A stretch of DNA of 64,000 nt from Adenophora triphylla var. japonica. Taxonomy: Eukaryota > Streptophyta > Magnoliopsida > Asterales > Campanulaceae. Position 1 is the stretch's first letter. Every line of letters begins with the position of its first letter. The notes beneath the pieces are model-generated. The model saw only the letters and a program-made list of their open reading frames with translations, did no database searches and was not told where the DNA came from. Both the position numbers and the translations under genes were made by a program. The stretch covers positions 62,001 through 126,000 of the forward strand of contig JAFEMH010002588.1 in the NCBI GenBank assembly GCA_022495995.1, given 5' to 3'. Below, piece by piece: positions 1-64,000 of the stretch.

Positions 1-174
1 TTTTCTTTTTCATCCCAAAAACAGCCTTTTTACTCCCGGCTTAATAGATGAACTTTTAAGAAAACACTAAAAATATTTTCATTTTTACCTTTTTTTTTCA
101 CATACTTAGCTTCGTCTACCTATCCGGCCACCCACAATAATTTAGCTAAAAATTTTCATAAAAAATTCAAAGAA

Positions 175-245
<71 letters not shown>
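1..245. repeat. AT-rich flank with (AT)n microsatellite
   Basis: The stretch is low in complexity. An uninterrupted AT dinucleotide run occupies roughly 178-232. I see no gene, and the only structure is the TA at 244-245 that serves as the target duplication of the Stowaway MITE that follows. Confidence 0.8.
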
Positions 246-513
246 CTCCCTCCGTCCCATTAATAACTTCACCTTTTGCCATTTTGGGTGTCCCATTGAA
301 AGCTTCACCTTTCCTTTTTTGGCAAAGAATCTTTACTATTCCCTCCACTCATTCTCTCTCCTACATTATTTTAATACTCACAACACCATTATAATTTACT
401 ATTCCCTCTACTCATTCTCTCTCCTATTTTACTATTACACTCACAACATTTTCTACACCCTTAATTTGCGTGCCGGAGCCAAAATGGTGAACCAAATAAT
501 GGGACGGAGGGAG
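246..513. mobile_element. Stowaway MITE (Tc1/mariner type)
   Basis: The 268-bp element begins CTCCCTCCGTCCC and ends with the reverse complement GGGACGGAGGGAG, the canonical Stowaway terminus. TA is present on both sides (244-245 and 514-515), matching the 2-bp duplication of this superfamily. The interior is AT-rich and non-coding. A related copy lies at 51154-51590, where it is interrupted by another MITE. It encodes no transposase and would depend on a mariner-like enzyme in trans. Confidence 0.92.
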
Positions 514-546
514 TATATATACATATATATATATATATATATACCA

Positions 547-791
547 CCCTGATCAAAGCAACTATAAATACCTGACAACCGCAACGGTTCAAAGGTAACT
601 GCAATTTTGTCATTTGAATATCCTTGTTCAATACATTATTTGCTCTCCTAAACACATACTTACTCTCACGCCCGAGGGTCTAAGCTGGAGACAAATCCGG
701 CTAGTCGTGGGTTCTGATTTCAGGTCAAGGAGTCAGGTGATTGGTCCTGCCACGTGGACGAAGATTGATAAGCACATTTCATGCGGCATCA
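547..791 (+). repeat. Element A 5' LTR, truncated (3' portion only)
   Basis: This stretch matches 12471-12589 joined to 35637-35769, which are the two halves of the 3' LTR of the same element. It ends in GCGGCATCA and is followed three bases later by a primer binding site. A TATA box (TATAAATA, 563-570) is conserved at 12489-12496. The expected 5' part of the LTR is missing. An AT repeat and the Stowaway MITE occupy its place, so element A has lost its outer left end. Confidence 0.85.
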
Positions 792-794
792 GTT

Positions 795-813
795 TGGTTC
801 CATTGCCGGGAAT
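795..813 (+). promoter_or_regulatory. Primer binding site of element A (tRNA-Asp-like)
   Basis: The sequence begins TGGTTCCATTGCCGGGAA, three bases after the LTR. It resembles the tRNA-Asp primer site common in plant Ty3 elements (TGG..CC.TTGCCGGGGA) with several substitutions. Assignment to tRNA-Asp is from memory of that consensus. Confidence 0.6.
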
Positions 814-851
814 TGTGCATTATTGACGAAGTCCCTTCTCAACCCACAACC

Positions 852-3725
852 ATGGTAACCGCGGATGGACATGTCTCTGACGCTTCCAATGAACCCAATG
901 AGGGGAATGTCAATACCAACACAAATACTAATACTAATGCTGGAAATGCCAATTTGCCTCCTCCCTCTCCGCCTCGCCATCATGCTAGAGCGACGTGCTC
1001 TAACAGTGTCACTGATGGCAGGGGTTTGCCGGATGGTAGGAGAAAAGACAAACGGCTTATGGACGGGCAGGGAGCGCCGCCTCCTCCAAAACGCCATGCG
1101 GGACGAATGGCTGCAGGGGATAGGGCAAGTCCCTCATCTAATCCCCTAAGCAGAAAAGAGATGCTGCCAGAACGAGCTCAAATTCTAGCAGAATTGTTAG
1201 CTATGGAGGAGGAATCGGAGCAGACTGACAGGAGGTCGAAAAGGGCAGCTCCCTCCCAAGTTTCAAACATGCAGCGTGAAAGGAGTGTGAGGCGAGGAGG
1301 AAGTGCCCAGCAGAATGGCGAGCGCCAGATCATTCCTCATATTCGAACTCACATACCAGTCCCACCCGACGACTTGAGGAGTCACCTCAACACCAACTGG
1401 GAGCAGGAGGCTGAGTCAGAGCTGAGACGGCAAAGGAAGGCCGAGAGGAATAGGCCTGCCAGGACTGAAAGGTCGTAGTCTCATAGAGAAGATAGGCGCA
1501 AGTCGCCGCTCAGAGAGGATAGGCGCAGGTCGCCACTTGGAGAAAATAGGCGCAGGTCGCCGCTTAGAGAGGATAGGCGCAGGTAGCCGCTTAGAGATGA
1601 TAGGCGCAGGTCGCCAATTCAATCAGTAAGGTCACCTTTTCATAGAGACAGGAGAAGCAGAGAGATAACTCCTCCTAGGAGTGACAGGCACAGAGCCAAC
1701 TCTGGGAGGGAGCATCACCGTGAAGAAAGGCAGAGGTCGAACAATGTCTCCCGCGCTAGGGACGACAGGCCGAATGCTAGAGAATGGCTAGTATGGAAGA
1801 AAAAGTTTGAGCAGTGGGAGGCTGATAAGAAGGAGGATGCTGGAAAGGGCGAACGAAATGACTTTGCTCTTCGTCCCTTATCCAAGGAATTACTCGACCG
1901 TCGACCTCCTCCAGGTTTCAGACTACCCGTCCTGGAGAAATATTCGGGTGCAACCAATGCCAGAAGCCATATACAACACTTAGAGGCTACTATGTGCTTT
2001 GTCTCCAATGAGGACGACATGATGTGTAAGGCACTTACTAGCACTATAACGGGAGAAGCTCTTACCTGGTTCAATGGCTTGGCACCAGGATGCATCTCGA
2101 CCTGGTCTTATATGAGGAAAAGGTTTCTAGATAGATTCTCGACAGCTGGAGCTCATAAGATTACAGTCACCAACTTGAACAACTTGGTACAAGGAAATAG
2201 TGAGAGATCAATGAGCTACTACACCAAGTTCAAGGAGATGGTCGACAAGATCGAGGAGGACCACACGGATAGAGAGGTCATCAATTGTTTTAGGAATGGA
2301 ATTGCTTCTGCGGATTTGGATTACGAGCTGACAGTTCAAACTGTGACAACTCGTCAAGAGCTGTTCGAGAAGGCCTACAATGTAGCATTGGCCGAGGAGA
2401 GAAAAGAGAAGAAAAATGGGAAAGGCCCCAAGGTTGAAGTCGCTGATGATAAGAAGGACTCAGTCAAGAATGGGGGAAACAACAAGAATGGCAAGAATAG
2501 AACCAGGGCGACTGAGAAAGTGCCCGAAGCTTTCACTCCCTTAATGGTGAGTCGAACTGAGATTATGAATACGGTCGAACTAGGCCCACCTGCCCCTATG
2601 AACCCAACAAATAAGTTCAGAAGGGACAACAGCAAATACTGTGAGTATCACAAAGATAGGGGTCATACTACGGAGGATTATATGAGTTTGAAGCGTATCA
2701 TTCAGAGGTGGGTCGACCAGGGAAGACTCGACGCATATGTGAAAAGACCCCAAGCAGGTGGTGGTGAGCGAACTGGTGGTGGACATCCAGAGCCAAGGCA
2801 GCCTAGGTTGAATTTGGGCGTGATTACGGAGCAAGCTAGTAACACTGCCATCAAACACAAGATATTCCAGCTCAGCAAGGCACCTCATGTACCTCCTAGA
2901 AGCTATGTCAGAGACGAGATGATAAGTTTTTATCCGGACGAGCTGGCAACCAATGTAGCATCTAGAGAGCAGGTTCTCGTTATCCCAGGATTAATAGATG
3001 GGTGTACAACGAGCAAACTCTTGATAGACACGGGGGCCTACAAGGATATTTTGTTTTACAAAACCTTTCAGGAGATGGGACTCTCGAATGAGCAGCTCGA
3101 GCGATATGATGGCAGGCTGGAGGGCTTCACCAACCACTGGGAAGACGCCAAGGGACAGATTGAGTTGGATGTCGACATAGGCCAACACCCCCACAGGGCC
3201 GTCTCCAAGGTAAAATTTATTTTCATCGATGTCAATAGTTATTATGCTGCAATTCTTGGTATCCCTGGTCAGGTCACACTTGGAATGGTGGCCTCGATCC
3301 CCCATCAGCGAGTTAAGTTCCCGACGTTAGCTGGAGTTGGCTATGTACGAAGCACAGCTCGAGAATATCTTGACCATGTCCTACGAACTAGGAAGAAGAG
3401 GGAACTGGAGATTGAAACTGCTGATGGGTATTTGAAGATGTCGAAGTCAGTCACCACAACTTCTAGACTATCTACAATCACCGAGGTGGAAGAGTCGACC
3501 TATCGCTCACATGACGACGTCATGACGGAGTCGACACATCACTCTAAAGTCACCATGGTCGATCCAGATACAGTTATGGTCCACCAAGTCTGCATAGGCG
3601 AGCTATACCTCCAGATCGACAATAACTCGGGGGCCACCACCAGTGAGATTGCAGATGAACTAGATGGCATGATTGTCGAGGAAGCTCCACACTTGGGGGC
3701 CAAGGAAAGACAGAAGGTTAGATAG
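852..3725 (+). pseudogene. Element A gag-protease region (Ty3, Tat-like)
   Basis: One reading frame runs from the ATG at 852 through gag and protease, but it carries in-frame stops at 1476-1478 and 1584-1586. The N-terminal part is Asn/Thr- and Pro-rich, then Arg/Ser-rich over a 27-bp tandem repeat. The central part reads as a retrotransposon gag core (ALTWFNGLAPGCISTW). A partial knuckle-like motif (CEYHKDRGHTTEDYMSLK) follows, with the final Cys replaced by Tyr. The aspartic protease motif LLIDTGA lies near 3020. The frame ends at TAG 3723-3725, exactly at the protease to reverse transcriptase junction, and the same frame continues beyond it. The product would be the particle protein and maturation protease. 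This copy is not intact. Confidence 0.85.
1491..1617 (+). repeat. 27-bp tandem repeat inside element A gag
   Basis: About five units of GATAGGCGCAGGTCGCC plus ten more bases occur at an exact 27-bp spacing (1491, 1518, 1545, 1572, 1599). Each encodes roughly DRRRSPLRE, giving an Arg/Ser-rich segment. One unit has lost its frame to a stop (AGGTAG at 1581-1586). Confidence 0.85.
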
Positions 3726-5237
3726 ATCATCATCGAGACCCTGCAATTTAGAGATGGTCCGGAGCTAGAAGCTGTGGACGAGCTGGAAGCAGTGATCACA
3801 AATCCTTCCTATCTTGAGCAAAAAATTCAGATTGGAAAGCAATTGTCACCTGAGGAAAGATTGGAGATCGTCGAGCTACTCAAGGAAAGCAGTGACGTCT
3901 TTGCATGGCGAGTAGAGGATATGAAGGGAATCAAGGAAGAGGTCGCCGTTCATAGGCTGGAGGTCAACCCGACCATAAAACCCAAACCTCAGAAGCTGAG
4001 AAGCTTTGCTCGTGACAAGGAGGAAGCAATCAAACTCGAGGTACAAAAACTCTTAAGTGCAGGTATCATAAAGGAAGCTACTCACACCACCTGGCTAGCT
4101 AATGTGGTCATGATGAAGAAATCCAACGGCAAATGGAGAATGTGTGTCAACTTCACCAATCTTAACCTTGCTTGCCCAAAAGACAGCTATCCTCTACCTT
4201 GGATTGACAAGCTCGTAGATTCCATTGCTGGACATTCGACACTCAGCTTTCTTGATGCCTACTCAGGTTATCATCAGATTAAAATGCATGAAGATGATAT
4301 TGTGAAGACGGCGTTTCAAGCTGCTGGAGGCATTTACTGCTACAATATGATGCCATTCGGGTTAAAGAATGCAGGAGCGACCTACCAAAGGATGGTGAAC
4401 AAGGTATTTGCTTCACAAATTGGCCGAAACATGGAGGCCTACGTCGATGATATGGTAGACGTCACGTGGTCGACCTAAAGGAAACGTTTGCCAATTTACG
4501 AGCAAATGACATGAAGCTCAACTCGAGAAAATTTGTATTTGGATTAGCGGCGGGAAAGTTCCTTGGCTTTATGGTGTCCCAGCGAGGTATTGAAGCCAAC
4601 CCAGAAAAGATAAAGGCTCTGATCGACATGCAGCAGCCAACAAATATAAAGGAGATGCAGCGACTCAACGGGCCTAGGTCGCTTCATAGCCAAGTCGGAA
4701 GAAAGGTCTCTCCCCTTCTTCAAATCTTTGAGGGGGACGAAAAATTTTGAATGGACGACCGAATGTCATTCGTCGTTCCAACAACTAAAGGAATATCTCA
4801 CTACTCCCCCTCTACTGAGCAGCCCGACTATGGGGGAGACATTGTTCATATATCTATCTGTAGGTGATCAGTCAGTGGCAGCGGTGTTGGTTCGAGAAGA
4901 GGAAGGGATTCAAAAGCCCGTGTATTATGTCAGCAAAGCTCTATCAGATGTTGAAGGCAGATATTACAACGCAGAAAAAGTTGCGTATGCCTTAGTCGTA
5001 GCCTCGAGGAAGCTGCGAGCTTACTTTTTAGCTCACCCTATCGTTGTGCTCACAAATGCGCCCTTGAGGAAAATTCTACATAAGCCAGAGAGTTCAGGCC
5101 GTCTACTCAATTGGTTAATTTCTCTCACAGAATTCGACATTGAGTATCGACCTCGAAAGGCGTTGAAGGCTCAAGCCTTGGCAGATTTCTTGGTCGAGCT
5201 GACGTTCACCAAGGAAGATAGCGAGGTGCGAGTTTAG
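3726..5237 (+). pseudogene. Element A reverse transcriptase and RNase H
   Basis: This is the continuation of the gag-pro frame after the stop at 3723. It holds the Ty3-type reverse transcriptase: KSNGKWRMCVNFTNLN, the PFGLKNAGATYQRMVN motif, and the catalytic YVDDM at 4440-4454. The frame breaks just after YVDDM, is open in another frame over 4466-4750, and returns to the original frame from about 4730 with the RT thumb/RNase H region (ILHKPESSGRLLNWLISL). A stop follows at 5235-5237. The two frameshifts and the stops make this a dead polymerase. The best assignment is Ty3/Gypsy rather than Copia because of motif content and the order RT-RNase H-integrase. Confidence 0.87.
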
Positions 5238-7022
5238 AAGGAGAAAGCTAAGGGAAAGGAGCAAGAGTCCCAGCCCGTCACTTGTCTACCCGACGACTGC
5301 TGGAAGGTGTACTCTGATGGGTCAGCAACAAGGAGCGTCAGTGGAGCTGGGATAGTATTGATCGAGCCAGAATCTGGGACGGTCTATGAGAAAGCATTAA
5401 GGTTCAAGTTCGAGGCCTCCAATAACCAGGCAGAGTATGAATCTTTGGTTGCAGCCATTGAGTACGCCAAATGTTTTGGGGCAACCAAAATTGTAGCATA
5501 TTGTGATTCCCAGCTAATAGTCAACCAGGTTCGAGGGGAGTATGCAGTGATAAACTCTACTCTGATCAAATACTATGACCTGGTAAAGGAGTTGATAAAA
5601 GACTTGGAGTTTTGGGAAATTCAGAGGATTGGTCGAGAAGACAATGAGTTGGCCGACCTACTTTCGAAATTGGCCACTACAGATGAGCCACATGAAGAAC
5701 CTATCTCCTACCTCGAGAATCCAGCATATGAAAGGGTTCAAATTCATTATGTGGAGGATAGCTTGAGAAACTGGGTTCATGACAAGTGTTGGATTGAAGA
5801 AATGAAGGCGTACTTGGAAAGAAGCGAGCTCCCTGAAGATGAGAAGACAGCTCGAGCCATCAAAAAGAAGGCTCCGAGATATATTATTCAAGGAGACATG
5901 TTATTCAGGAGGTCGTATACTAAGCCATTGTTGAAGTGAATTCATCCCCAAGAAATTACTCAGTTAATGCACGAGGTGCATATTGGAGTGTGTGGTGGAC
6001 ACCCGAGGGCCAGAACCTTGGCCGACAAGCTGATTACGTTGGGTTACTACTGGCCGCACATGAGAGCTGACACTCATGATTTTGTTCAACAATGCGACCA
6101 ATGTCAAATGTTTGCCAACCTACCTCATCTGCCTACAACAGAGCAAACTCCAGTGATCGCTACTTGGCCGTTCGACATGTGGGGGGTCGACTTGATTGGA
6201 CCCTTCCCACCCGCCCGAGGAAACTGCAAGAATGTGAACGTCGCTATTGATTATTTCACTAAGTGGGTCGAAGAAAAGCCACTAGCTCACATCACAGAAG
6301 AAAATGCCATCAATTTCATTCATGACTTCATATGGTGTCGATTTGGGTTCCCACAAGCCATAGTGTCAGACAACGGGCTACAATTCTCTCGGGCTTTCGA
6401 GGAGGAAATGAATAGAGTAGGGATCAAACATTGGCAATCATCTGTTGCCTATCCTCAAGGCAATGGGCAAGCTGAGGTAGCGAATAAGCTCGTCCTATCT
6501 TCACTTAAGACGGGCTTAGTTGGTCGACGTAGCAACTGGTTGGACGAACTCCCCCTTGCTCTTTGGACAGTTCGTACAACCACTCGGGGGCCTACGGGGG
6601 AAACCCAATTCGCTCTTACATATGGGTTGGAGGCCATGGCTCTAGCCGAGCTGCGATTTCCTACGGCTAGAGTGATCTTCTTCGACCGAGAGCAGAATGA
6701 CACCAACAGATTGATCGACTTGGATTTGATTGACGAGAAGCGAGACACAGCCTACTTACGAACGGTCAACTACAAGCAGAGGATAAAGAGTTACCACGAC
6801 AAGAAGGTGAAGACGAGATCATTCCAAGTAGGCGACTACGTACTAAGAAAGATCGAGGCAACAGGAAGGAGAACCCAACAAAACAAGTTATCTCCCAACT
6901 GGGAAGGTCCCTACATTGTCACTCGAATCATCAAGGAAGGGACTTACATGATTGCTCATCCAGGTGGTGAGGAGTTGAAGCACCCATGGCACGCTACTCA
7001 CCTTATCAAATACAACTTCTAG
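5238..7022 (+). pseudogene. Element A second RNase H and integrase
   Basis: The frame of the polyprotein resumes after the stop at 5235. It encodes a second RNase H (VYSDGSATRSVSGAGIVL, then FEASNNQAEYESLVAAIEYA and the acidic CDSQLIVNQVRGEY). Having two RNase H domains is the hallmark of the Tat group of plant Ty3 elements. A stop at 5937-5939 precedes the integrase. There the zinc-binding segment (H near HEVHIGVCGGHPRA, CDQCQMF), the catalytic core (WGVDLIGPFP, VSDNGLQFS, QGNGQAEVANK) and a C-terminal domain (NWEGPYIVTRII) can be read. The D, D and E catalytic positions are kept, but the stops rule out a normal full product. Confidence 0.87.
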
Positions 7023-7169
7023 TTTAACTCTCTAGTTCAGTTCAAAGTCAGTGCAGTTTCTAAGTTTGAATTTGTCATAGTTCTAGCTCTCCGTTTGATG
7101 TAAGCATGTTCCTACTTCAATAAAAATCGCAGTTCTATTCGACCAAGTATTTTGTTACACTTTCCATTA

Positions 7170-7680
7170 ATTTCAACAGACTCAATTCTTAATCAGTCTC
7201 AACAGACTCGATTCTTAATCAGACTCAACAAGCTCGATTCTTAATCAGCTTTGTTCCTTTAAAAAGTCCGACTCTTAGTCGACTTCGTTCTAACAAGCTC
7301 GATTCTTAGTCAGCTTCATTCGAACAAGCTCGATTCTTAATCAGCTGTGTTCCTTTAACAAGTCTGACTCTTAGTCGACTTCGTTCTAACAAGCTCGACT
7401 CTTAGTCAGCTCCATTCTAACAAGCTCGATTCTTAATCAGCTTTTTTCCTTAACAAGTTCGACTCTTAGTCGACTTCGTTCTAACAAGCTCGACTCTTAG
7501 TCAGCTCCATTCTAACAAGCTTGATTCTTAATCAGCTATGTTCCTTAACAAGTCCGACCCTTAGTCGACTTCGTTCTAACAAGCTCGACTCTTAGTCAGC
7601 ATCATTTTAGCGAACTCGACTTTTGGTCAGCTTCGCTCCCTTAAACAGATTCGACTCTTAGTCAATCTTGTTTGCAAAAA
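7170..7680 (+). repeat. Tandem repeat downstream of element A pol
   Basis: About 15 degenerate units of roughly 31 bp are built on AACAAGCTCGACTCTTAGTC followed by AGCT and a short T/C-rich spacer. They fill the gap between the end of integrase and the antisense gene. The remainder of 7023-7985 shows nothing else recognisable. Confidence 0.8.
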
Positions 7681-7985
7681 TTATACAAGTTCAAAGTCGA
7701 TTGAATTAATCAGTCCGACTAAAGGCCTATAGCAACTCGTCTGTTCTATTAAAATCTAGCTCAACATTCAAAGACAAGTGGATGGATCAAAGAAAAGCAG
7801 ATTCAGGCAAAAGTCAGCTACGATCAAACAAAGTTTCAGTCCCCCAAAGCGGGCTAGGACTTGAACAAATAAAAGATATAAGTTAGTATGCCTCCCAAAA
7901 GGCTGGGCCAAGGCACCTACACATACACAAAACAAAAGCAAAAATTGTTTGGGGCTTGTTCGTTACAACCTCATCTAAAACAAAT

Positions 7986-10900
7986 TCAAGAATCTTGATC
8001 AGCATCAGCCTGGCCGCTTGTGTCAGCTCGATCCTCTCCCTCCTTTTCTTGTTGCTGGGGGCCTATGAGTTTACCCAAATCTGAGAAGACTTGCTGATCA
8101 GGGGCGTCATCTTCCTCCATATCTTCAGCATCTTCTATCTCTTGGAGAACCACATCAAAGTTTCTAAGAGCCAAAGTTGGAGCTACCCACGGTTTGCAAG
8201 CCTCTTTTGGATCTTGTTGGGCAATGAAGACCAAGTCGTTATCAGTGTAAGGAACGATTGAGTGACCACCGCAAGCAGCCATATCATAATGAGGTTCCGA
8301 GGCCCAGCGAGCAAGTTGTTCAAGGGAGACTTCAGAACTGGGATCGACTAAAGCTCGACGGGCCATGTGACGCTTACCCACATCCAGGAAATCCTTTGCC
8401 TTATCCACTATGGCATTGTAGTAGTCGTCCCCGTCCTTAAACTTCTCAACATCAGCCTTAGAAGTGACTTGAAGCTCCTCCTTCCATTTGGCCCTGGCAG
8501 CTTTATGTTCCACGTTCAACTCAGCCAGGAAGGAATCCCTCTCCTTAAGGATCTGTGAAACTGTTGCAAGCTCTTTCTTCGTTTTCTCATGCTCCAAGCG
8601 CTTCGCATACCTCTCAGAGGTCACCTCACCAACTTTGGCCTCAGCAGCCTTCAGGTCGACCAATGCTTTATTCTTATCCGCCAAGGTGTCATTCTTCAAG
8701 GCCTCCAAAGCATCATAGGAGGAGTCCAAATCGTTGTATTTCTCCTTCAACTCATCCAAATCATGAGATTTCTTGGCGTACTGACTCAGGGCCTGCCTTT
8801 CCCTCTCGATGGATGCCCTCCAAGAGCTCTTGGCTTGCTCCACCATAGTAAGATACTGCATTAAAGAAAGTCATCAAAGTATTAGCTAGACAAAGACTCA
8901 GAAGCTAAATTGACGAGCTCAAAGAATAAACGACCAGACAGATATGGGAAATAAAAGCTTACCTCACTCTGCACCAACCCAGATCGAGCAGAGAACTCTT
9001 CTGGGGTCATCCCCTTATCAGCAATGTGGGCGAGCAGGTCGACGTCTATGGCCCTCCTCACCACGACTTGGCCAAGACTCAACTCTGGGAAATGACAGCT
9101 CATACTATTGACCCCACTGAGAGGAGGCACATCACTCAGTCTTCTTATGCGTTCCTCAAGAGACTCTTAGTTAGTAGGAGAGGAGATTGGGGGAGGAAGT
9201 TGGCTCGAAGAAATAGCTTTCCCCTTCTCAGATCTCGATCTCTTCCTCGAATTCAGAGGACGATCATCCTCCTCATCAATATCTTCATCATCAATATCCA
9301 CAACATTTAAAGGGCTAGCCCCGGTTGTCCCAGCACCAGAGGTCGCTACATTAGCTTCAGGAGTTGGGTTGGAGCTCAGTCTTGGTCTTACCGACCTATT
9401 GGACCCATTACCCTCTTCAGTTGCTCCCCGAGCTTGGCTACTACTCTCCAAGGGATCCTCCGACCCAACCTCCTCTATAGGCACCATCCCAGCGTTATCT
9501 TTAGATAGCAAGTTATTCCTTCTCTCAGCTTCTCTCTCTCTCTGTTAGCTCGAGCGTTGGCAGCACCGTGGGCTTTCTTAGCTTTCTTCTTGTCAAACAC
9601 TCCTACTATACGCACCATATTTGCTTCTTGTTCAGGGGTCAGAACTGCAGCAAAACCAAGATGACAAAGGGTTAGATCGACAGATGAGAGTTCTACATAC
9701 AAGCTACGAATTCTACATGCGAGTTAAACAATTGACGAGCTAAGAGTTGCACATGCAAGTCACATTAAGATCTATGTACGAGCTACCAGTTCTACATACA
9801 AGAAAATAATGGGCGAGTAAAGAACTACAAATGAGTAAAATCTTACCACCAACATGCTCCCCATTGTCCTTGAAGTAGTTGGCCGTCCTTTGGCAAAACT
9901 GACACTTATCCTCAAATCTACCCAAGGCATGGGTGACCCAGTCAGGATATATCGTGCCCCTATCAACAGGCACCAGAGGTTGCACTTCTCCCTCACCAGC
10001 CATCATCCCGACTTGGATATAATTGTACTTGGTGGTCCCCAGGCGTTCCCAACTAATAGGTCCCCTATTAGCCAACTGGCATAGTTTCTTATACAGATCA
10101 AAGTGCCAATGTGGCTCCCAATAGTTCTCCTCTTCTATCACATCTGTTTCAGTGTTGGGTAGAGGGAATTCCCATCCTAATCTACTCTCCACTACAACGA
10201 CATGGGAGTTCCACCCACTCACCTTGCTGGGAAGGTTCATAAACAGTTTGGGGGAGTTGGGTTTAGATGGAGTGCTAATTCCCATATCAGTTTTAGCAAA
10301 TTTAACACTGAAAAATTCTTTAAAGACCCTCATACAAGGTTCATACCCAAGAAACCTACAAAACACCATGGCAAAGCACACTAGGACCCCGCAGTGTTAG
10401 CTCCCGAGTTGGACACCTTGCTTTGGGAAGGTTCATAAACAGTTTGGGGGAGTTGGGTTTAGATGGAGTGCTAATTCCCATATCAGTTTTAGCAAATTTA
10501 ACACTGAAAAATTCTTTAAAGACCCTCATACAAGGTTCATACCCAAGAAACCTACAGACCATGGCAAAGCACACTAGGACCCTGCAAGTGTTAGCTCCCA
10601 GTTGGACACCTTGCTGGGAAGGTTCATAAACAGTTTGGGGGAGTTGGGTTTAGATGGAGTGCTAATTCCCATATCAATTTTAGCAAATTTAACACTGAAA
10701 AATTCTTTAAAGACCCTCATACAAGGTTCATACCCAAGAAACCTACAGACCATGGAAAAGCACACTAGGACCCTGCAAGTGTTAGCTCCCAGTTGGAGAG
10801 GCAAACCATCAGTACACTCCAAGAATTCATTGATAAAAGGATCAAGTGGCAACCTTAGGCCAGCTTCGAATTGGCCGTAGAAGAAAGCTACCCTAGTGGC

Positions 10901-11566
10901 ATCCTTAGTAAACGTACTTCGAAATTGATCCATAAACTCCTTCCTACTGTGGATTCTCACCCTAAATTCCTCCCTATTTACCTCACAGAAGTCATAAATC
11001 ATAGCATACCGAGACTCCAAATTCCTCTTCCCTCTCATTGGTCTTTGAGGGACATAGCCCCTTTCATTCCTCCCCGGTACAGTTGATGAGTTGAATGCAT
11101 CCACAATACGGGGACTTGAGGAGGTAGATGTTGTAGCTCCTTCACGAGCTACCATATCTGTACAAGAATAAGAGGAAGCAGAGTAGTCAGACCTATGATC
11201 ACATTCAGGAGACCTACCTAGGGGCGACCTACCTAAAGGCGACCTAGACTCCCCTGGAAAACCTTTCCTATTCCTAAGTAAGGAGGGTTTACTGGCATCC
11301 CTAACATAAAATAGTGATATGTGGTCAAGCAATTCATGGAAGAGATGAAAGGAGACAACATTTGAGTCGTTAATTATCAATTCACCTACGTTTTCTCCTA
11401 AGGGCAGTCCTATTTCATTAAAACTCATCCCCCACCTTGTCAAGATAGAGGCATACTCAGTCAAGGACATCTCTCTCCACTCTCCGTTTATATGTTTGTA
11501 CACTCGATGGTTCACAGTGCAATACCCATACCAAGCTCTTGGCTCACTACTGAAGGTTCTAGCCAT
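7986..11566 (-). pseudogene. Element A antisense accessory gene, spliced and broken
   Basis: The gene runs opposite to gag-pol and lies between pol and the 3' LTR. Reading on the minus strand, it starts at the ATG at 11566 (MARTFSSEPRAWYGYC). The middle part (PLDPFINEFLECTDGLPLQL, EPCMRVFKEFFSVKFAK, WEFPLPNTETD) resembles the 'putative gypsy type transposon' domain family. An acidic, basic-tailed linker follows (DIDDEDIDEEDDRP, SRKRSRSEKGK). The last exon encodes a long coiled coil (residues rich in E, K, L, A). Good splice signals are visible at donor GTAAGATTTT near 9846, acceptor CTGCAG near 9650, donor GTAAGCTT near 8960 and acceptor TGCAG near 8860. The gene is disabled by a triplicated 193-bp block in the 5' half and by an in-frame stop near 9168. 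The function of such genes is unknown. Confidence 0.72.
10221..10796. repeat. 193-bp block in three tandem copies
   Basis: Near-identical copies begin at about 10221, 10415 and 10608 (each starts ACCTTGCT..GGGAAGGTTC). They differ by only a few bases. The block lies inside the antisense gene of element A and repeats the segment encoding EPCMRVFKEFFSVKFAKTDM. The high similarity points to recent duplication. Confidence 0.92.
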
Positions 11567-12052
11567 GGCGAAATCAAAAAGAAAACAGAAATTGAAACCC
11601 TAACGCAAGAAAACGAGAGGAATACCTTAATCAGTTTCGAAAGAGGAAGCTGTCGCAGAAGACGAAAGCCCAATTTAAATCAGTTGCTGTTTCGCTATCT
11701 TCCCTGGAGTTATACAAGGATTTGGAGAAAGCAAAAGTTTGAAATGGAGAAGGACTCTGGTATTTATATTTTCTGAAATTTAGAAGGAAAAAGAAAAATT
11801 CAAAAATTATTCTCCAAATTAAATGAGGAAAACAGTTCCCAAGGCGGTTTTCCAAACGTCAAAATAGTAATGATTGCGGAATACGGCGCTCCTCCAGATC
11901 TGACCGTTCGTTGCCAATGTCCAGGATTGAGCCACATCACCTTTGGTCGACTAAATATTAGAGCGAGCATCGAATTGCGAGTAATGGCAAGCTTCATCAA
12001 AATTTCCTTAACTTCCTAGTCAACAAAGTCAACTCAGAAAGTTGGGGGCCAC
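11567..12052. other. Upstream region of the element A antisense gene
   Basis: The stretch has no open gene and would hold the 5' leader and promoter of the antisense gene. At its end lies a purine tract (GTTGGGGGCCA, 12041-12051) that fits the polypurine tract of element A, immediately before the 3' LTR. Confidence 0.5.
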
Positions 12053-12589
12053 TGAACATACCAAAAGTGTCGAGCTGGGCCAAACGAGTAAAGCCCAGTC
12101 CTCAATCAATTGTTTCCACCACATTCTCAGTGGGCTAGGCCCAATTATTACATGGCTCAAGGCCCACCTTCTTGATCAGTCGACTTAAGTTCATTGTATG
12201 ACCTATCGGGTCCCGACCTAACTTAGTCCGACTCTACGATCCAGATTCTATTTCGGGTATGGTCCAGCTCAACCCGTTAGTCAGGTCGACCTAATCCCAA
12301 TAGGCGACCTCGACCTGCCAAGCAAGCGTCGACCTACTGATTCCAGGCGCACGTGCTTCTATTCTTTCCATAACTGGTTCCCTACAAATCAGGAGCCATT
12401 CCAGGATACATTCTTATGACATGTAACCGTCCCTCAAATCATGGAGCTCATGTGGTCCTACCAAACATACAACCCTGATCAAAGCAACTATAAATACATG
12501 ACAACCGCAACGGTTCAAAGATAACTGCAATTTTGCCATTTGAATATCCTTGTTCAATACATTATTTGCTCTCCTAAACACATACTTAC
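12053..12589 (+). repeat. Element A 3' LTR, left part
   Basis: The start at TGAACATACC is inferred from the preceding purine tract, because the 5' LTR copy is truncated and cannot confirm it. Positions 12471-12589 match 547-665 closely. The LTR is cut at 12589 by element B and resumes at 35637. Confidence 0.75.
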
Positions 12590-13178
12590 TGTTTTGGTAG
12601 GAAAAACAATAATGTAGAATCTTAACTTTGTCAAGTGTATGGATTAAATAACTAGGAGGAGACTATGGAATTCGGTTAAAAGGATCAAAGACATGGAAGT
12701 AAAAATGACACCAAGATTTGTTAACGAGGAAAACCTTAGAGATAATAATCTCTTCGGAAAAAACCCCGGAAGTTAGGTCTCTAACCTTAAAAGTTTCACT
12801 ATGATAATCGAGGTTACAACTTCGGAAGATGATGGAGAGGATTACAAATGATGTGTGTAGTGTGTGTAAAGGAACGTGTATTTTTCCGTCTCCATCTCCC
12901 CTTAAATAAGAACAACTAAGAACGGGTAAGAAGTAATTCCTACAATCTCGACATCCAAGCTTATCCTCCCAACGTCCACGAGAACAAGTCATCTTTGTCG
13001 TTGAAGAGTTTGAACGTGCTTGGAAATATCCCGTGTTTCTCTCTCTCATTTACTATAAAATAGTAATAGAAATAATAGAAAATAAATTAGTAAATATTAA
13101 GTAATACTTACAGTGGAATAACATCTTGACATGCAGGAGCAACTGAAGATGTCACCATGCTGAAAAATACCCACAACA
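12590..13178 (-). repeat. Element B 3' LTR (minus orientation)
   Basis: The copy is 589 bp and pairs with 35048-35636 at the same length with scattered substitutions. A TATA-like TTAAATAAG on the minus strand (around 12901-12913) is a plausible promoter. It is followed on the plus strand by ATTTGTCCCCAAAAGT, whose complement ACTTTTGGGGACAAAT is a good polypurine tract. Confidence 0.92.
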
Positions 13179-13497
13179 ATTTGTCCCCAAAAGTATTTGT
13201 CTGTCTGGCAACTGAAGAGACAAATGTTTTTCTCAATTAATACTTAACTGCCAGCTTGCATGATTGGACGGGTAAAATGATACGTGGAGGTAATGGACGG
13301 TTGGGGAGTTAATTTAGGGAAAAGTAGTTTTTTGAAAATAGAGCTCTTTTCAAATTAGATAACCGCTTGGATGGTTCCTTAATAAGCTCTCAAACCTTCC
13401 ATTCCGTCCCTTCTCACTACGGCGCTGTTCTCTACAAGGTAAAATTCTTTGTTCTTGCTTTCCTCCATTGTTTGCTTCTCTCTTTTGTTTGTCAACC

Positions 13498-15170
13498 ATG
13501 GGTAGGACTAGGTGGAGTTCATCCAAAACTAAGAGTGCTCCGATTCCACAAGGTCCCATAGAAATTAGCCATGAGGATTTCGTTTGTGAAAATCTCCTTG
13601 CTAAACCAGACGAGGAAACGTGCGTGTTTAGCGATGCCCAAATCGAGTCATTAAAACAACAATGCTACTTCCCTAAAGGTGCAATCTTTCACCCTTTTTC
13701 TGTAAATCTTAGGTCCGACTTTGTTTCTAACAAATGGATTTGTTTTCTTGAGTACCCCTTTCTTCTAGGGTTTAGCTATCCCTTCCCTTCGTTGGTTTCT
13801 GAATTTTTTCAAAAGACTCAACTTGCTTATCCTCAACTGATGCCTATGGCTTGGAGAATTTTTGCCTTCGTTATCAAAGTGAACAGGGAGAATGGTTTAG
13901 ACCTAGGTCTCCAAGAAATAGCCTATTCGTACGATCTTCAACCTTTTGGCTGAAAAATAGGTTTTTCTTTGTTGATAGGGCATCCATTGAAGGAGGGAAT
14001 GAGGTACCAAGCGAGTGGAACAAGGAAGGTACTTTTAATTCCTAACTTTGTGATTTTCTGTTCTTGAGACAAACTGAAATCGTAATTGCTCTTACCTTTT
14101 TTTCAGATATTGATTGGGGAGAATTATTCCCACCGGCAGAAGACACCTTGGCAAAAATTGACAAATTCTTCAAACCTCCCTTGGACAAGAGATCTCCTAG
14201 GGGACTGTTGGAATCACCTCTGGTTGCTCAGGAAGATCAAAAAGCATCAACCTCTGTCATTATGTCTACAGGTAAGCATGTTATCTTTTTATTTTATTTC
14301 ATCAATCTGTTGCATTATATTTCTTGACATTTTTCATATGTTGATGCAGTTTCCAAACCAGTTGTCTCAGGATCAGACTTTGATCTGGATGACATTGAGG
14401 CCATGTTTGGAGACTCCCCTCTTAAGATAGATACGAAACCACCACCGATTCCTAAGAAGATCCCTGTTTTAGATGAGAGCGCGGGTATTGGCTCTAGGGT
14501 GAAAAAGAGAAAGGCTATTCAGGAGGAGGTAATTGATGTTGGAGACACTTTTGAAGGAATGCCAGTAGGAGAGTTCAAGAAGAAATGTATGAGTTTTGCA
14601 GCTGGGGTAAGATGTTACTAACTAGATTTTGACTGATTCAAAAGTTTTTATAACACCTTTTGATGTCAAGTTTTTATGTTACAGGCGGTAGGGTATTTGG
14701 AAGATTTGGTAAAGGAAATGGAGTTGTTGAAGAAGAAGTCTAAGGATGATGTTGCTTTGGTCAAGAAGGAGAAGATTATGCTAGAAAACAAGGTGAAGGG
14801 GCATGGAAAGTCTTTGGAACAACAAGCTAAGACGCTGGAGGAGCAAGAGAAGACCGTGAAGGATTTATTGGACAGTTTGGCAAAAAGTGAGGAAGATCAC
14901 CTTAAGGAGATTGCCGAAGTAAAAGGTTCTTGCAAATTGGCTGCTGCTAAAACTGTTTCTCAGTGTAAAATCAAGATGATGAAGGAGTTTCAGGAAGGGA
15001 AGGCTCAGGATTGGGATATCAACAAGGAATATGCCCATTTCTCCAAGATGACAGGTGAACCAGTAGATGAGGGTGAGGTGTCATCAAGCCCACATGAAGC
15101 AATTGTAAAGGAAACAGCAGAAGTTGGAGATGTTACTCCTAAAGCAACACCTGAGGCGGATGCCATCTGA
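13498..15170 (+). pseudogene. Element B antisense accessory gene with three introns
   Basis: The gene lies on the plus strand, opposite to element B gag-pol, just inside its 3' LTR. It starts at ATG 13498 (MGRTRWSSSKTKSAPIP). Exons are 13498-14028, 14107-14271, 14350-14606 and 14685-15170. All three introns are GT-AG, each 78 bp, and all splice in frame (EDIDW, STVSKP, AAGAVGYLED across the joins). The N-terminal half (FSYPFPSLVSEFF, QLMPMAWRIFAFVIKVNREN, KNRFFFVDRA) resembles the 'putative gypsy type transposon' domain. The C-terminal half is a Lys/Glu-rich coiled coil, as in the element A gene. A single frameshift near 13945 breaks exon 1. Function unknown; related antisense genes are known from some Tat elements such as maize Grande. 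Confidence 0.75.
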
Positions 15171-16005
15171 AAAAGGTAAAACAAGCTTGTTTTGTTTTTT
15201 GTTGGTATTACTGGGGTGGAATCCCAAAGACAATTTTAATTTTGTTGGTTATGTAATAGGTCCATAAGGACCGAAGACAATTTCTTTTAAGTGTTGGGTT
15301 GGTCCAACACTTTTGCGTTTTAGTTTTAGTAGTTTGGATGTTGGATTACTTCCTTAACTTTATGGTAGCTTTTTTAGTAAAATTATGGTTTGGTAATTTT
15401 CAAGCATGTCAAGGCTTGGTTTACTTTTGATGAAATTTTCTTTGGATGATCACGTGTTAAGTTCGTAAGGTGACATGATAGTATGTCAAAGCAGTAGATA
15501 CTTAAGATGACACGTACATGCCATAACCATAAGAATAAAACATAAGATCAATCATTTAACTGAGTGGGAATGGGTAAGCTATATGATTTTACCCATATAG
15601 GCCCACCCCACACCTCAATTAAAGAGATAGCTTGCGCTCCAGGCGAAGGTGTGGTAACCTAACATCTTAAGAAAGAGGTAATTAACTCTTTAAACCTTAG
15701 AAGGGATTGTGTACCTTTACTGAAGAAGAGATGGCCAGTCTCTGACGGAGGAGAATTCATTGTCCTTTTGATTTCGAGTACTTTCAATATGTCCCCATTC
15801 TCGTATGTCAACATCTCGCAAGCCAGAAACATGTTAAAGATGGACGTCAACTATGTTGACGCCCCTCCACAAGTTGTGTTAGTGACATCTTAATTTGCAG
15901 AGAAGTAAAATGAAAAAAAAAAGAAAAAAGGGAAATGAAAGGTTACACCTAATAAATAAAGGATTGTCCATACCTGGGAGGAGGTGAGTTTAAGGGAGGC
16001 ATTGT
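15171..16005. other. Element B spacer between antisense gene and integrase
   Basis: This is AT-rich non-coding sequence between two convergent genes: the antisense gene (plus) and the integrase end (minus). I see no recognisable motif. It would hold the two 3' untranslated regions. Confidence 0.6.
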
Positions 16006-16823
16006 TTAGATGTAATACCTTTTAAGGTGAATGGCGTTCCAACTCCGTGGGATCATTTGGCCATCTAAGGTTGACAGGCGATATGCTCCTTTCCCCGCCT
16101 GTGCATCAATTAGGTAGGGTCCTTCCCACATTGGGGCGAGCTTGCCTACATTGAGCTCCTTTATATTTTGGAATGCCTTTCGTAGGACCAAGTCTCCTAC
16201 TTGAAACCTTCTAACCCTTACATTTTTGTTGTAAGACCTGGCTACCCTTTGTTGGTATGCTGCCATTCGAACTTTGGCCATGTCCCTTAGTTCGTCTACG
16301 GCATCCAAGTCATATGTCAATATGTCTTTATTATGCTCAGATGTTAAAAAACTATATCTGGCAGTAGGTACGAGAACTTCTGCTGGAATGACTGATTCTG
16401 TCCCAAATACAAGTGAATAGGGAGTCTAACCAGTAGCATTCTTAGATGTCGTCCTGTCAGACCATAAAACCATTGGTAACTCTTCTGCCCATCTTACTTT
16501 ATTCTGATCCAGTCTCTTTTTTAAGTTGCTTATGATAATCTTGTTACTGGACTCTGCCTGTCCATTCGCTTGAGGGTGAACAGGTGAAGATGTCACCATC
16601 TTGACTCCCTAACTATTCAAGAAATTCTGGGTTTTCCTACTAATGAACTGGGAGCCGTTATCACAAATTATCTCTGAAGGTATCCCAAACCTGCTGAATA
16701 TATTTCTTTTGATGAAAGAGATAACTTCTCTGTCGCAGACTTGCACGTATGCCTCAGCTTTTACCCATTTAGAAAAATAGTCTGTCATGGCTAGTAGAAA
16801 TACTCTTCCCCCTGGGGCTTTGG
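16006..16823 (-). pseudogene. Element B integrase, C-terminal part
   Basis: This is the continuation of the integrase reading that stops at 30163 on the other side of element C. Reading minus, it begins with the core strand RVFLLAMTDYFSKWVKAE and contains the second catalytic Asp (EIICDNGSQFIS). After an in-frame TAG (LNS stop near 16608) comes the Glu region (HPQANGQAESSNK). A second stop lies near 16424 (the complement of AGGGAGTCTAACC). The C-terminal domain follows (VRRFQVGDLVLRKAF, LAPMWEGPYLIDA), ending at 16006. The split is caused by element C. The two stops show it was also decaying independently, or decayed afterwards. Confidence 0.88.
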
Positions 16824-18692
16824 TGTGATGTACCCGATTTTTGAAATCAAACGGAGTCGCCACGCCATTTTTGTTTTAAGGGCCAAAACTTTGAAAAAAG
16901 CCCGAGATAAGAGATTTAGGTTCGGAGGTCATGTTACGCGTCGGGAAGGACGTTAGTGTGCACCCGACGCGCCTCGCGAAACGAGTCTTCCAAACATTTG
17001 AAATCCTTTTGTTGTGTGTGTGTGTGTGTGTGTGTGTTTTGACCAAAATAATTTGAAACTGGGAAAAGTAAAAATTGGGATCTCTTTTTAAGACTTTAAA
17101 CTGATCCCATGATTTTTTGGGTGATTTTTGGGTTGAGTCTTGGCACTCAAAAGATTTTTGGATTTGAAAAGCAATTCTGCCAGAATGAAAGAAGGCAGTT
17201 GACCCTTGACTTTTAAATGGACTTAAAGGCTTCAAAACCTCAGAATCTGGGGAAAGTCCGAGAATGAAAGTTGTTTAAAACACCCTAAATAGGGTTTCTG
17301 CAAAGAAACTTTCCATTTTGGAAGTAATTTGAGGGGTCAAAACCTTCTGGAAATCTCAGATGTGAAATCTGGATTTCCAGAAGCTGATGAACTGGCCTCT
17401 AAAAGAAAAATTGAAAAGAGGAGTTTCACTAACCCAAAAAATAAAATAAAAATATGTCTGGAAAGATCTGGATGTTGGCTACAAAAAGTGTTTTGTAGTC
17501 AACGTCCAATTCCAAGTTTTACTGGGTCCAAAAAATAGGAAAATGGACTGAGGTCTCAGAACAATGCTACTGGACAGCAAGATGTTCTTGAGGGAAAATG
17601 TGATTTTTGGGGGATTTGCATCTATGTTCACCCCATTTTCATCCCTAGACTTGATACCACTACTTTTTGTTAAGTGGTTATCATATTCAAGTCATCCTTG
17701 GGGAATTTATGGGGTTGAAACATGTCCTTTGCAAAGGGAAAGGGGATGTTTTGTAGAAATGAAATTTAAGAGAAAAATCAACTAGAGATCTAAAATGTGG
17801 ACCATTTGAGATGGTCATTCATGAAGATGAACTTCAAGATGACCATCTTGGGTCAAAACTTAAGTTAAAATAGACATCAAAAAGACCCAAGTAAGAAGAA
17901 CAAGATGAACAAGAAGTTAAAAGAGAATTTTAGGGTTTTGAGAAGGAGGGCTTTACCAATGGTGACACCCTATCTTCCTAGGCTTGGAATTTGACTTGAG
18001 GAGTATCAAGATTTGGTGTTTTGACTTGAGGAGTATCAAGATTTGGTGTTTGGATTTGTGTTTGGGTGGATTCAAGGCTTGAATGTGTTTAGGGTTTGAT
18101 GATAGAGTTGATCAAAGAGAAAACAAGTGGATAACACTTAAGTCCTCCATGTTTTCTCCCTAATCTTCCTCTTGAGTAGTGTTTCAAGCTTGAGCTTGGT
18201 GTGTTTAAGAGTGATTTGAGAATGTTTGGAGTGGATTGGGAAATATTCAAGAGAAAATGGTGGCAATCAAAGGATTCCCACTGTTTTCTCTCTATATTTC
18301 GCCGTAACTTCGTTCTTTGTGTCAAAATGTGTTGTCTAAACCGAGAGAGGAGGGTTCAATTTATAACCCCCGTGAGATTCAAACATATCCGCGCGGACAA
18401 GGTTGGTCGCGTGCACGTTCATTAATTACGGCTTCGGGCTTTGGACAGAAGAATAATCTTTTCAAAATTCAAATTAATTAGCCGGTTTTGTTCCAAACCC
18501 ATTTCTATTTAGGGTTTTTCTTATTTCTTTTGCTTTTTTGATTCCTTTTCTTGGTTTATCTTTTTTTTGGCAATCCCTAATCTACCCTTACTTGGTTAGA
18601 AATGTTAGGAATGTTAGGAATTATTAGAAATGTTATAACTTTCGTTAATTTTCTAACGAAAATGCTAACAAGCTCAAATTGGAGCACTTACG
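16824..18692 (-). repeat. Element C 3' LTR
   Basis: This matches 28299-30157 almost throughout, with small differences such as the GCACCCGACGCGCC versus GCACCAGCCGCGCC segment and short indels. It contains a GT microsatellite near 17012-17037. Open frames inside it are conserved only because the copies are recent. Confidence 0.93.
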
Positions 18693-18889
18693 GTAGCCCT
18701 CGGCGACGGCGCTTTCGAAGGAAGCGGGGTCGTCGATAAGAGTAAGGCTCCATATTTGGCAGATGATCAAGTGATCGAGTGGCTGAACCTATTTAATAGG
18801 CTACCTACGTATCCTTAAAAGGAATCAAGCCGATCGTAGTTCGGGTCTTTCGACTATCTTTAGTCGTCGACCTCTTGCTTTAGGAAGGT
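18693..18889. other. Element C 3' untranslated segment before the array
   Basis: This short GC-richer segment follows the LTR. No clear polypurine tract is seen directly beside the LTR (minus-strand GCCGAGGGCTACC is only partly purine). That is unusual for a retrotransposon that inserted recently. Confidence 0.5.
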
Positions 18890-20615
18890 CGCCCTAAGAT
18901 TTGACTATTTTTGGGAAGTCACCCTATGGTCACATTGTTTTGGGGAAGTCACCCTATGGTCCGATTGTTTTGGGGAAGTCACCCTACTTGTTTTGGGAAG
19001 TCGCCCTAAGGTTTTGACTGTTTTTAGGAAGTCACCCTATGATCGACTATTTTTGGGAAGTCTCCTGTGTCATGTCCCATTTTTGGGAAGTCGCCACGTG
19101 GTTTGACTGTTTTGGGAAGTCACCCTATGGTTTGACTATTTTGGGGAAGTCGCCCTATAATCATTTGTTTTTGGGAAGTCACCCTATGGTTTGACTATTT
19201 TGGGAAAGTCGCCCTATGGTTTGACTATTTTTGGGAAGTCGCCTGTGTCGGCATTTGTTTTTGGGAAGTCGCCCTGTGGTTTGACTGTTTTGGGGAAGTC
19301 ACCCTATGGTTTGACTATTTTGGGGGAAGTCGCCCTATAATCGGCTTGTTTTGGGAAGTCACCCTATGGTTTGACTATTTTGGGGAAGTCGCCCTATGGT
19401 TTGACTATTTTTGGGAAGTCGCCTGTGTCTGGCTGTTTTTGGGAAGTCGCCACGTGGTTTGACTGTTTTGGGAAGTCACCCTATGGTTTGACTATTTTGG
19501 GGAAGTCGCCCTATAATCCGACTATTTGTTTTGAAGTCGCCCTATGGTTTGACTATTTTGGGGAAGTCGCCCTATGGTTTGACTATTTTTGGGAAGTCGC
19601 CCTGTAATCTGACTGTTTTTGGGAAGTCGCCCTGTGGTTTGACTGTTTTGGGGAAGTCACCCTATGGTTTGACTATTTTGGGGAAGTCGCCCTATAATCT
19701 GACTGTTTTTGGGAAGTCACCCTATGGTTTGACTATTTTGGGGAAGTCGCCCTATGGTTTGACTATTTTGGGGAAGTCGCCTGTAATCATTGTTTTTGGG
19801 AAGTCGCCTGTGGTTTGGCCCATTTTGGGGAAGTCACCCTATGGTTTGACTATTTTGGGGAAGTCGCCCTATAATCATTGTTTTTGGGAAGTCACTCTAT
19901 GGTTTGACTATTTTGGGGAAGTCGCCCTATGGTTTGACTATTTTTGGGAAGTCGCCACTGTGTCATTTGTTTTGGGAAGTCGCCCTGTGGTTTGACTGTT
20001 TTGGGGAAGTCACCCTATGGTTTGACTATTTTGGGGAAGTCGCCCTATAATCTGACTGTTTTTGGGAAGTCACCCTATGGTTTGACTATTTTGGGGAAGT
20101 CGCCCTATGGTTTGACTATTTTTGGGAAGTCGCCACATGTCCGATTGTTTTGGGAAGTCGCCCGGTTTATTTGTTTTGGGGAAGTCACCCTATGGTTTGA
20201 CTATTTTGGGAAGTCGCCACTATGTCATCTGTTTTTGGGAAGTCACCCTATGGTTTGACTATTTTGGGAAGTCGCCTATGGTTTGACTATTTTTGGGAAG
20301 TCGCCACCGTAATGTCAGTTTTGGGAAGTCGCCCGTGGTTTGATTTGTTTTGGGGAAGTCACCCTATGGTTTGACTATTTTGGGGAAGTCGCCCTATAAT
20401 CTGGATCGTTTTTGGGAAGTCACCCTATGGTTTGACTATTTTGGGGAAGTCGCCCTATGGTTTGACTATTTTTGGGAAGTCGCCCATGTCCCGGATTTTT
20501 GGGAAGTCGCCCGCGGTTTGGCTGTTTTGGGGGAAGTCACCCTATGGTTTGACTATTTTGGGGAAGTCGCCACATGGTTTGACTATTTTTGGGAAGTCGC
20601 CCGAGATTTGATGAT
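18890..20615. repeat. 30-31-bp tandem array in element C (about 55 units)
   Basis: Units follow GGGAAGTCGCCCTATGGTTT plus GACTATTTTG, with A/G alternation in GTCACC or GTCGCC. Variant units (TGTGTC, CCTATAATC) recur at longer intervals, suggesting higher-order units of several hundred bases. Because the common period is 30 bp, long open frames (GKSPYGLTIL repeats) appear on the plus strand, antisense to the element. They are most likely by-products. Confidence 0.93.
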
Positions 20616-20869
20616 AATGTTCTTTTAGAAAAGTAGTTGATTAAGATATGCTTTCATACCGTGTCTTGTGCTTACACATAGCCGAGGCTACGGGCGATGT
20701 TGATGAAGAGTTGTTAGGTTGCCGTTCGTGGGACGGTTTCGCGACGATTTCTTTGTCTTTGGAGGCATTTTGACCTGAAGGAGGAGTTTGGTTGAGTCTG
20801 CATCTTGCTGGTGATCGTCAAAATTGTAGAGGTTTTTGAGCTTGTCTTCACATTGGGACTTTTTGCTTT

Positions 20870-21475
20870 TGAGAATTTGGTGTCTCTGACCGCATTGTAT
20901 TTGAGAATTTGGCGTCTCTGACCGATTTGTATTTGAGAACTTGGCGTCTCCGACCGATTTGTATTTTGAGAACTTGGCATCTCTGACCGAATTGTATTTT
21001 GAGAACTTGGCATCTCTGACCGAATTGTATTTGAGAACTTGGCGTCTCTGACCGAACTGTATTTGAGAACTTGGCGTCTCTGACCGAATTGTATTTGAGA
21101 ACTTGGCGTCTCCCGAGAACCGTATTTGAGAACTTGGCGTCTCGACCGATTTGTATTTGAGAACTTCGCGTCTCGACCGAATTGTATTTGAGAACTTGGC
21201 GTCTCGGCCCGGCTGTATTTGAGAACTTGGCATCTCGGCGAACCGTATTTGAGAACTTGGCGTCTCCTCGACCGGGTGTATTTGAGAACTTGGCGTCTCT
21301 GACCGAACTGTATTTGAGAACTTGGCGTCTCTGACCGAATTGTATTTGAGAACTTGGCGTCTCTGACCGATTTGTATTTGAGAACTTGGCGTCTCTGACC
21401 GAACTGTATTTGAGAACTTGGCGTCTCTGACCGATTTGTATTTTGAGAACTTGGCGTCTCTCGACCGAGCGGTAG
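20870..21475. repeat. 32-bp tandem array in element C (about 19 units)
   Basis: Units follow GACCGAATTGTATTTGAGAA plus CTTGGCGTCTCT at a 31-32-bp spacing. On the minus strand, which is the element's coding strand, all three frames are open for 215-286 codons. Since 32 is not a multiple of 3, each frame cycles through the same three peptides (TPSSQIQFGQ, RRQVLKYKSV, DAKFSNT). Confidence 0.92.
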
Positions 21476-24400
21476 ACACCGGAGGTGGTCTTCATTGGGG
21501 GCTTTCATCCATTTGTGGACATTGGAGGTCGTCTTTAGCAAGTTGCGGAGCAGCCAGGAGCTTGTCTTTGCCAAAGCTGTAGATGCTTTGGAGGTTTGTC
21601 TTCATCCATTTGTGGACATTGGAGGTCGTCTTTGGTGAAGATCATCCTTGTCGAAAAAGGGGGATTTGATTTCACGTTTGAATTCCTGCATTCGTTAGTG
21701 AAGAGGAAGATGCATATATGACATTCATGATGACAGATGCATGCCTAGAGCTAAAAATGATTGTGAGAGTATCACTGCATATGTTCGCGAGATGATGCAT
21801 TTACTTGCTTTTGAAGGTGCACTTAGCCTAAGCTTTTGGCAGGGAAGTTATGATCTTCAATCACTTAGGATTTTTCCTATTGATTCAAGTTTTGTGCATG
21901 CTACATGAGCCCTTGGGAGATTTTTGTGGGGATGCATGGTGATGTATGTGTCTGGAGACTGTTTGGAACAGATTTTGAGCATGTGGGGGATGAGAACCCT
22001 TGATCGCGATTTAAACAGCGGTTGTTGGTGAGGTTTTGTCAGCAGTATCACATGGACCTCAATTTTGATGAGATTGGATTCGGATCCCGGGTCTTGGTTG
22101 ACAGTTTCCCTCTCAATCTTGGTCATTTGAAGGCGATCTTTGACGGGCTCTAGGGCACGTTGATATGAGTGAAGCTTCTTTCATTTGGGTGAGCTGTGAC
22201 CTCGGCCGAAACCTTATCCGGAGAATGATTTGATGGAATTGCTAATGCCGGGAGAAACCCTGATCTTGAATTCCGATGCTACGGGAAGCTGCCGTGTACC
22301 AAGTTCTGAAGCTGAAATTCTTTCTTGATAAAATTCGGGTCCAAAAGACCGTCTTGACAAAGCCCCCGGATCCTGAGTAGGCAAAGCCCGGATTTTGAAG
22401 AAGTGACTTGGCGAATCTATCTCGTAGTGAAGAACGCAATGTGGACCCAAGGATGACTATGGAAGCCCCAGCTTGAAGAGGCGATACGGGAGAGAACTGG
22501 GAGAACCGCTTAGCAAGCCCCGCCGTGAAGAAATTCAGAGCAGTCTTGTTGCGCACGCAGTCATTATGTGGCCGAGGGGGTACCCATCTTTTCAAATCTT
22601 AGTCAACCAGTCACTGGACAAGACTCAAAAACGTTTACGTGCAGGGGCACATCTTTCGAAAAGTGGGAATGAATCCCGATTTTGTGTATACACACTCGCT
22701 TTAGGTTTGACTCTTTTGAGAGAGTATAAGCATCACAAGGTGTGGAAAAGTGTATGGAAGCCCCGCCGACGTAAAGACAAGCAGTGTTTGGCTCTATTTC
22801 CTATGATGGAGAGAGAGAAGACTTGTCGAGACACTTGAAAACTTGTCTTATTCATGATGATCACAATTTGCTTAAAACCCTTTGTTAATGTTCGGGTTAT
22901 TCAATCCCTAAATCTGATATGAACAAATATTTTGATTAATCACAAGGAGAAAACCAACTGATATCGAAAATCAAGCTTGGAAGGGCGGAAAGTGTATAGG
23001 GACGATCCTTGATGAGGCCGGATTTTTTTTTTGAGATTTGTTTGTGATTTCGACCGGACCATTTCTGGTTGCCTACGTTCCCCTCATTTTGAGGAGCTCA
23101 GGTCGCCGTAGTTCGGGCTTATCCCGAATGAAAAGAGAATGAATGTTGAAATTCGAGGGTCTGAGGACCTTTGGGGATTTTGAGGATTGAATAACATATC
23201 CCCTTAGAGTGTCTACGAAAGACACGGACGCGGGCCCCAGCGGGACATCCACGGCAAGTGTTTGTGAGGAGAAATGAAATATGCTCACATGAAGGGAAGG
23301 GTTGAATTTGCACAATCTTTGATTGGTAATTTTGGACCAAGATGGATTAGATTCCAATTTAAGCAAGCAATGAAGCATTAATTTGATCCTGACATCGAGG
23401 ATATTAGAATGAAACTGCTATCCGGTAGGGACTGTAGTTGGGTTTCCGGCTTCGATCGGCTATCGGGTGATTTGGGAGATTATGACCTCTTGAGATGAGA
23501 GGTCGGCTAGGCCTTTTACTGACTGAACCTCTAAAGATGAGAGGTTGGCTCGCGGGGATGTGTTTGGTAAATCTATGGCGAGGAAGATTGATTGCCTCCA
23601 AGAATGAGAGGTCAGATTTTGACATGGCCAAGGGCAAGGGTAATGGTGATGGGAGTATCCTCTAAAATTGAGAGGATGGCTTGGGATTGGTTTAAGGTAA
23701 TGATAAGAGGAAGTCCGAGCGACCGACAACTTTTGCGATCTTGCGAGAATTCGTGCTCCTTTTCGATCATTGGAGAGCTTCTTGAGATGTCGGGGACTTT
23801 TGAGTTCTTCTTCTTTTTTTTTGGAAGGCTTCCCGAGGAGCTTGGAATTATATCCGAGATTGTGAGGATTTTAAAATCCTTCTTTTTTTTTTGTTTCTTT
23901 TTTCGTTTTTTTTGTTTTTTTTTTGTTTTTTTTTGTTTTTTTTTTTTTTTTTTTGTTTTTTTTTTTTGTTTTTTTTTTTTTTTTTTTTTTGACTTGGAAA
24001 GCTTCCTGAGGAGTTGAGGATTATCTTTGTCCTTCCTTCATGGCTTGAGATAATCTGCGCATCGCCGATTCTCGAAGCTAACTTCTCGGGCTCGCTTGGA
24101 CTTTCTCTCAGTATGGAGCAAAAATGATGGCTAAACCGGGTTTCAAAACACGCCGATCTTGAAATGAGAGGGTAGTGTTTAGTAAGGGTGAGGTAATGGC
24201 TTTCCTATGGGTGAAAGGTTTCAACCGCAATCCCTCTTGGATGACCTAAACGAGATTAAGTCTTCATTGCTTGCTTAAGCTTTATATGAGAAAAGATCCA
24301 TGCAAATTCATCGAGCAACGAGATGATGATGATGAAAGGGATGTGAGCATATGAGATGCAAGATGGGGAGTTGGTAAGCCCCAATTTGGGAAGGATATCA

Positions 24401-24660
24401 ATTGATTTTCTCACTCCGATTAGTTTAAACATTAATCATTTTCGAAGAATTAGTGGTTGAGCAGCACAAGTGATCATTTTGGATAAAACCATTTCAATTA
24501 AGTGTAACGTGGGTGCGCAAGTGATGTCTCGAGTCTAGCAAGAAAAGAAAAAAGACTTATATTAAAAATTAGACACTTAACCACTATGTCCAAAATGGAC
24601 TACAACGACAAATGTCCAGAAGGACTTAGGTGAAAGAAAAGTACTAGAACCTACGAAGGT
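21476..24660. other. Element C non-coding interior
   Basis: This is about 3.2 kb without a supportable gene. It contains dispersed short repeats (TTCATCCATTTGTGGACATTGG at 21505 and 21600; CTCTAAAATTGAGAGG-type words at 23490-23690) and a T-rich tract at 23880-23990. It lies where an autonomous Ogre-like element would carry pol, so it looks like replacement or heavy decay of that region. Confidence 0.6.
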
Positions 24661-24664
24661 TGAC

Positions 24665-27136
24665 TCAAAAGACTATTTTAAAGATAGGTAGCCCTCGCCT
24701 AGCCGCTCTTTCTTTGTTGAACCATGCATCTATTCTTCGACGCCGGAGATGGGAGCTATTGCGAGACCTTTCCATCGGGATTTCCTTGGCAACTTTTTGC
24801 TCAATCCAACCATCTTCATTGCTCGCGATGACCGGTTCATTGACCTTGCAAAGGGACGAGTCAAACTCCATTGTGCCCACAAGGCTTGAACCACCAAACT
24901 CGATCATGTTGACACTCATGTTGTTAGGGAGCGGGTTATTGATAGTGTTAGGCCCTTCAGGCATCTCTAACCTCCCTTGCTCAATCAAACCTTGGATGGC
25001 CTTTTCAAGGGGACGCAATCATCCGTCAGGTGCCCATGAGTATCGATGAAAGGCACAATGCTTGGAGGTATCCAAAGGAGCGTTGGGGTTTCTAGGGCGA
25101 TAATTTTCCAAAGGCCGAGCAAACCTTCTCTCACCAAACCTGCGAAGATATCACTCAAAGGCATCCCAAAGTTTCCCAAGTTTTGGAGCGGGATCTGGAT
25201 GGATCGGGTTTCTTGGGAACAAAGGAAGTGGCATTGTTACGTCCTGTCCCGCATAGCTAATCACTTCTTTACCTTTTGGTTGGTGAGAGCCGTGTTGGAG
25301 GTGGAGAAACCCGGTATCTGTAAGCAGTGTGCAGCCTGGCCGCTGATTGTAAGCCTTTTCGAACTTAGCCCCGGAATTAACCATTGCACGCAAGTCGCCG
25401 TAGGGAAAGTGACCGAGGAAGCTCTCAAATGCGGCTTCAAGCATGACCGAAAGATGTCTAACTCAGCTCCTCGTCGCAGGGAGGAATGGCCATTTCACTG
25501 AGCTTTAAGTTCCACCTCTTATAGAAATCCCCAATATTCTCATTAGGGCGTTGCATCGTTGTTTGCAGGTCAACTCTGTTTGTCTCCCATTCCAAGTTGG
25601 CTTTATACTTATCCGTGAAAGTACCGGTGATCTGTTCCCAAGTAGCTCCTAGCTTCAGCCGCAATCGGAAAAACCATTTCAAAGCCCCCGACTTCAAAGA
25701 GAGACTAAAGTAATCGGCCAACCGCCGGTTTGTGCATCCCTTAGCCTTCATTGCCAAAGTATAGGTGTCCAAGTGAGTTTTAGGGCATGCACTCCCGTCA
25801 AACAATTCCAGAGTGGGCATCACAAACTTGTGAGGCAGGGGGACAATCGAGTCGGGATCTGTAGGCCGAAGAGCAAGTGTTCTTTTGGCGGTCAATTAAA
25901 AGCAATCTGTGCTTTTATTTCCTTGTGTTGCTCCATAAACCAAGCCAATTGGGGATCCAAAGGTGGAGCGGGAATTCCTGAGCCGATATTTGAGCCAGGA
26001 AGAGGACTAGCTGTTGGTGGTGCATTAGTGGAAGGAATACCATACTCCGGGGCATAGGTGAAAACCTGTTCTTGGCCCAAATTACCCTGGGGAGTGTAGG
26101 TAGGAGCTTGGGCAAAGGGATAGAACCCAGCGACTTGATGTTGGCTTCCAATCGGCAGAGAAGATGGAGGCAAATCTGAGGTAGCCAGATGGCTTGGATT
26201 TCCGGAGTGAGGCCCATAAGTAAGCTTAAGTGCGGGCTGCTGTCCTTGGTTGTTGAATTGCATGGCTGGTTGTGGCAAGGATGCATAACCGAGAGGATAC
26301 TGTGGTCCTGGTGATTCTGATGAAACGGGGATGGGGGCTTGGTAACCCGTTGAACCCTGAGTGAGAAATGGGTTTGCGGAAGCCGTATGAGGAGCAACCG
26401 AGCTAGCATCATTCCGAGGAGGGGCTCCCGATCGTTGCCCCGAACCAAACCGTGGTGGCATTCCAAACCGTTCTGCAAAGTCCGGATTGATTGGTCCCAA
26501 CCGAGGCGGGATCCCAATTTCTTTGTGGCATTAGGGTATCCCAAACCATGGGAAGGCATTCCGTGCTTGACTTTGTCCCAGCTGAGGCATTGCGAAGCGG
26601 CTCGTCCCGTAGGCTGCATGGATCCGGTGGTCTGCAAGGTTGGGGAGCCGGGCGACCTAGGGATCGAGGAGCATGGGCTCGTGGTAGTACCGTGGGAGGC
26701 CGGTGGTGGCATCACTGGAGTAGTCGGGTTGACCAAGAGCGGGATTGTGGTCTTCCTCTTCTTCCACGGTGAAGGTGCCATCCGGGTTGAGGCGCGGCCA
26801 ATCCATGGCTTTTGATAGCCTCCATAAAGGCCGTTCAACCGTGTGCTTCCTCGGCGCACTCTCATCCGTTCGGCTAGCGGATTCCCACCGTTGTTACATG
26901 CGAGGAGTCCCGGGAGGCGGAGTGGCGTTGTCCCCATCGTTACCGGTTGATGCGAGACATTCTAAAATCCGAGTGGGAGCAGGACGGTGAAGCCGATGAT
27001 GCGCTTGACTCTTCCCAGCCGGATTAAACGGTGACCGGTGCAGAAACCAACCTTTGTGCGGAGCTGCGGGGGAAAGACACGAGGGTTCGGATGTACGGGA
27101 ATGGAAGGAGGGTAGGTGTTTGGACTTTTGGCTCAT
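24665..27136 (-). pseudogene. Element C gag-like gene, frameshifted
   Basis: Reading minus, an N-terminal Pro/Gln/Ser-rich region (frames at 27136-26894 and 26500-25892) leads into a clear retrotransposon gag core at 25895-25458 (LPHKFVMPTLELFDGSA, ALKWFFRLRLKLGATWEQ, QRPNENIGDFYKRW). This continues with frame changes at 25444-25151 (FGHFPYGDLRAMVNSG-like segment) and 25179-24985. A degraded His/Cys segment (HGHLTDDC) marks a knuckle-like region, and the last piece ends at 24665. At least four frame changes are needed. The Gly/Pro-rich front followed by a gag core is typical of Ogre-type gag. No protease motif was found downstream. Confidence 0.75.
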
Positions 27137-28279
27137 GCAACATGCGATTATTTGTTCATGTTTACTTAAAACATGTTTTATTAACCTAATCGGTTGGAAA
27201 AGATTGCTCTTCTTTTTCGCAAACTACTACTGATTCTGGATCGGTGGGCCCCGTCACTACGTCTATAAGCCCCTCGTATTCCACCTGTATTTCGACCTCC
27301 CGGGGTGGGCGGCCCGGGCGAGAGGTCCTATAGGGCAAGCGGGTCCCACCGACCGAAAGAGAAACGATCCTAAAAGTCGGCGGGTAATCGAGTCTTAACG
27401 AGCATTCGATGTAAATTACGGACAAAGGCGACGTCGAAAGTCAAGATCATGTCCGAGGGCTCGACGAAAAGTCGGCATGATTTGGGTGATAAGCGTCCAC
27501 AATTGATCTAGACTTGTCGTCGGTTAAGCCGTAATTAGGCATGGAAGATTCATTAATCCTTGATGACTCGGTGTCAATCTTTGGGAGTCGGTGTATAATT
27601 TGTGCCGGTCGAGCCGAAGTCAAGGCGCGGTCAATATCTTGGTCAAAGTCTGCGGCGGAAAACCGGCGAACTTGGCTGATTAGGGTCCCGAAAGATATTG
27701 AGTCGGTATGCCGACAAAGGCTTGAAAGGAAAGGTCTATACACGGACGGGGGCATGACACGGACCGGACTAAAAACCAACCGGGTCTCGGACAAAGTGTG
27801 TCACGGACAAGTGCATGGTCGACACGAGGCTCCAGGGGTGTTTGGGTAGTCTGTGCTCATCCGAGAGGCGTAATAAGACCAAACGAACCGCGACAAGGAT
27901 TTCCCGGGTTAAGGACGTAGTGTGCGGTGTGCGGTCACGTGCGCGTAGTGTGCAAACGATCTATATTCTTTTTCTGAGTAAAATAGGAATTTTTTTTTTA
28001 TGTGTCTTAAAAAGGCATGATGCATGATTTTTTTTGAAATTTTTTTTTTGAAAATTGTTTTTTGAAAATTTTATGAACACATAAGCACATAAGCACAAAA
28101 ATTCCGACAGTTAGGGACATTATTCCGACGAGTCAAAATTTTGACTTTTCGAGGCGGCCAAAAACAAACACGAAAACCGGTGCAAAAATCAACACACACA
28201 CAACAAAAGATTTCAAATGTCGGGACGGAAGCTTGACCCTCAAAAGTTTTCTTTTTTTGAAAAGATAAAACTTGTTTAT
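27137..28279. other. Element C 5' leader
   Basis: This lies between the gag start and the primer site in minus orientation. It is CpG-richer than the surroundings (27240-27950) and has no convincing gene. Short open frames occur on both strands without recognisable motifs. It probably holds the transcript leader and packaging signals. Confidence 0.5.
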
Positions 28280-28297
28280 CCCCAGCGGAGTCGCCAC
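28280..28297 (-). promoter_or_regulatory. Primer binding site of element C (tRNA-Arg)
   Basis: On the minus strand this is TGGCGACTCCGCTGGGGA, one base from the LTR. Its plus-strand form, TCCCCAGCGGAGTCGCCA, matches the 3' end expected of plant tRNA-Arg(ACG) including CCA. This sets the orientation of element C and is the primer type reported for Ogre elements. Confidence 0.8.
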
Positions 28298-28298
28298 T

Positions 28299-30157
28299 GT
28301 GATGTACCCGATTTTTGAAATCAAACGGAGTCGCCACGCCATTTTTGTTTTAAGGGCCAAAACTTTGAAAAAAGCCCGAGATAAGAGATTTAGGTTCGGA
28401 GGTCATGTTACGCGTCGGGAAGGACGTTAGTGTGCACCAGCCGCGCCTCGTAAAAAACGAGTCTTCCAAGCTGAAAATCATTTGTGTGTGTGTGTGTGTG
28501 TGTTTTGGCCAAAATAAGTTGAAACTGGGGTAAGTAAAAATTGGGAGCTCTTTTCAAGGCTTTAAACTGATCCCATGATTTTTTGGGTGATTTTTGGGTT
28601 GAGTCTTGGCACTCAAAAGATTTTTGGATTTGAAAAGCAATTCTGCCAGAATGAAAGAAGGCAGTTGACCCTTGACTTTGAAATGGACTTAAAGGCTTCA
28701 AAACCTCAGAATCTGGGGAAAGTCCGAGAATGAAAGTTGTTTAAAACACCCTAAATAGGGTTTCTGCAAAGAAACTTTCCATTTTGGAAGTAATTTGAGG
28801 GGTCAAAACCTTCTGGAAATCTCAGATGTGAAATCTGGATTTCCAGAAGCTGATGAACTGGCCTCTAAAAGAAAAATTGAAAAGAGGAGTTTCACTAACC
28901 CAAAAAATAAAATAAAAATATTTCTGGAAAGATATGGATGTTGGCTACAAAAAGTGTTTTGTAGTCAACGTCCAATTCCAAGTTTTACTGGGTCCAAAAA
29001 ATAGGAAAATGGACTGAGGTCTCAGAACAATGCTACTGGACAGCAAGATGTTCTTGAGGGAAAATGTGATTTTTGGGGGATTTGCATCTATGTTCACCCC
29101 ATTTTCATCCCTAGACTTGATACCACTACTTTTTGTTAAGTGGTTATCATATTCAAGTCATCCTTGGGGAATTTATGGGGTTGAAACATGTCCTTTGCAA
29201 AGGGAAAGGGGATGTTTTGTAGAAATGAAATTTAAGAGAAAAATCAACTAGAGATCTAAAATGTGGACCATTTGAGATGGTCATTCATGAAGATGAACTT
29301 CAAGATGACCATCTTGGGTCAAAACTTAAGTTAAAATAGACATCAAAAAGACCCAAGTAAGAAGAACAAGATGAACAAGAAGTTAAAAGAGAATTTTAGG
29401 GTTTTGAGAAGGAGGGCTTTACCAATGGTGACACCCTATCTTCCTAGGCTTGGAATTTGACTTGAGGAGTATCAAGATTTGGTGTTTTGACTTGAGGAGT
29501 ATCAAGATTTGGTGTTTGGATTTGTGTTTGGGTGGATTCAAGGCTTGAATGTGTTTAGGGTTTGATGATAGAGTTGATCAAAGAGAAAACAAGTGGATAA
29601 CACTTAAGTCCTCCATGTTTTCTCCCTAATCTTCCTCTTGAGTAGTGTTTCAAGCTTGAGCTTGGTGTGTTTAAGAGTGATTTGAGAATGTTTGGAGTGG
29701 ATTGGGAAATATTCAAGAGAAAATGGTGGCAATCAAAGGATTCCCACTGTTTTCTCTCTATATTCGCCAGAACTTCGTTCTTTGTGTCAAAATGTGTTGT
29801 CTAACCGAGAGAGGAGGGTTCAATTTATAACCCCCTGAGAGTCAAACATATCCGCGCGGACAAGGTTGGTCGCGTGCCTTTGTTCATTAATTACAGCTTC
29901 AGGCTTTGGACAGGAAGAATAATCTTTTCAAAATTCAAATTAATCAGCCAGTTTTTGTTCCAGCCATTTCTATTTAGGGTTTTTCTTATTTCTTTTGCTT
30001 TTTTGATTCCTTTTCTTGGTTTATCTTTTTTTTGGCAATCCCTAATCTACCCTTACTTGGTTAGAAATGTTAGGAATGTTAGGAATTGTTAGAAATGTTA
30101 TAACTTTCGTTAATTTTCTAACGAAAATGCTAACAAGCTCAAATTGGAGCACTTACA
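28299..30157 (-). repeat. Element C 5' LTR
   Basis: This is the partner of 16824-18692. It starts TGTGATGTACCCG and ends GGAGCACTTACA on the plus strand. High similarity to the other LTR indicates the youngest insertion of this nest. Confidence 0.93.
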
Positions 30158-30162
30158 TTTGG

Positions 30163-30907
30163 GTAATTTTCCTATGATGTCCATTCCCCAAATCATAAAC
30201 GGCCATGGCGACAGAATAGGATGTAACAATTCGGCTGGCTGATGTAGGATGTCACCATGTCGTTGACAGGAGTCACACTTCTTCACATATTCTGCGGTGT
30301 CTCTTCGCATTGTGGGCCAAAAATAGCCCATCCTCAGAGCCTTGGTATACAGACTTCTGCCCCCGGTATGATTTCCACATTGCCCTTCATGCAGCTCCTT
30401 TAGAACCTGGTTGGCTCGGTCTGCTTCTAGACATCTTAAGTGGTGACCTGCAGCAGATTTTCTAAACAAAATGTTATCAATAAGTAAATATTTAGATACT
30501 CTTACCCTGAAAGCTCTTGAATTTTTCTCCTCGACTGGAATCATATCGTCTAAGAGATACTTGATAATAGGAGAGCATCCCGGGAAGTTACTTCTTTGGA
30601 GGGCGGGGATGTCGACATCTAGAACGAACGGCTCAAGACGATCAATTCTTTGGGATGTCAACATGCACAATAGGGATACTTGTCTGTGAAATGCTTTTGA
30701 AGGCTGAACCTAAGTTTGCCAGAGCATCTGCTTGAGAATTTTCCTCACGTGGGATCTGCTCCAAAGTAAATGTTTTGAATTTGGCCGCCAGAATTTTAAC
30801 AATTTCCAAATATGTCATCATCTTTGCATTCTTTGCTATGTAGGATCCGTTGTAATGGTTAACAATTAGCAAAGAATCCATAAACACCCGGATATGTTTG
30901 ACATCTA
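30163..30907 (-). pseudogene. Element B second RNase H end and integrase N-terminal part
   Basis: Reading minus from about 30929, the frame holds the second half of the extra RNase H (FMDSLLIVNHYNGSYIAKN, IPREENSQADALANL). After a frame change near 30670 comes the integrase zinc-binding domain (HLRCLEADRANQVLKELHEG, C at KKCDSCQRHG) and the first part of the core (WGMDIIGKLPK, containing the first catalytic Asp). The reading stops at 30163 where element C begins and resumes at 16823. A frameshift near 30907 separates it from the upstream RT frame. Confidence 0.85.
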
Positions 30908-32641
30908 GGTCACAACAGCTGTTAAACACACAATTAATGCCTCGTATTCTGCTTCATTATTAGTGGCCTTAAAACTGCAACTGATGGATTGTGGCATTAT
31001 GTCCCCTTGTGGCGATTTTAGTACAACTCCAAGGCTTGTGCCTCTCATGTTGGAAGCACCATCTGTGTAAAGCATCCATATTTTCAGAATGTCATCATCC
31101 TGAAGTTGCTGAACTTCCAATTCCACTTCTTGTTGCATTGTTGGACTAAAGTCAGCCACAAAATCAGCTAGAGCTTGAGATTTTATTGCTGTTCTGGGCT
31201 CATATTTGATGTCGTAAGTGCTTAATTGTACGGACCACTTAGCCATTCGACCTGACATCTCTGGTTTTCTCATAACATTCTTAATAGGATAGTTAGTACG
31301 CACAATTATGGTATGTGTTTCAAAATAGTGTCTTAATTTAATAGAAGCAGTTATCAAAGCCAAAATTAATTTTTGTAAATGAGAATACCTGGTCTCCGCA
31401 TCTAAAAGTGTCTTACTTATATAGTAGATGGGTTGCTGAATACCATCTCGTTCTGTCACCAAGACTGCACTTACAGCGCTTTCTGATACTGCTAGGTAGA
31501 TGTAAAGATGTTCACCCTCCTGAGGTTTGGCCAATAATGAAGGTGTCAACAGGTAACTTTTGAGCTCCTGAAAGGCTTGTTCATGCTGATCTTCCCACTG
31601 GAACTTCTTGTTTTTTCTTAGGATGTCATAGAAAGGCTTGCATCGATCAGAAGATTTTGAAATGAATTTGGTGAGTGCAACAATCTTCCCTGTCAATCTT
31701 TGGACGTCTTTGACAGATTGAGGTGACGACAAGTTGATAATGGCACGAATCTGTTCTGGGGCAGCTTCTATGCCTCTTTTAGTTACCATATAACCCAAAA
31801 ACTTCCCTGTCTTCATTCCAAAGTTGCATTTTGCTGGATTAAGTTTCATATTGAAACAATCCAAGATGTCGAAGGCTTGAGATAGGTTGCTTATGTGATC
31901 TTCGGCTTTCTTGGATTTCACTACCATGTCGTCAATATATACTTCCATTGTGTCCCCAATCTGGTCTTTGAACATTTTGTTGATGAGCCTCTGATAAGTT
32001 GCACCTGCATTTTTTAGTCCAAAAGGCATAGCAATATAACAATAGATACCTATGGGTGTTATAAAGGCGGTGTCCTCCTGATCAGATGGCTCCATCTGGA
32101 TTTGTTGGAAACCCGAGGATGCGTCCATGAAGGTAAGGAGCTCGTGTCCAGAGGTGGCATCAACCAACGAATCTATGTGAGGTAAAGGGAAAGGATCTTT
32201 TGGACAGGCTTTATTCAAGTCGGTGAAGTCAACACAGACTCGCCATTTCCCATTCTTCTTTTCAACCACAACCACGTTTGCTAACCACCTCGGATAATCT
32301 ACTTCTCGTATCATGTTAGCTTTGAGTAAGCGCTCCACTTCTTCCTTGATGATCTGGTTTCTTGTTTCTGCAAACTTCCTACGTTTCTGGTGCACTAGCT
32401 TGAAGCTAGGATCAATGTTAAGTTTGTGGGTGATGACATCTTTGCTGATGTCAGTCATGTCATCATGTTTCCAAGCAAAACTCTTTGCTCTGCTTCTTAA
32501 CAGGTCCACAAGCTTTTCTTCTATATCTGGTGGGATGTCACTGCCAATAAGTACCTTGATGTCCGGATCGGAAGGATCTAGTAATACTTCTTTCACATCG
32601 TTCTCCCTGGCTTCCAGGACTTCACATACTTTCTTTTGTAA
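30908..32641 (-). pseudogene. Element B reverse transcriptase and RNase H
   Basis: This is a long open minus-strand frame (563 codons from 32596). Motifs in order are KKNGKWRVCVDFTDLNKACP, PFGLKNAGATYQRLINKMF, the catalytic YIDDMVV near 31930, KFLGYMVTKRGIEA, RNase H (YYISKTLLDAETRYSHLQK), and the start of the second RNase H (WMLYTDGASNMRGTSLGVVL). The same frame is open upstream as far as the TAG at the protease junction (about 32644), so this is the downstream half of one polyprotein. It ends in a frameshift near 30907. Compared with element A, the polymerase core is intact over its whole length, so B was the better preserved element before C landed in it. Confidence 0.9.
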
Positions 32642-32644
32642 TTG

Positions 32645-34640
32645 CTATGCTAGTTTGGGAGATGTCGACGCCTTCATCGAAGTCTTATAACACTCCTTGG
32701 CCACCTGCTGATCACTGTATATTTTGGCGATACCCCAAGATGTTGGGAACTTCACACACTGATGGTAAGTGGATGGTACAGCCTTCATCCCATGAATCCA
32801 TGGCCTTCCAAGAATGACATTGTAGGATGTTGCACAATCAATTACGCAGAATCGCTTCATGGTGTTGAGGCCTTTTGAGTAGATTGGAAGTTTTATCTCT
32901 CCCACTGTTTTTTTAACTTCACCACTGAAGCCTACCAACACTGAGGATTTCTTAAAAATCTCCGATTTCGGGATGTTCATTTCCTTAAGGGTGCTCAACA
33001 TAATGAGATTGGCAGAGCTGCCTCCATCGACCAGGATACGCCTGATGGTACAATTGGCGATCTGCAAGGAAATAACTAGGCCATCATGATGGGGTTTCAG
33101 CAAATTATCTCGATCACTCTCATCAAAGGTGATTGGCTCCTGGCAAGGTGTCGACATCCTGGGTTGTCTTTCTGGCTTCTCCTCTTTTAACTCCTTAGCA
33201 TGTCTCTTGGCGGCAGAATAGGATGTGCCACAAATTTCTGAACTTCCACTAATGAAATTGATCACCTTTGTTGATGCTGGGGGAGAAACTGGTCTTTCGA
33301 CTTCATGTGGAGCTTCTGCATTTTCCGCCTTCTTCTTTCTGGATCCCAGCAACTCCTTAAGATGTCCCTTTGAGAGCAAGTAACTGATCTCCTTTCTTAG
33401 TGAGATGCAATCTTCAGTAACATGCCCAAAGTCTTTATGGTAAGCGCACCATTTTGACTTGTCACGCCATCCCGTGGTCTTATCTGTCGTCTTTGGCCAT
33501 CTGGCTTTGTCCCCCAGGTTGCCCATTGCACAGAGTACACCTGAAATGTCAACAGAAAAACAATAATCAGAAATGTTAGGCACATTATCACTATCTTCAT
33601 CCTCACCCTCTATTGAATTAATTTTGCTGTTATCAATTCTCGGATAAGGATTGGAACGGTTGTTCCTGCGATGAGATGATTCAGTCTTCCTGTCAGGGTT
33701 GTCATATGTTGACAACTTGGATGAGGACTTCGATCTTCGCAGCTCATCTTCCTCCAATCTTATGAATCTTAGGGCCCTGCTCCTGACTTCTTCTAACCGC
33801 TTACAAGGAGTCATCACCAAATCTTGATAATACTGTGAATCTTTCTTCAGCCCCATTTTGAATGCTTCTGTGGCTGTGGACATGTCTAGATTGGGGATCT
33901 CTAGCACTTCTTTATTGAACCGGTGGACATATTCTTTCAGAGTCTCATTAGGCTGTTGGGTCACATTGTAGAGGTCACTTGTCAGCTTCTCGAATTGTCG
34001 ACTGCATGAGAACTGATTATAGAACATGTTGATAAGCTGGGCGTATGAACCAACTGAACCTAAGGGTTTCCTAATCAGCCATTTGAGAGCTGGTCCAACC
34101 AAGGTCGATCCAAATCCTCTGCCCAAGCAAGCCTCCCTGAATTGAAGCAAAATATGAACTATGTCCATCTTTTCTTGATAGTGGGCAACATGCTCCTCTG
34201 GATCTGTGCTGCCGTCATATAACTTCATGGATGGAACGTTGAAACGCTTCGGGATGTCTACATTTGCAATTGCTGGGACAAATCGGGACTGATTGTAGCA
34301 GTTCTGAGTCACTGGTTGAATTGGAGGAGTTATGCCTGGCACGTTCATTATCAGCTCCCTGAGATCCTGCATCTGCTTGGCTAGTGGGTTTTTTGCAAAA
34401 GGGTCAGCCATAGGAATATGATTGAAATTATTACTATTGAAAAGATTATTTAGCAAACCAGAGTTGTCCGTGGTAGTTGTGACGGTGGTATTGTCAATGA
34501 ATGGGATGAACGGGGTGAATCCTGCTGAAGGTGGCGTTATTAGGGTGTCCCCGGGCAAAGATGTTGACATCATTAAGGATGTCGGCTGATGAGTTTGAGG
34601 CGGACTACCCATTGGGATAAATTCACTCTGAAGCGTAGAT
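32645..34640 (-). pseudogene. Element B gag core and protease
   Basis: The minus-strand frame of 655 codons (from 34612) contains a gag core (FSCSRQFEKLTSDLYNVTQ, NETLKEYVHRFNKEVLEIP), a zinc-knuckle region (CAYHKDFGHVTEDCISLRKE with C, H, H, C), and an aspartic protease (RRILVDGGSSANLIMLSTL, with DGG rather than the usual D-T/S-G, then VILGRPWIHGMKAVPS). It ends in a TAG next to the RT frame. The DGG variant is seen in many plant Ty3 proteases of this lineage. The N-terminal part of gag is in another frame upstream. Confidence 0.87.
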
Positions 34641-34981
34641 CCTTCGGTGTTGTCGAAGTTGAGGTTCCTTGCCTTGATGGTGAGATGTTTTCAAGCCGTG
34701 AAGCGATGAGCTGTTGATCCCTCTGCATCTTGATCATGGAATTGGCCAACACCTTGGAATTGCTATCTTGTTGATCCAACCTCTGATTCAACCTGGTCAG
34801 GATACTCCGGATGTCAGCATCTACATTGGAAGAGGTCGCTTCCTTTTGTGGAGTCTTTGTAGGTTGAGTTTGCTGAGGTCCCGTCTGAGGAGGTGGCGGC
34901 AATAAGCTGGCTCTACCTCCTGATGTTGGAGTGACGGCGGTACCCTTGTCGGCGGCGGACACATTGGGAGGTGCATACATG
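34641..34981 (-). pseudogene. Element B gag N-terminal part
   Basis: Reading minus from MYAPPNVSAADKGTAV (near 34981), the frame is Pro/Gln/Thr-rich, then a short Gln-rich coiled segment (LTRLNQRLDQQDSNSKVL, RDQQLIASRLENISPSRQ). It runs out of frame near 34620, where the 34612 frame takes over, so one frameshift separates it from the gag core. The first ATG of the open frame (35067) lies inside the LTR and primer site and is not a likely start. Confidence 0.7.
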
Positions 34982-35026
34982 ACGAATTCACTTAGGAAAT
35001 GATCCAAATAATCGATAAACCACGCG

Positions 35027-35044
35027 GCCCTTCGGTGGGCGCCA
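35027..35044 (-). promoter_or_regulatory. Primer binding site of element B (tRNA-Lys-like)
   Basis: On the minus strand the sequence is TGGCGCCCACCGAAGGGC, three bases (ATT) from the LTR. It resembles the tRNA-Lys primer site (TGGCGCCCAACGTGGGGC) with a few changes. The assignment is from memory of that consensus. Confidence 0.6.
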
Positions 35045-35047
35045 AAT

Positions 35048-35636
35048 TGTTTTGGTAGAAAAAACAATAATGTAGAATCTTAACTTTGTCAAGTGTATGG
35101 ATTAAATAACTAGGAGGAGACTATGGAATTCGGTTAAAAGGATCAAAGACATGGAAGTAAAAATGACACCAATATTTGTTAACGAGGAAAACCTTAGAGA
35201 TAATAATCTCTTCGGAAAAAACCCCGGGAGTTAGGTCTCCAACCTTAAAAGTTTCACTATGATAATCGAGGTTACAACTTCGGAAGATGATGAAGAGGAT
35301 TACAAATGATGTGTGTAGTGTGTGTAAATGAACGTGTATTTTTTCGTCTCCATCTCTCCTTAAATAAGAACAACTAAGAACGGGTAAGAAGTAGTTCCTA
35401 CAATCTCGGCATCCAAGCTTATCCTCCCAACGTCCACGAGACCAAGTCATCTTTGCCGTTGAAGAGTTTGAACGTGCTTGGAAATATCCCGTGTTTCTCT
35501 CTCTCATTTACTGTAAAATAGTAATAGAAATAATAGAAAATAAATTAGTAAATATTAAGTAATACTTACAGTGGAATAACATCTTGACATGCAGGAGCAA
35601 CTGAAGATGTCACCATGCTGAAAAATACCCACAACA
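35048..35636 (-). repeat. Element B 5' LTR
   Basis: This 589-bp copy is the same length as 12590-13178. It carries scattered substitutions (for example CCAAGATTTG versus CCAATATTTG) but no large indel. The terminal bases are TG and CA. Confidence 0.92.
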
Positions 35637-37091
<1,455 letters not shown>

Positions 37092-37224
37092 AAAATCTCA
37101 AAAAAAAAAACGCGTTTTTTCTGAAGCTTAGAAAAAAACGTGTTTTTAAAAGACGTCGACAAGTAAAGGTTTCCTTCGCCGTTGAGGATAATTGCATTAA
37201 TACACAAAAACGAAATTAAACAGG

Positions 37225-37336
37225 CGGGATCATTACGGTTGCCGCCGTTGATCTGAAGGGGATTATTAGGGAAGGATGCGAATGTGAAGTCACCGAAGCC
37301 TTCATCATCGTTATCCTCCGCCTTGGTTTCCACCAT
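37225..37336 (-). pseudogene. Possible captured first exon of a host gene
   Basis: Reading minus from ATG 37336, the peptide is MVETKAEDNDDEGFGDFTF then ASFPNNPLQINGGN. It is acidic with an FGDF/FTF motif like the short phenylalanine motifs that bind adaptin ear domains in trafficking proteins. A plausible splice donor (AACC then GTAATG) follows near 37225, after which the frame loses protein character. Upstream (37340-37560) is GC-richer and looks like a 5' leader. No downstream exons are present, so it is at most a fragment. I do not recognise the parent gene. Confidence 0.35.
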
Positions 37337-37977
37337 AGTTGAAATCAGAGCTGAATTCCTTCTTCTTCGGCTGTAATTGTGAATTAGATGCAGAAAATGG
37401 AGTACCTTGGAGGATCCGGCGACGACGAGGAGAGAAACGGGAGAGACAGCAATTCGGCCGCAATTCGCTCCCAATTCGACCGCAATTCGCTCCTAATTCG
37501 GCCGCAATTCGGGTGAAGACTCGGAGCAGCCGCAGCGCTCTTCGACGACGACGGCGGTTCCAGTGTTAGGGCAAGAAAAGCAGAGGGGAATTTAGAACAG
37601 AAATGGAGAGGAAGAAGGAGAAGGAGAGAATATAAAATGTACCAGTGTATATGTTTTTTAATACCAATGTATATGTATTTGAGTACCAGTTTGGAAATTT
37701 GCTGTTGGTGGGGGATTTGATGTGCCAGTGCTAGGGATTTGATGTGCCAGTGTTAGTGTAAACTAATGCCAGTGTATGTGTTTTTGAGAGCCAGCAAAAA
37801 TGTTAGTGTAATAAAGTGTTAGTGTTAGTGTAACAGAGTGTCAGTGTGAAGAGTGTCAGTTCATGTATATAAAAGTGCCCGTGTAAAAAGCCCAGTGTCA
37901 GTTTAACAAAGTGCTAGTGTTAGTGTACTGACAGTTTATTAAACTGACACCGACACTTTTTACACTGACACTTTGTT

Positions 37978-38624
37978 CAGGGGCGGATCCAGGGGGGCAG
38001 GAGGGGGCACTCGCCCCCCCCCCCCAGCGGCGGAAATGCAGTGGAAATTTTTTTTTTTTGCCCCCACCATATTTTTGTTATATATGTATATATATAATTA
38101 ACTTCAAGATTAACACTAGTGAGTGGTGTGGTTCAACGGTAGAAGGGGTGAAGTTAAAGCTTTTGGTGTTTCCTTTCAAATCCATGTTCGAACCCTGCTA
38201 TCTACATTTTCAATTAATTTTATTTGTCTTCCATCTTTGCTATTCTTTCTCTTAACAGTTTTGTTTTTCTGTTTCTCCTAATTTCCTCACATTTTTTCAA
38301 TCTTAATTAATTCGTTAGGCTTTTTCCATTTTTTTTGTTTTTGGTCTTTCTTCCTATTATCCCAAGTTTAATTAGTAAATTTGAATTTCTTTTTTGTACG
38401 AGTAATATATTTTAATAAATTGTTTGCGTTAAATACTTCAATATTATTTCAATCGTTCTTTGAATTATTTACTTTTATCATTTTTGTTAACTAAAATACA
38501 TTGTATTTCATGAATTCGACCCATTTTTTTACTTGTCCGACCCGAAATTTTTTTTTCGGGGGCGCTGCTCTCGAACCCTCGTGTAATCTTGCCCCCCCTC
38601 GGCCAATTCCTGGCTCCGCCCCTG
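37978..38624. mobile_element. hAT-type non-autonomous element, 647 bp
   Basis: The termini are CAGGGGCGGATCCAGG and, in reverse complement, CAGGGGCGGAGCCAGG. An exact 8-bp duplication ACTTTGTT flanks it (37970-37977 and 38625-38632), the size made by hAT transposases. It sits inside the right-hand repeat arm of the 37088-38815 segment and is therefore younger. The interior is AT-rich and non-coding, with a short tRNA-like stretch (GTTCGAACCCTGC near 38188). Confidence 0.95.
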
Positions 38625-39192
38625 ACTTTGTTATATATGCACTGGCATTTTGTTAAACTGGTACTGACACTTTTTTCACTGGCATTTTGTTACACATGCA
38701 CTGACACTTTGTCACACTGACACTTTGTTAAACTGGTACTGGCACAAATGGAAAAACACAAAACACGTTTTTTTTAAGTGCCAAAAAAAACGCATTTTTT
38801 GTAAGACCAACTCTATATATATACTATATTGTCTAGGTAATTATAGATATAATTGTTATATTAGAATATATCCTATCCTATCCTCGTATAAAATGATAGG
38901 ACTTTCGTATTTATGATTAATTAATGCAACACAAAGACTCACTTCTGGCAACTATTCAATTTTCAGTAGAGATGGTCCACAAAGTTTTTGCGGGTGTCTG
39001 AAGCTCAAAAACACTTCATACAGCCATCGTCCGACCATGCTTGAGCTTGAGCTTGACCTCGAGTACAGTGGCGAATTTAGGATTTTTCGACAGCGGGTGC
39101 ACAATTTACATTATAAAAGTTCAAATTAATTTTTTTTTTCAAATGCGACGAGATTATAAAACAAAATTTAAAACATAAGTTAATTATAAAAA

Positions 39193-39343
39193 CACAAGAT
39201 TTTGGGGGAAACTAGTTTCTCCTTAAGTTATAGAAAGTCCTGTTTTATAAACTGTTCCTAAATATTCGCTAACTACTTGCAAGTAGAAAAAAAGTGGACT
39301 TTTTATAATTTATGCAGAAACTAGTTTCTCCCAAAACTTGCTC
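39193..39343. mobile_element. 151-bp MITE with 9-bp target duplication
   Basis: TIRs are CACAAGATTTTGGGGGAAAC and, in reverse complement from the right, GAGCAAGTTTTGGGAGAAAC. An exact 9-bp duplication TTATAAAAA lies on both sides (39184-39192, 39344-39352). The second copy at 51248-51397 has the same structure. A 9-bp duplication points to a Mutator-type (MULE) transposase. The element is non-coding. Confidence 0.93.
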
Positions 39344-39765
39344 TTATAAAAATATGTTATTTTTAACCCACCGTTTTCTTCTTATTGTTTATTTGGAAAT
39401 AATAAGCTTATTTCATGAAAAAAAAAAGATATTTACATTATAGTTGTTTTAATGATGACATCATTTTAGGAAGCATTTCTTGAAATTAATATGGTCATTT
39501 ATTTTTATAAGTTTCAAATTTATTTTTTTATAAACAACAAACGATGAAAAAACTAATATATAATAAATAAAATTCATTTATATTAGTTAAAATAATGAGG
39601 AAAAGAATCCAAATATAAATATATTTAAAAAGAAAAAATCATTTATTATAATAGAGGCAAAAAATTTAACTTGAATAATAAATAAAAACTATTTATGATA
39701 TAATTATAAAAGAATTTAAGTAAGATATTGAAAAAGAGTTTATTTCTCATAGAGGCAAAAAAAAC

Positions 39766-40045
39766 GAATTTTTTCCCAAATAATCCCGTTTTACTTTTTT
39801 ATTTACGAAAATGACTTACTGTTCAAACTATTGCCCAGAATGTCCTCTTTTTTGAAACTCGCTACACCGTGTAGCGAGTTTGACTAGGGTTGGTCAAAAC
39901 TCGCTACACCGTGTAGCGAGTTTAGGGTAATTAATTTAGGGCGTTGGAAAATTAATTAGGTCATTTAATTAAACTAAATTCGCTACACCGTGTAGCGAGT
40001 TTTGACCAGAATTAAGTCAAACTCGCTACACCGTGTAGCGAGTTC
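39766..40045. repeat. MULE left terminal inverted repeat with four palindromes
   Basis: Four copies of a 23-bp palindrome (arms ACTCGCTACAC and its complement around a central C) start at 39857, 39899, 39978 (first bases ATT) and 40021. The whole stretch is the reverse complement of 48506-48784 with few differences. Confidence 0.93.
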
Positions 40046-41711
40046 AATTTAAAACCCTTACCCCTTCTCAGTTCACGCATTCAACCAAAGAAAACAAAAA
40101 AACTTACTCCATCTCCATAGCCGCCGAGCCAAGGAAGAAGAAGAACACTTCGAGCCAAGGCAAGGATTTTGTGAAGAAATTCAACCTTTTTATTAATTGT
40201 AAGTTTAAATTTCTATATTAAGTTGAATTTTAGTTTTGATTCCGAATTTATGATTTATTTTTTTAATTCCGAATTTATGTGACTAATTTCTATATTGCCA
40301 AGAAGAAGAACATTGCAATTTAGGATTTTTTTGGTTGATTTGTTGTTGAAATATTGTTATTCCCATTTATGTGACTAATTTTTATTTAATTCCGAATTTT
40401 TTTATTATTTTGGTTGATTTGTTGTTGAAATATTTTTATTCCGAATTTATGATTTTTTTTAAATTCCGAATTTCTTGACTAATTTTTATTTAATTCTGAA
40501 TTTTTATTTAGTTTTTTTGGTTGATTTGTTGTTGAAATATTATTATTCCGAATTTATGTGACAAATTTCTATATGCCAAGAATTTTTTTTTATTTTTTGT
40601 ATGATTTTTTTTGGTTGATTTGTTGTTGAAATAGTGTTATTCCCATTTATGTGACTAATTTTTTGATTTTTTATGACATTGCAATTTAGGATTTTATTTT
40701 TGGTTGAACTATTGTTAAATATATAGATGTAAATATTATTTCTGATGAATTAATTGTGCCCTATACATAGTTTAATTGTTGAGAATAATTAATTGATGTA
40801 TTCAGATTTTAATTTATTTAATATAAAGATGAGAAAAAATTATTATTTCAAATATTTTAATAATAAAACTAAAAAATCTTGTGCGGAAAACTAATCGAGG
40901 ATAGATTAGACCGATTGTTATTCCCATTTATATGAACTGTCTATTTATTTTTTATCAAAAAAAATAATAATAGCAAATTTAAAGTAAATTGGGTCATTCA
41001 TTTTAGAAAATTTTAGAAGGGAGTATATAGCAAATTTGCTCATAATAGAAATAAATAGCAAATTTGAAAAGATTTTTGAATATTTTTTTGGGACGGAGGG
41101 AGTACAAAGTTTAACTTGTGTGAGATTATAGCAAATTTGATTATCGAGATAGGAACGTGAGCTTGTCCGAACAAGGTCCAAGTGGATTGTGCCCTAATGA
41201 CTCTTATAAGTTATAGGTAATCAGAACGGAATCCTTAATTCGTGAAAGGGGTACATAAGGTGAGGCATGACGTCGAAGGAATTAATTAGGCGTCATATAT
41301 ACCATATTGTAAACCCTAAACCCTAATTTCTCGTCACGAAACCCTAAATCCTTAAAATATGATTTAGTGATAGAAAAATAGAATAGGAATTAATATACAT
41401 ATAACAACATCCTAAATCTCATATACTTATATTCCAAACCCTAAACCCTTAAAATATGATTTATTGTTCAAACATTTTATAAAAAAAAAAAAAAAAACTT
41501 CATCCTATTTTTCAAAATCTCATGAGGATTACTCTTGAAGTATTACTTAGTATATTGGCTGGAAACCAAGAACTTCCCCACATGCACTTCTTGGAAGTGT
41601 GGGATAACTTTGGATTACAATGCCACGTACTAGTAATTACATTTTTTGTATTCTTTTATTTATTTTCTTGCCTTATAGAACAATAACCAACCTTGATATT
41701 GAAATAAATAG
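40046..41711. other. MULE left interior, non-coding
   Basis: This is AT-rich DNA between the TIR and the PMD gene. Degenerate repeats of TTGGTTGATTTGTTGTTGAA with TTCCGAATTTATG occupy 40225-40660. A Stowaway-like end (GGGACGGAGGGAGTA) lies near 41090 without a partner. The early part (40070-40200) may be an untranslated first exon of the PMD gene, since a GT-rich donor-like site and a long repeat-rich intron-like stretch follow. Confidence 0.5.
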
Positions 41712-43256
41712 ATGGAAGCGTTCATTGATCCCGGGCCTATCGATACATCTGTTCTGACCCACCATGCAGACCATAGGGCTAGGTATATTTGGTCCGGTGG
41801 CCGGTTTCTAGTCCCCTCGTTTTTCGTCATGGTGCCGCCTTGCCGCCCGTATTAGCTCCCGTCATATTATTGAGACTGGCAGAGTGTGGATTTAGTGGAG
41901 TGCACTACATGGCTCTGATACAATGCGATTTTGCATTCTTTGGAGGCCTTGATCGAGAGATGGCGTCAGGAGACCCATACGTTCCATCTCCCGGTTGGTG
42001 AGATGACGATCACCCTACGGGATATCGGCATGATTTGCGGGTTGCCGATTGATGAGGATGCTCATATTGATGATGGGTTTCCAGCATATAGACCGGCGGG
42101 CCGAGTGTCAGTAGTATTTAGGGGCCGTCCCTGGAGACGGAGATATAGATGGGAGCAACGAAGCTCCGATGGATTACCGTACGTTTCCCACGCTTTAGTG
42201 ACCTCGATGATGATACCGCTCCGGAGATTGTGGATCGCACGTACGGGCTTATATCTTGCTTGCCTTGGGTTCTACGATCATGCCCGATCGTACGAACAAC
42301 AAGGTTAAGCTATGTTATCTCCCGCCGCTTAGGGATGTTTCTAGGGTCGTGGAGTACATTGGGGAGTGCGGCGCTTGCTTTCTGTATCGAGAGTTATGTA
42401 GTGCGGCGGACCCTCACACGAGACAAGTGTGGAGGATTTCTCAACGTTCTACGAGGTATTTTATTTCATTTTAATGTTCATTATGTTTTTAAGTTTTATT
42501 TCAAATTTGCGGCATTATTACTTAGTTTTTGATATACATTTATTTCATATAGATCTGGGCTTGGGAGAGGTTGACATGTGTGAGGCCGCAGATCCGTTAT
42601 CGCCTCAGAGACCAGGACTACGTCATCATGCCCCTCGGATGCATGTATGCATATATCATACTTTATTTTCTCGTCGTTAATGTTTTTATTTTTTTTGAAC
42701 AAAATCTTATAATTATTTTGTTTATGAAATTTCAGGTGGACGCAGGCTTCGCTTGATCTGAGAGAGGTTACTGCACATAGCCTGCGAGGCTATCGGGATC
42801 GGTGGCTCGCCGAACGAGGGTCACGTGGTGTGGCGGCCTTATGAGGGAGACCCGCTCCGGTCTACCGCACCGAGGTGAGGAGATATGGTTGGCGAAGGTC
42901 CCTCTCATATGCTTTGAGAAGGTTGAGTGGCATCTGCCTGATCGCGTGATGAGGCAGTTTGGCCTGAGACAGTTTGTCCCAGCACCGTTCGACACTGGCC
43001 TGGAGTTGCACCGTTCGGATCGGCGGGGAAGGCCTACGGTGAGATGGGGTGAGCACCATCGCCCACTTGTTACACTATGGGGACAGCGCCACGAGAGGTT
43101 GGTTTTCGGGGTGTTCGGCTTCCACGATATGACCTACACCGACCCATATATGGTATGGTATAGGGACATAACGTGTAGGTTTGTGCAGCAGCTCACTCAC
43201 GTAGAGGTGGATGGATACCAGTCGTCTGCCCCTGCCATAGAGTTTATGGTAAGTTT
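41712..43256 (+). pseudogene. Plant mobile domain (PMD, MAIN-like) gene
   Basis: It starts at ATG 41712 with PGPIDTSVLTHHADHRARYI, the usual opening of PMD/MAIN-like proteins. The diagnostic segment is ALIERWRQETHTFHLPVGEM then TLRDIGMICGLPIDEDA (about 41935-42065). Downstream are KLCYLPPLRDVSRVVEYIGE and, after an intron (42456-42552, GT-AG), IWAWERLTCVRPQIR. A second intron (42645-42735) leads to WTQASLDLREV. The tail VPLICFEKVEWHLPDRVMRQ and RPLVTLWGQRHERL is also typical. Frame breaks occur near 41810, 41930 and 42300, and a further break occurs near 42835. PMD proteins are known both as host genes for silencing and meristem maintenance and as passengers in MULEs. This is the transposon-borne form, convergent with the transposase gene. 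Confidence 0.85.
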
Positions 43257-43410
43257 TTACATTTTTAAAGTTTTTTTTTCTAATATTTTTTTTTAAGAAA
43301 ACATCAATTATTAACTTATGTCTCTCGTTCTTATATATATTTTTGATATAAAATAAAACTGAAACTGAATCCAATTCAAGCCAAACATAAATTACATTAA
43401 AAACATTCTT

Positions 43411-46029
43411 CTACTCCCTAAGGTTCGGGCATCTACGACGATTGTGCCCTTCCTGATGGCATGATGAACACATACTCTTCCGTTTATCTGCTTGAAAGTC
43501 CATAGAATTACGAAAGCGTCTTGATCTAGGTCGTCCGGACTTCGCAGAACGTCGAAGTAGGGGATTAGGGAAGAAACTAGGCACCAAACCATCCACGCCC
43601 CAATAGTCCTCATGATCGATTGGTTCGAATGTTCCCTTCCATGTCTTGTAGTATTCCCCAACGGTGTAATATTCAGAAACGAAATCTCGACCATCAATAT
43701 TTTGTGCAGAACAACAAGCAAGGAGATGGGAACAAGGCATGCGATAGGCAACCCATTTACCACATGTGCAGGTGCGCTCATTAAGTCGGACAATCTGTAT
43801 ATTTCCTCCGTGATCACCCCGACGTCTTTGTTGTCACTTGATACACCCCCATTTCGTGATTGTTGAACCTCCCGACGTGATGTGTTGCCGCTTTTCCGGT
43901 GTTCTTCAAGTAGTGATAACTCGACTTTCGTGCTAAATTGGTGTCGGGGATTGATGTTAGGGTTATCGGGATTACCTCCTAAGGCATTGATTGAAAATCC
44001 ATGCCTTACTTGAAAGTACTCCACGCAACGATAGAAGGCGGTTTCAACAATTGCCGTGATTGGCATCCCACGAGCTCCCTTCATCACACCATTGAAAACC
44101 TCGCACATGTTGGTAGTCATGATGCCATACACCGTAACCACCATCGTGTGCCAATGTCCATTTTCTAGCATCCAAATGTTGAAACCATGCAATTGCCTCG
44201 GGCTTAATTCCACGGATACTCTCTAAGATAGATTTCAATTTTCTATCTTGAGTTGCTCTACCCGCTCTCCGCAACGTATACTTCAACCCTTCCCCTCTAT
44301 ACTTTTCCAAGAAATTTGCTCGCATATGTCTCAAGCAATATCGATGATGCACGTTTGGCCACCACGTATCTTCGCCTACGGCCTTCGTAATGCCCCAATG
44401 ACGGTCGATATCAAGCATACTTCACGACTCTTGATAATATGCTTGCAAACCAGGTATAAGAACCAACGCCCTCGCCAGTCCTCCTTTTCAACAACGGCAA
44501 AGGCAAGCGGAAGTATGCTGTCTTGGGCGTCAACACCTACGGCAATCAAGATACCCCTTTATATCTACCATGCATAAATGTTCCATCCACGAAATGACCG
44601 GCCGACAATGAGAGAAAGCTTCAATGCAAGGCCCAAATGCCCAGAATACATGTCGAAATAGGGAGGCTTCACCGACAGGAGGAGGAGGTGTAGAGTACTC
44701 AACAATTGTCCTCGGATTGTATTTTTGAATGGCTGCTAGGACGCGGGGTAACCTCTTATAAGATTCCTCCCAATCTCCAAAAACCTCTGCAATGCCATTC
44801 TGCTTTCCACACCATGCCTTCTTGTAAGTAATTACCTTGTCGAACCTACTAGAGATGTGTGCAATAATGACTCCAACCTTGACATCTGAATCGGCCTTAA
44901 TAAGACCAACGACTTCCCGATCGATAAACTTGGCATCTAGATTGGGGTGATCTTGACTTGCTCCAGAATATAAGCAGCAGTGAGGAGCCTTATACTTGGT
45001 CACTTCCCAATAGCCAAACTTCTTCCTACTCACACGAACATAAAAATGACATGGATAATTTTTTAACAGACACTCAATTACCCATGTGTTCGGTGTGCTC
45101 TTTCTTACCCTGAACCTGCGATTGTTTTTAATATGGAACCTTTTCATATCAAATTGTGCCTCGTTCTTGCCAGAAAGCGTATCCCTTTAGCAATCGGTTG
45201 TTGTTCCGGATCCCAAACCGGAAAACTATGTGCATGATCGTAATCAATCAAGCCTTGTTCTTGTCGAGCGAGATGTACCAATATCACCGTAAAAGGGATA
45301 ACTCGCTCTCTCATATCTTCGATATTGCGGCACTTCATAGTGAACAAGAGGTGCTTCCACATCATCATCAATCGGCCCATCATCACCGGCTCCCAAATCG
45401 ACATCGAATCACTACTACCCTCCTCATATTCATCATCATCATCCTCTAGCATTGCATCTACATCAGTGTGCACTTCCTCTTCTTCACAGTCAACATCATA
45501 ATCATCATTAACGTGATCATTATGCCCAAATGCCCGATCATCATCATGAACATGATAATTATGGCCAAATGCCCCATCATCATAATTTGGTGTTTGAGTT
45601 GATACAAGAGTTTGGGAACTTGGACCAACCCCATCATCACGGTTACCGCTTGGAGAAAACCCGAAAGTACTCTCTGTCTTTGTGTTTCAAACTCTGGATT
45701 GGATCGATTTTCAATTAATTTTACAACAACATACAACTACAAATTTCCAATCCCCCAAATTTAGCAAACCGATCGAACATTACTTCCATACACGCATCAT
45801 CTTCAATACGGAAAGGAAAGTACTCACCAATCCCGCTATCAAAAGAATGAGGGCATCCGTAAATGACTTTCAAATCAAATTGAGACCGATCTAAGTTCGC
45901 CTTTTTATATAACTCATCAATCAACTCATTGTATTTCCATTGGCAATTACCCCTTATTGCACATTTTGGCCCCTTTTTGAAATGAGGACCATCAAACGGT
46001 TGTTCATCATCACCTCCCCAATAACACAT
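43411..46029 (-). pseudogene. MuDR-type MULE transposase gene
   Basis: Reading minus from ATG 46029, the N-terminal PB1-like part is MCYWGGDDEQPFDG with CPHSFDSGIGEYFPFRIED. An acidic, Met-rich linker follows. The DNA-binding domain (RFRVRKSTPNTWVIECLLKN, CHFYVRVSRKKFGYWEV) lies at about 45147-44940. The catalytic core shows HFVDGTFMHGRYKG near 44570 and DIDRHWGITKAV near 44400. Next is the MULE C/H motif HHRYCLRHMRANFLEKY, then the SWIM zinc finger (CTCGKW, PCSHLLACC) near 43750, and a zinc knuckle CSSCHQEGHNRRRC. Several frame changes (near 45640, 45140, 44560, 44430, 44150) show that this copy is inactive. The MULE-specific C2H motif and SWIM domain make the family call firm. It would have mobilised the element by binding the TIRs. 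Confidence 0.88.
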
Positions 46030-47539
46030 AAAAATGATTGGACCCCGTTCATATTTAACCCTACATTACGAAATCAAAGTGTTAAAACCTACATAACAAA
46101 ACTCTTACATTTATTATATCTACAATATAATAAAACACGCTTAAATCATTAAATTTTAAATCTAAACACAAGTCAAAATAATAATTAAGATGATGTTAAT
46201 TTACCTTGATTCTTGTTGATCTTCAACAATTCGATGAAATAAAATAACTTGAAGAAGTTTTATTTTGAATTAAGGGAATTTAGAAAATGGTGATTGAGAG
46301 AGTTGATTGAGAGAAAGAGAGAAAGGTAGGAGAAGAAACAAAGCTGAGAAGAAAAAGAGAAAGCTATGGGAGGAATCTCAGAACCACGTGAATTCATTGA
46401 AAATTTCATTTCACGGGTGTTGTACTTTGTTGCTTTGTAAAGTTTTTGTTTTACTTAAACTCGCTACAGGTGTAGCGAGTTTCAATAAAGCTGAATTAAA
46501 CTCGCTACACCGTGTAGCGATTTCAGCTTTATTGAAACTCGCTACACGGTGTAGCGAGTTTAAGTAAAAACAAAAACCTTTACAAAGAACATAATTTCAA
46601 AATTTTTTACTTCTTTTTGTTTTTTCATTCACGAAGGCATTTTGAACAATGAATATAGGTTAATTTATGTATCATAATGAATATCTAAAAATTGTTACTT
46701 GAAGTACATATAATGTTGTAACAATAACAACTTTTAAATTTTAATTTGGACAATTAAATCAGCTTCAAATTTTTGCTCAAAATAGCTTCGTAGTAACATC
46801 AAAAAAAAAAATTTCGTTCGCGAAGCTATTTTGAGCAATAATTATAGGTTAATTTAGATATCATAATGAATATCTAAAAATTGTTACTTGAAGTACATAT
46901 AATGGTGTAACAATAACAACTTTTAAATTTTAATTTCGACAATTAAATCAGCTTCAAATTGTTGCTCAAAATAGCTTCGTACTAACAAAAAAAAAAATTA
47001 CATGTGTTAAAAAAATAATGACATGTGGCTGAATTTTTTTTTTATAAATATTTATTTTTCATATTTTAAAACAAATGATAACATAGGAAATCTTACATAA
47101 AATTACAAAAAATAAATATTTTCGAGTTAGTGGCCACATCCCGACCACATAGGAAATCTACATAAAATCACAAAAAAAAAAAAAATTTGTCAAGTTAGTG
47201 GCCACATCCCGGCCACATAGGAAATCTTACATAAAATCACAAAAAATAAATATTTTCAAGTTAGTGGCCACATCCCGGCCACATAGGAAATCTTACATAA
47301 AATTACAAAAAATAAATATTTTAGAGTTAGTGGCCACATCCCGACCACATAAGAAATCTACATAAAATCACAAAAAATAAATATTGTCAAGTTAGTGGCC
47401 ACATCCCGGCCACATAGGAAATCTTACATAAATAAATAAATTTAGTGACCACATTCCGGTCACATAGAAAAATAGTACATAAATTCAGGTACATATTAAA
47501 TCCGACATAAATTCAAATAATACATGTCCAAAGATGAAA
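46030..47539. repeat. MULE spacer: inverted repeat, 189-bp duplication, 66-bp array
   Basis: There are three separate structures. 46437-46580 is an imperfect inverted repeat carrying three palindrome copies. A block of about 160 bp is duplicated 189 bp apart (from about 46635 and 46825). 47085-47465 holds five to six units of about 66 bp (GTGGCCACATCCCGGCCACA plus a TTACATAAAATCAC segment). No gene is seen, but this is the shared space between two minus-strand genes, so the transposase promoter should lie near 46040-46400. Confidence 0.85.
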
Positions 47540-48369
47540 TTAACAATCCTTAGGGAAGACCTTACAAACATTGGAAGGAACAATGTTAAGTAGTTTTTTT
47601 GAGCGTGATATGGCCCAAACAACAACCTAATAGATGAACAAAACAAAACATTTAGAACAAAAAGGTAAGGATATATTTAGGGAGTGTAATGTTAAGGAAA
47701 ATATTTCATACCTGAGTAAGTATCAGAACAGCACCTTCACCAATGTCACTTCCGCCCTCAGTTTGCTTAAACACTTTGTCACCTAAGTAAGCTTCAATAG
47801 TGTCAGTAGGATCCTTCAAAATCACGTGAAAAGAGCCATTCTCAGTTGGTGTGCACTTCTTGACAACAACCACAACCTAATAGAACAAAAATATTATGAC
47901 CAATTAATTGTAAATTTCAACCTTAACTATAATTAATGTAAAATATTATACCTGTTCCACCCTTTCATGTTGTTTGCATTTCTCCTTGATCATTTTCAAC
48001 GGATAAAATGTACCCTCTCCAGTGAGATAATCCATTGCAGAAAGCCAAGCTTTGCCCGGAATTCATCATCGTCCTCCGCTCTTCAAGCTTTCTACGTATT
48101 GCCTCTTGGGTCGGCGAGCTGGGGTCCCCGAGAGACATGAGCTTTTCCCGGTGTGATCTTAGACGCATGGCTAACTGTGCTTCACCAGCGGGACCAGGTA
48201 TGATATGACGCGGTGGAGATCTCTCTCGTTCGATTTGAGGCGGTGGAGACGGTGGAGATTGAAACTCTCGTTCAATTTGAGAGAGATTAGATAGGCGATT
48301 GGAGGTTTGACCGGGTTGTACTGGAAGAGGTTTTCGTCCACGATACCAGCGGGGTTTTGATGGATCCAT
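47540..48369 (-). pseudogene. HROB-like OB-fold protein gene carried by the MULE
   Basis: Three exons on the minus strand: 48369-47952, 47876-47712 and 47626-47540, with GT-AG introns (CAG/GTATAATA, CTATTAG/GTTG, CAG/GTATG, AATAG-type acceptor). The protein would be about 220 residues. It starts MDPSKPRWYRGRKPLP and has HIIPGPAGEAQLAMRLRS. A segment KAWLSAMDYLTGEGTFYPLK follows, then VVVVVKKCTPTENGSFHVIL and KDPTDTIEAYLGDKV. It ends ISRSKKLLNIVPSNVCKVF. The PGPAG motif, the KDPT.TI OB-strand, GAVLIL and a C-terminal SRS..LNI..NV.KVF match the homologous recombination OB-fold (HROB) family, whose members load the MCM8-MCM9 helicase at damaged DNA. One frameshift in exon 1 (within a GGG run near 48063) separates the N-terminal and W-containing parts. 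The family call comes from memory of the motif pattern. Confidence 0.68.
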
Positions 48370-48505
48370 TATGAGAGAGATAGATGAAAATGGACTTAAG
48401 AAAGAAAGAAAGAAAGAAAAGGGAGAACTAGGCTGAGAAAGGAAGAGAATGGTAAGTTTTGTTGGGACGGACGGAGGGGGTTATGTAGGGGTTTGGAATA
48501 TATTG

Positions 48506-48784
48506 AACTCGCTACACGGTGTAGCGAGTTTGACTTAATTCTGGTCAAAACTCGCTACACGGTGTAGCGAATTTAGTTTAATTAAATGACCTAATTAATT
48601 TTCCAACGCCCTAAATTAATTACCCTAAACTCGCTACACGGTGTAGCGAGTTTTGACCAACCCTAGTCAAACTCGCTACACGGTGTAGCGAGTTTCAAAA
48701 AAGAGGACATTCTGGGCAATAGTTTGAACAGTAAGTCATTTTCGTAAATAAAAAAGTAAAACGGGATTATTTGGGAAAAAATTC
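48506..48784. repeat. MULE right terminal inverted repeat with four palindromes
   Basis: The palindrome copies start at 48507, 48550, 48629 and 48671, each with central G on the plus strand, mirror-imaging the central C of the left TIR. Confidence 0.93.
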
Positions 48785-49039
48785 CAAAAAAAACTTTGAG
48801 ATTAGTTGTTGTAGCTAGTAGGATTTGAACCCTGGTCCTTAGTAACAAACTTTAACAGCTTACCAACAGAACTAGTCATAGAATCTATTAAAAGCAATGA
48901 TGGAAATTAAGTAATCTTATTTGCGGGTGCACTTAGTAAGTAATATAAAATAAAATTATATTTTTATAACTAGAAATAAAATTTGACCGGGTGCACGTGC
49001 ATCCCCACTTTATAAGCTAAATCCGCCCATGCTCGAGTA

Positions 49040-49541
49040 CGAAGAAGAGGCCGCCATGTTGGGTTGTGAAGTCAAAACCACAAGGAGATAGTATGTACTA
49101 CTGTATGGAATTTGTCGTTGTATAAAAGTTTAGAATATCTGATGTGAAAGACAGAAGACACAAAATTCTGTTAACATAGGCAAGAGAGTCAAGTCAACTC
49201 TCGTTTGTTGATGATTGGGGCTATTGAAGGTCAACTCTACAAATTTTACGTTTCCAATCCCCCCTCCCCCCCCCCCCTGGATATACCATACAACAGATGC
49301 CTGCATATGATATTAACTTCAAACAATGACCAGGTGAGAGACTACGACTATTACAAAGGTTATTGAAGATGGAACTGTTGATCTAAGCTAAGCCCGATCT
49401 TGAAATTCTTAATTTGCCAAGAAAATTTCAACCATTTACACAACAGCCACCACATTTTGAAATTATTGAGTTAGACCATTACAATATTTACTCTTAGGCG
49501 TGATCAGCCACCAAATTTATAATATTGACCGACCGAACTAA
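49040..49541. other. Intergenic DNA right of the hAT nest
   Basis: No gene or repeat is recognised, apart from a C-run at 49259-49277. It is probably original flank between two independent insertions. Confidence 0.5.
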
Positions 49542-51046
49542 GGCTCCGTTTGTTTTGCGTAAAACATTTTCCGGAAAATGTTTTCATGTAAAATGATTTC
49601 ATGTAAAAAGGTTTCCTCGTAAAATGTTTTCATGTAAAAAGATTTCCATGTAAAATGTTTTCAGTAAAATATCACTATCTTGTTTTCATTGTTTGGCAAA
49701 TTTGACGAAAATGTTTTCCGAAAATATCACTTTTTTTATTAATTTAAATCAACTTTGGAAACCGCCCCACCCACCCTGCCTACACCCCTACCCACCCCCC
49801 AATTTTTTTTTTTTAATTTTTTAATAAAAAATAAAAAAATTATTTTTTTGGGGGTGTAGGGGGTGTAAAATAAAAAAAAAATTGGGGGTGGGTAGGGGTG
49901 GGGTGGGCGGTTTCCAAAAAAAAAATTTTTTGGGGGGTGGGTGGGGGTGGGGTAGGCAGGGGGGTGGGTGGGGCGGTTTCCAAATTTTTTTTTTTTTGGG
50001 GGGTGGGGTGGGTAGGGGGTGGGGTAGGCAGGGGGTGGTGGGCGGTTTTCAAAAAAAAAAAAATTTTTTGGGGTGGGGGGTGGGGGTGGGGTAGGCAGGG
50101 GTGGGTGGGGCGGTTTCCAAAAAATAAAAAAAAAAAAAATTTTTGGGGGGTGGGTGGGGGTGGGGTAGGCGGGGGTGGGTGGGCGGTTTCCAAAAAAAAT
50201 TAAATTTTTTTTTTTTTTTTTTGGGGGGGGGTAGGGGGTGGGTAGGCATGGGGTGGTGGGTGGGCGGTTTCCAAAAAAAAATTAAAAAATTTTTTTGGGG
50301 GAGGGAGGGTGGGGTGGGGTGGGGTAGGCGGGCGGGTGGGCGGTTTCCAAAAAAATAAATTTTTTTGGGGGGGGATAGGCAAAGGGTGGGGGCGGTTTCC
50401 AAAAAAAAAAAAAAAAAAAAAAATTTGGGGGAGGGTGTGGGGGTGGGGTAGGCGGGGTGGGTGGGCGGTTTCCAAAAAAAAAATAAAAAATTTTTTTTTT
50501 GGGGGTGGGGGTGGGGTGGGTAGGGGTGGGGCAGGCAGGGGGCGGGTGGGGCGGTTTCCAAAAAAAAATTTTGGGGGAGGGTGGGGGTGGGGGGTGGGGC
50601 GGGGTGGGTGGGGCTCCAAAAAAAAAAAATTTTTTTTTTTTTGGGGGTGTGGGGGTGGGGTAGGCGGGGGTGGGTGGGCGGTTTCCAAAAAAAAAAATTT
50701 TTTTTTTTTTTTGGGGGTCAGGTGGGGTGGGTGGGGGCAGTTAAAATTTTTTTTTAATTATTATTATTATTATGTTGTACCGAGCGTAATATGAGTTGTA
50801 CATTAAGGCCAAGAACAAGAGTTGTAAAATGATTTACGAATTTGAAATTGGTAAATCATTTTACAAAGAAAACCTCCTTTTTTTACATCCTTGTAAAATG
50901 TTTTACATTTGACTTTCTTTTACAAGTGGTTACCAAACACTCGAAAGTAGGTAAAACATTTTTCGAAAAACATTTTACTTGAAACAAACACCCGAAAACA
51001 AGGAAAACATTTTTCGGAAAATGTTTTACATGAAACAAACGGAGCC
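49542..51046. mobile_element. PIF/Harbinger-like non-autonomous element
   Basis: The termini are GGCTCCGTTTGTTTTGCGTA and, in reverse complement, GGCTCCGTTTGTTTCATGTA. TAA is present on both sides (49539-49541, 51047-51049), consistent with the 3-bp TTA/TAA target of this superfamily. Subterminal repeats of AAAACATTTTCCGGAAAATG and TTTTCATGTAAAATG lie at both ends. The middle is almost entirely a G-rich minisatellite. No transposase is present. Confidence 0.8.
49840..50745. repeat. G-rich minisatellite inside the Harbinger-like element
   Basis: About 14-16 units of roughly 50-70 bp alternate GGGCGGTTTCC, an A/T-run hinge (AAAAAAATTTTTT) and GGGGTGGGTGGGGGTGGGGT. Unit length varies mostly in the homopolymer runs. 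The many GGG tracts on the plus strand are candidate G-quadruplexes. Long Pro-rich and Gly-rich frames are by-products. Confidence 0.92.
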
Positions 51047-51153
51047 TAAGTTGAGGAACAAAGACAAATAATATTGTAATTATAGATTTACTCCATCCCT
51101 CCCAAAATAAATGTTGCATTTAACTTGACAAATAATAAGCGTGATCATACATA

Positions 51154-51590
51154 CTCCCTCCGTCCCATTAATAGCTTCACTTTTTGCCAAAACGAGTGTC
51201 CCGTTTAAAGCTTCACCTTTCCTAAAATGGCAAAGAATCTTTACTATCACAATATTTTGAGGGAAACTAGTTTCTCCCTAAGTTATAGAAAGTCCTGTTT
51301 TTTTAAACTGCTCTTAAATTCGTCAAATATTTGCAAGTTGAAAAAAATTGGACTTTTTATAATTTATGGAGAAACTGATTTCTCCCAAAACTTACTCCTT
51401 TACTATTCCACCCACTCATTCTCTCTCCTATTTTATTATTACACTCACAACATTTTTCAAATTTACTATTTCCTCCACTCATTCTCTCTCCTATTTTACT
51501 ATTACACTCGCAACATTTTCTCCACTCATCAATTTCCTTAATTTGCGTGTCCACACCAAAAGGGTGAAGCAATTACCGGGATGGAGGGAG
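51154..51590. mobile_element. Stowaway MITE interrupted by another MITE
   Basis: It begins CTCCCTCCGTCCC and ends with GGGATGGAGGGAG, with TA on both sides (51152-51153, 51591-51592). Without the insert it is about 280 bp and aligns with 246-513, sharing TTTCTCCACTC-type internal segments (CTTTACTATT, CTCATTCTCTCTCCTATTTT). Confidence 0.92.
51248..51397. mobile_element. 150-bp MULE-type MITE inside the Stowaway
   Basis: The termini are CACAATATTTTGAGGGAAAC and, in reverse complement, GAGTAAGTTTTGGGAGAAAT. An exact 9-bp duplication CTTTACTAT flanks it (51239-51247, 51398-51406). The uninterrupted Stowaway at 246-513 has one copy of that word at the same place, so the empty site is visible in this window. 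It is similar to 39193-39343. Confidence 0.95.
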
Positions 51591-51611
51591 TATATATATA
51601 TATAGGGATTT

Positions 51612-51771
51612 GTTAGGATACCCACAGTAGGAGTACCTTAACGACTAACTCATTTTTTTGTTGACTAAAATGCCCCTTCATCTTGTACATGAACTAAAAA
51701 TAAAGAAGGAGTATTTTAGGCAGCGAAAAATTGGGTTATTTGTTAAGGTACTCCTACTTTGGGTATCCTAA
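51612..51771. mobile_element. Foldback MITE, full copy
   Basis: The left arm TTAGGATACCCACAGTAGGA plus GTACCTTAAC is complementary to the right arm (GTTAAGGTACTCCTACTTTG plus GGTATCCTAA). It is bordered by TA repeats. A right-truncated second copy follows at 51785-51905 (TTATGATACCCACAGTAGGA to GTATTTTAGGCAAC). Superfamily unclear. Confidence 0.78.
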
Positions 51772-51905
51772 TATATATATATGGGATTTGTTATGATACC
51801 CACAGTAGGAGTACCTTAACAACTAACTCATTGTTTGTTAACTAAAATGTCCCTTCATCTTGTACATGAACTAAAAATAAAGAGGGAGTATTTTAGGCAA
51901 CAAGT

Positions 51906-52330
51906 AGTCACTAATATAATCATCTGAGAGCTGAGTTCACTATAATTAAGATGGACACATTCGAGTGGAAAGAAAGAAGCCTAACCAGCAGGAAAGATTT
52001 TAGAGTGCTAGTGGCAATATGTTCAGCAAGCAAATATTTGGTGAGACTTGAGAGAAGAGATTTTCCATAATGAGTCATATTTGGTAGATAAATCTGAGAA
52101 GCTAGTCTTTTTTCTGTCCAATCTGACGTCAATACAGCAATGCCTAATGGAAGATGCGCTTCAAATGCTTCAAGATCTTCACACCCTGATACGTCAAGAA
52201 TTTTCAGTTGAGGAAGGTGAAAGAAGCCTTCAGGTAAATACTTGAACTGGTTATAACTAAGATTTAATTCTTCCAAAGAGGACAAGGGGCTCAAATCAGC
52301 AGGAATCTCCCCGGTTTTCGGTATCGATCT
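51906..52330 (-). pseudogene. LRR fragment of a resistance-type gene
   Basis: Reading minus from about 52330, the peptide has IPADLSPLSSLEELNLSYNQ, FKYLPEGFFHLPQLKILDVS and GCEDLEAFEAHLPLGIAVL. These are leucine-rich repeats of the kind found at the C-terminal side of TIR-NBS-LRR immune receptors. It is open to 51920 but loses LRR character after TEKRLASQIYLPNM. No NB-ARC or TIR sequence is present nearby. A second LRR piece lies at 52760-52880, separated by foreign sequence, so this is a relic. Confidence 0.7.
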
Positions 52331-52720
52331 ACCTGGTCTTCCGGTCCCAACACCTACAATAACCCGCCCTCGCCCCGCGGAGGATGTTGCATATAAGGCT
52401 GCCAAATGGAGTCCTAAGCTATTTTCCGCGAGCCTCCGGTAGTAGGTCGTAGAGCCGAGACAGCGACGGGTTCTCTGCCCCTGCGGACGAAAGCAAGTAC
52501 CTATTCAAATCCGGCTTGCCAGCAGCCGGTGACATTTTCCCCGGAAAAAGCTCGGGCTCGCTTACGTAAAGTAGAAGTAGATCATCTGGATAATATACGG
52601 CTTCGTCTTGATCACTTGTCAGATTGCAGTACTCAGGAAATAAAAGGCCTTACTGAACAAAAGCTTAGTAATAGAGGATGCTCTAAACAAAACCTTGAGG
52701 AATCAGGACATAATTTCGAC
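52331..52720. other. GC-richer insert of unknown origin between LRR pieces
   Basis: It splits the LRR relic and has a base composition unlike its AT-rich neighbours (52330-52560). A plus-strand open frame at 52529-52816 (EKARARLRKVEVDHLDNIRL) has no family I recognise. Organellar origin or a captured gene fragment are both possible. Confidence 0.4.
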
Positions 52721-52900
52721 AACACTGAAGGCAGCACTTCCTTGCATCCACCAATGGAGAAGGTTTTGAGGTTCTTCAGAAGACCCAGAAGACCCATGGA
52801 GGAGGGTGTTCTCTGATTTGAGTACCATCTAACCAAAGCTTCTCTAAACTATGGAACTGTCCCAGGCTCATGAGACTTATTAGTCTACTGCACAATGTTA
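52721..52900 (-). pseudogene. Second LRR fragment of the same relic
   Basis: Reading minus: SLMSLGQFHSLEKLWLDGTQ, then IREHPPSMGLLGLLKNLKTF and SIGGCKE after one frame change near 52800. It precedes the 52330-51906 fragment in the normal order of LRRs. It is fused on its other side to LINE-derived sequence. Confidence 0.65.
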
Positions 52901-52949
52901 GATGATGCTGGCAGTTCTTCAATTGATGTACCATCCAAAAATTGGTATT

Positions 52950-53222
52950 CAGATCAACATCACGAAGGCAGAAAATCTTGACACGCTGCTTCCAATACGC
53001 GTTTTCCCGCATGAGACTATCTGCGAGACGGCGTTGATACAAGCCAAGTTGTAGGGCTAAAGCTTCATCCTGACAAAAATGTAGGCACTGAATTGCTGCT
53101 TCACATAGAGCCTTGTCATGCTGGAAGAAAGAATACAATTGCCTTCCCCATTGAGATAAATCTACCGAGAGGGACTGGAGCTTGTCTCGAACAAAAGGAA
53201 AAGAAAGCTTTCTTTGTTGCAT
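52950..53222 (-). pseudogene. LINE (non-LTR retrotransposon) fragment
   Basis: Reading minus from ATG 53222, RRLADSLMRENAYWKQRVKI and FCLRDVDLNTNFW correspond to the segment between endonuclease and reverse transcriptase in plant LINEs, where the usual pattern is EE.YW.QRAK..WL..GD.NT.FFH. Only about 90 residues remain. No endonuclease or polymerase core is present. Confidence 0.65.
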
Positions 53223-53308
53223 ATCTATTTGCTACAATATAAGTATAATCTATTGATATCTAATCTCCCGTTCATATGACAGGGGTTGATTTTTAAATGG
53301 TTATTGAT

Positions 53309-56300
53309 TTACCAAAAATCTAGGCAAGAGCACTGACCATCTTTGAAATGGTGAAATCGGTTCCTATCCCTGACAACAATTTCTCGATCATAAGCCCTTG
53401 ATATCAACTTTGTGACATAGTGACAGTCCTGGCATACTCTCAAGTTTTTGACAATTCTGATAACTATATCTAATGTGCCTTGGTGTAAAAATCCATACGC
53501 AATGGCAAGTTTTTCACTGTGAACTGATAAAGCGTGCTCCTTTTCTTCTTCTTCTATATCAAGCAAGACTTCCTCGGTAGCTGGCGAATATCCAAATGTA
53601 CTCAGTCGCTTTGATATCTCGTACCACTTGTCATAAATCTGGGTTGAATCGGGGTGAGACAAATCCCCAGCAACAAACCTGTGCACAGTCCCTTTAACCT
53701 CAATCATGCTTGCCCCTGGCACCTTTGCAACCCCTTTTGTTTTCATCAGATTCCTCACATTTCTTGCATCATCCCAACGTCTTTCAGCAGCATATATATT
53801 TGAGAGAAGGATGTATCTGAAGCAAGAAGTTAAAAACAGATTAAGACATTGGGGGAATGGAAGGAGTAATTATGGCGCATTAGCGATTTCTCAAGCTAAT
53901 TTTATAGTTTCATTAACTGAGATCCCTAACGAAAGAGAACTCAAATCTACTTATGGGGAACAGGAACACTATGAGGCCTCAGGGTAGAGGATTTAATTAG
54001 ATATATAGTATGCCTAGGCGCAAGCCTAGCTCTATCATTAATAATAAATCAGAACTTCAATTTGATTAACAGTATTTGGGTATTTGACAACTTCTATTTC
54101 TAGATAAAAAGAACTTTATTAATTGGATCAAGAACATGATGTACAAAACAGAGAATAAGCCATCTACTAAAGTCAGTACACACAAATAAATAAATGAAGA
54201 TAAGAAAGCCGAAACTCAGATAGAAGCATAAAAGAATAAGCTCTCCGCACTTGTGACCGTAATATACGATAATTCCTCTCCCTACATATTCCCCACAAAG
54301 TAGTGCTCTCCAAAACCCAAACACTTTACTGTAATGAAGGCCTCACTGATTCAGGACAAACCCACTTTTGACTTTAAATATCAAACATGGGGCACCATAA
54401 TTAGCAAGAAATTTGACATTACAGAAATAGAGTCTCATCATGTTTTCAACACATGAGCGAATCAGGAGAGATGGCCTTCTTCAGCCTATGCCTTTGGCGC
54501 CAATCATTAGTGTTTAACCAGTTCAGCATTAGGGCACAGACAAATCTCTTTAAACTTATGCAGAACCTTGGAGTTCCAAATGAAAGGAGCTCTATGAGAG
54601 GTGCAAGGTGATCGAGAAGTATAAAAAAAATCATGAAGAATTGAAAAGACCCAATAATCAATCAGAATCAAGACTTCCTGAGCTTCACTGTCATTTATAT
54701 TTCTAAGAAAATGAAAATACCAGGAAAAGGTATCATTGTCCCAGACTAGAAACCTGATAGCAGAAAGTCTAAACAACAAAGAGAAGAAGTGCAAAGCGGA
54801 TATGCCCCGACTCAAAGATCGTCCTGAAACCAGAAAAGTTCAGATTGGAGACAACATAACGAATCATGGATGAATTTATATGGGCTTGCATATACAATCG
54901 GTGGAGGGGTAATATTAATTCCATCCATTCCTCTGAGCACGGAGCTTACTCCTAATAAATTTGTGATTTAAGGAATGAGGTTCCAGAAGGGAAATGCCAC
55001 AATCACTTACGGGTAGGGCAGTGTTCTCTGAAATTGGATTCCCGATCCCTAAACGGCCTTCATCCTTCGATCTACACACGTCGGCTCAAATTCATGGAGG
55101 TATGCCAAAACATAACATTTTTCGAATATGTGGAAATTAAGGGTAGCAGGAGCGTCGTGGGATTGTGGGATTAGTAAAGAGAGAGGAGGTGGTGGGGGGA
55201 CAGCCTGGTCGAAGAGAGATGAACCACGTTAGCATGGTTAATGTAAGAGAGAGGAGATTTCCTGTATTAACCTTGATATCCATTCAACAATATTGATTAA
55301 TCTATTCTAGACCACATAATGCCATTCTCATCTTAATCTTAAGTAATAAGCCTGCTAAGAACTAAATAGACGCTAAAAATCAATTTAGGAATGAAGAGAA
55401 AAGCAAAAAAACTACTCACCGACCACTATGATGTGGTTGCAGATCAAGAAGATGCTTTCCAACAACTTCACCCACCTCAGCATTCCTATGAATTCGGCAT
55501 CCCCCCAGCAAGGCGCCCCATGCACAAGCATTGGGCTCCATAGGCATGGTCGCAATGAGGCCAAAGGCCTCTTCCAGTTTCCCAGCCCGAGCAAGAAGAT
55601 CGATAACGCAACCATAATGCTCGACCTTGGGGTCAATATGGTACATACTGCTCATGCAAGCCAACATATCCTCGCCTTCCTCAGTCATCCCACTATGACG
55701 AAATGCACTAAGCATAGCCACAAAAGTTATGTCATTTGGTGCCACTCCTTCCTCTTGCATATTCTTAAAAAGACGTTGAGCCACCTTAGTATGTCCGTGC
55801 ATGGCCATGCCAGTTATTATGGTATTCCAAGCTAGAACATCTTTTGATTCGATCGAATAAAACACTTCTGCAGCACGAGAAATGCATCCACATTTAGCAT
55901 ACATGTCTACCAATGCAGTGCCAACAATTGAATTTATCACAATTTTATGATCACCGATGAAGGAATGCAACCTCACTCCTTGATCCAAAGCACCCAAATG
56001 ACCAACTGCTGATAATAGGCTGACAACAGTAGGCTCAGTTGGTCGTATTCTCAGGGACCTCATTTTATCAAACAAAGCAAGAGCCCTGTTAGATTTCCCG
56101 CTCTGAGCATAACAACCTAACATTGCGTTCCACGAAATGACATCTCTATGAGGCATCTCATTAAACATTTTAAGCGCTTCATCTACATATCCGCATTTAA
56201 CATATCCCGCTAGCATTGAATTCCATGAAACAACATTCTTGTCAGGCATTTCATCAAACAGCTTCTTCGCTTCAACAATATTCCCAATAATCCCATATCC

Positions 56301-56969
56301 ATTGATCATAGTGTTCCATGAAATCACATCCCTACTCACCATCCTGTCAAATAAATCCCTAGCAACCACGATTTCACCACATTTTACATACCCATCAATC
56401 ATCGAATTCCAACAAACGGTGTCACTCACGGAACACATATCAAACAGTTGCCGTGCATCACTCAAATGTCTGCCATTTGAATAGAAACAAATCAGTGAGC
56501 TCAATATATAAGAATCAGACTCCAACCCACATTTAACAACATGGGTATGAACTAAAATTCCAAATTGAACACTTGACAACTCATTGCAAGCTTTAACCAC
56601 AAATGGGAAAGTCAATTCATTGGGTTTCACACCATTTTGTAGCATATTTTGGAAGAGTAAAACAGCTTCCAGATTCTGTTTGTTTGATACTGCACATCCT
56701 CTAATGACACCATTGTAAATTGATAGTGATGGGTTTTGGAGATGGCTGAAGATGGATTTTGCATAAGTTAGACTTCCATGGGGTGAAACTGCACAAAACG
56801 AAACTAATTTGGAGAGTTCAATTGAGGTCTCAGAGGGAAAAAAAGTATGATCTGTGATTATTTGGGCATGGATTTGTTTGAGGTGAGTTAAGTTCTTGCA
56901 TTTGTTAATCAGGTGAATTATGAAAGGAGTTGACAATTGGTTTAAGACTGCAATTGGCTTATTTATCAT
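53309..56969 (-). CDS. PLS-class pentatricopeptide repeat protein with DYW domain
   Basis: Two exons: 56969-55420 and 53816-53309, with a 1,603-bp GT-AG intron (donor GTGAGTAG, acceptor CTTCAG). Joined length is 2,058 bases, 685 residues, in frame across the join (HHSGRYILLSNIYA). About a dozen PPR motifs run from residue 50 to about 480 (CWNSMIDGYVKCGEIVVARD, SWNTMINGYGIIGNIVEAKK, ALVDMYAKCGCISRAAEVF). E and E+ regions follow (MEPNACAWGALLGGCRIHRN). The C-terminal DYW deaminase has the zinc and catalytic signatures HSEKLAIAYGFL and CQDCHYVTKLIS. It ends CSCLDFW, so the terminal tripeptide is DFW rather than DYW. Such proteins bind organellar RNA and edit C to U in plastids or mitochondria. 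The N-terminus has no obvious transit peptide by eye. No frameshift or stop was seen, so it is probably functional. Confidence 0.93.
53817..55419 (-). other. Intron of the PPR gene
   Basis: Most DYW-class PPR genes have no intron, so a 1.6-kb intron near the E domain is unusual. The intron has no recognisable gene. Small open frames at 54446-54815 (minus) show no family match. Confidence 0.85.
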
Positions 56970-58139
56970 CAGAATAAAAATAAAGTGTTCAAATCTGGAG
57001 TTCCTAAATCATGAACATCTCCGTGGGGAGAGAGAGATAAAATCATCGACCATCATTACCAACTGTAGAGATTTCGGAGAAGAAGAGTAGAATGCGAAGT
57101 TGGTTAGGAGATTTTTGAGAAGATGAACTAGTCTTGTTGTTTGGCGGCGGGGAAATCACGCCAAAGTTGCAACGTAGCACCTAAAGTTTTATTTTTTGCA
57201 ATTTAATATATTATGTTCACACTTTGTGGTAATCAGAAGCAATTTTGGATGACCGTTAACTTTACTAACTTTACTGAACGGATCCCATTGCACGTGCAGC
57301 TCACATGATTTTTTAAGGACAAAAATGTCTTTTCCACTTACACGTGACATGCATGTGACTCCTCCATGAAAATATAAGGACTGAAATGTTAAAAGTTAAA
57401 ACACTATGCTTAGAAATCTTATTTCATAAATAGAAAGGGCTAAAATTAAATATTAAAAATTAAAAATCCTAATTCAAAAACCAAAATATGTTCATTATCC
57501 CTGCCCTTCCCCATCATCTTTCGGATTCCTACAGCCACCGGCCCACCCTTTCACCATTCCTCCTCTCTTCCCCGAACACCACCGGTGCCGTCCCCATCAT
57601 AACCCACCCATCAACAACCTCTGTTTGAAACTCCTCCCCGTTCCTCCCTTTTTCCTCGGTCTTACCCACTTCCCCCTTCCGTTCTCTTATTCTCTCTCAC
57701 CCAGCTCTGCCTCACCACCTCCTCAGCTCCTTCCCCTTCATCAACTCTTCTTCCTCACTCACCCACCCCAACCCTTTCCACCCATCTCTACAGTTCTCTC
57801 TCTCTCTCTCTGCTACTTCTTCTACCTTCAATGTATACCCAATTGAGTTTCTGTAAGTCAATGATCAGAGCAGAGGGGTAGGCATACATAGGTATTAAGT
57901 TGGTTGAGCAATTTTTTTTTTTTTTGCTTGGTTGTCGAATTAAGGTAAAAGGTGAAAAAAGTGATGTGTTGTGAGTGTAGATGGGTTGGGTAGGAGAGAG
58001 AAAGCGGAGTAAGTGGGTAATGGTTGTGAGTAGAGACAAGTGGGTCCCATTTTCATTTTGAAAAAATTGCAGATTATTGTGGAACGCTTAAAAGGTGTCT
58101 TTTTTCAGATTATCGTGAGACGAAGGGAGTATATATATA
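56970..58139. promoter_or_regulatory. Upstream region of the PPR gene
   Basis: The 5' leader probably covers 56970-57170 (minus transcription). A C/T-rich tract (57520-57830) with a CT run at 57797-57811 follows. A Stowaway-like end (GACGAAGGGAGTA) near 58118 has no partner. Specific promoter motifs could not be assigned with confidence. Confidence 0.4.
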
Positions 58140-59480
58140 TGTACAAGTTTTGGAATTCTAACTATATTTATCATCTAAATAATAGAAAATGATATTTATA
58201 ATAATAATAATAGAATAAGAAACTAAATATTTGTTGTACCTTTATCATGCCCCCGCAAGATATACAATCAATAAGAGAGTCTAATCTTGAACATAATTTC
58301 ATGAAAGTGAGCTTGATCAAGCAGCGTTGTGAAGCTATTATTAGGTTGAACTTTGTTGTAGATGTGGGGTCAATCATGAATTTGTTCTTAGAGCATTTGA
58401 AGAGAAGAATATCATATAGGGGGAGAAGAAGACTTTATATTTGGTAAGAAGTTAGAAAAGTGAGAGAAATATTTGACAAGATATTTGAGAAATATTTACA
58501 TATTATAGAGAGAAAATATTGGAAGAAATATTTGATACAGATATGAGAAGAAATTGACAAGAATCTGGGAAAAAAACGATTTATGAAGATAATTTATAAA
58601 GATGACAATAGCTTAAAGAAAAAGAGAATAAATTTAACCCAACTTAGTTTTAAGATTGGGAACGAAAATTTAAAATTTAAGAATTTAAGAAGGGAAGAAG
58701 CAATACGCAACATGACATTGAGATGGGTGAAATTTTAGAAAAGAGAAGAATTAAGTAGAAAAATATTGGAGTAAGATATTTGAGAAAAAAAAATTATAAG
58801 GAAGAAGAAGAAGAAGAGTTTGGGATTTTTATTTAGAAGGGAGTAATAAGTGTATTAAAAGTAAGCAAGAAGAACGCCGTAGGAAAAAATTAGGGTTGGG
58901 CATAAGAGGAGTGACAAGATCTTGAGAAAAGAAGAAGATGAAGATGGAGGGGAAAGAAGAGATTAGTGGCAGCCATAGGTAATTAGTTGAGAGGGATGAA
59001 GAAGAGATAAAAAGCAGATTAGGGTTTCGGCCAAAGGAAAGAGTAATAATCAATGGGGAGGAGTTTAGTGGTTCGAGCATGAGAGGAGAAGTGTCGATAA
59101 TAAGGAAGAAGAAGACGGAGGGGGAGGAAGAGATTAGTGGCGGTCATAGGAGGCGGACCGAGATTTATGTGGTGAGTGGTGGAAGTGGTGGTGGTGTTAA
59201 GGTAGTGAGAGAAAGATATATTTGGTGGTGAAGGGTCATTATAGATCTATGTTTTGATACCATAATAGAATAATGGATGATATACGAAGTCAATTCATAC
59301 ATGTAGAGAGGAAAATAATATGACTCAAATTTTATTATTAACAATGTATGAATATATATACATGAACGTCTTGGAGTACAGACTTTAGAATTCTAACTAT
59401 AATTACAATCTACATAATAAGAAATGATATATACAAGACTAATAGAATTAGGAAACTAAATATTTGTTATATCTCTATCA
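58140..59480 (-). mobile_element. Small non-autonomous Copia-type LTR element
   Basis: Direct repeats 58140-58247 (truncated) and 59274-59480 share ATTCTAACTATA, AACTAAATATTTGTT and the end ATCA. On the minus strand the right copy is followed by TGGTATCA (59255-59262), the initiator-Met tRNA primer motif. The left copy is preceded by TCTTGCGGGGGCA, a polypurine tract. The interior of about 1 kb (58248-59254) is purine-rich with no pol motif. Size and structure fit a TRIM-like or deletion-derivative element. The outer part of the left LTR is lost next to an AT run. Confidence 0.7.
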
Positions 59481-61080
59481 CTTGAAACTTTGAAAATGAG
59501 GGGCCACTTCGGATCCGGGGCCTGTGCGTGGTTGAAATTTTTTCCTGCTATAAGATGTAAGTTATGTTACTATAATAATATGTAACTCATGTTATTATAT
59601 AAATTCTACATGAAATGCGAAAATATAATGTGTTATTAAATAATGTAATTATGTATACTCAGTGATGTAACTCATATTATAGTAGAGTGAGGGATGTGCT
59701 TCTATCCATTCATATGATATACTTTTAAACTTATTTGATGCTCAATCTTAGGTGCTTTAATAGTTTTCTGAAGTATTTATGAGTACATGTAATAGAAGGA
59801 GGAAGCCATGGATTATGATATTAAAGAGTACAAAAAGGAATGATCAATAGCGAAGCTGCAAAGCAGGCAAGAATATAAATAACAGAAGTACAAGAAATAT
59901 GTGACCATGAGCAACTAAGACCAATATATAGTACTCAAAGATAGCTTTCCAACAATATGTGGCACGTTCAAATCGGAGTCCGTATGAAAAAGTTGTAACC
60001 TTCGTATGTTTGTCGAGAAAGGTACCGCAAACCAAGAAAGAGGGCGACGCACACATGCAAAGAGGAGGCTGCTCAAACTCCTATAGTACTTGGGCGGCCG
60101 CACACACTATTGTTGGGAGGCCGCACACCCCCTCGGCACAGCAACTTCAAATTTCCAAATTTCGCAAGAATTTGGTGATTGTTTCCATACTTTTTGCCCT
60201 TTTCACCCTATTATAAATAGAACAACTCTAGCCACTTTTATGGCTATATTTTATTATATGTTTTACTCTAATTTTTGAGAATTGTAAACAAGGATTCAAG
60301 ACTTAGGATCCAGGTTTTTATGTCAATTTAGTTATTTCTTTGTCTTTGTTTCTATGATAATGAGTAGCTAATTTCTATAAATTCATGGGTTAGATGTAAA
60401 CAATACCATATCTCTAAGATTTATGTTTTAATTCTTCCATTCAATCTTGTTTTAGTTCTACAAAGTATTCTTAATTCAATGTTTTAGAGTTGCAACTTTA
60501 AGTTAAGATGATTTTGGCCCTTTAACTATTGTATTAATTGGATCATTCATTTTGGGTGATTAATACATTGATCACTACTTTGTTGAATAAATCTAATTGA
60601 AGCCGTAATAGAATTCAAAAGAATTTAGGTTTATATAATTCTTGAGTATTTAATTTTTTCTTCGCATGTTATGTAGCCGTGATAGAATACATAATATAAA
60701 GGGAATCATATGATTGCAATCCGGCCACCTAACCGTCTCAATCATTACTTTTGTGAATGAACCCTAAAATAAGATTGACATCCTTGATTATAAAAATAGT
60801 ATAAATTGAAGGTATTGTGAGGTCCAGCCTGTGATTCTTCTCGTAATCCGATTTACCTAATGTTTTCAATTGTTCCTCTAGTATACTAGTTTTAAATTGC
60901 TTTAGTAATTAGACAAAAATACAATCAAGAATAAGTCGTTTTATTTTTTGTTTACAATTAAAAGTCGAATTGTTGAGAACACAATTTCCTATGGATTCGA
61001 CCCTTACTTGTGTATATTACTAAATCGATCACTAGTGCACTTGATAGGTATTTATAACAAGTGGGTTTTTACTTAATCAA
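59481..61080 (+). repeat. Candidate LTR region of an Athila-like element
   Basis: The right boundary is set by the primer site at 61084. A TATA box TATAAATA lies at 60212-60219. Upstream, GATAGCTTTCCAACAATATG and CAAATCGGAGTCCG (59941-59983) are words common in the U3 of plant Ty3 LTRs. The left boundary is unknown, since no second LTR is present for comparison. 59481-59800 may be older flank. Confidence 0.5.
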
Positions 61081-61083
61081 GTT

Positions 61084-61103
61084 TTTGGCGCCATTGTTGG
61101 GGA
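61084..61103 (+). promoter_or_regulatory. Primer binding site (tRNA-Asp) of the Athila-like element
   Basis: TTTGGCGCCATTGTTGGGGA matches the plant tRNA-Asp primer consensus (TGGCGCCGTTGCCGGGGA) at all but two positions. Confidence 0.75.
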
Positions 61104-61260
61104 CTTGTATGTGATCCACATTTTAATTTTTAGTAGTGTAAATAAGTTTTCTTTTGTTTTTTTTTTGTCTTATTTTTTTTTTGTTAGATTTTTTTTTAAA
61201 AAATATTTCTTTATTTCATATAAAATTAATGTGTGATATACTTTTAAAGGGAAGTATGGA

Positions 61261-62450
61261 ATGAACACCAATGATGAGTTGGTCAGACAGAGATTGTCCC
61301 AACAATTGACCGAACAATTAGAATAATTAACAAGGCTAGTTTCAAATAGAAATTTTGTAAAATATAATATTTAAGAGGCGTGTTCTAATTGTGTTGTTTA
61401 TTCACATACTACTAATGCTTGTCCATCTATGACATATTTTTCTAAGTGTTCTCCACAGGTGCATGAAAGCTTCCCCTTCCCATCTTGGCAATCATTACTT
61501 GAGTCGTCCCCAAACTCTTATAAACAAGGCCAGGAAAATCATTCAAACAAGGTTTGGGGGATGATGAGGTAGTCTATGATCCGACTTGTGAACCACATTA
61601 TTATAGTGATCTACAACCACCACAACCTAAAGAGAAATCTTCAACCCTGATTTGGAGAATGAACGATGATGGAGAAGAGGTAGTATATGATCCAACTTGT
61701 GAGTCAAGCTATTATGATGATCTACCACCACCGCAACCTGAATAGCAACTTTTGGAGGACTCGGAGGGGAATTTTGTCTATGAAATCTCCAATGATGACT
61801 TTATGAATGAATTACAACTTGAAAAGCAACCTTTGGAGGACGTAATAGAGGATTTTATCAATGAAATATCCTGTGATGACTCTAAGGATGAATTACCTTG
61901 TGATAGTTCAAGTTGGCCAATAAAGAAGGTAAAGAAGGTAGAGAAAACATGGCATAAGCAAGCCATTAAGGAGCTTGAGGTTACTCTATATGGTGAGGAG
62001 AAAAGGGAAGTGAGGAGGTTCACGATATGTATGAGGATTTTCAACCCCTTAGCATTCCCATTGGACACTTGGCCATCCTTATTGTACCCCCTCCCTCTCA
62101 TGATGGTGAAAAAGATGGTGAGAGGAACAAGTGGAAAAGCCCAAAAAAATGTAAATGTCAAAAATTCCCTTTGCTGCTAAATGATATGTAAATATGGGAA
62201 TATGTTTGGGGCTTGATCTGAAAATAAGGACCCACGAAACTGCAAAGTGGGCCAAAGGACGGAAAGTAAAGTCCAAACGTGGGCAACGGTCGGGCTAACA
62301 ACCTTAACCAAATTCGCTTGTTGGGATGCAACCCAACTATGTATGATTTAATTTGCTTATTTTTTTGTTGTGTTATGTCATCCTTTGAACCCAATGAATA
62401 CTTCCATTCCTTATGCTTTGAGGACATAGCATGTTTTTAGTTTGGGGGTA
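61261..62450 (+). pseudogene. Decayed internal region of the Athila-like element
   Basis: From ATG 61261 (MNTNDELVRQRLSQQLTEQL) the frame stops soon, and open pieces follow in other frames (61554-61745, 61752-62180). A 100-bp acidic unit is repeated: VYDPTCEPHYYSDLQPPQP, then VYDPTCESSYYDDLPPPQP, then FINEISCDDSKDELPC-like units. There is no protease or reverse transcriptase, so the element is non-autonomous. It closes with AGTTTGGGGGTAGAC at 62438-62452, a purine tract typical of Athila-group elements. The protein family is not recognised. Confidence 0.5.
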
Positions 62451-62649
62451 GACATCTCTCCTAGTTTGTGGGTTTATATGGGAGTGTAAATAGTGTCACC
62501 CTCAAAAAAATAAAAAATTTAAGATAATTTGTTCTTTTCATATTTTGGGACGTTGGCTGCTAAAGTCTATGATGATTTAAGAGTATGTTTATTGTGAATC
62601 TTGAGTGTTATTATTAATATGGGGATATGGTTACATTAAAACATGTGTG

Positions 62650-63636
62650 TTAATGTTAAGATCATGTGTTGCCATGAATGTTGTCCCAAGTGTTGCAAAC
62701 CAGTGTTGCCACTGGTGTTGTCACAAGTGTTGCCATTTGGATTTGGCAACACTGAAATAGTTACTGTATTTTTCTCAAATAAAATGTGGAAATTAATGTT
62801 TAAATAACAGTAGTTAGTCTGCTTAAAATGATCTTGAATAGGTCCTCAGAAACTGTCTAGGCGTGATGTTCGAAGAAGAGGATCCGAAAATTAACAAATA
62901 AACATGTGTTTGTCTATTTAATTAATGACCAAGCAAAAAGAGATATTATTCATCTATTCAGGGGGAGAACAAGTCAGAGTACAAGGCATCTACAGCTGAG
63001 AGGTACAAGCAAGAGAAGCAAGAGAAGACTAAGTCTCCAACATTTGAGGCGAGAAGGCTAAAATGGAGGAAACAAACTTCAAGGCTGTTGCTGATCATTT
63101 TGAGTAGGCTCCAAGACGTTGTGGCCTATAAATAGTGCAGTGGATCTTCATTGAAGATCATCCAATTCAGAAAACGCAAATCTGCACAAGAAATAGAATT
63201 CTGCTCTCAAGTGTTGCCATTCAGTGTTGGCAACACTCAGTCCGACACTCGAGAATTTCATATAGATTTTTATATTTTTGTGAGGTTTTGAGTGTTCATT
63301 TTCAGAGAGAGTTCTTTTATATGTTGTTCCTTATGTTAATGATTGTTTATCATTAAGGAACTTCTTCGACCTTGTATTGAATTCATATTATTAATAGAAA
63401 GGTCTTGCCCTCCTAGCACCCATCAAGTTATATATTTATATAACTTGATAAAAATTATATTCTTGTGTATTGTTTTAATTCTTCCGCTAAAAATTAGATT
63501 TATTTCTATTTATTTGTGTTTTTCTAGAATTGGTGTGTGTTGTTGTTAGTGTTGCCAACACTAAGGACAACACTTGTGAGTTTCGTCTCACCTTGTGAGT
63601 TTCGCCTCACTTGTTCTAAGTCATAGACAATTTTAA
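62650..63636 (+). repeat. Copia 5' LTR (left boundary uncertain)
   Basis: It is defined on the right by the TGGTATCAGAGCC primer site at 63640. A TATA box TATAAATA (63127-63134) is followed by a transcribed part rich in GTGTTGCC and its complement (63208-63232, 63545-63568). GTGTTGCCA words also start near 62670, so the left end is probably close to there. The second LTR lies outside the window. It seems to have inserted into the Athila-like element. Confidence 0.65.
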
Positions 63637-63639
63637 TTG

Positions 63640-63652
63640 GTATCAGAGCCTA
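63640..63652 (+). promoter_or_regulatory. Copia primer binding site (initiator tRNA-Met)
   Basis: TGGTATCAGAGCC is the standard Copia primer site, 35 bases before the gag start codon. Confidence 0.93.
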
Positions 63653-63687
63653 GCACTTGATATACTAAGTGTTTAGATCCTTTTGTC

Positions 63688-64000
63688 ATGGATTATGATC
63701 CTGCCAACTCTAATCAAAAGAGATTACCGGTTTTAGATGGATCAAATTATGCTTATTGGAAGATTCGCCTACGCTCGCATATCAAATCAATTGATCTTCA
63801 AGCTTGGCGATCTATTTTAAATGGTTATTCTGTTCCATTGCTTCCTCCGGATGACGATGGTGACGTTCAAGTCAAACCTGAATTCGAGTGGACAATTGAA
63901 GAGAATAATCTTGCTAGTTTCAATGAAAAGGCACTGAATGTCATCTATGAATGGGTTGACATGCATATATTCAAACACATTCAAAATAGTCCCTCTGCAA
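63688..64000 (+). CDS. Copia gag, 5' part, runs off the window
   Basis: An ATG at 63688 opens a frame with no stop to the end of the window (104 codons). The peptide begins MDYDPANSNQKRLPVLDGSN and has YAYWKIRLRSHIKSIDLQAW, the N-terminal W.IRM-type segment of Copia gag proteins. LASFNEKALNVIYEWVDMHI then starts the UBN2-type gag domain. The frame is intact as far as seen, so this may be a young element. Gag forms the particle that packages the RNA; pol would follow to the right. Confidence 0.9.
   Translation, partial: MDYDPANSNQKRLPVLDGSNYAYWKIRLRSHIKSIDLQAWRSILNGYSVPLLPPDDDGDVQVKPEFEWTIEENNLASFNEKALNVIYEWVDMHIFKHIQNSPSA

Follow-up and report, generated by a model that had tools for sequence, protein, structure and literature searches.

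An HROB-like OB-fold gene recurs beside transposase and plant mobile domain genes in Mutator-like elements of Adenophora triphylla

A relative of HROB, the activator of the MCM8-MCM9 helicase, lies together with a plant mobile domain (PMD) gene and a MuDR-type transposase gene inside a Mutator-like element (MULE) of Adenophora triphylla var. japonica. The HROB-like gene is not a stray insertion, as it recurs across the genome next to related transposases and in fixed orientation, and it is very probably a regular component of these MULEs. Our main reading, to which we give slightly less than even odds (a probability of about 0.45), is that an HROB-like gene was captured once by a group of plant MULEs, became their regular third gene, and aids gap repair or reinsertion through MCM8-MCM9.

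The window, a 64,000-nucleotide stretch of contig JAFEMH010002588.1 (assembly GCA_022495995.1, positions 62,001 to 126,000 of the forward strand), holds the element at 39766-48784 (9,019 bp; Table 1), with PMD on the plus strand followed, from left to right, by the transposase and HROB-like genes on the minus strand. Both hallmarks of MULEs are present, long terminal inverted repeats (286 nt, 100% complementary) and a target duplication within the 8-11 bp range (10 bp), and they enclose the HROB-like gene, which bears out the initial annotation of a three-exon minus-strand gene inside a MULE of about 9 kb. Related elements were sorted into families that we name A, B, and C, the window belonging to A. 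Exact target duplications of 8-11 bp were found in five of the six elements tested, and none was found for the sixth, L011. The terminal repeats are 265-291 nt long in the family A relatives L011, L028, L029, and L041+L033, and 148 nt at both ends of the family B element L038+L025; no end repeats were found for the family C element L039 within the available stretch. As the repeats of the window element are identical and its genes are broken, it may have moved recently by means of a transposase made elsewhere. The CGCTACACNGTGTAGCG palindromes recur in both terminal repeats and in the internal cluster upstream of the transposase gene, and are candidate transposase-binding or promoter sites.

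Two further features of the window lie outside the element. A 530-aa open frame, PPR-like by eye (55416-57008, minus strand; likely C-terminal part at 53309-53869), argues against a general assembly error, and local assembly quality seems good. A 1.5-kb stretch at 49536-51052, bounded by 50-nt inverted ends (90% identity) and made up of G-rich GGGTGGGTGGGGGTGGGGTAGGC arrays alternating with A/T runs, looks like a small DNA transposon grown into a G-rich, possibly quadruplex-forming, minisatellite.

Table 1. Features of the Mutator-like element and its flanks, in window coordinates
Feature	Position	Strand	Remarks
Target site duplication, left copy, CAAAAAAAAC	39756-39765		10 bp, directly outside the element
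Left terminal inverted repeat with CGCTACACNGTGTAGCG palindromes	39766-40051	+	286 nt
PMD gene, at least three pieces in two frames	41919-43296	+	PF10536
MULE (MuDR-type) transposase with SWIM finger	43392-46065	-	Frame broken several times in the window copy
CGCTACACGGTGTAGCG repeat cluster, internal, upstream of transposase	46455-46561		Also present in the terminal repeats
Tandem repeat, 66-nt unit	47080-47472		Just downstream of the HROB-like gene
HROB-like exon 3, C-terminus SRSKKLLNIVPSNVCKVFPKDC and stop	47626-47540	-	
HROB-like exon 2, OB-fold domain core	47876-47712	-	PF15072 match
HROB-like exon 1	48369-47952	-	ATG, IPGPAG, AWLSAMDYL; 418 nt; net frameshift in the window copy
Right terminal inverted repeat	48499-48784	-	286 nt, 100% complementary to the left repeat
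Target site duplication, right copy	48785-48794		10 bp, directly outside the element

The HROB-like gene reads on the minus strand from a start codon at 48369 to a stop codon at 47540, and both of its introns are GT-AG. Exon 2 alone matches the HROB profile PF15072 (E 8.7e-13, 48.5 bits, cut-off 30.8), and the spliced product, with an X at the frame break, matches it over all of its 85 positions (1-85; E 3.7e-22), so that the assignment to the HROB family made from the sequence alone was upheld by the HMM search proposed for it. The exons and introns stand as first described, except that exon 1 does not stay open in this copy, its length being 1 mod 3 and its reading frame broken. L032, a relative with 96.5% identity, stays in frame across the same point, which indicates that the break is peculiar to the window copy. 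E values against the profile are 3.7e-22, 7.7e-25, and 4.3e-30 for families A, B, and C, with the profile covered whole in A and B and from position 2 to 84 of 85 in C. The MULE HROB proteins are about 209-223 aa long with the OB-fold at about residues 122-208, and the long N-terminal region of human HROB is absent: only about 120 aa precede the OB-fold, versus about 490 in the human protein. A GPAG stretch upstream of the OB-fold is found in all three families, is missing from some copies, and may be linked to the MCM8-binding stretch of HROB. A single-sequence search with the window HROB product returned no protein relatives at E 1e-3; no relative was found in viral contigs, the PDB gave just weak unrelated matches and no HROB relative, and PADLOC gave no result.

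The PMD and transposase genes that the initial annotation placed beside HROB were likewise recovered. PMD pieces at 41919-42308 and 42781-43296 (both plus strand) score above the Pfam cut-off, and the piece at 42214-42474 scores below it. Taken singly, the transposase pieces of the window are above the cut-off for SWIM and below it for DBD_Tnp_Mut and MULE (PF10551), and a C-terminal zinc-knuckle match is weak and also below the cut-off. The homologous transposase of L039 has a 700-aa open frame with MULE, SWIM, and Transposase_mut above the cut-off (50.8 bits for PF10551), and it matches the window region by tblastn in four pieces and three frames; the SWIM match of the window and this intact homolog together identify the gene as a MULE transposase. 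Several other transposases are long-open among the matches listed for the C-terminus of the window's transposase.

The genome from which the window comes (2.48 Gb, 8,432 contigs) contains at least 150 HROB places above the Pfam cut-off (150 of the 150 scored, from 2,086 candidates), and 14 control genomes gave none above this cut-off. Besides the window, we examined 34 HROB places, each in a stretch of 3 kb or longer. These comprise the ten best HROB scores (L001-L010, with L006 lying inside L011 and counted once), the first 20 of 65 rows classed as window-like (L011-L030), and five places chosen by hand (L031-L034 and L040); L042 (1.3 kb) and L043 (1.6 kb) were too short and were left out of the count. 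A transposase of the window type is found in the stretch at 30 of the 34 places (L001-L005, L007-L010, L012-L027, L030, L031, L033, L034, and L040), and at the remaining four (L011, L028, L029, and L032) family A repeats lie beside HROB. The transposase has been lost and HROB kept in L011, L028, and L029, with PMD still present in the last two. These elements as a group are not Pack-MULEs, which lack a transposase and bear a piece captured from a host gene, because 30 of 34 carry one and it is long-open in C2031, C265, and C913. L031-L034, L042, and L043 were considered as host HROB genes and rejected, being MULE-type HROB by sequence; a host HROB was not found among the candidate rows examined, which does not imply that the genome lacks one. 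L018 and L022 are 98%-identical 10-kb stretches, 25 kb apart on the same contig (G000:C2386) and both with the same element, and the MULE was copied along with them in a segmental duplication.

In families B and C, PMD and HROB point rightward and are followed by a transposase pointing leftward, an order seen in full in L035+L014, L037+L023, L038+L025, and L039; in family A, a rightward PMD is followed by a leftward transposase and a leftward HROB. PMD is upstream of HROB in four of the five loci that were extended upstream, no PMD being found within 6 kb upstream in the fifth (L036+L015), and PMD pieces lie upstream of HROB within L012, L017, and L034 as well. L041+L033, 82-85% identical to the window element, keeps the window's order for HROB and the N-terminus of the transposase, which lie between repeats of 95% identity. 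A weak inverted pair in L035+L014 (2596-2688 and 11305-11397) was rejected as the element ends by its orientation; it consists of the ends of neighboring family A-like elements, and the left end of the element itself lies at 2771.

Pairs no more than 12 kb apart were counted among at least 150 matches each listed for the window's transposase C-terminus, HROB exon 2, and PMD. Among these listed matches, all 15 transposase-HROB pairs are on the same strand, all 23 PMD-HROB pairs are on opposite strands, and all 59 transposase-PMD pairs have one orientation, where about 0.2 pairs of each kind would be expected by chance. Six of the listed transposases have both PMD and HROB partners, one with its PMD 11 kb off. 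When further HROB places were included, the number of transposase-HROB pairs no more than 15 kb apart among the listed matches was 17, of which 16 are same-strand with HROB upstream (one 10.6 kb off) and one, at 12 kb, is opposite. Most of the listed transposases are without a listed HROB partner, among the at least 150 matches listed for each. A check independent of HROB took, among the matches listed, the three whose transposase frames stay open longest (C2031, C265, and C913; 888-889 aa), and the 1,450 bases read at the predicted HROB site contained HROB sequence beside all three. The prospect raised in the initial annotation, that related MULEs might consistently lack this gene and its presence be a chance capture, did not materialize: many copies have these genes, and their orientation is fixed.

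The HROB introns are of two types, located after VEQ and LTQ in families A and B, and after TLK, LHQ, and FK in family C. The HROB copy of L045, beside a family A transposase, pairs an intron at the VDQ position (A/B-type) with one at the TLK position (C-type), a combination for which a five-exon ancestor with different later losses would be the simplest account. A five-exon HROB gene may thus have been captured once, as DNA, with its introns lost differently in each lineage. L012 and L040 group with the window and family B in the HROB tree (support 100/100), whereas in the transposase tree they group with family C (support 100/99). The window transposase has diverged widely from every other one compared (dS at least 1.6 or saturated), whereas the window HROB differs from transposase-bearing A/B-type copies by a dS of only about 0.12-0.20. 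The conflict between the trees and the contrast in dS show that HROB has been exchanged between MULE lineages. When L012 and L040 are compared with L008 and L034, the transposases are at low dS (0.04-0.2) and the HROB types differ, which shows replacement of HROB alone within an element lineage.

HROB was modeled in 23 relatives, L019 not among them. It is open throughout in one, L023, where the introns are GT-AG; in L014 and L015 the only fault is the intron 1 acceptor, which is not AG as aligned. In each of the other 20, the gene contains a stop or a frame break or lacks a part. Within class C, HROB carries a stop in L003, and its exon 1 is frame-broken in L005, the HROB copy of L039, whose transposase is nevertheless open. 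All three HROB copies found next to the long-open transposases are damaged: L046 (C913) matches over residues 1-223, but its frame breaks in a C-run and its intron 1 acceptor is lost, the match of L044 (C2031) is limited to residues 150-223, and L045 (C265) has a frame break near the start and an insert whose ends we take to resemble those of a Stowaway MITE. No element with PMD, HROB, and transposase all intact was found among the elements examined.

For the transposase, dN/dS is 0.09-0.40 between families and 0.37-0.99 between close copies; pooled over 7 copies of C and 10 of B, its C-terminus gives 0.34 and 0.49, respectively, and its N-terminal half gives 0.78 over 6 copies of B, with 4 stops. 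For HROB, dN/dS is 0.74-0.95 when the window is compared with family B and 0.6-1.3, varying by copy and region, when A/B is compared with C; pooled values are 1.14 within B (11 copies, 5 stops) and 0.29 within C (P 0.002; 9 copies; 12 nonsynonymous and 13 synonymous changes; no stop in the compared codons). Ten class C HROB copies have no stop in up to 118 compared codons, with all 118 covered in seven copies, one fewer in L034, 76 in L001, and 95 in L007. Neutral simulations over 112-118 codons at distances of 0.45-0.6 gave an expectation of 2.4-3.6 stops, with zero stops in 3-8% of runs, and those at a distance of 0.3 an expectation of 1.8-2.4, with zero stops in 8-14%. The class C loci are the top HROB scores, read via local matches, so the sample favors intact copies. 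Constraint on HROB is weak in A and B (dN/dS about 0.7-1.1) and clearer in C (0.29, in this biased sample). An accessory gene of Abermu elements, ORFR, is also described as fast-changing (PMC9168764). The weak constraint in A and B, taken together with the damage seen in most copies examined, that of the window among them, leaves room for HROB being a passenger gene.

Human HROB, in the available text of the cited studies, activates MCM8-MCM9 after RAD51 loading (PMC11055865, PMC7290032), and its OB-fold, at residues 492-575, contacts MCM9 and is needed for helicase stimulation and unwinding (PMC11055865), with RPA-binding motifs located in the N-terminal third of the protein (PMC11055865, PMC7290032). 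A stretch upstream of the OB-fold contacts MCM8, a contact predicted to be conserved in plants (PMC11055865, PMC7290032). The OB-fold is stated not to support DNA binding (PMC11055865), contrary to a description of HROB as binding ssDNA through it (PMC11377751). In maize, MURB is described as required for new insertions (PMC9168764).

The short MULE protein appears to retain the OB-fold half of HROB and, in many copies, the conserved upstream GPAG stretch. When a MULE excises, a double-strand gap stays behind; if it is refilled by copying, element copies would be gained. Protein made from active copies could steer the host MCM8-MCM9 helicase to the gap; template-copying repair would then be favored and the element restored, or reinsertion would be aided, a role that might be likened to the job known genetically for maize MURB. 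Considering the retained OB-fold and GPAG stretch, the need for MURB in insertion, and the gaps left by excision, we think that help in gap repair or reinsertion is the likeliest job for the HROB-like protein, if it has one. We lean slightly toward the gene doing something for the element. It is unlikely, though well worth considering, that the protein acts through MCM8-MCM9 in gap repair, and a little less likely still that an element-encoded and traded HROB recruits host MCM8-MCM9 to excision gaps so that the donor site is refilled and copies are gained, as a functional counterpart of MURB. The suggestion in the initial annotation that a repair-linked protein travels with the transposase and PMD genes and helps excision repair or element copying is, overall, partly supported.

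The strongest competing explanation, to which we accord a substantial but clearly less than even chance, is that an ancestral MULE captured HROB long ago through transduplication, and that the gene has since been carried and recombined without benefit. The near-neutral dN/dS in families A and B, the damage to the window copy despite identical terminal repeats, and the damage in all three copies beside long-open transposases and in 20 of 23 modeled relatives agree with a passenger gene, and MULEs are known gene capturers (PMC6446971, PMC9168764). However, HROB holds a fixed place and orientation beside transposases, including all three long-open ones, one copy is fully open with its introns and two more are open save for a splice site, and HROB has been exchanged between lineages. 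The class C copies also speak against a passenger, with no stop in the compared codons of ten copies and a dN/dS of 0.29 in nine, although the stop of L003 and the frame break of L005 lie outside those codons. Simple coincidence, a host HROB happening to lie by or in a MULE insertion, we regard as already refuted: there are at least 150 HROB places above the cut-off, MULE features at all 34 examined places, pair counts far beyond expectation, and repeats and a target duplication that enclose the window gene.

Two other roles for the element can be envisaged, both improbable. The short HROB might be a decoy that ties up MCM8-MCM9 and shifts excision repair away from homologous repair to the gain of the element; a protein of about 209-223 aa, with its OB-fold at about 122-208 and the human N-terminal part with its RPA-binding motifs missing (PMC11055865, PMC7290032), would be consistent with such interference. 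Slightly less probable again is that PMD and HROB jointly counter host silencing, HROB acting via replication or chromatin and not in gap repair. The PMD proteins MAIN and MAIL1 act in silencing, and captured PMD has been speculated to serve MULEs in anti-silencing (PMC5418596); moreover, PMD and HROB stay together in L028 and L029, which have no transposase. However, no role for HROB in silencing was found in the available text of the HROB literature consulted. A role for HROB in gap repair or reinsertion remains our main reading. If it is true, a transposon would bring together a homologous recombination factor and a PMD protein, of a kind related to silencing. What the second gene of MULEs does has long been a puzzle, as maize MURB is needed for insertion and the function of mudrB/MURB is described as unknown (PMC9168764, PMC6446971). 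An extra MULE gene from a family with a known partner, MCM8-MCM9, would permit a direct test of an accessory-gene role, and the fixed HROB-transposase layout may bear on why some MULEs need a second protein to move.

PMD genes in MULEs (PMC6446971, PMC5418596) and multi-gene MULEs (PMC9168764, PMC6446971) are already known, and we found no report of HROB in a MULE among the open-license PMC papers listed by our searches. As in other PMD-bearing plant MULEs, where PMD lies by the transposase, often antisense, in many clades (PMC6446971, PMC5418596), a PMD gene is present here, but no HROB partner is listed for those elements in the available text, which gives an unknown ORF with antisense PMD for MULE-Solanaceae_1 (PMC6446971). 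VANDAL/Hiun elements (vanA, vanB, vanC) also carry accessory genes, and VANC acts for the element in anti-silencing (PMC6446971); HROB is not among the genes listed for them in the available text, and, unlike them, the window element has long inverted repeats. The Abermu MULEs of grasses (ORF1, ORF2, ORFR) resemble the present elements in exceeding 8 kb and in having three genes, one of them reversed and variable in position between species, but ORF2 and ORFR have no stated function and HROB is not named in the available text (PMC9168764). Host HROB (MCM8IP, C17orf53) belongs to the same Pfam OB-fold family, matched over the full profile, whereas the MULE version is element-borne, multi-copy, and about 210 aa long, with its OB-fold at about 122-208 and not at 492-575. 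Plant Helitrons carry RPA-like genes, and are thus another case of a transposon with an OB-fold repair or replication protein, although the element class and the protein family differ. A close parallel in layout, by description and not by sequence, is maize MuDR (mudrA, mudrB), which likewise has a second small gene by its transposase gene, convergent with it as in families B and C; in the present elements, in contrast, this place is taken by a relative of HROB, and PMD adds a third gene.
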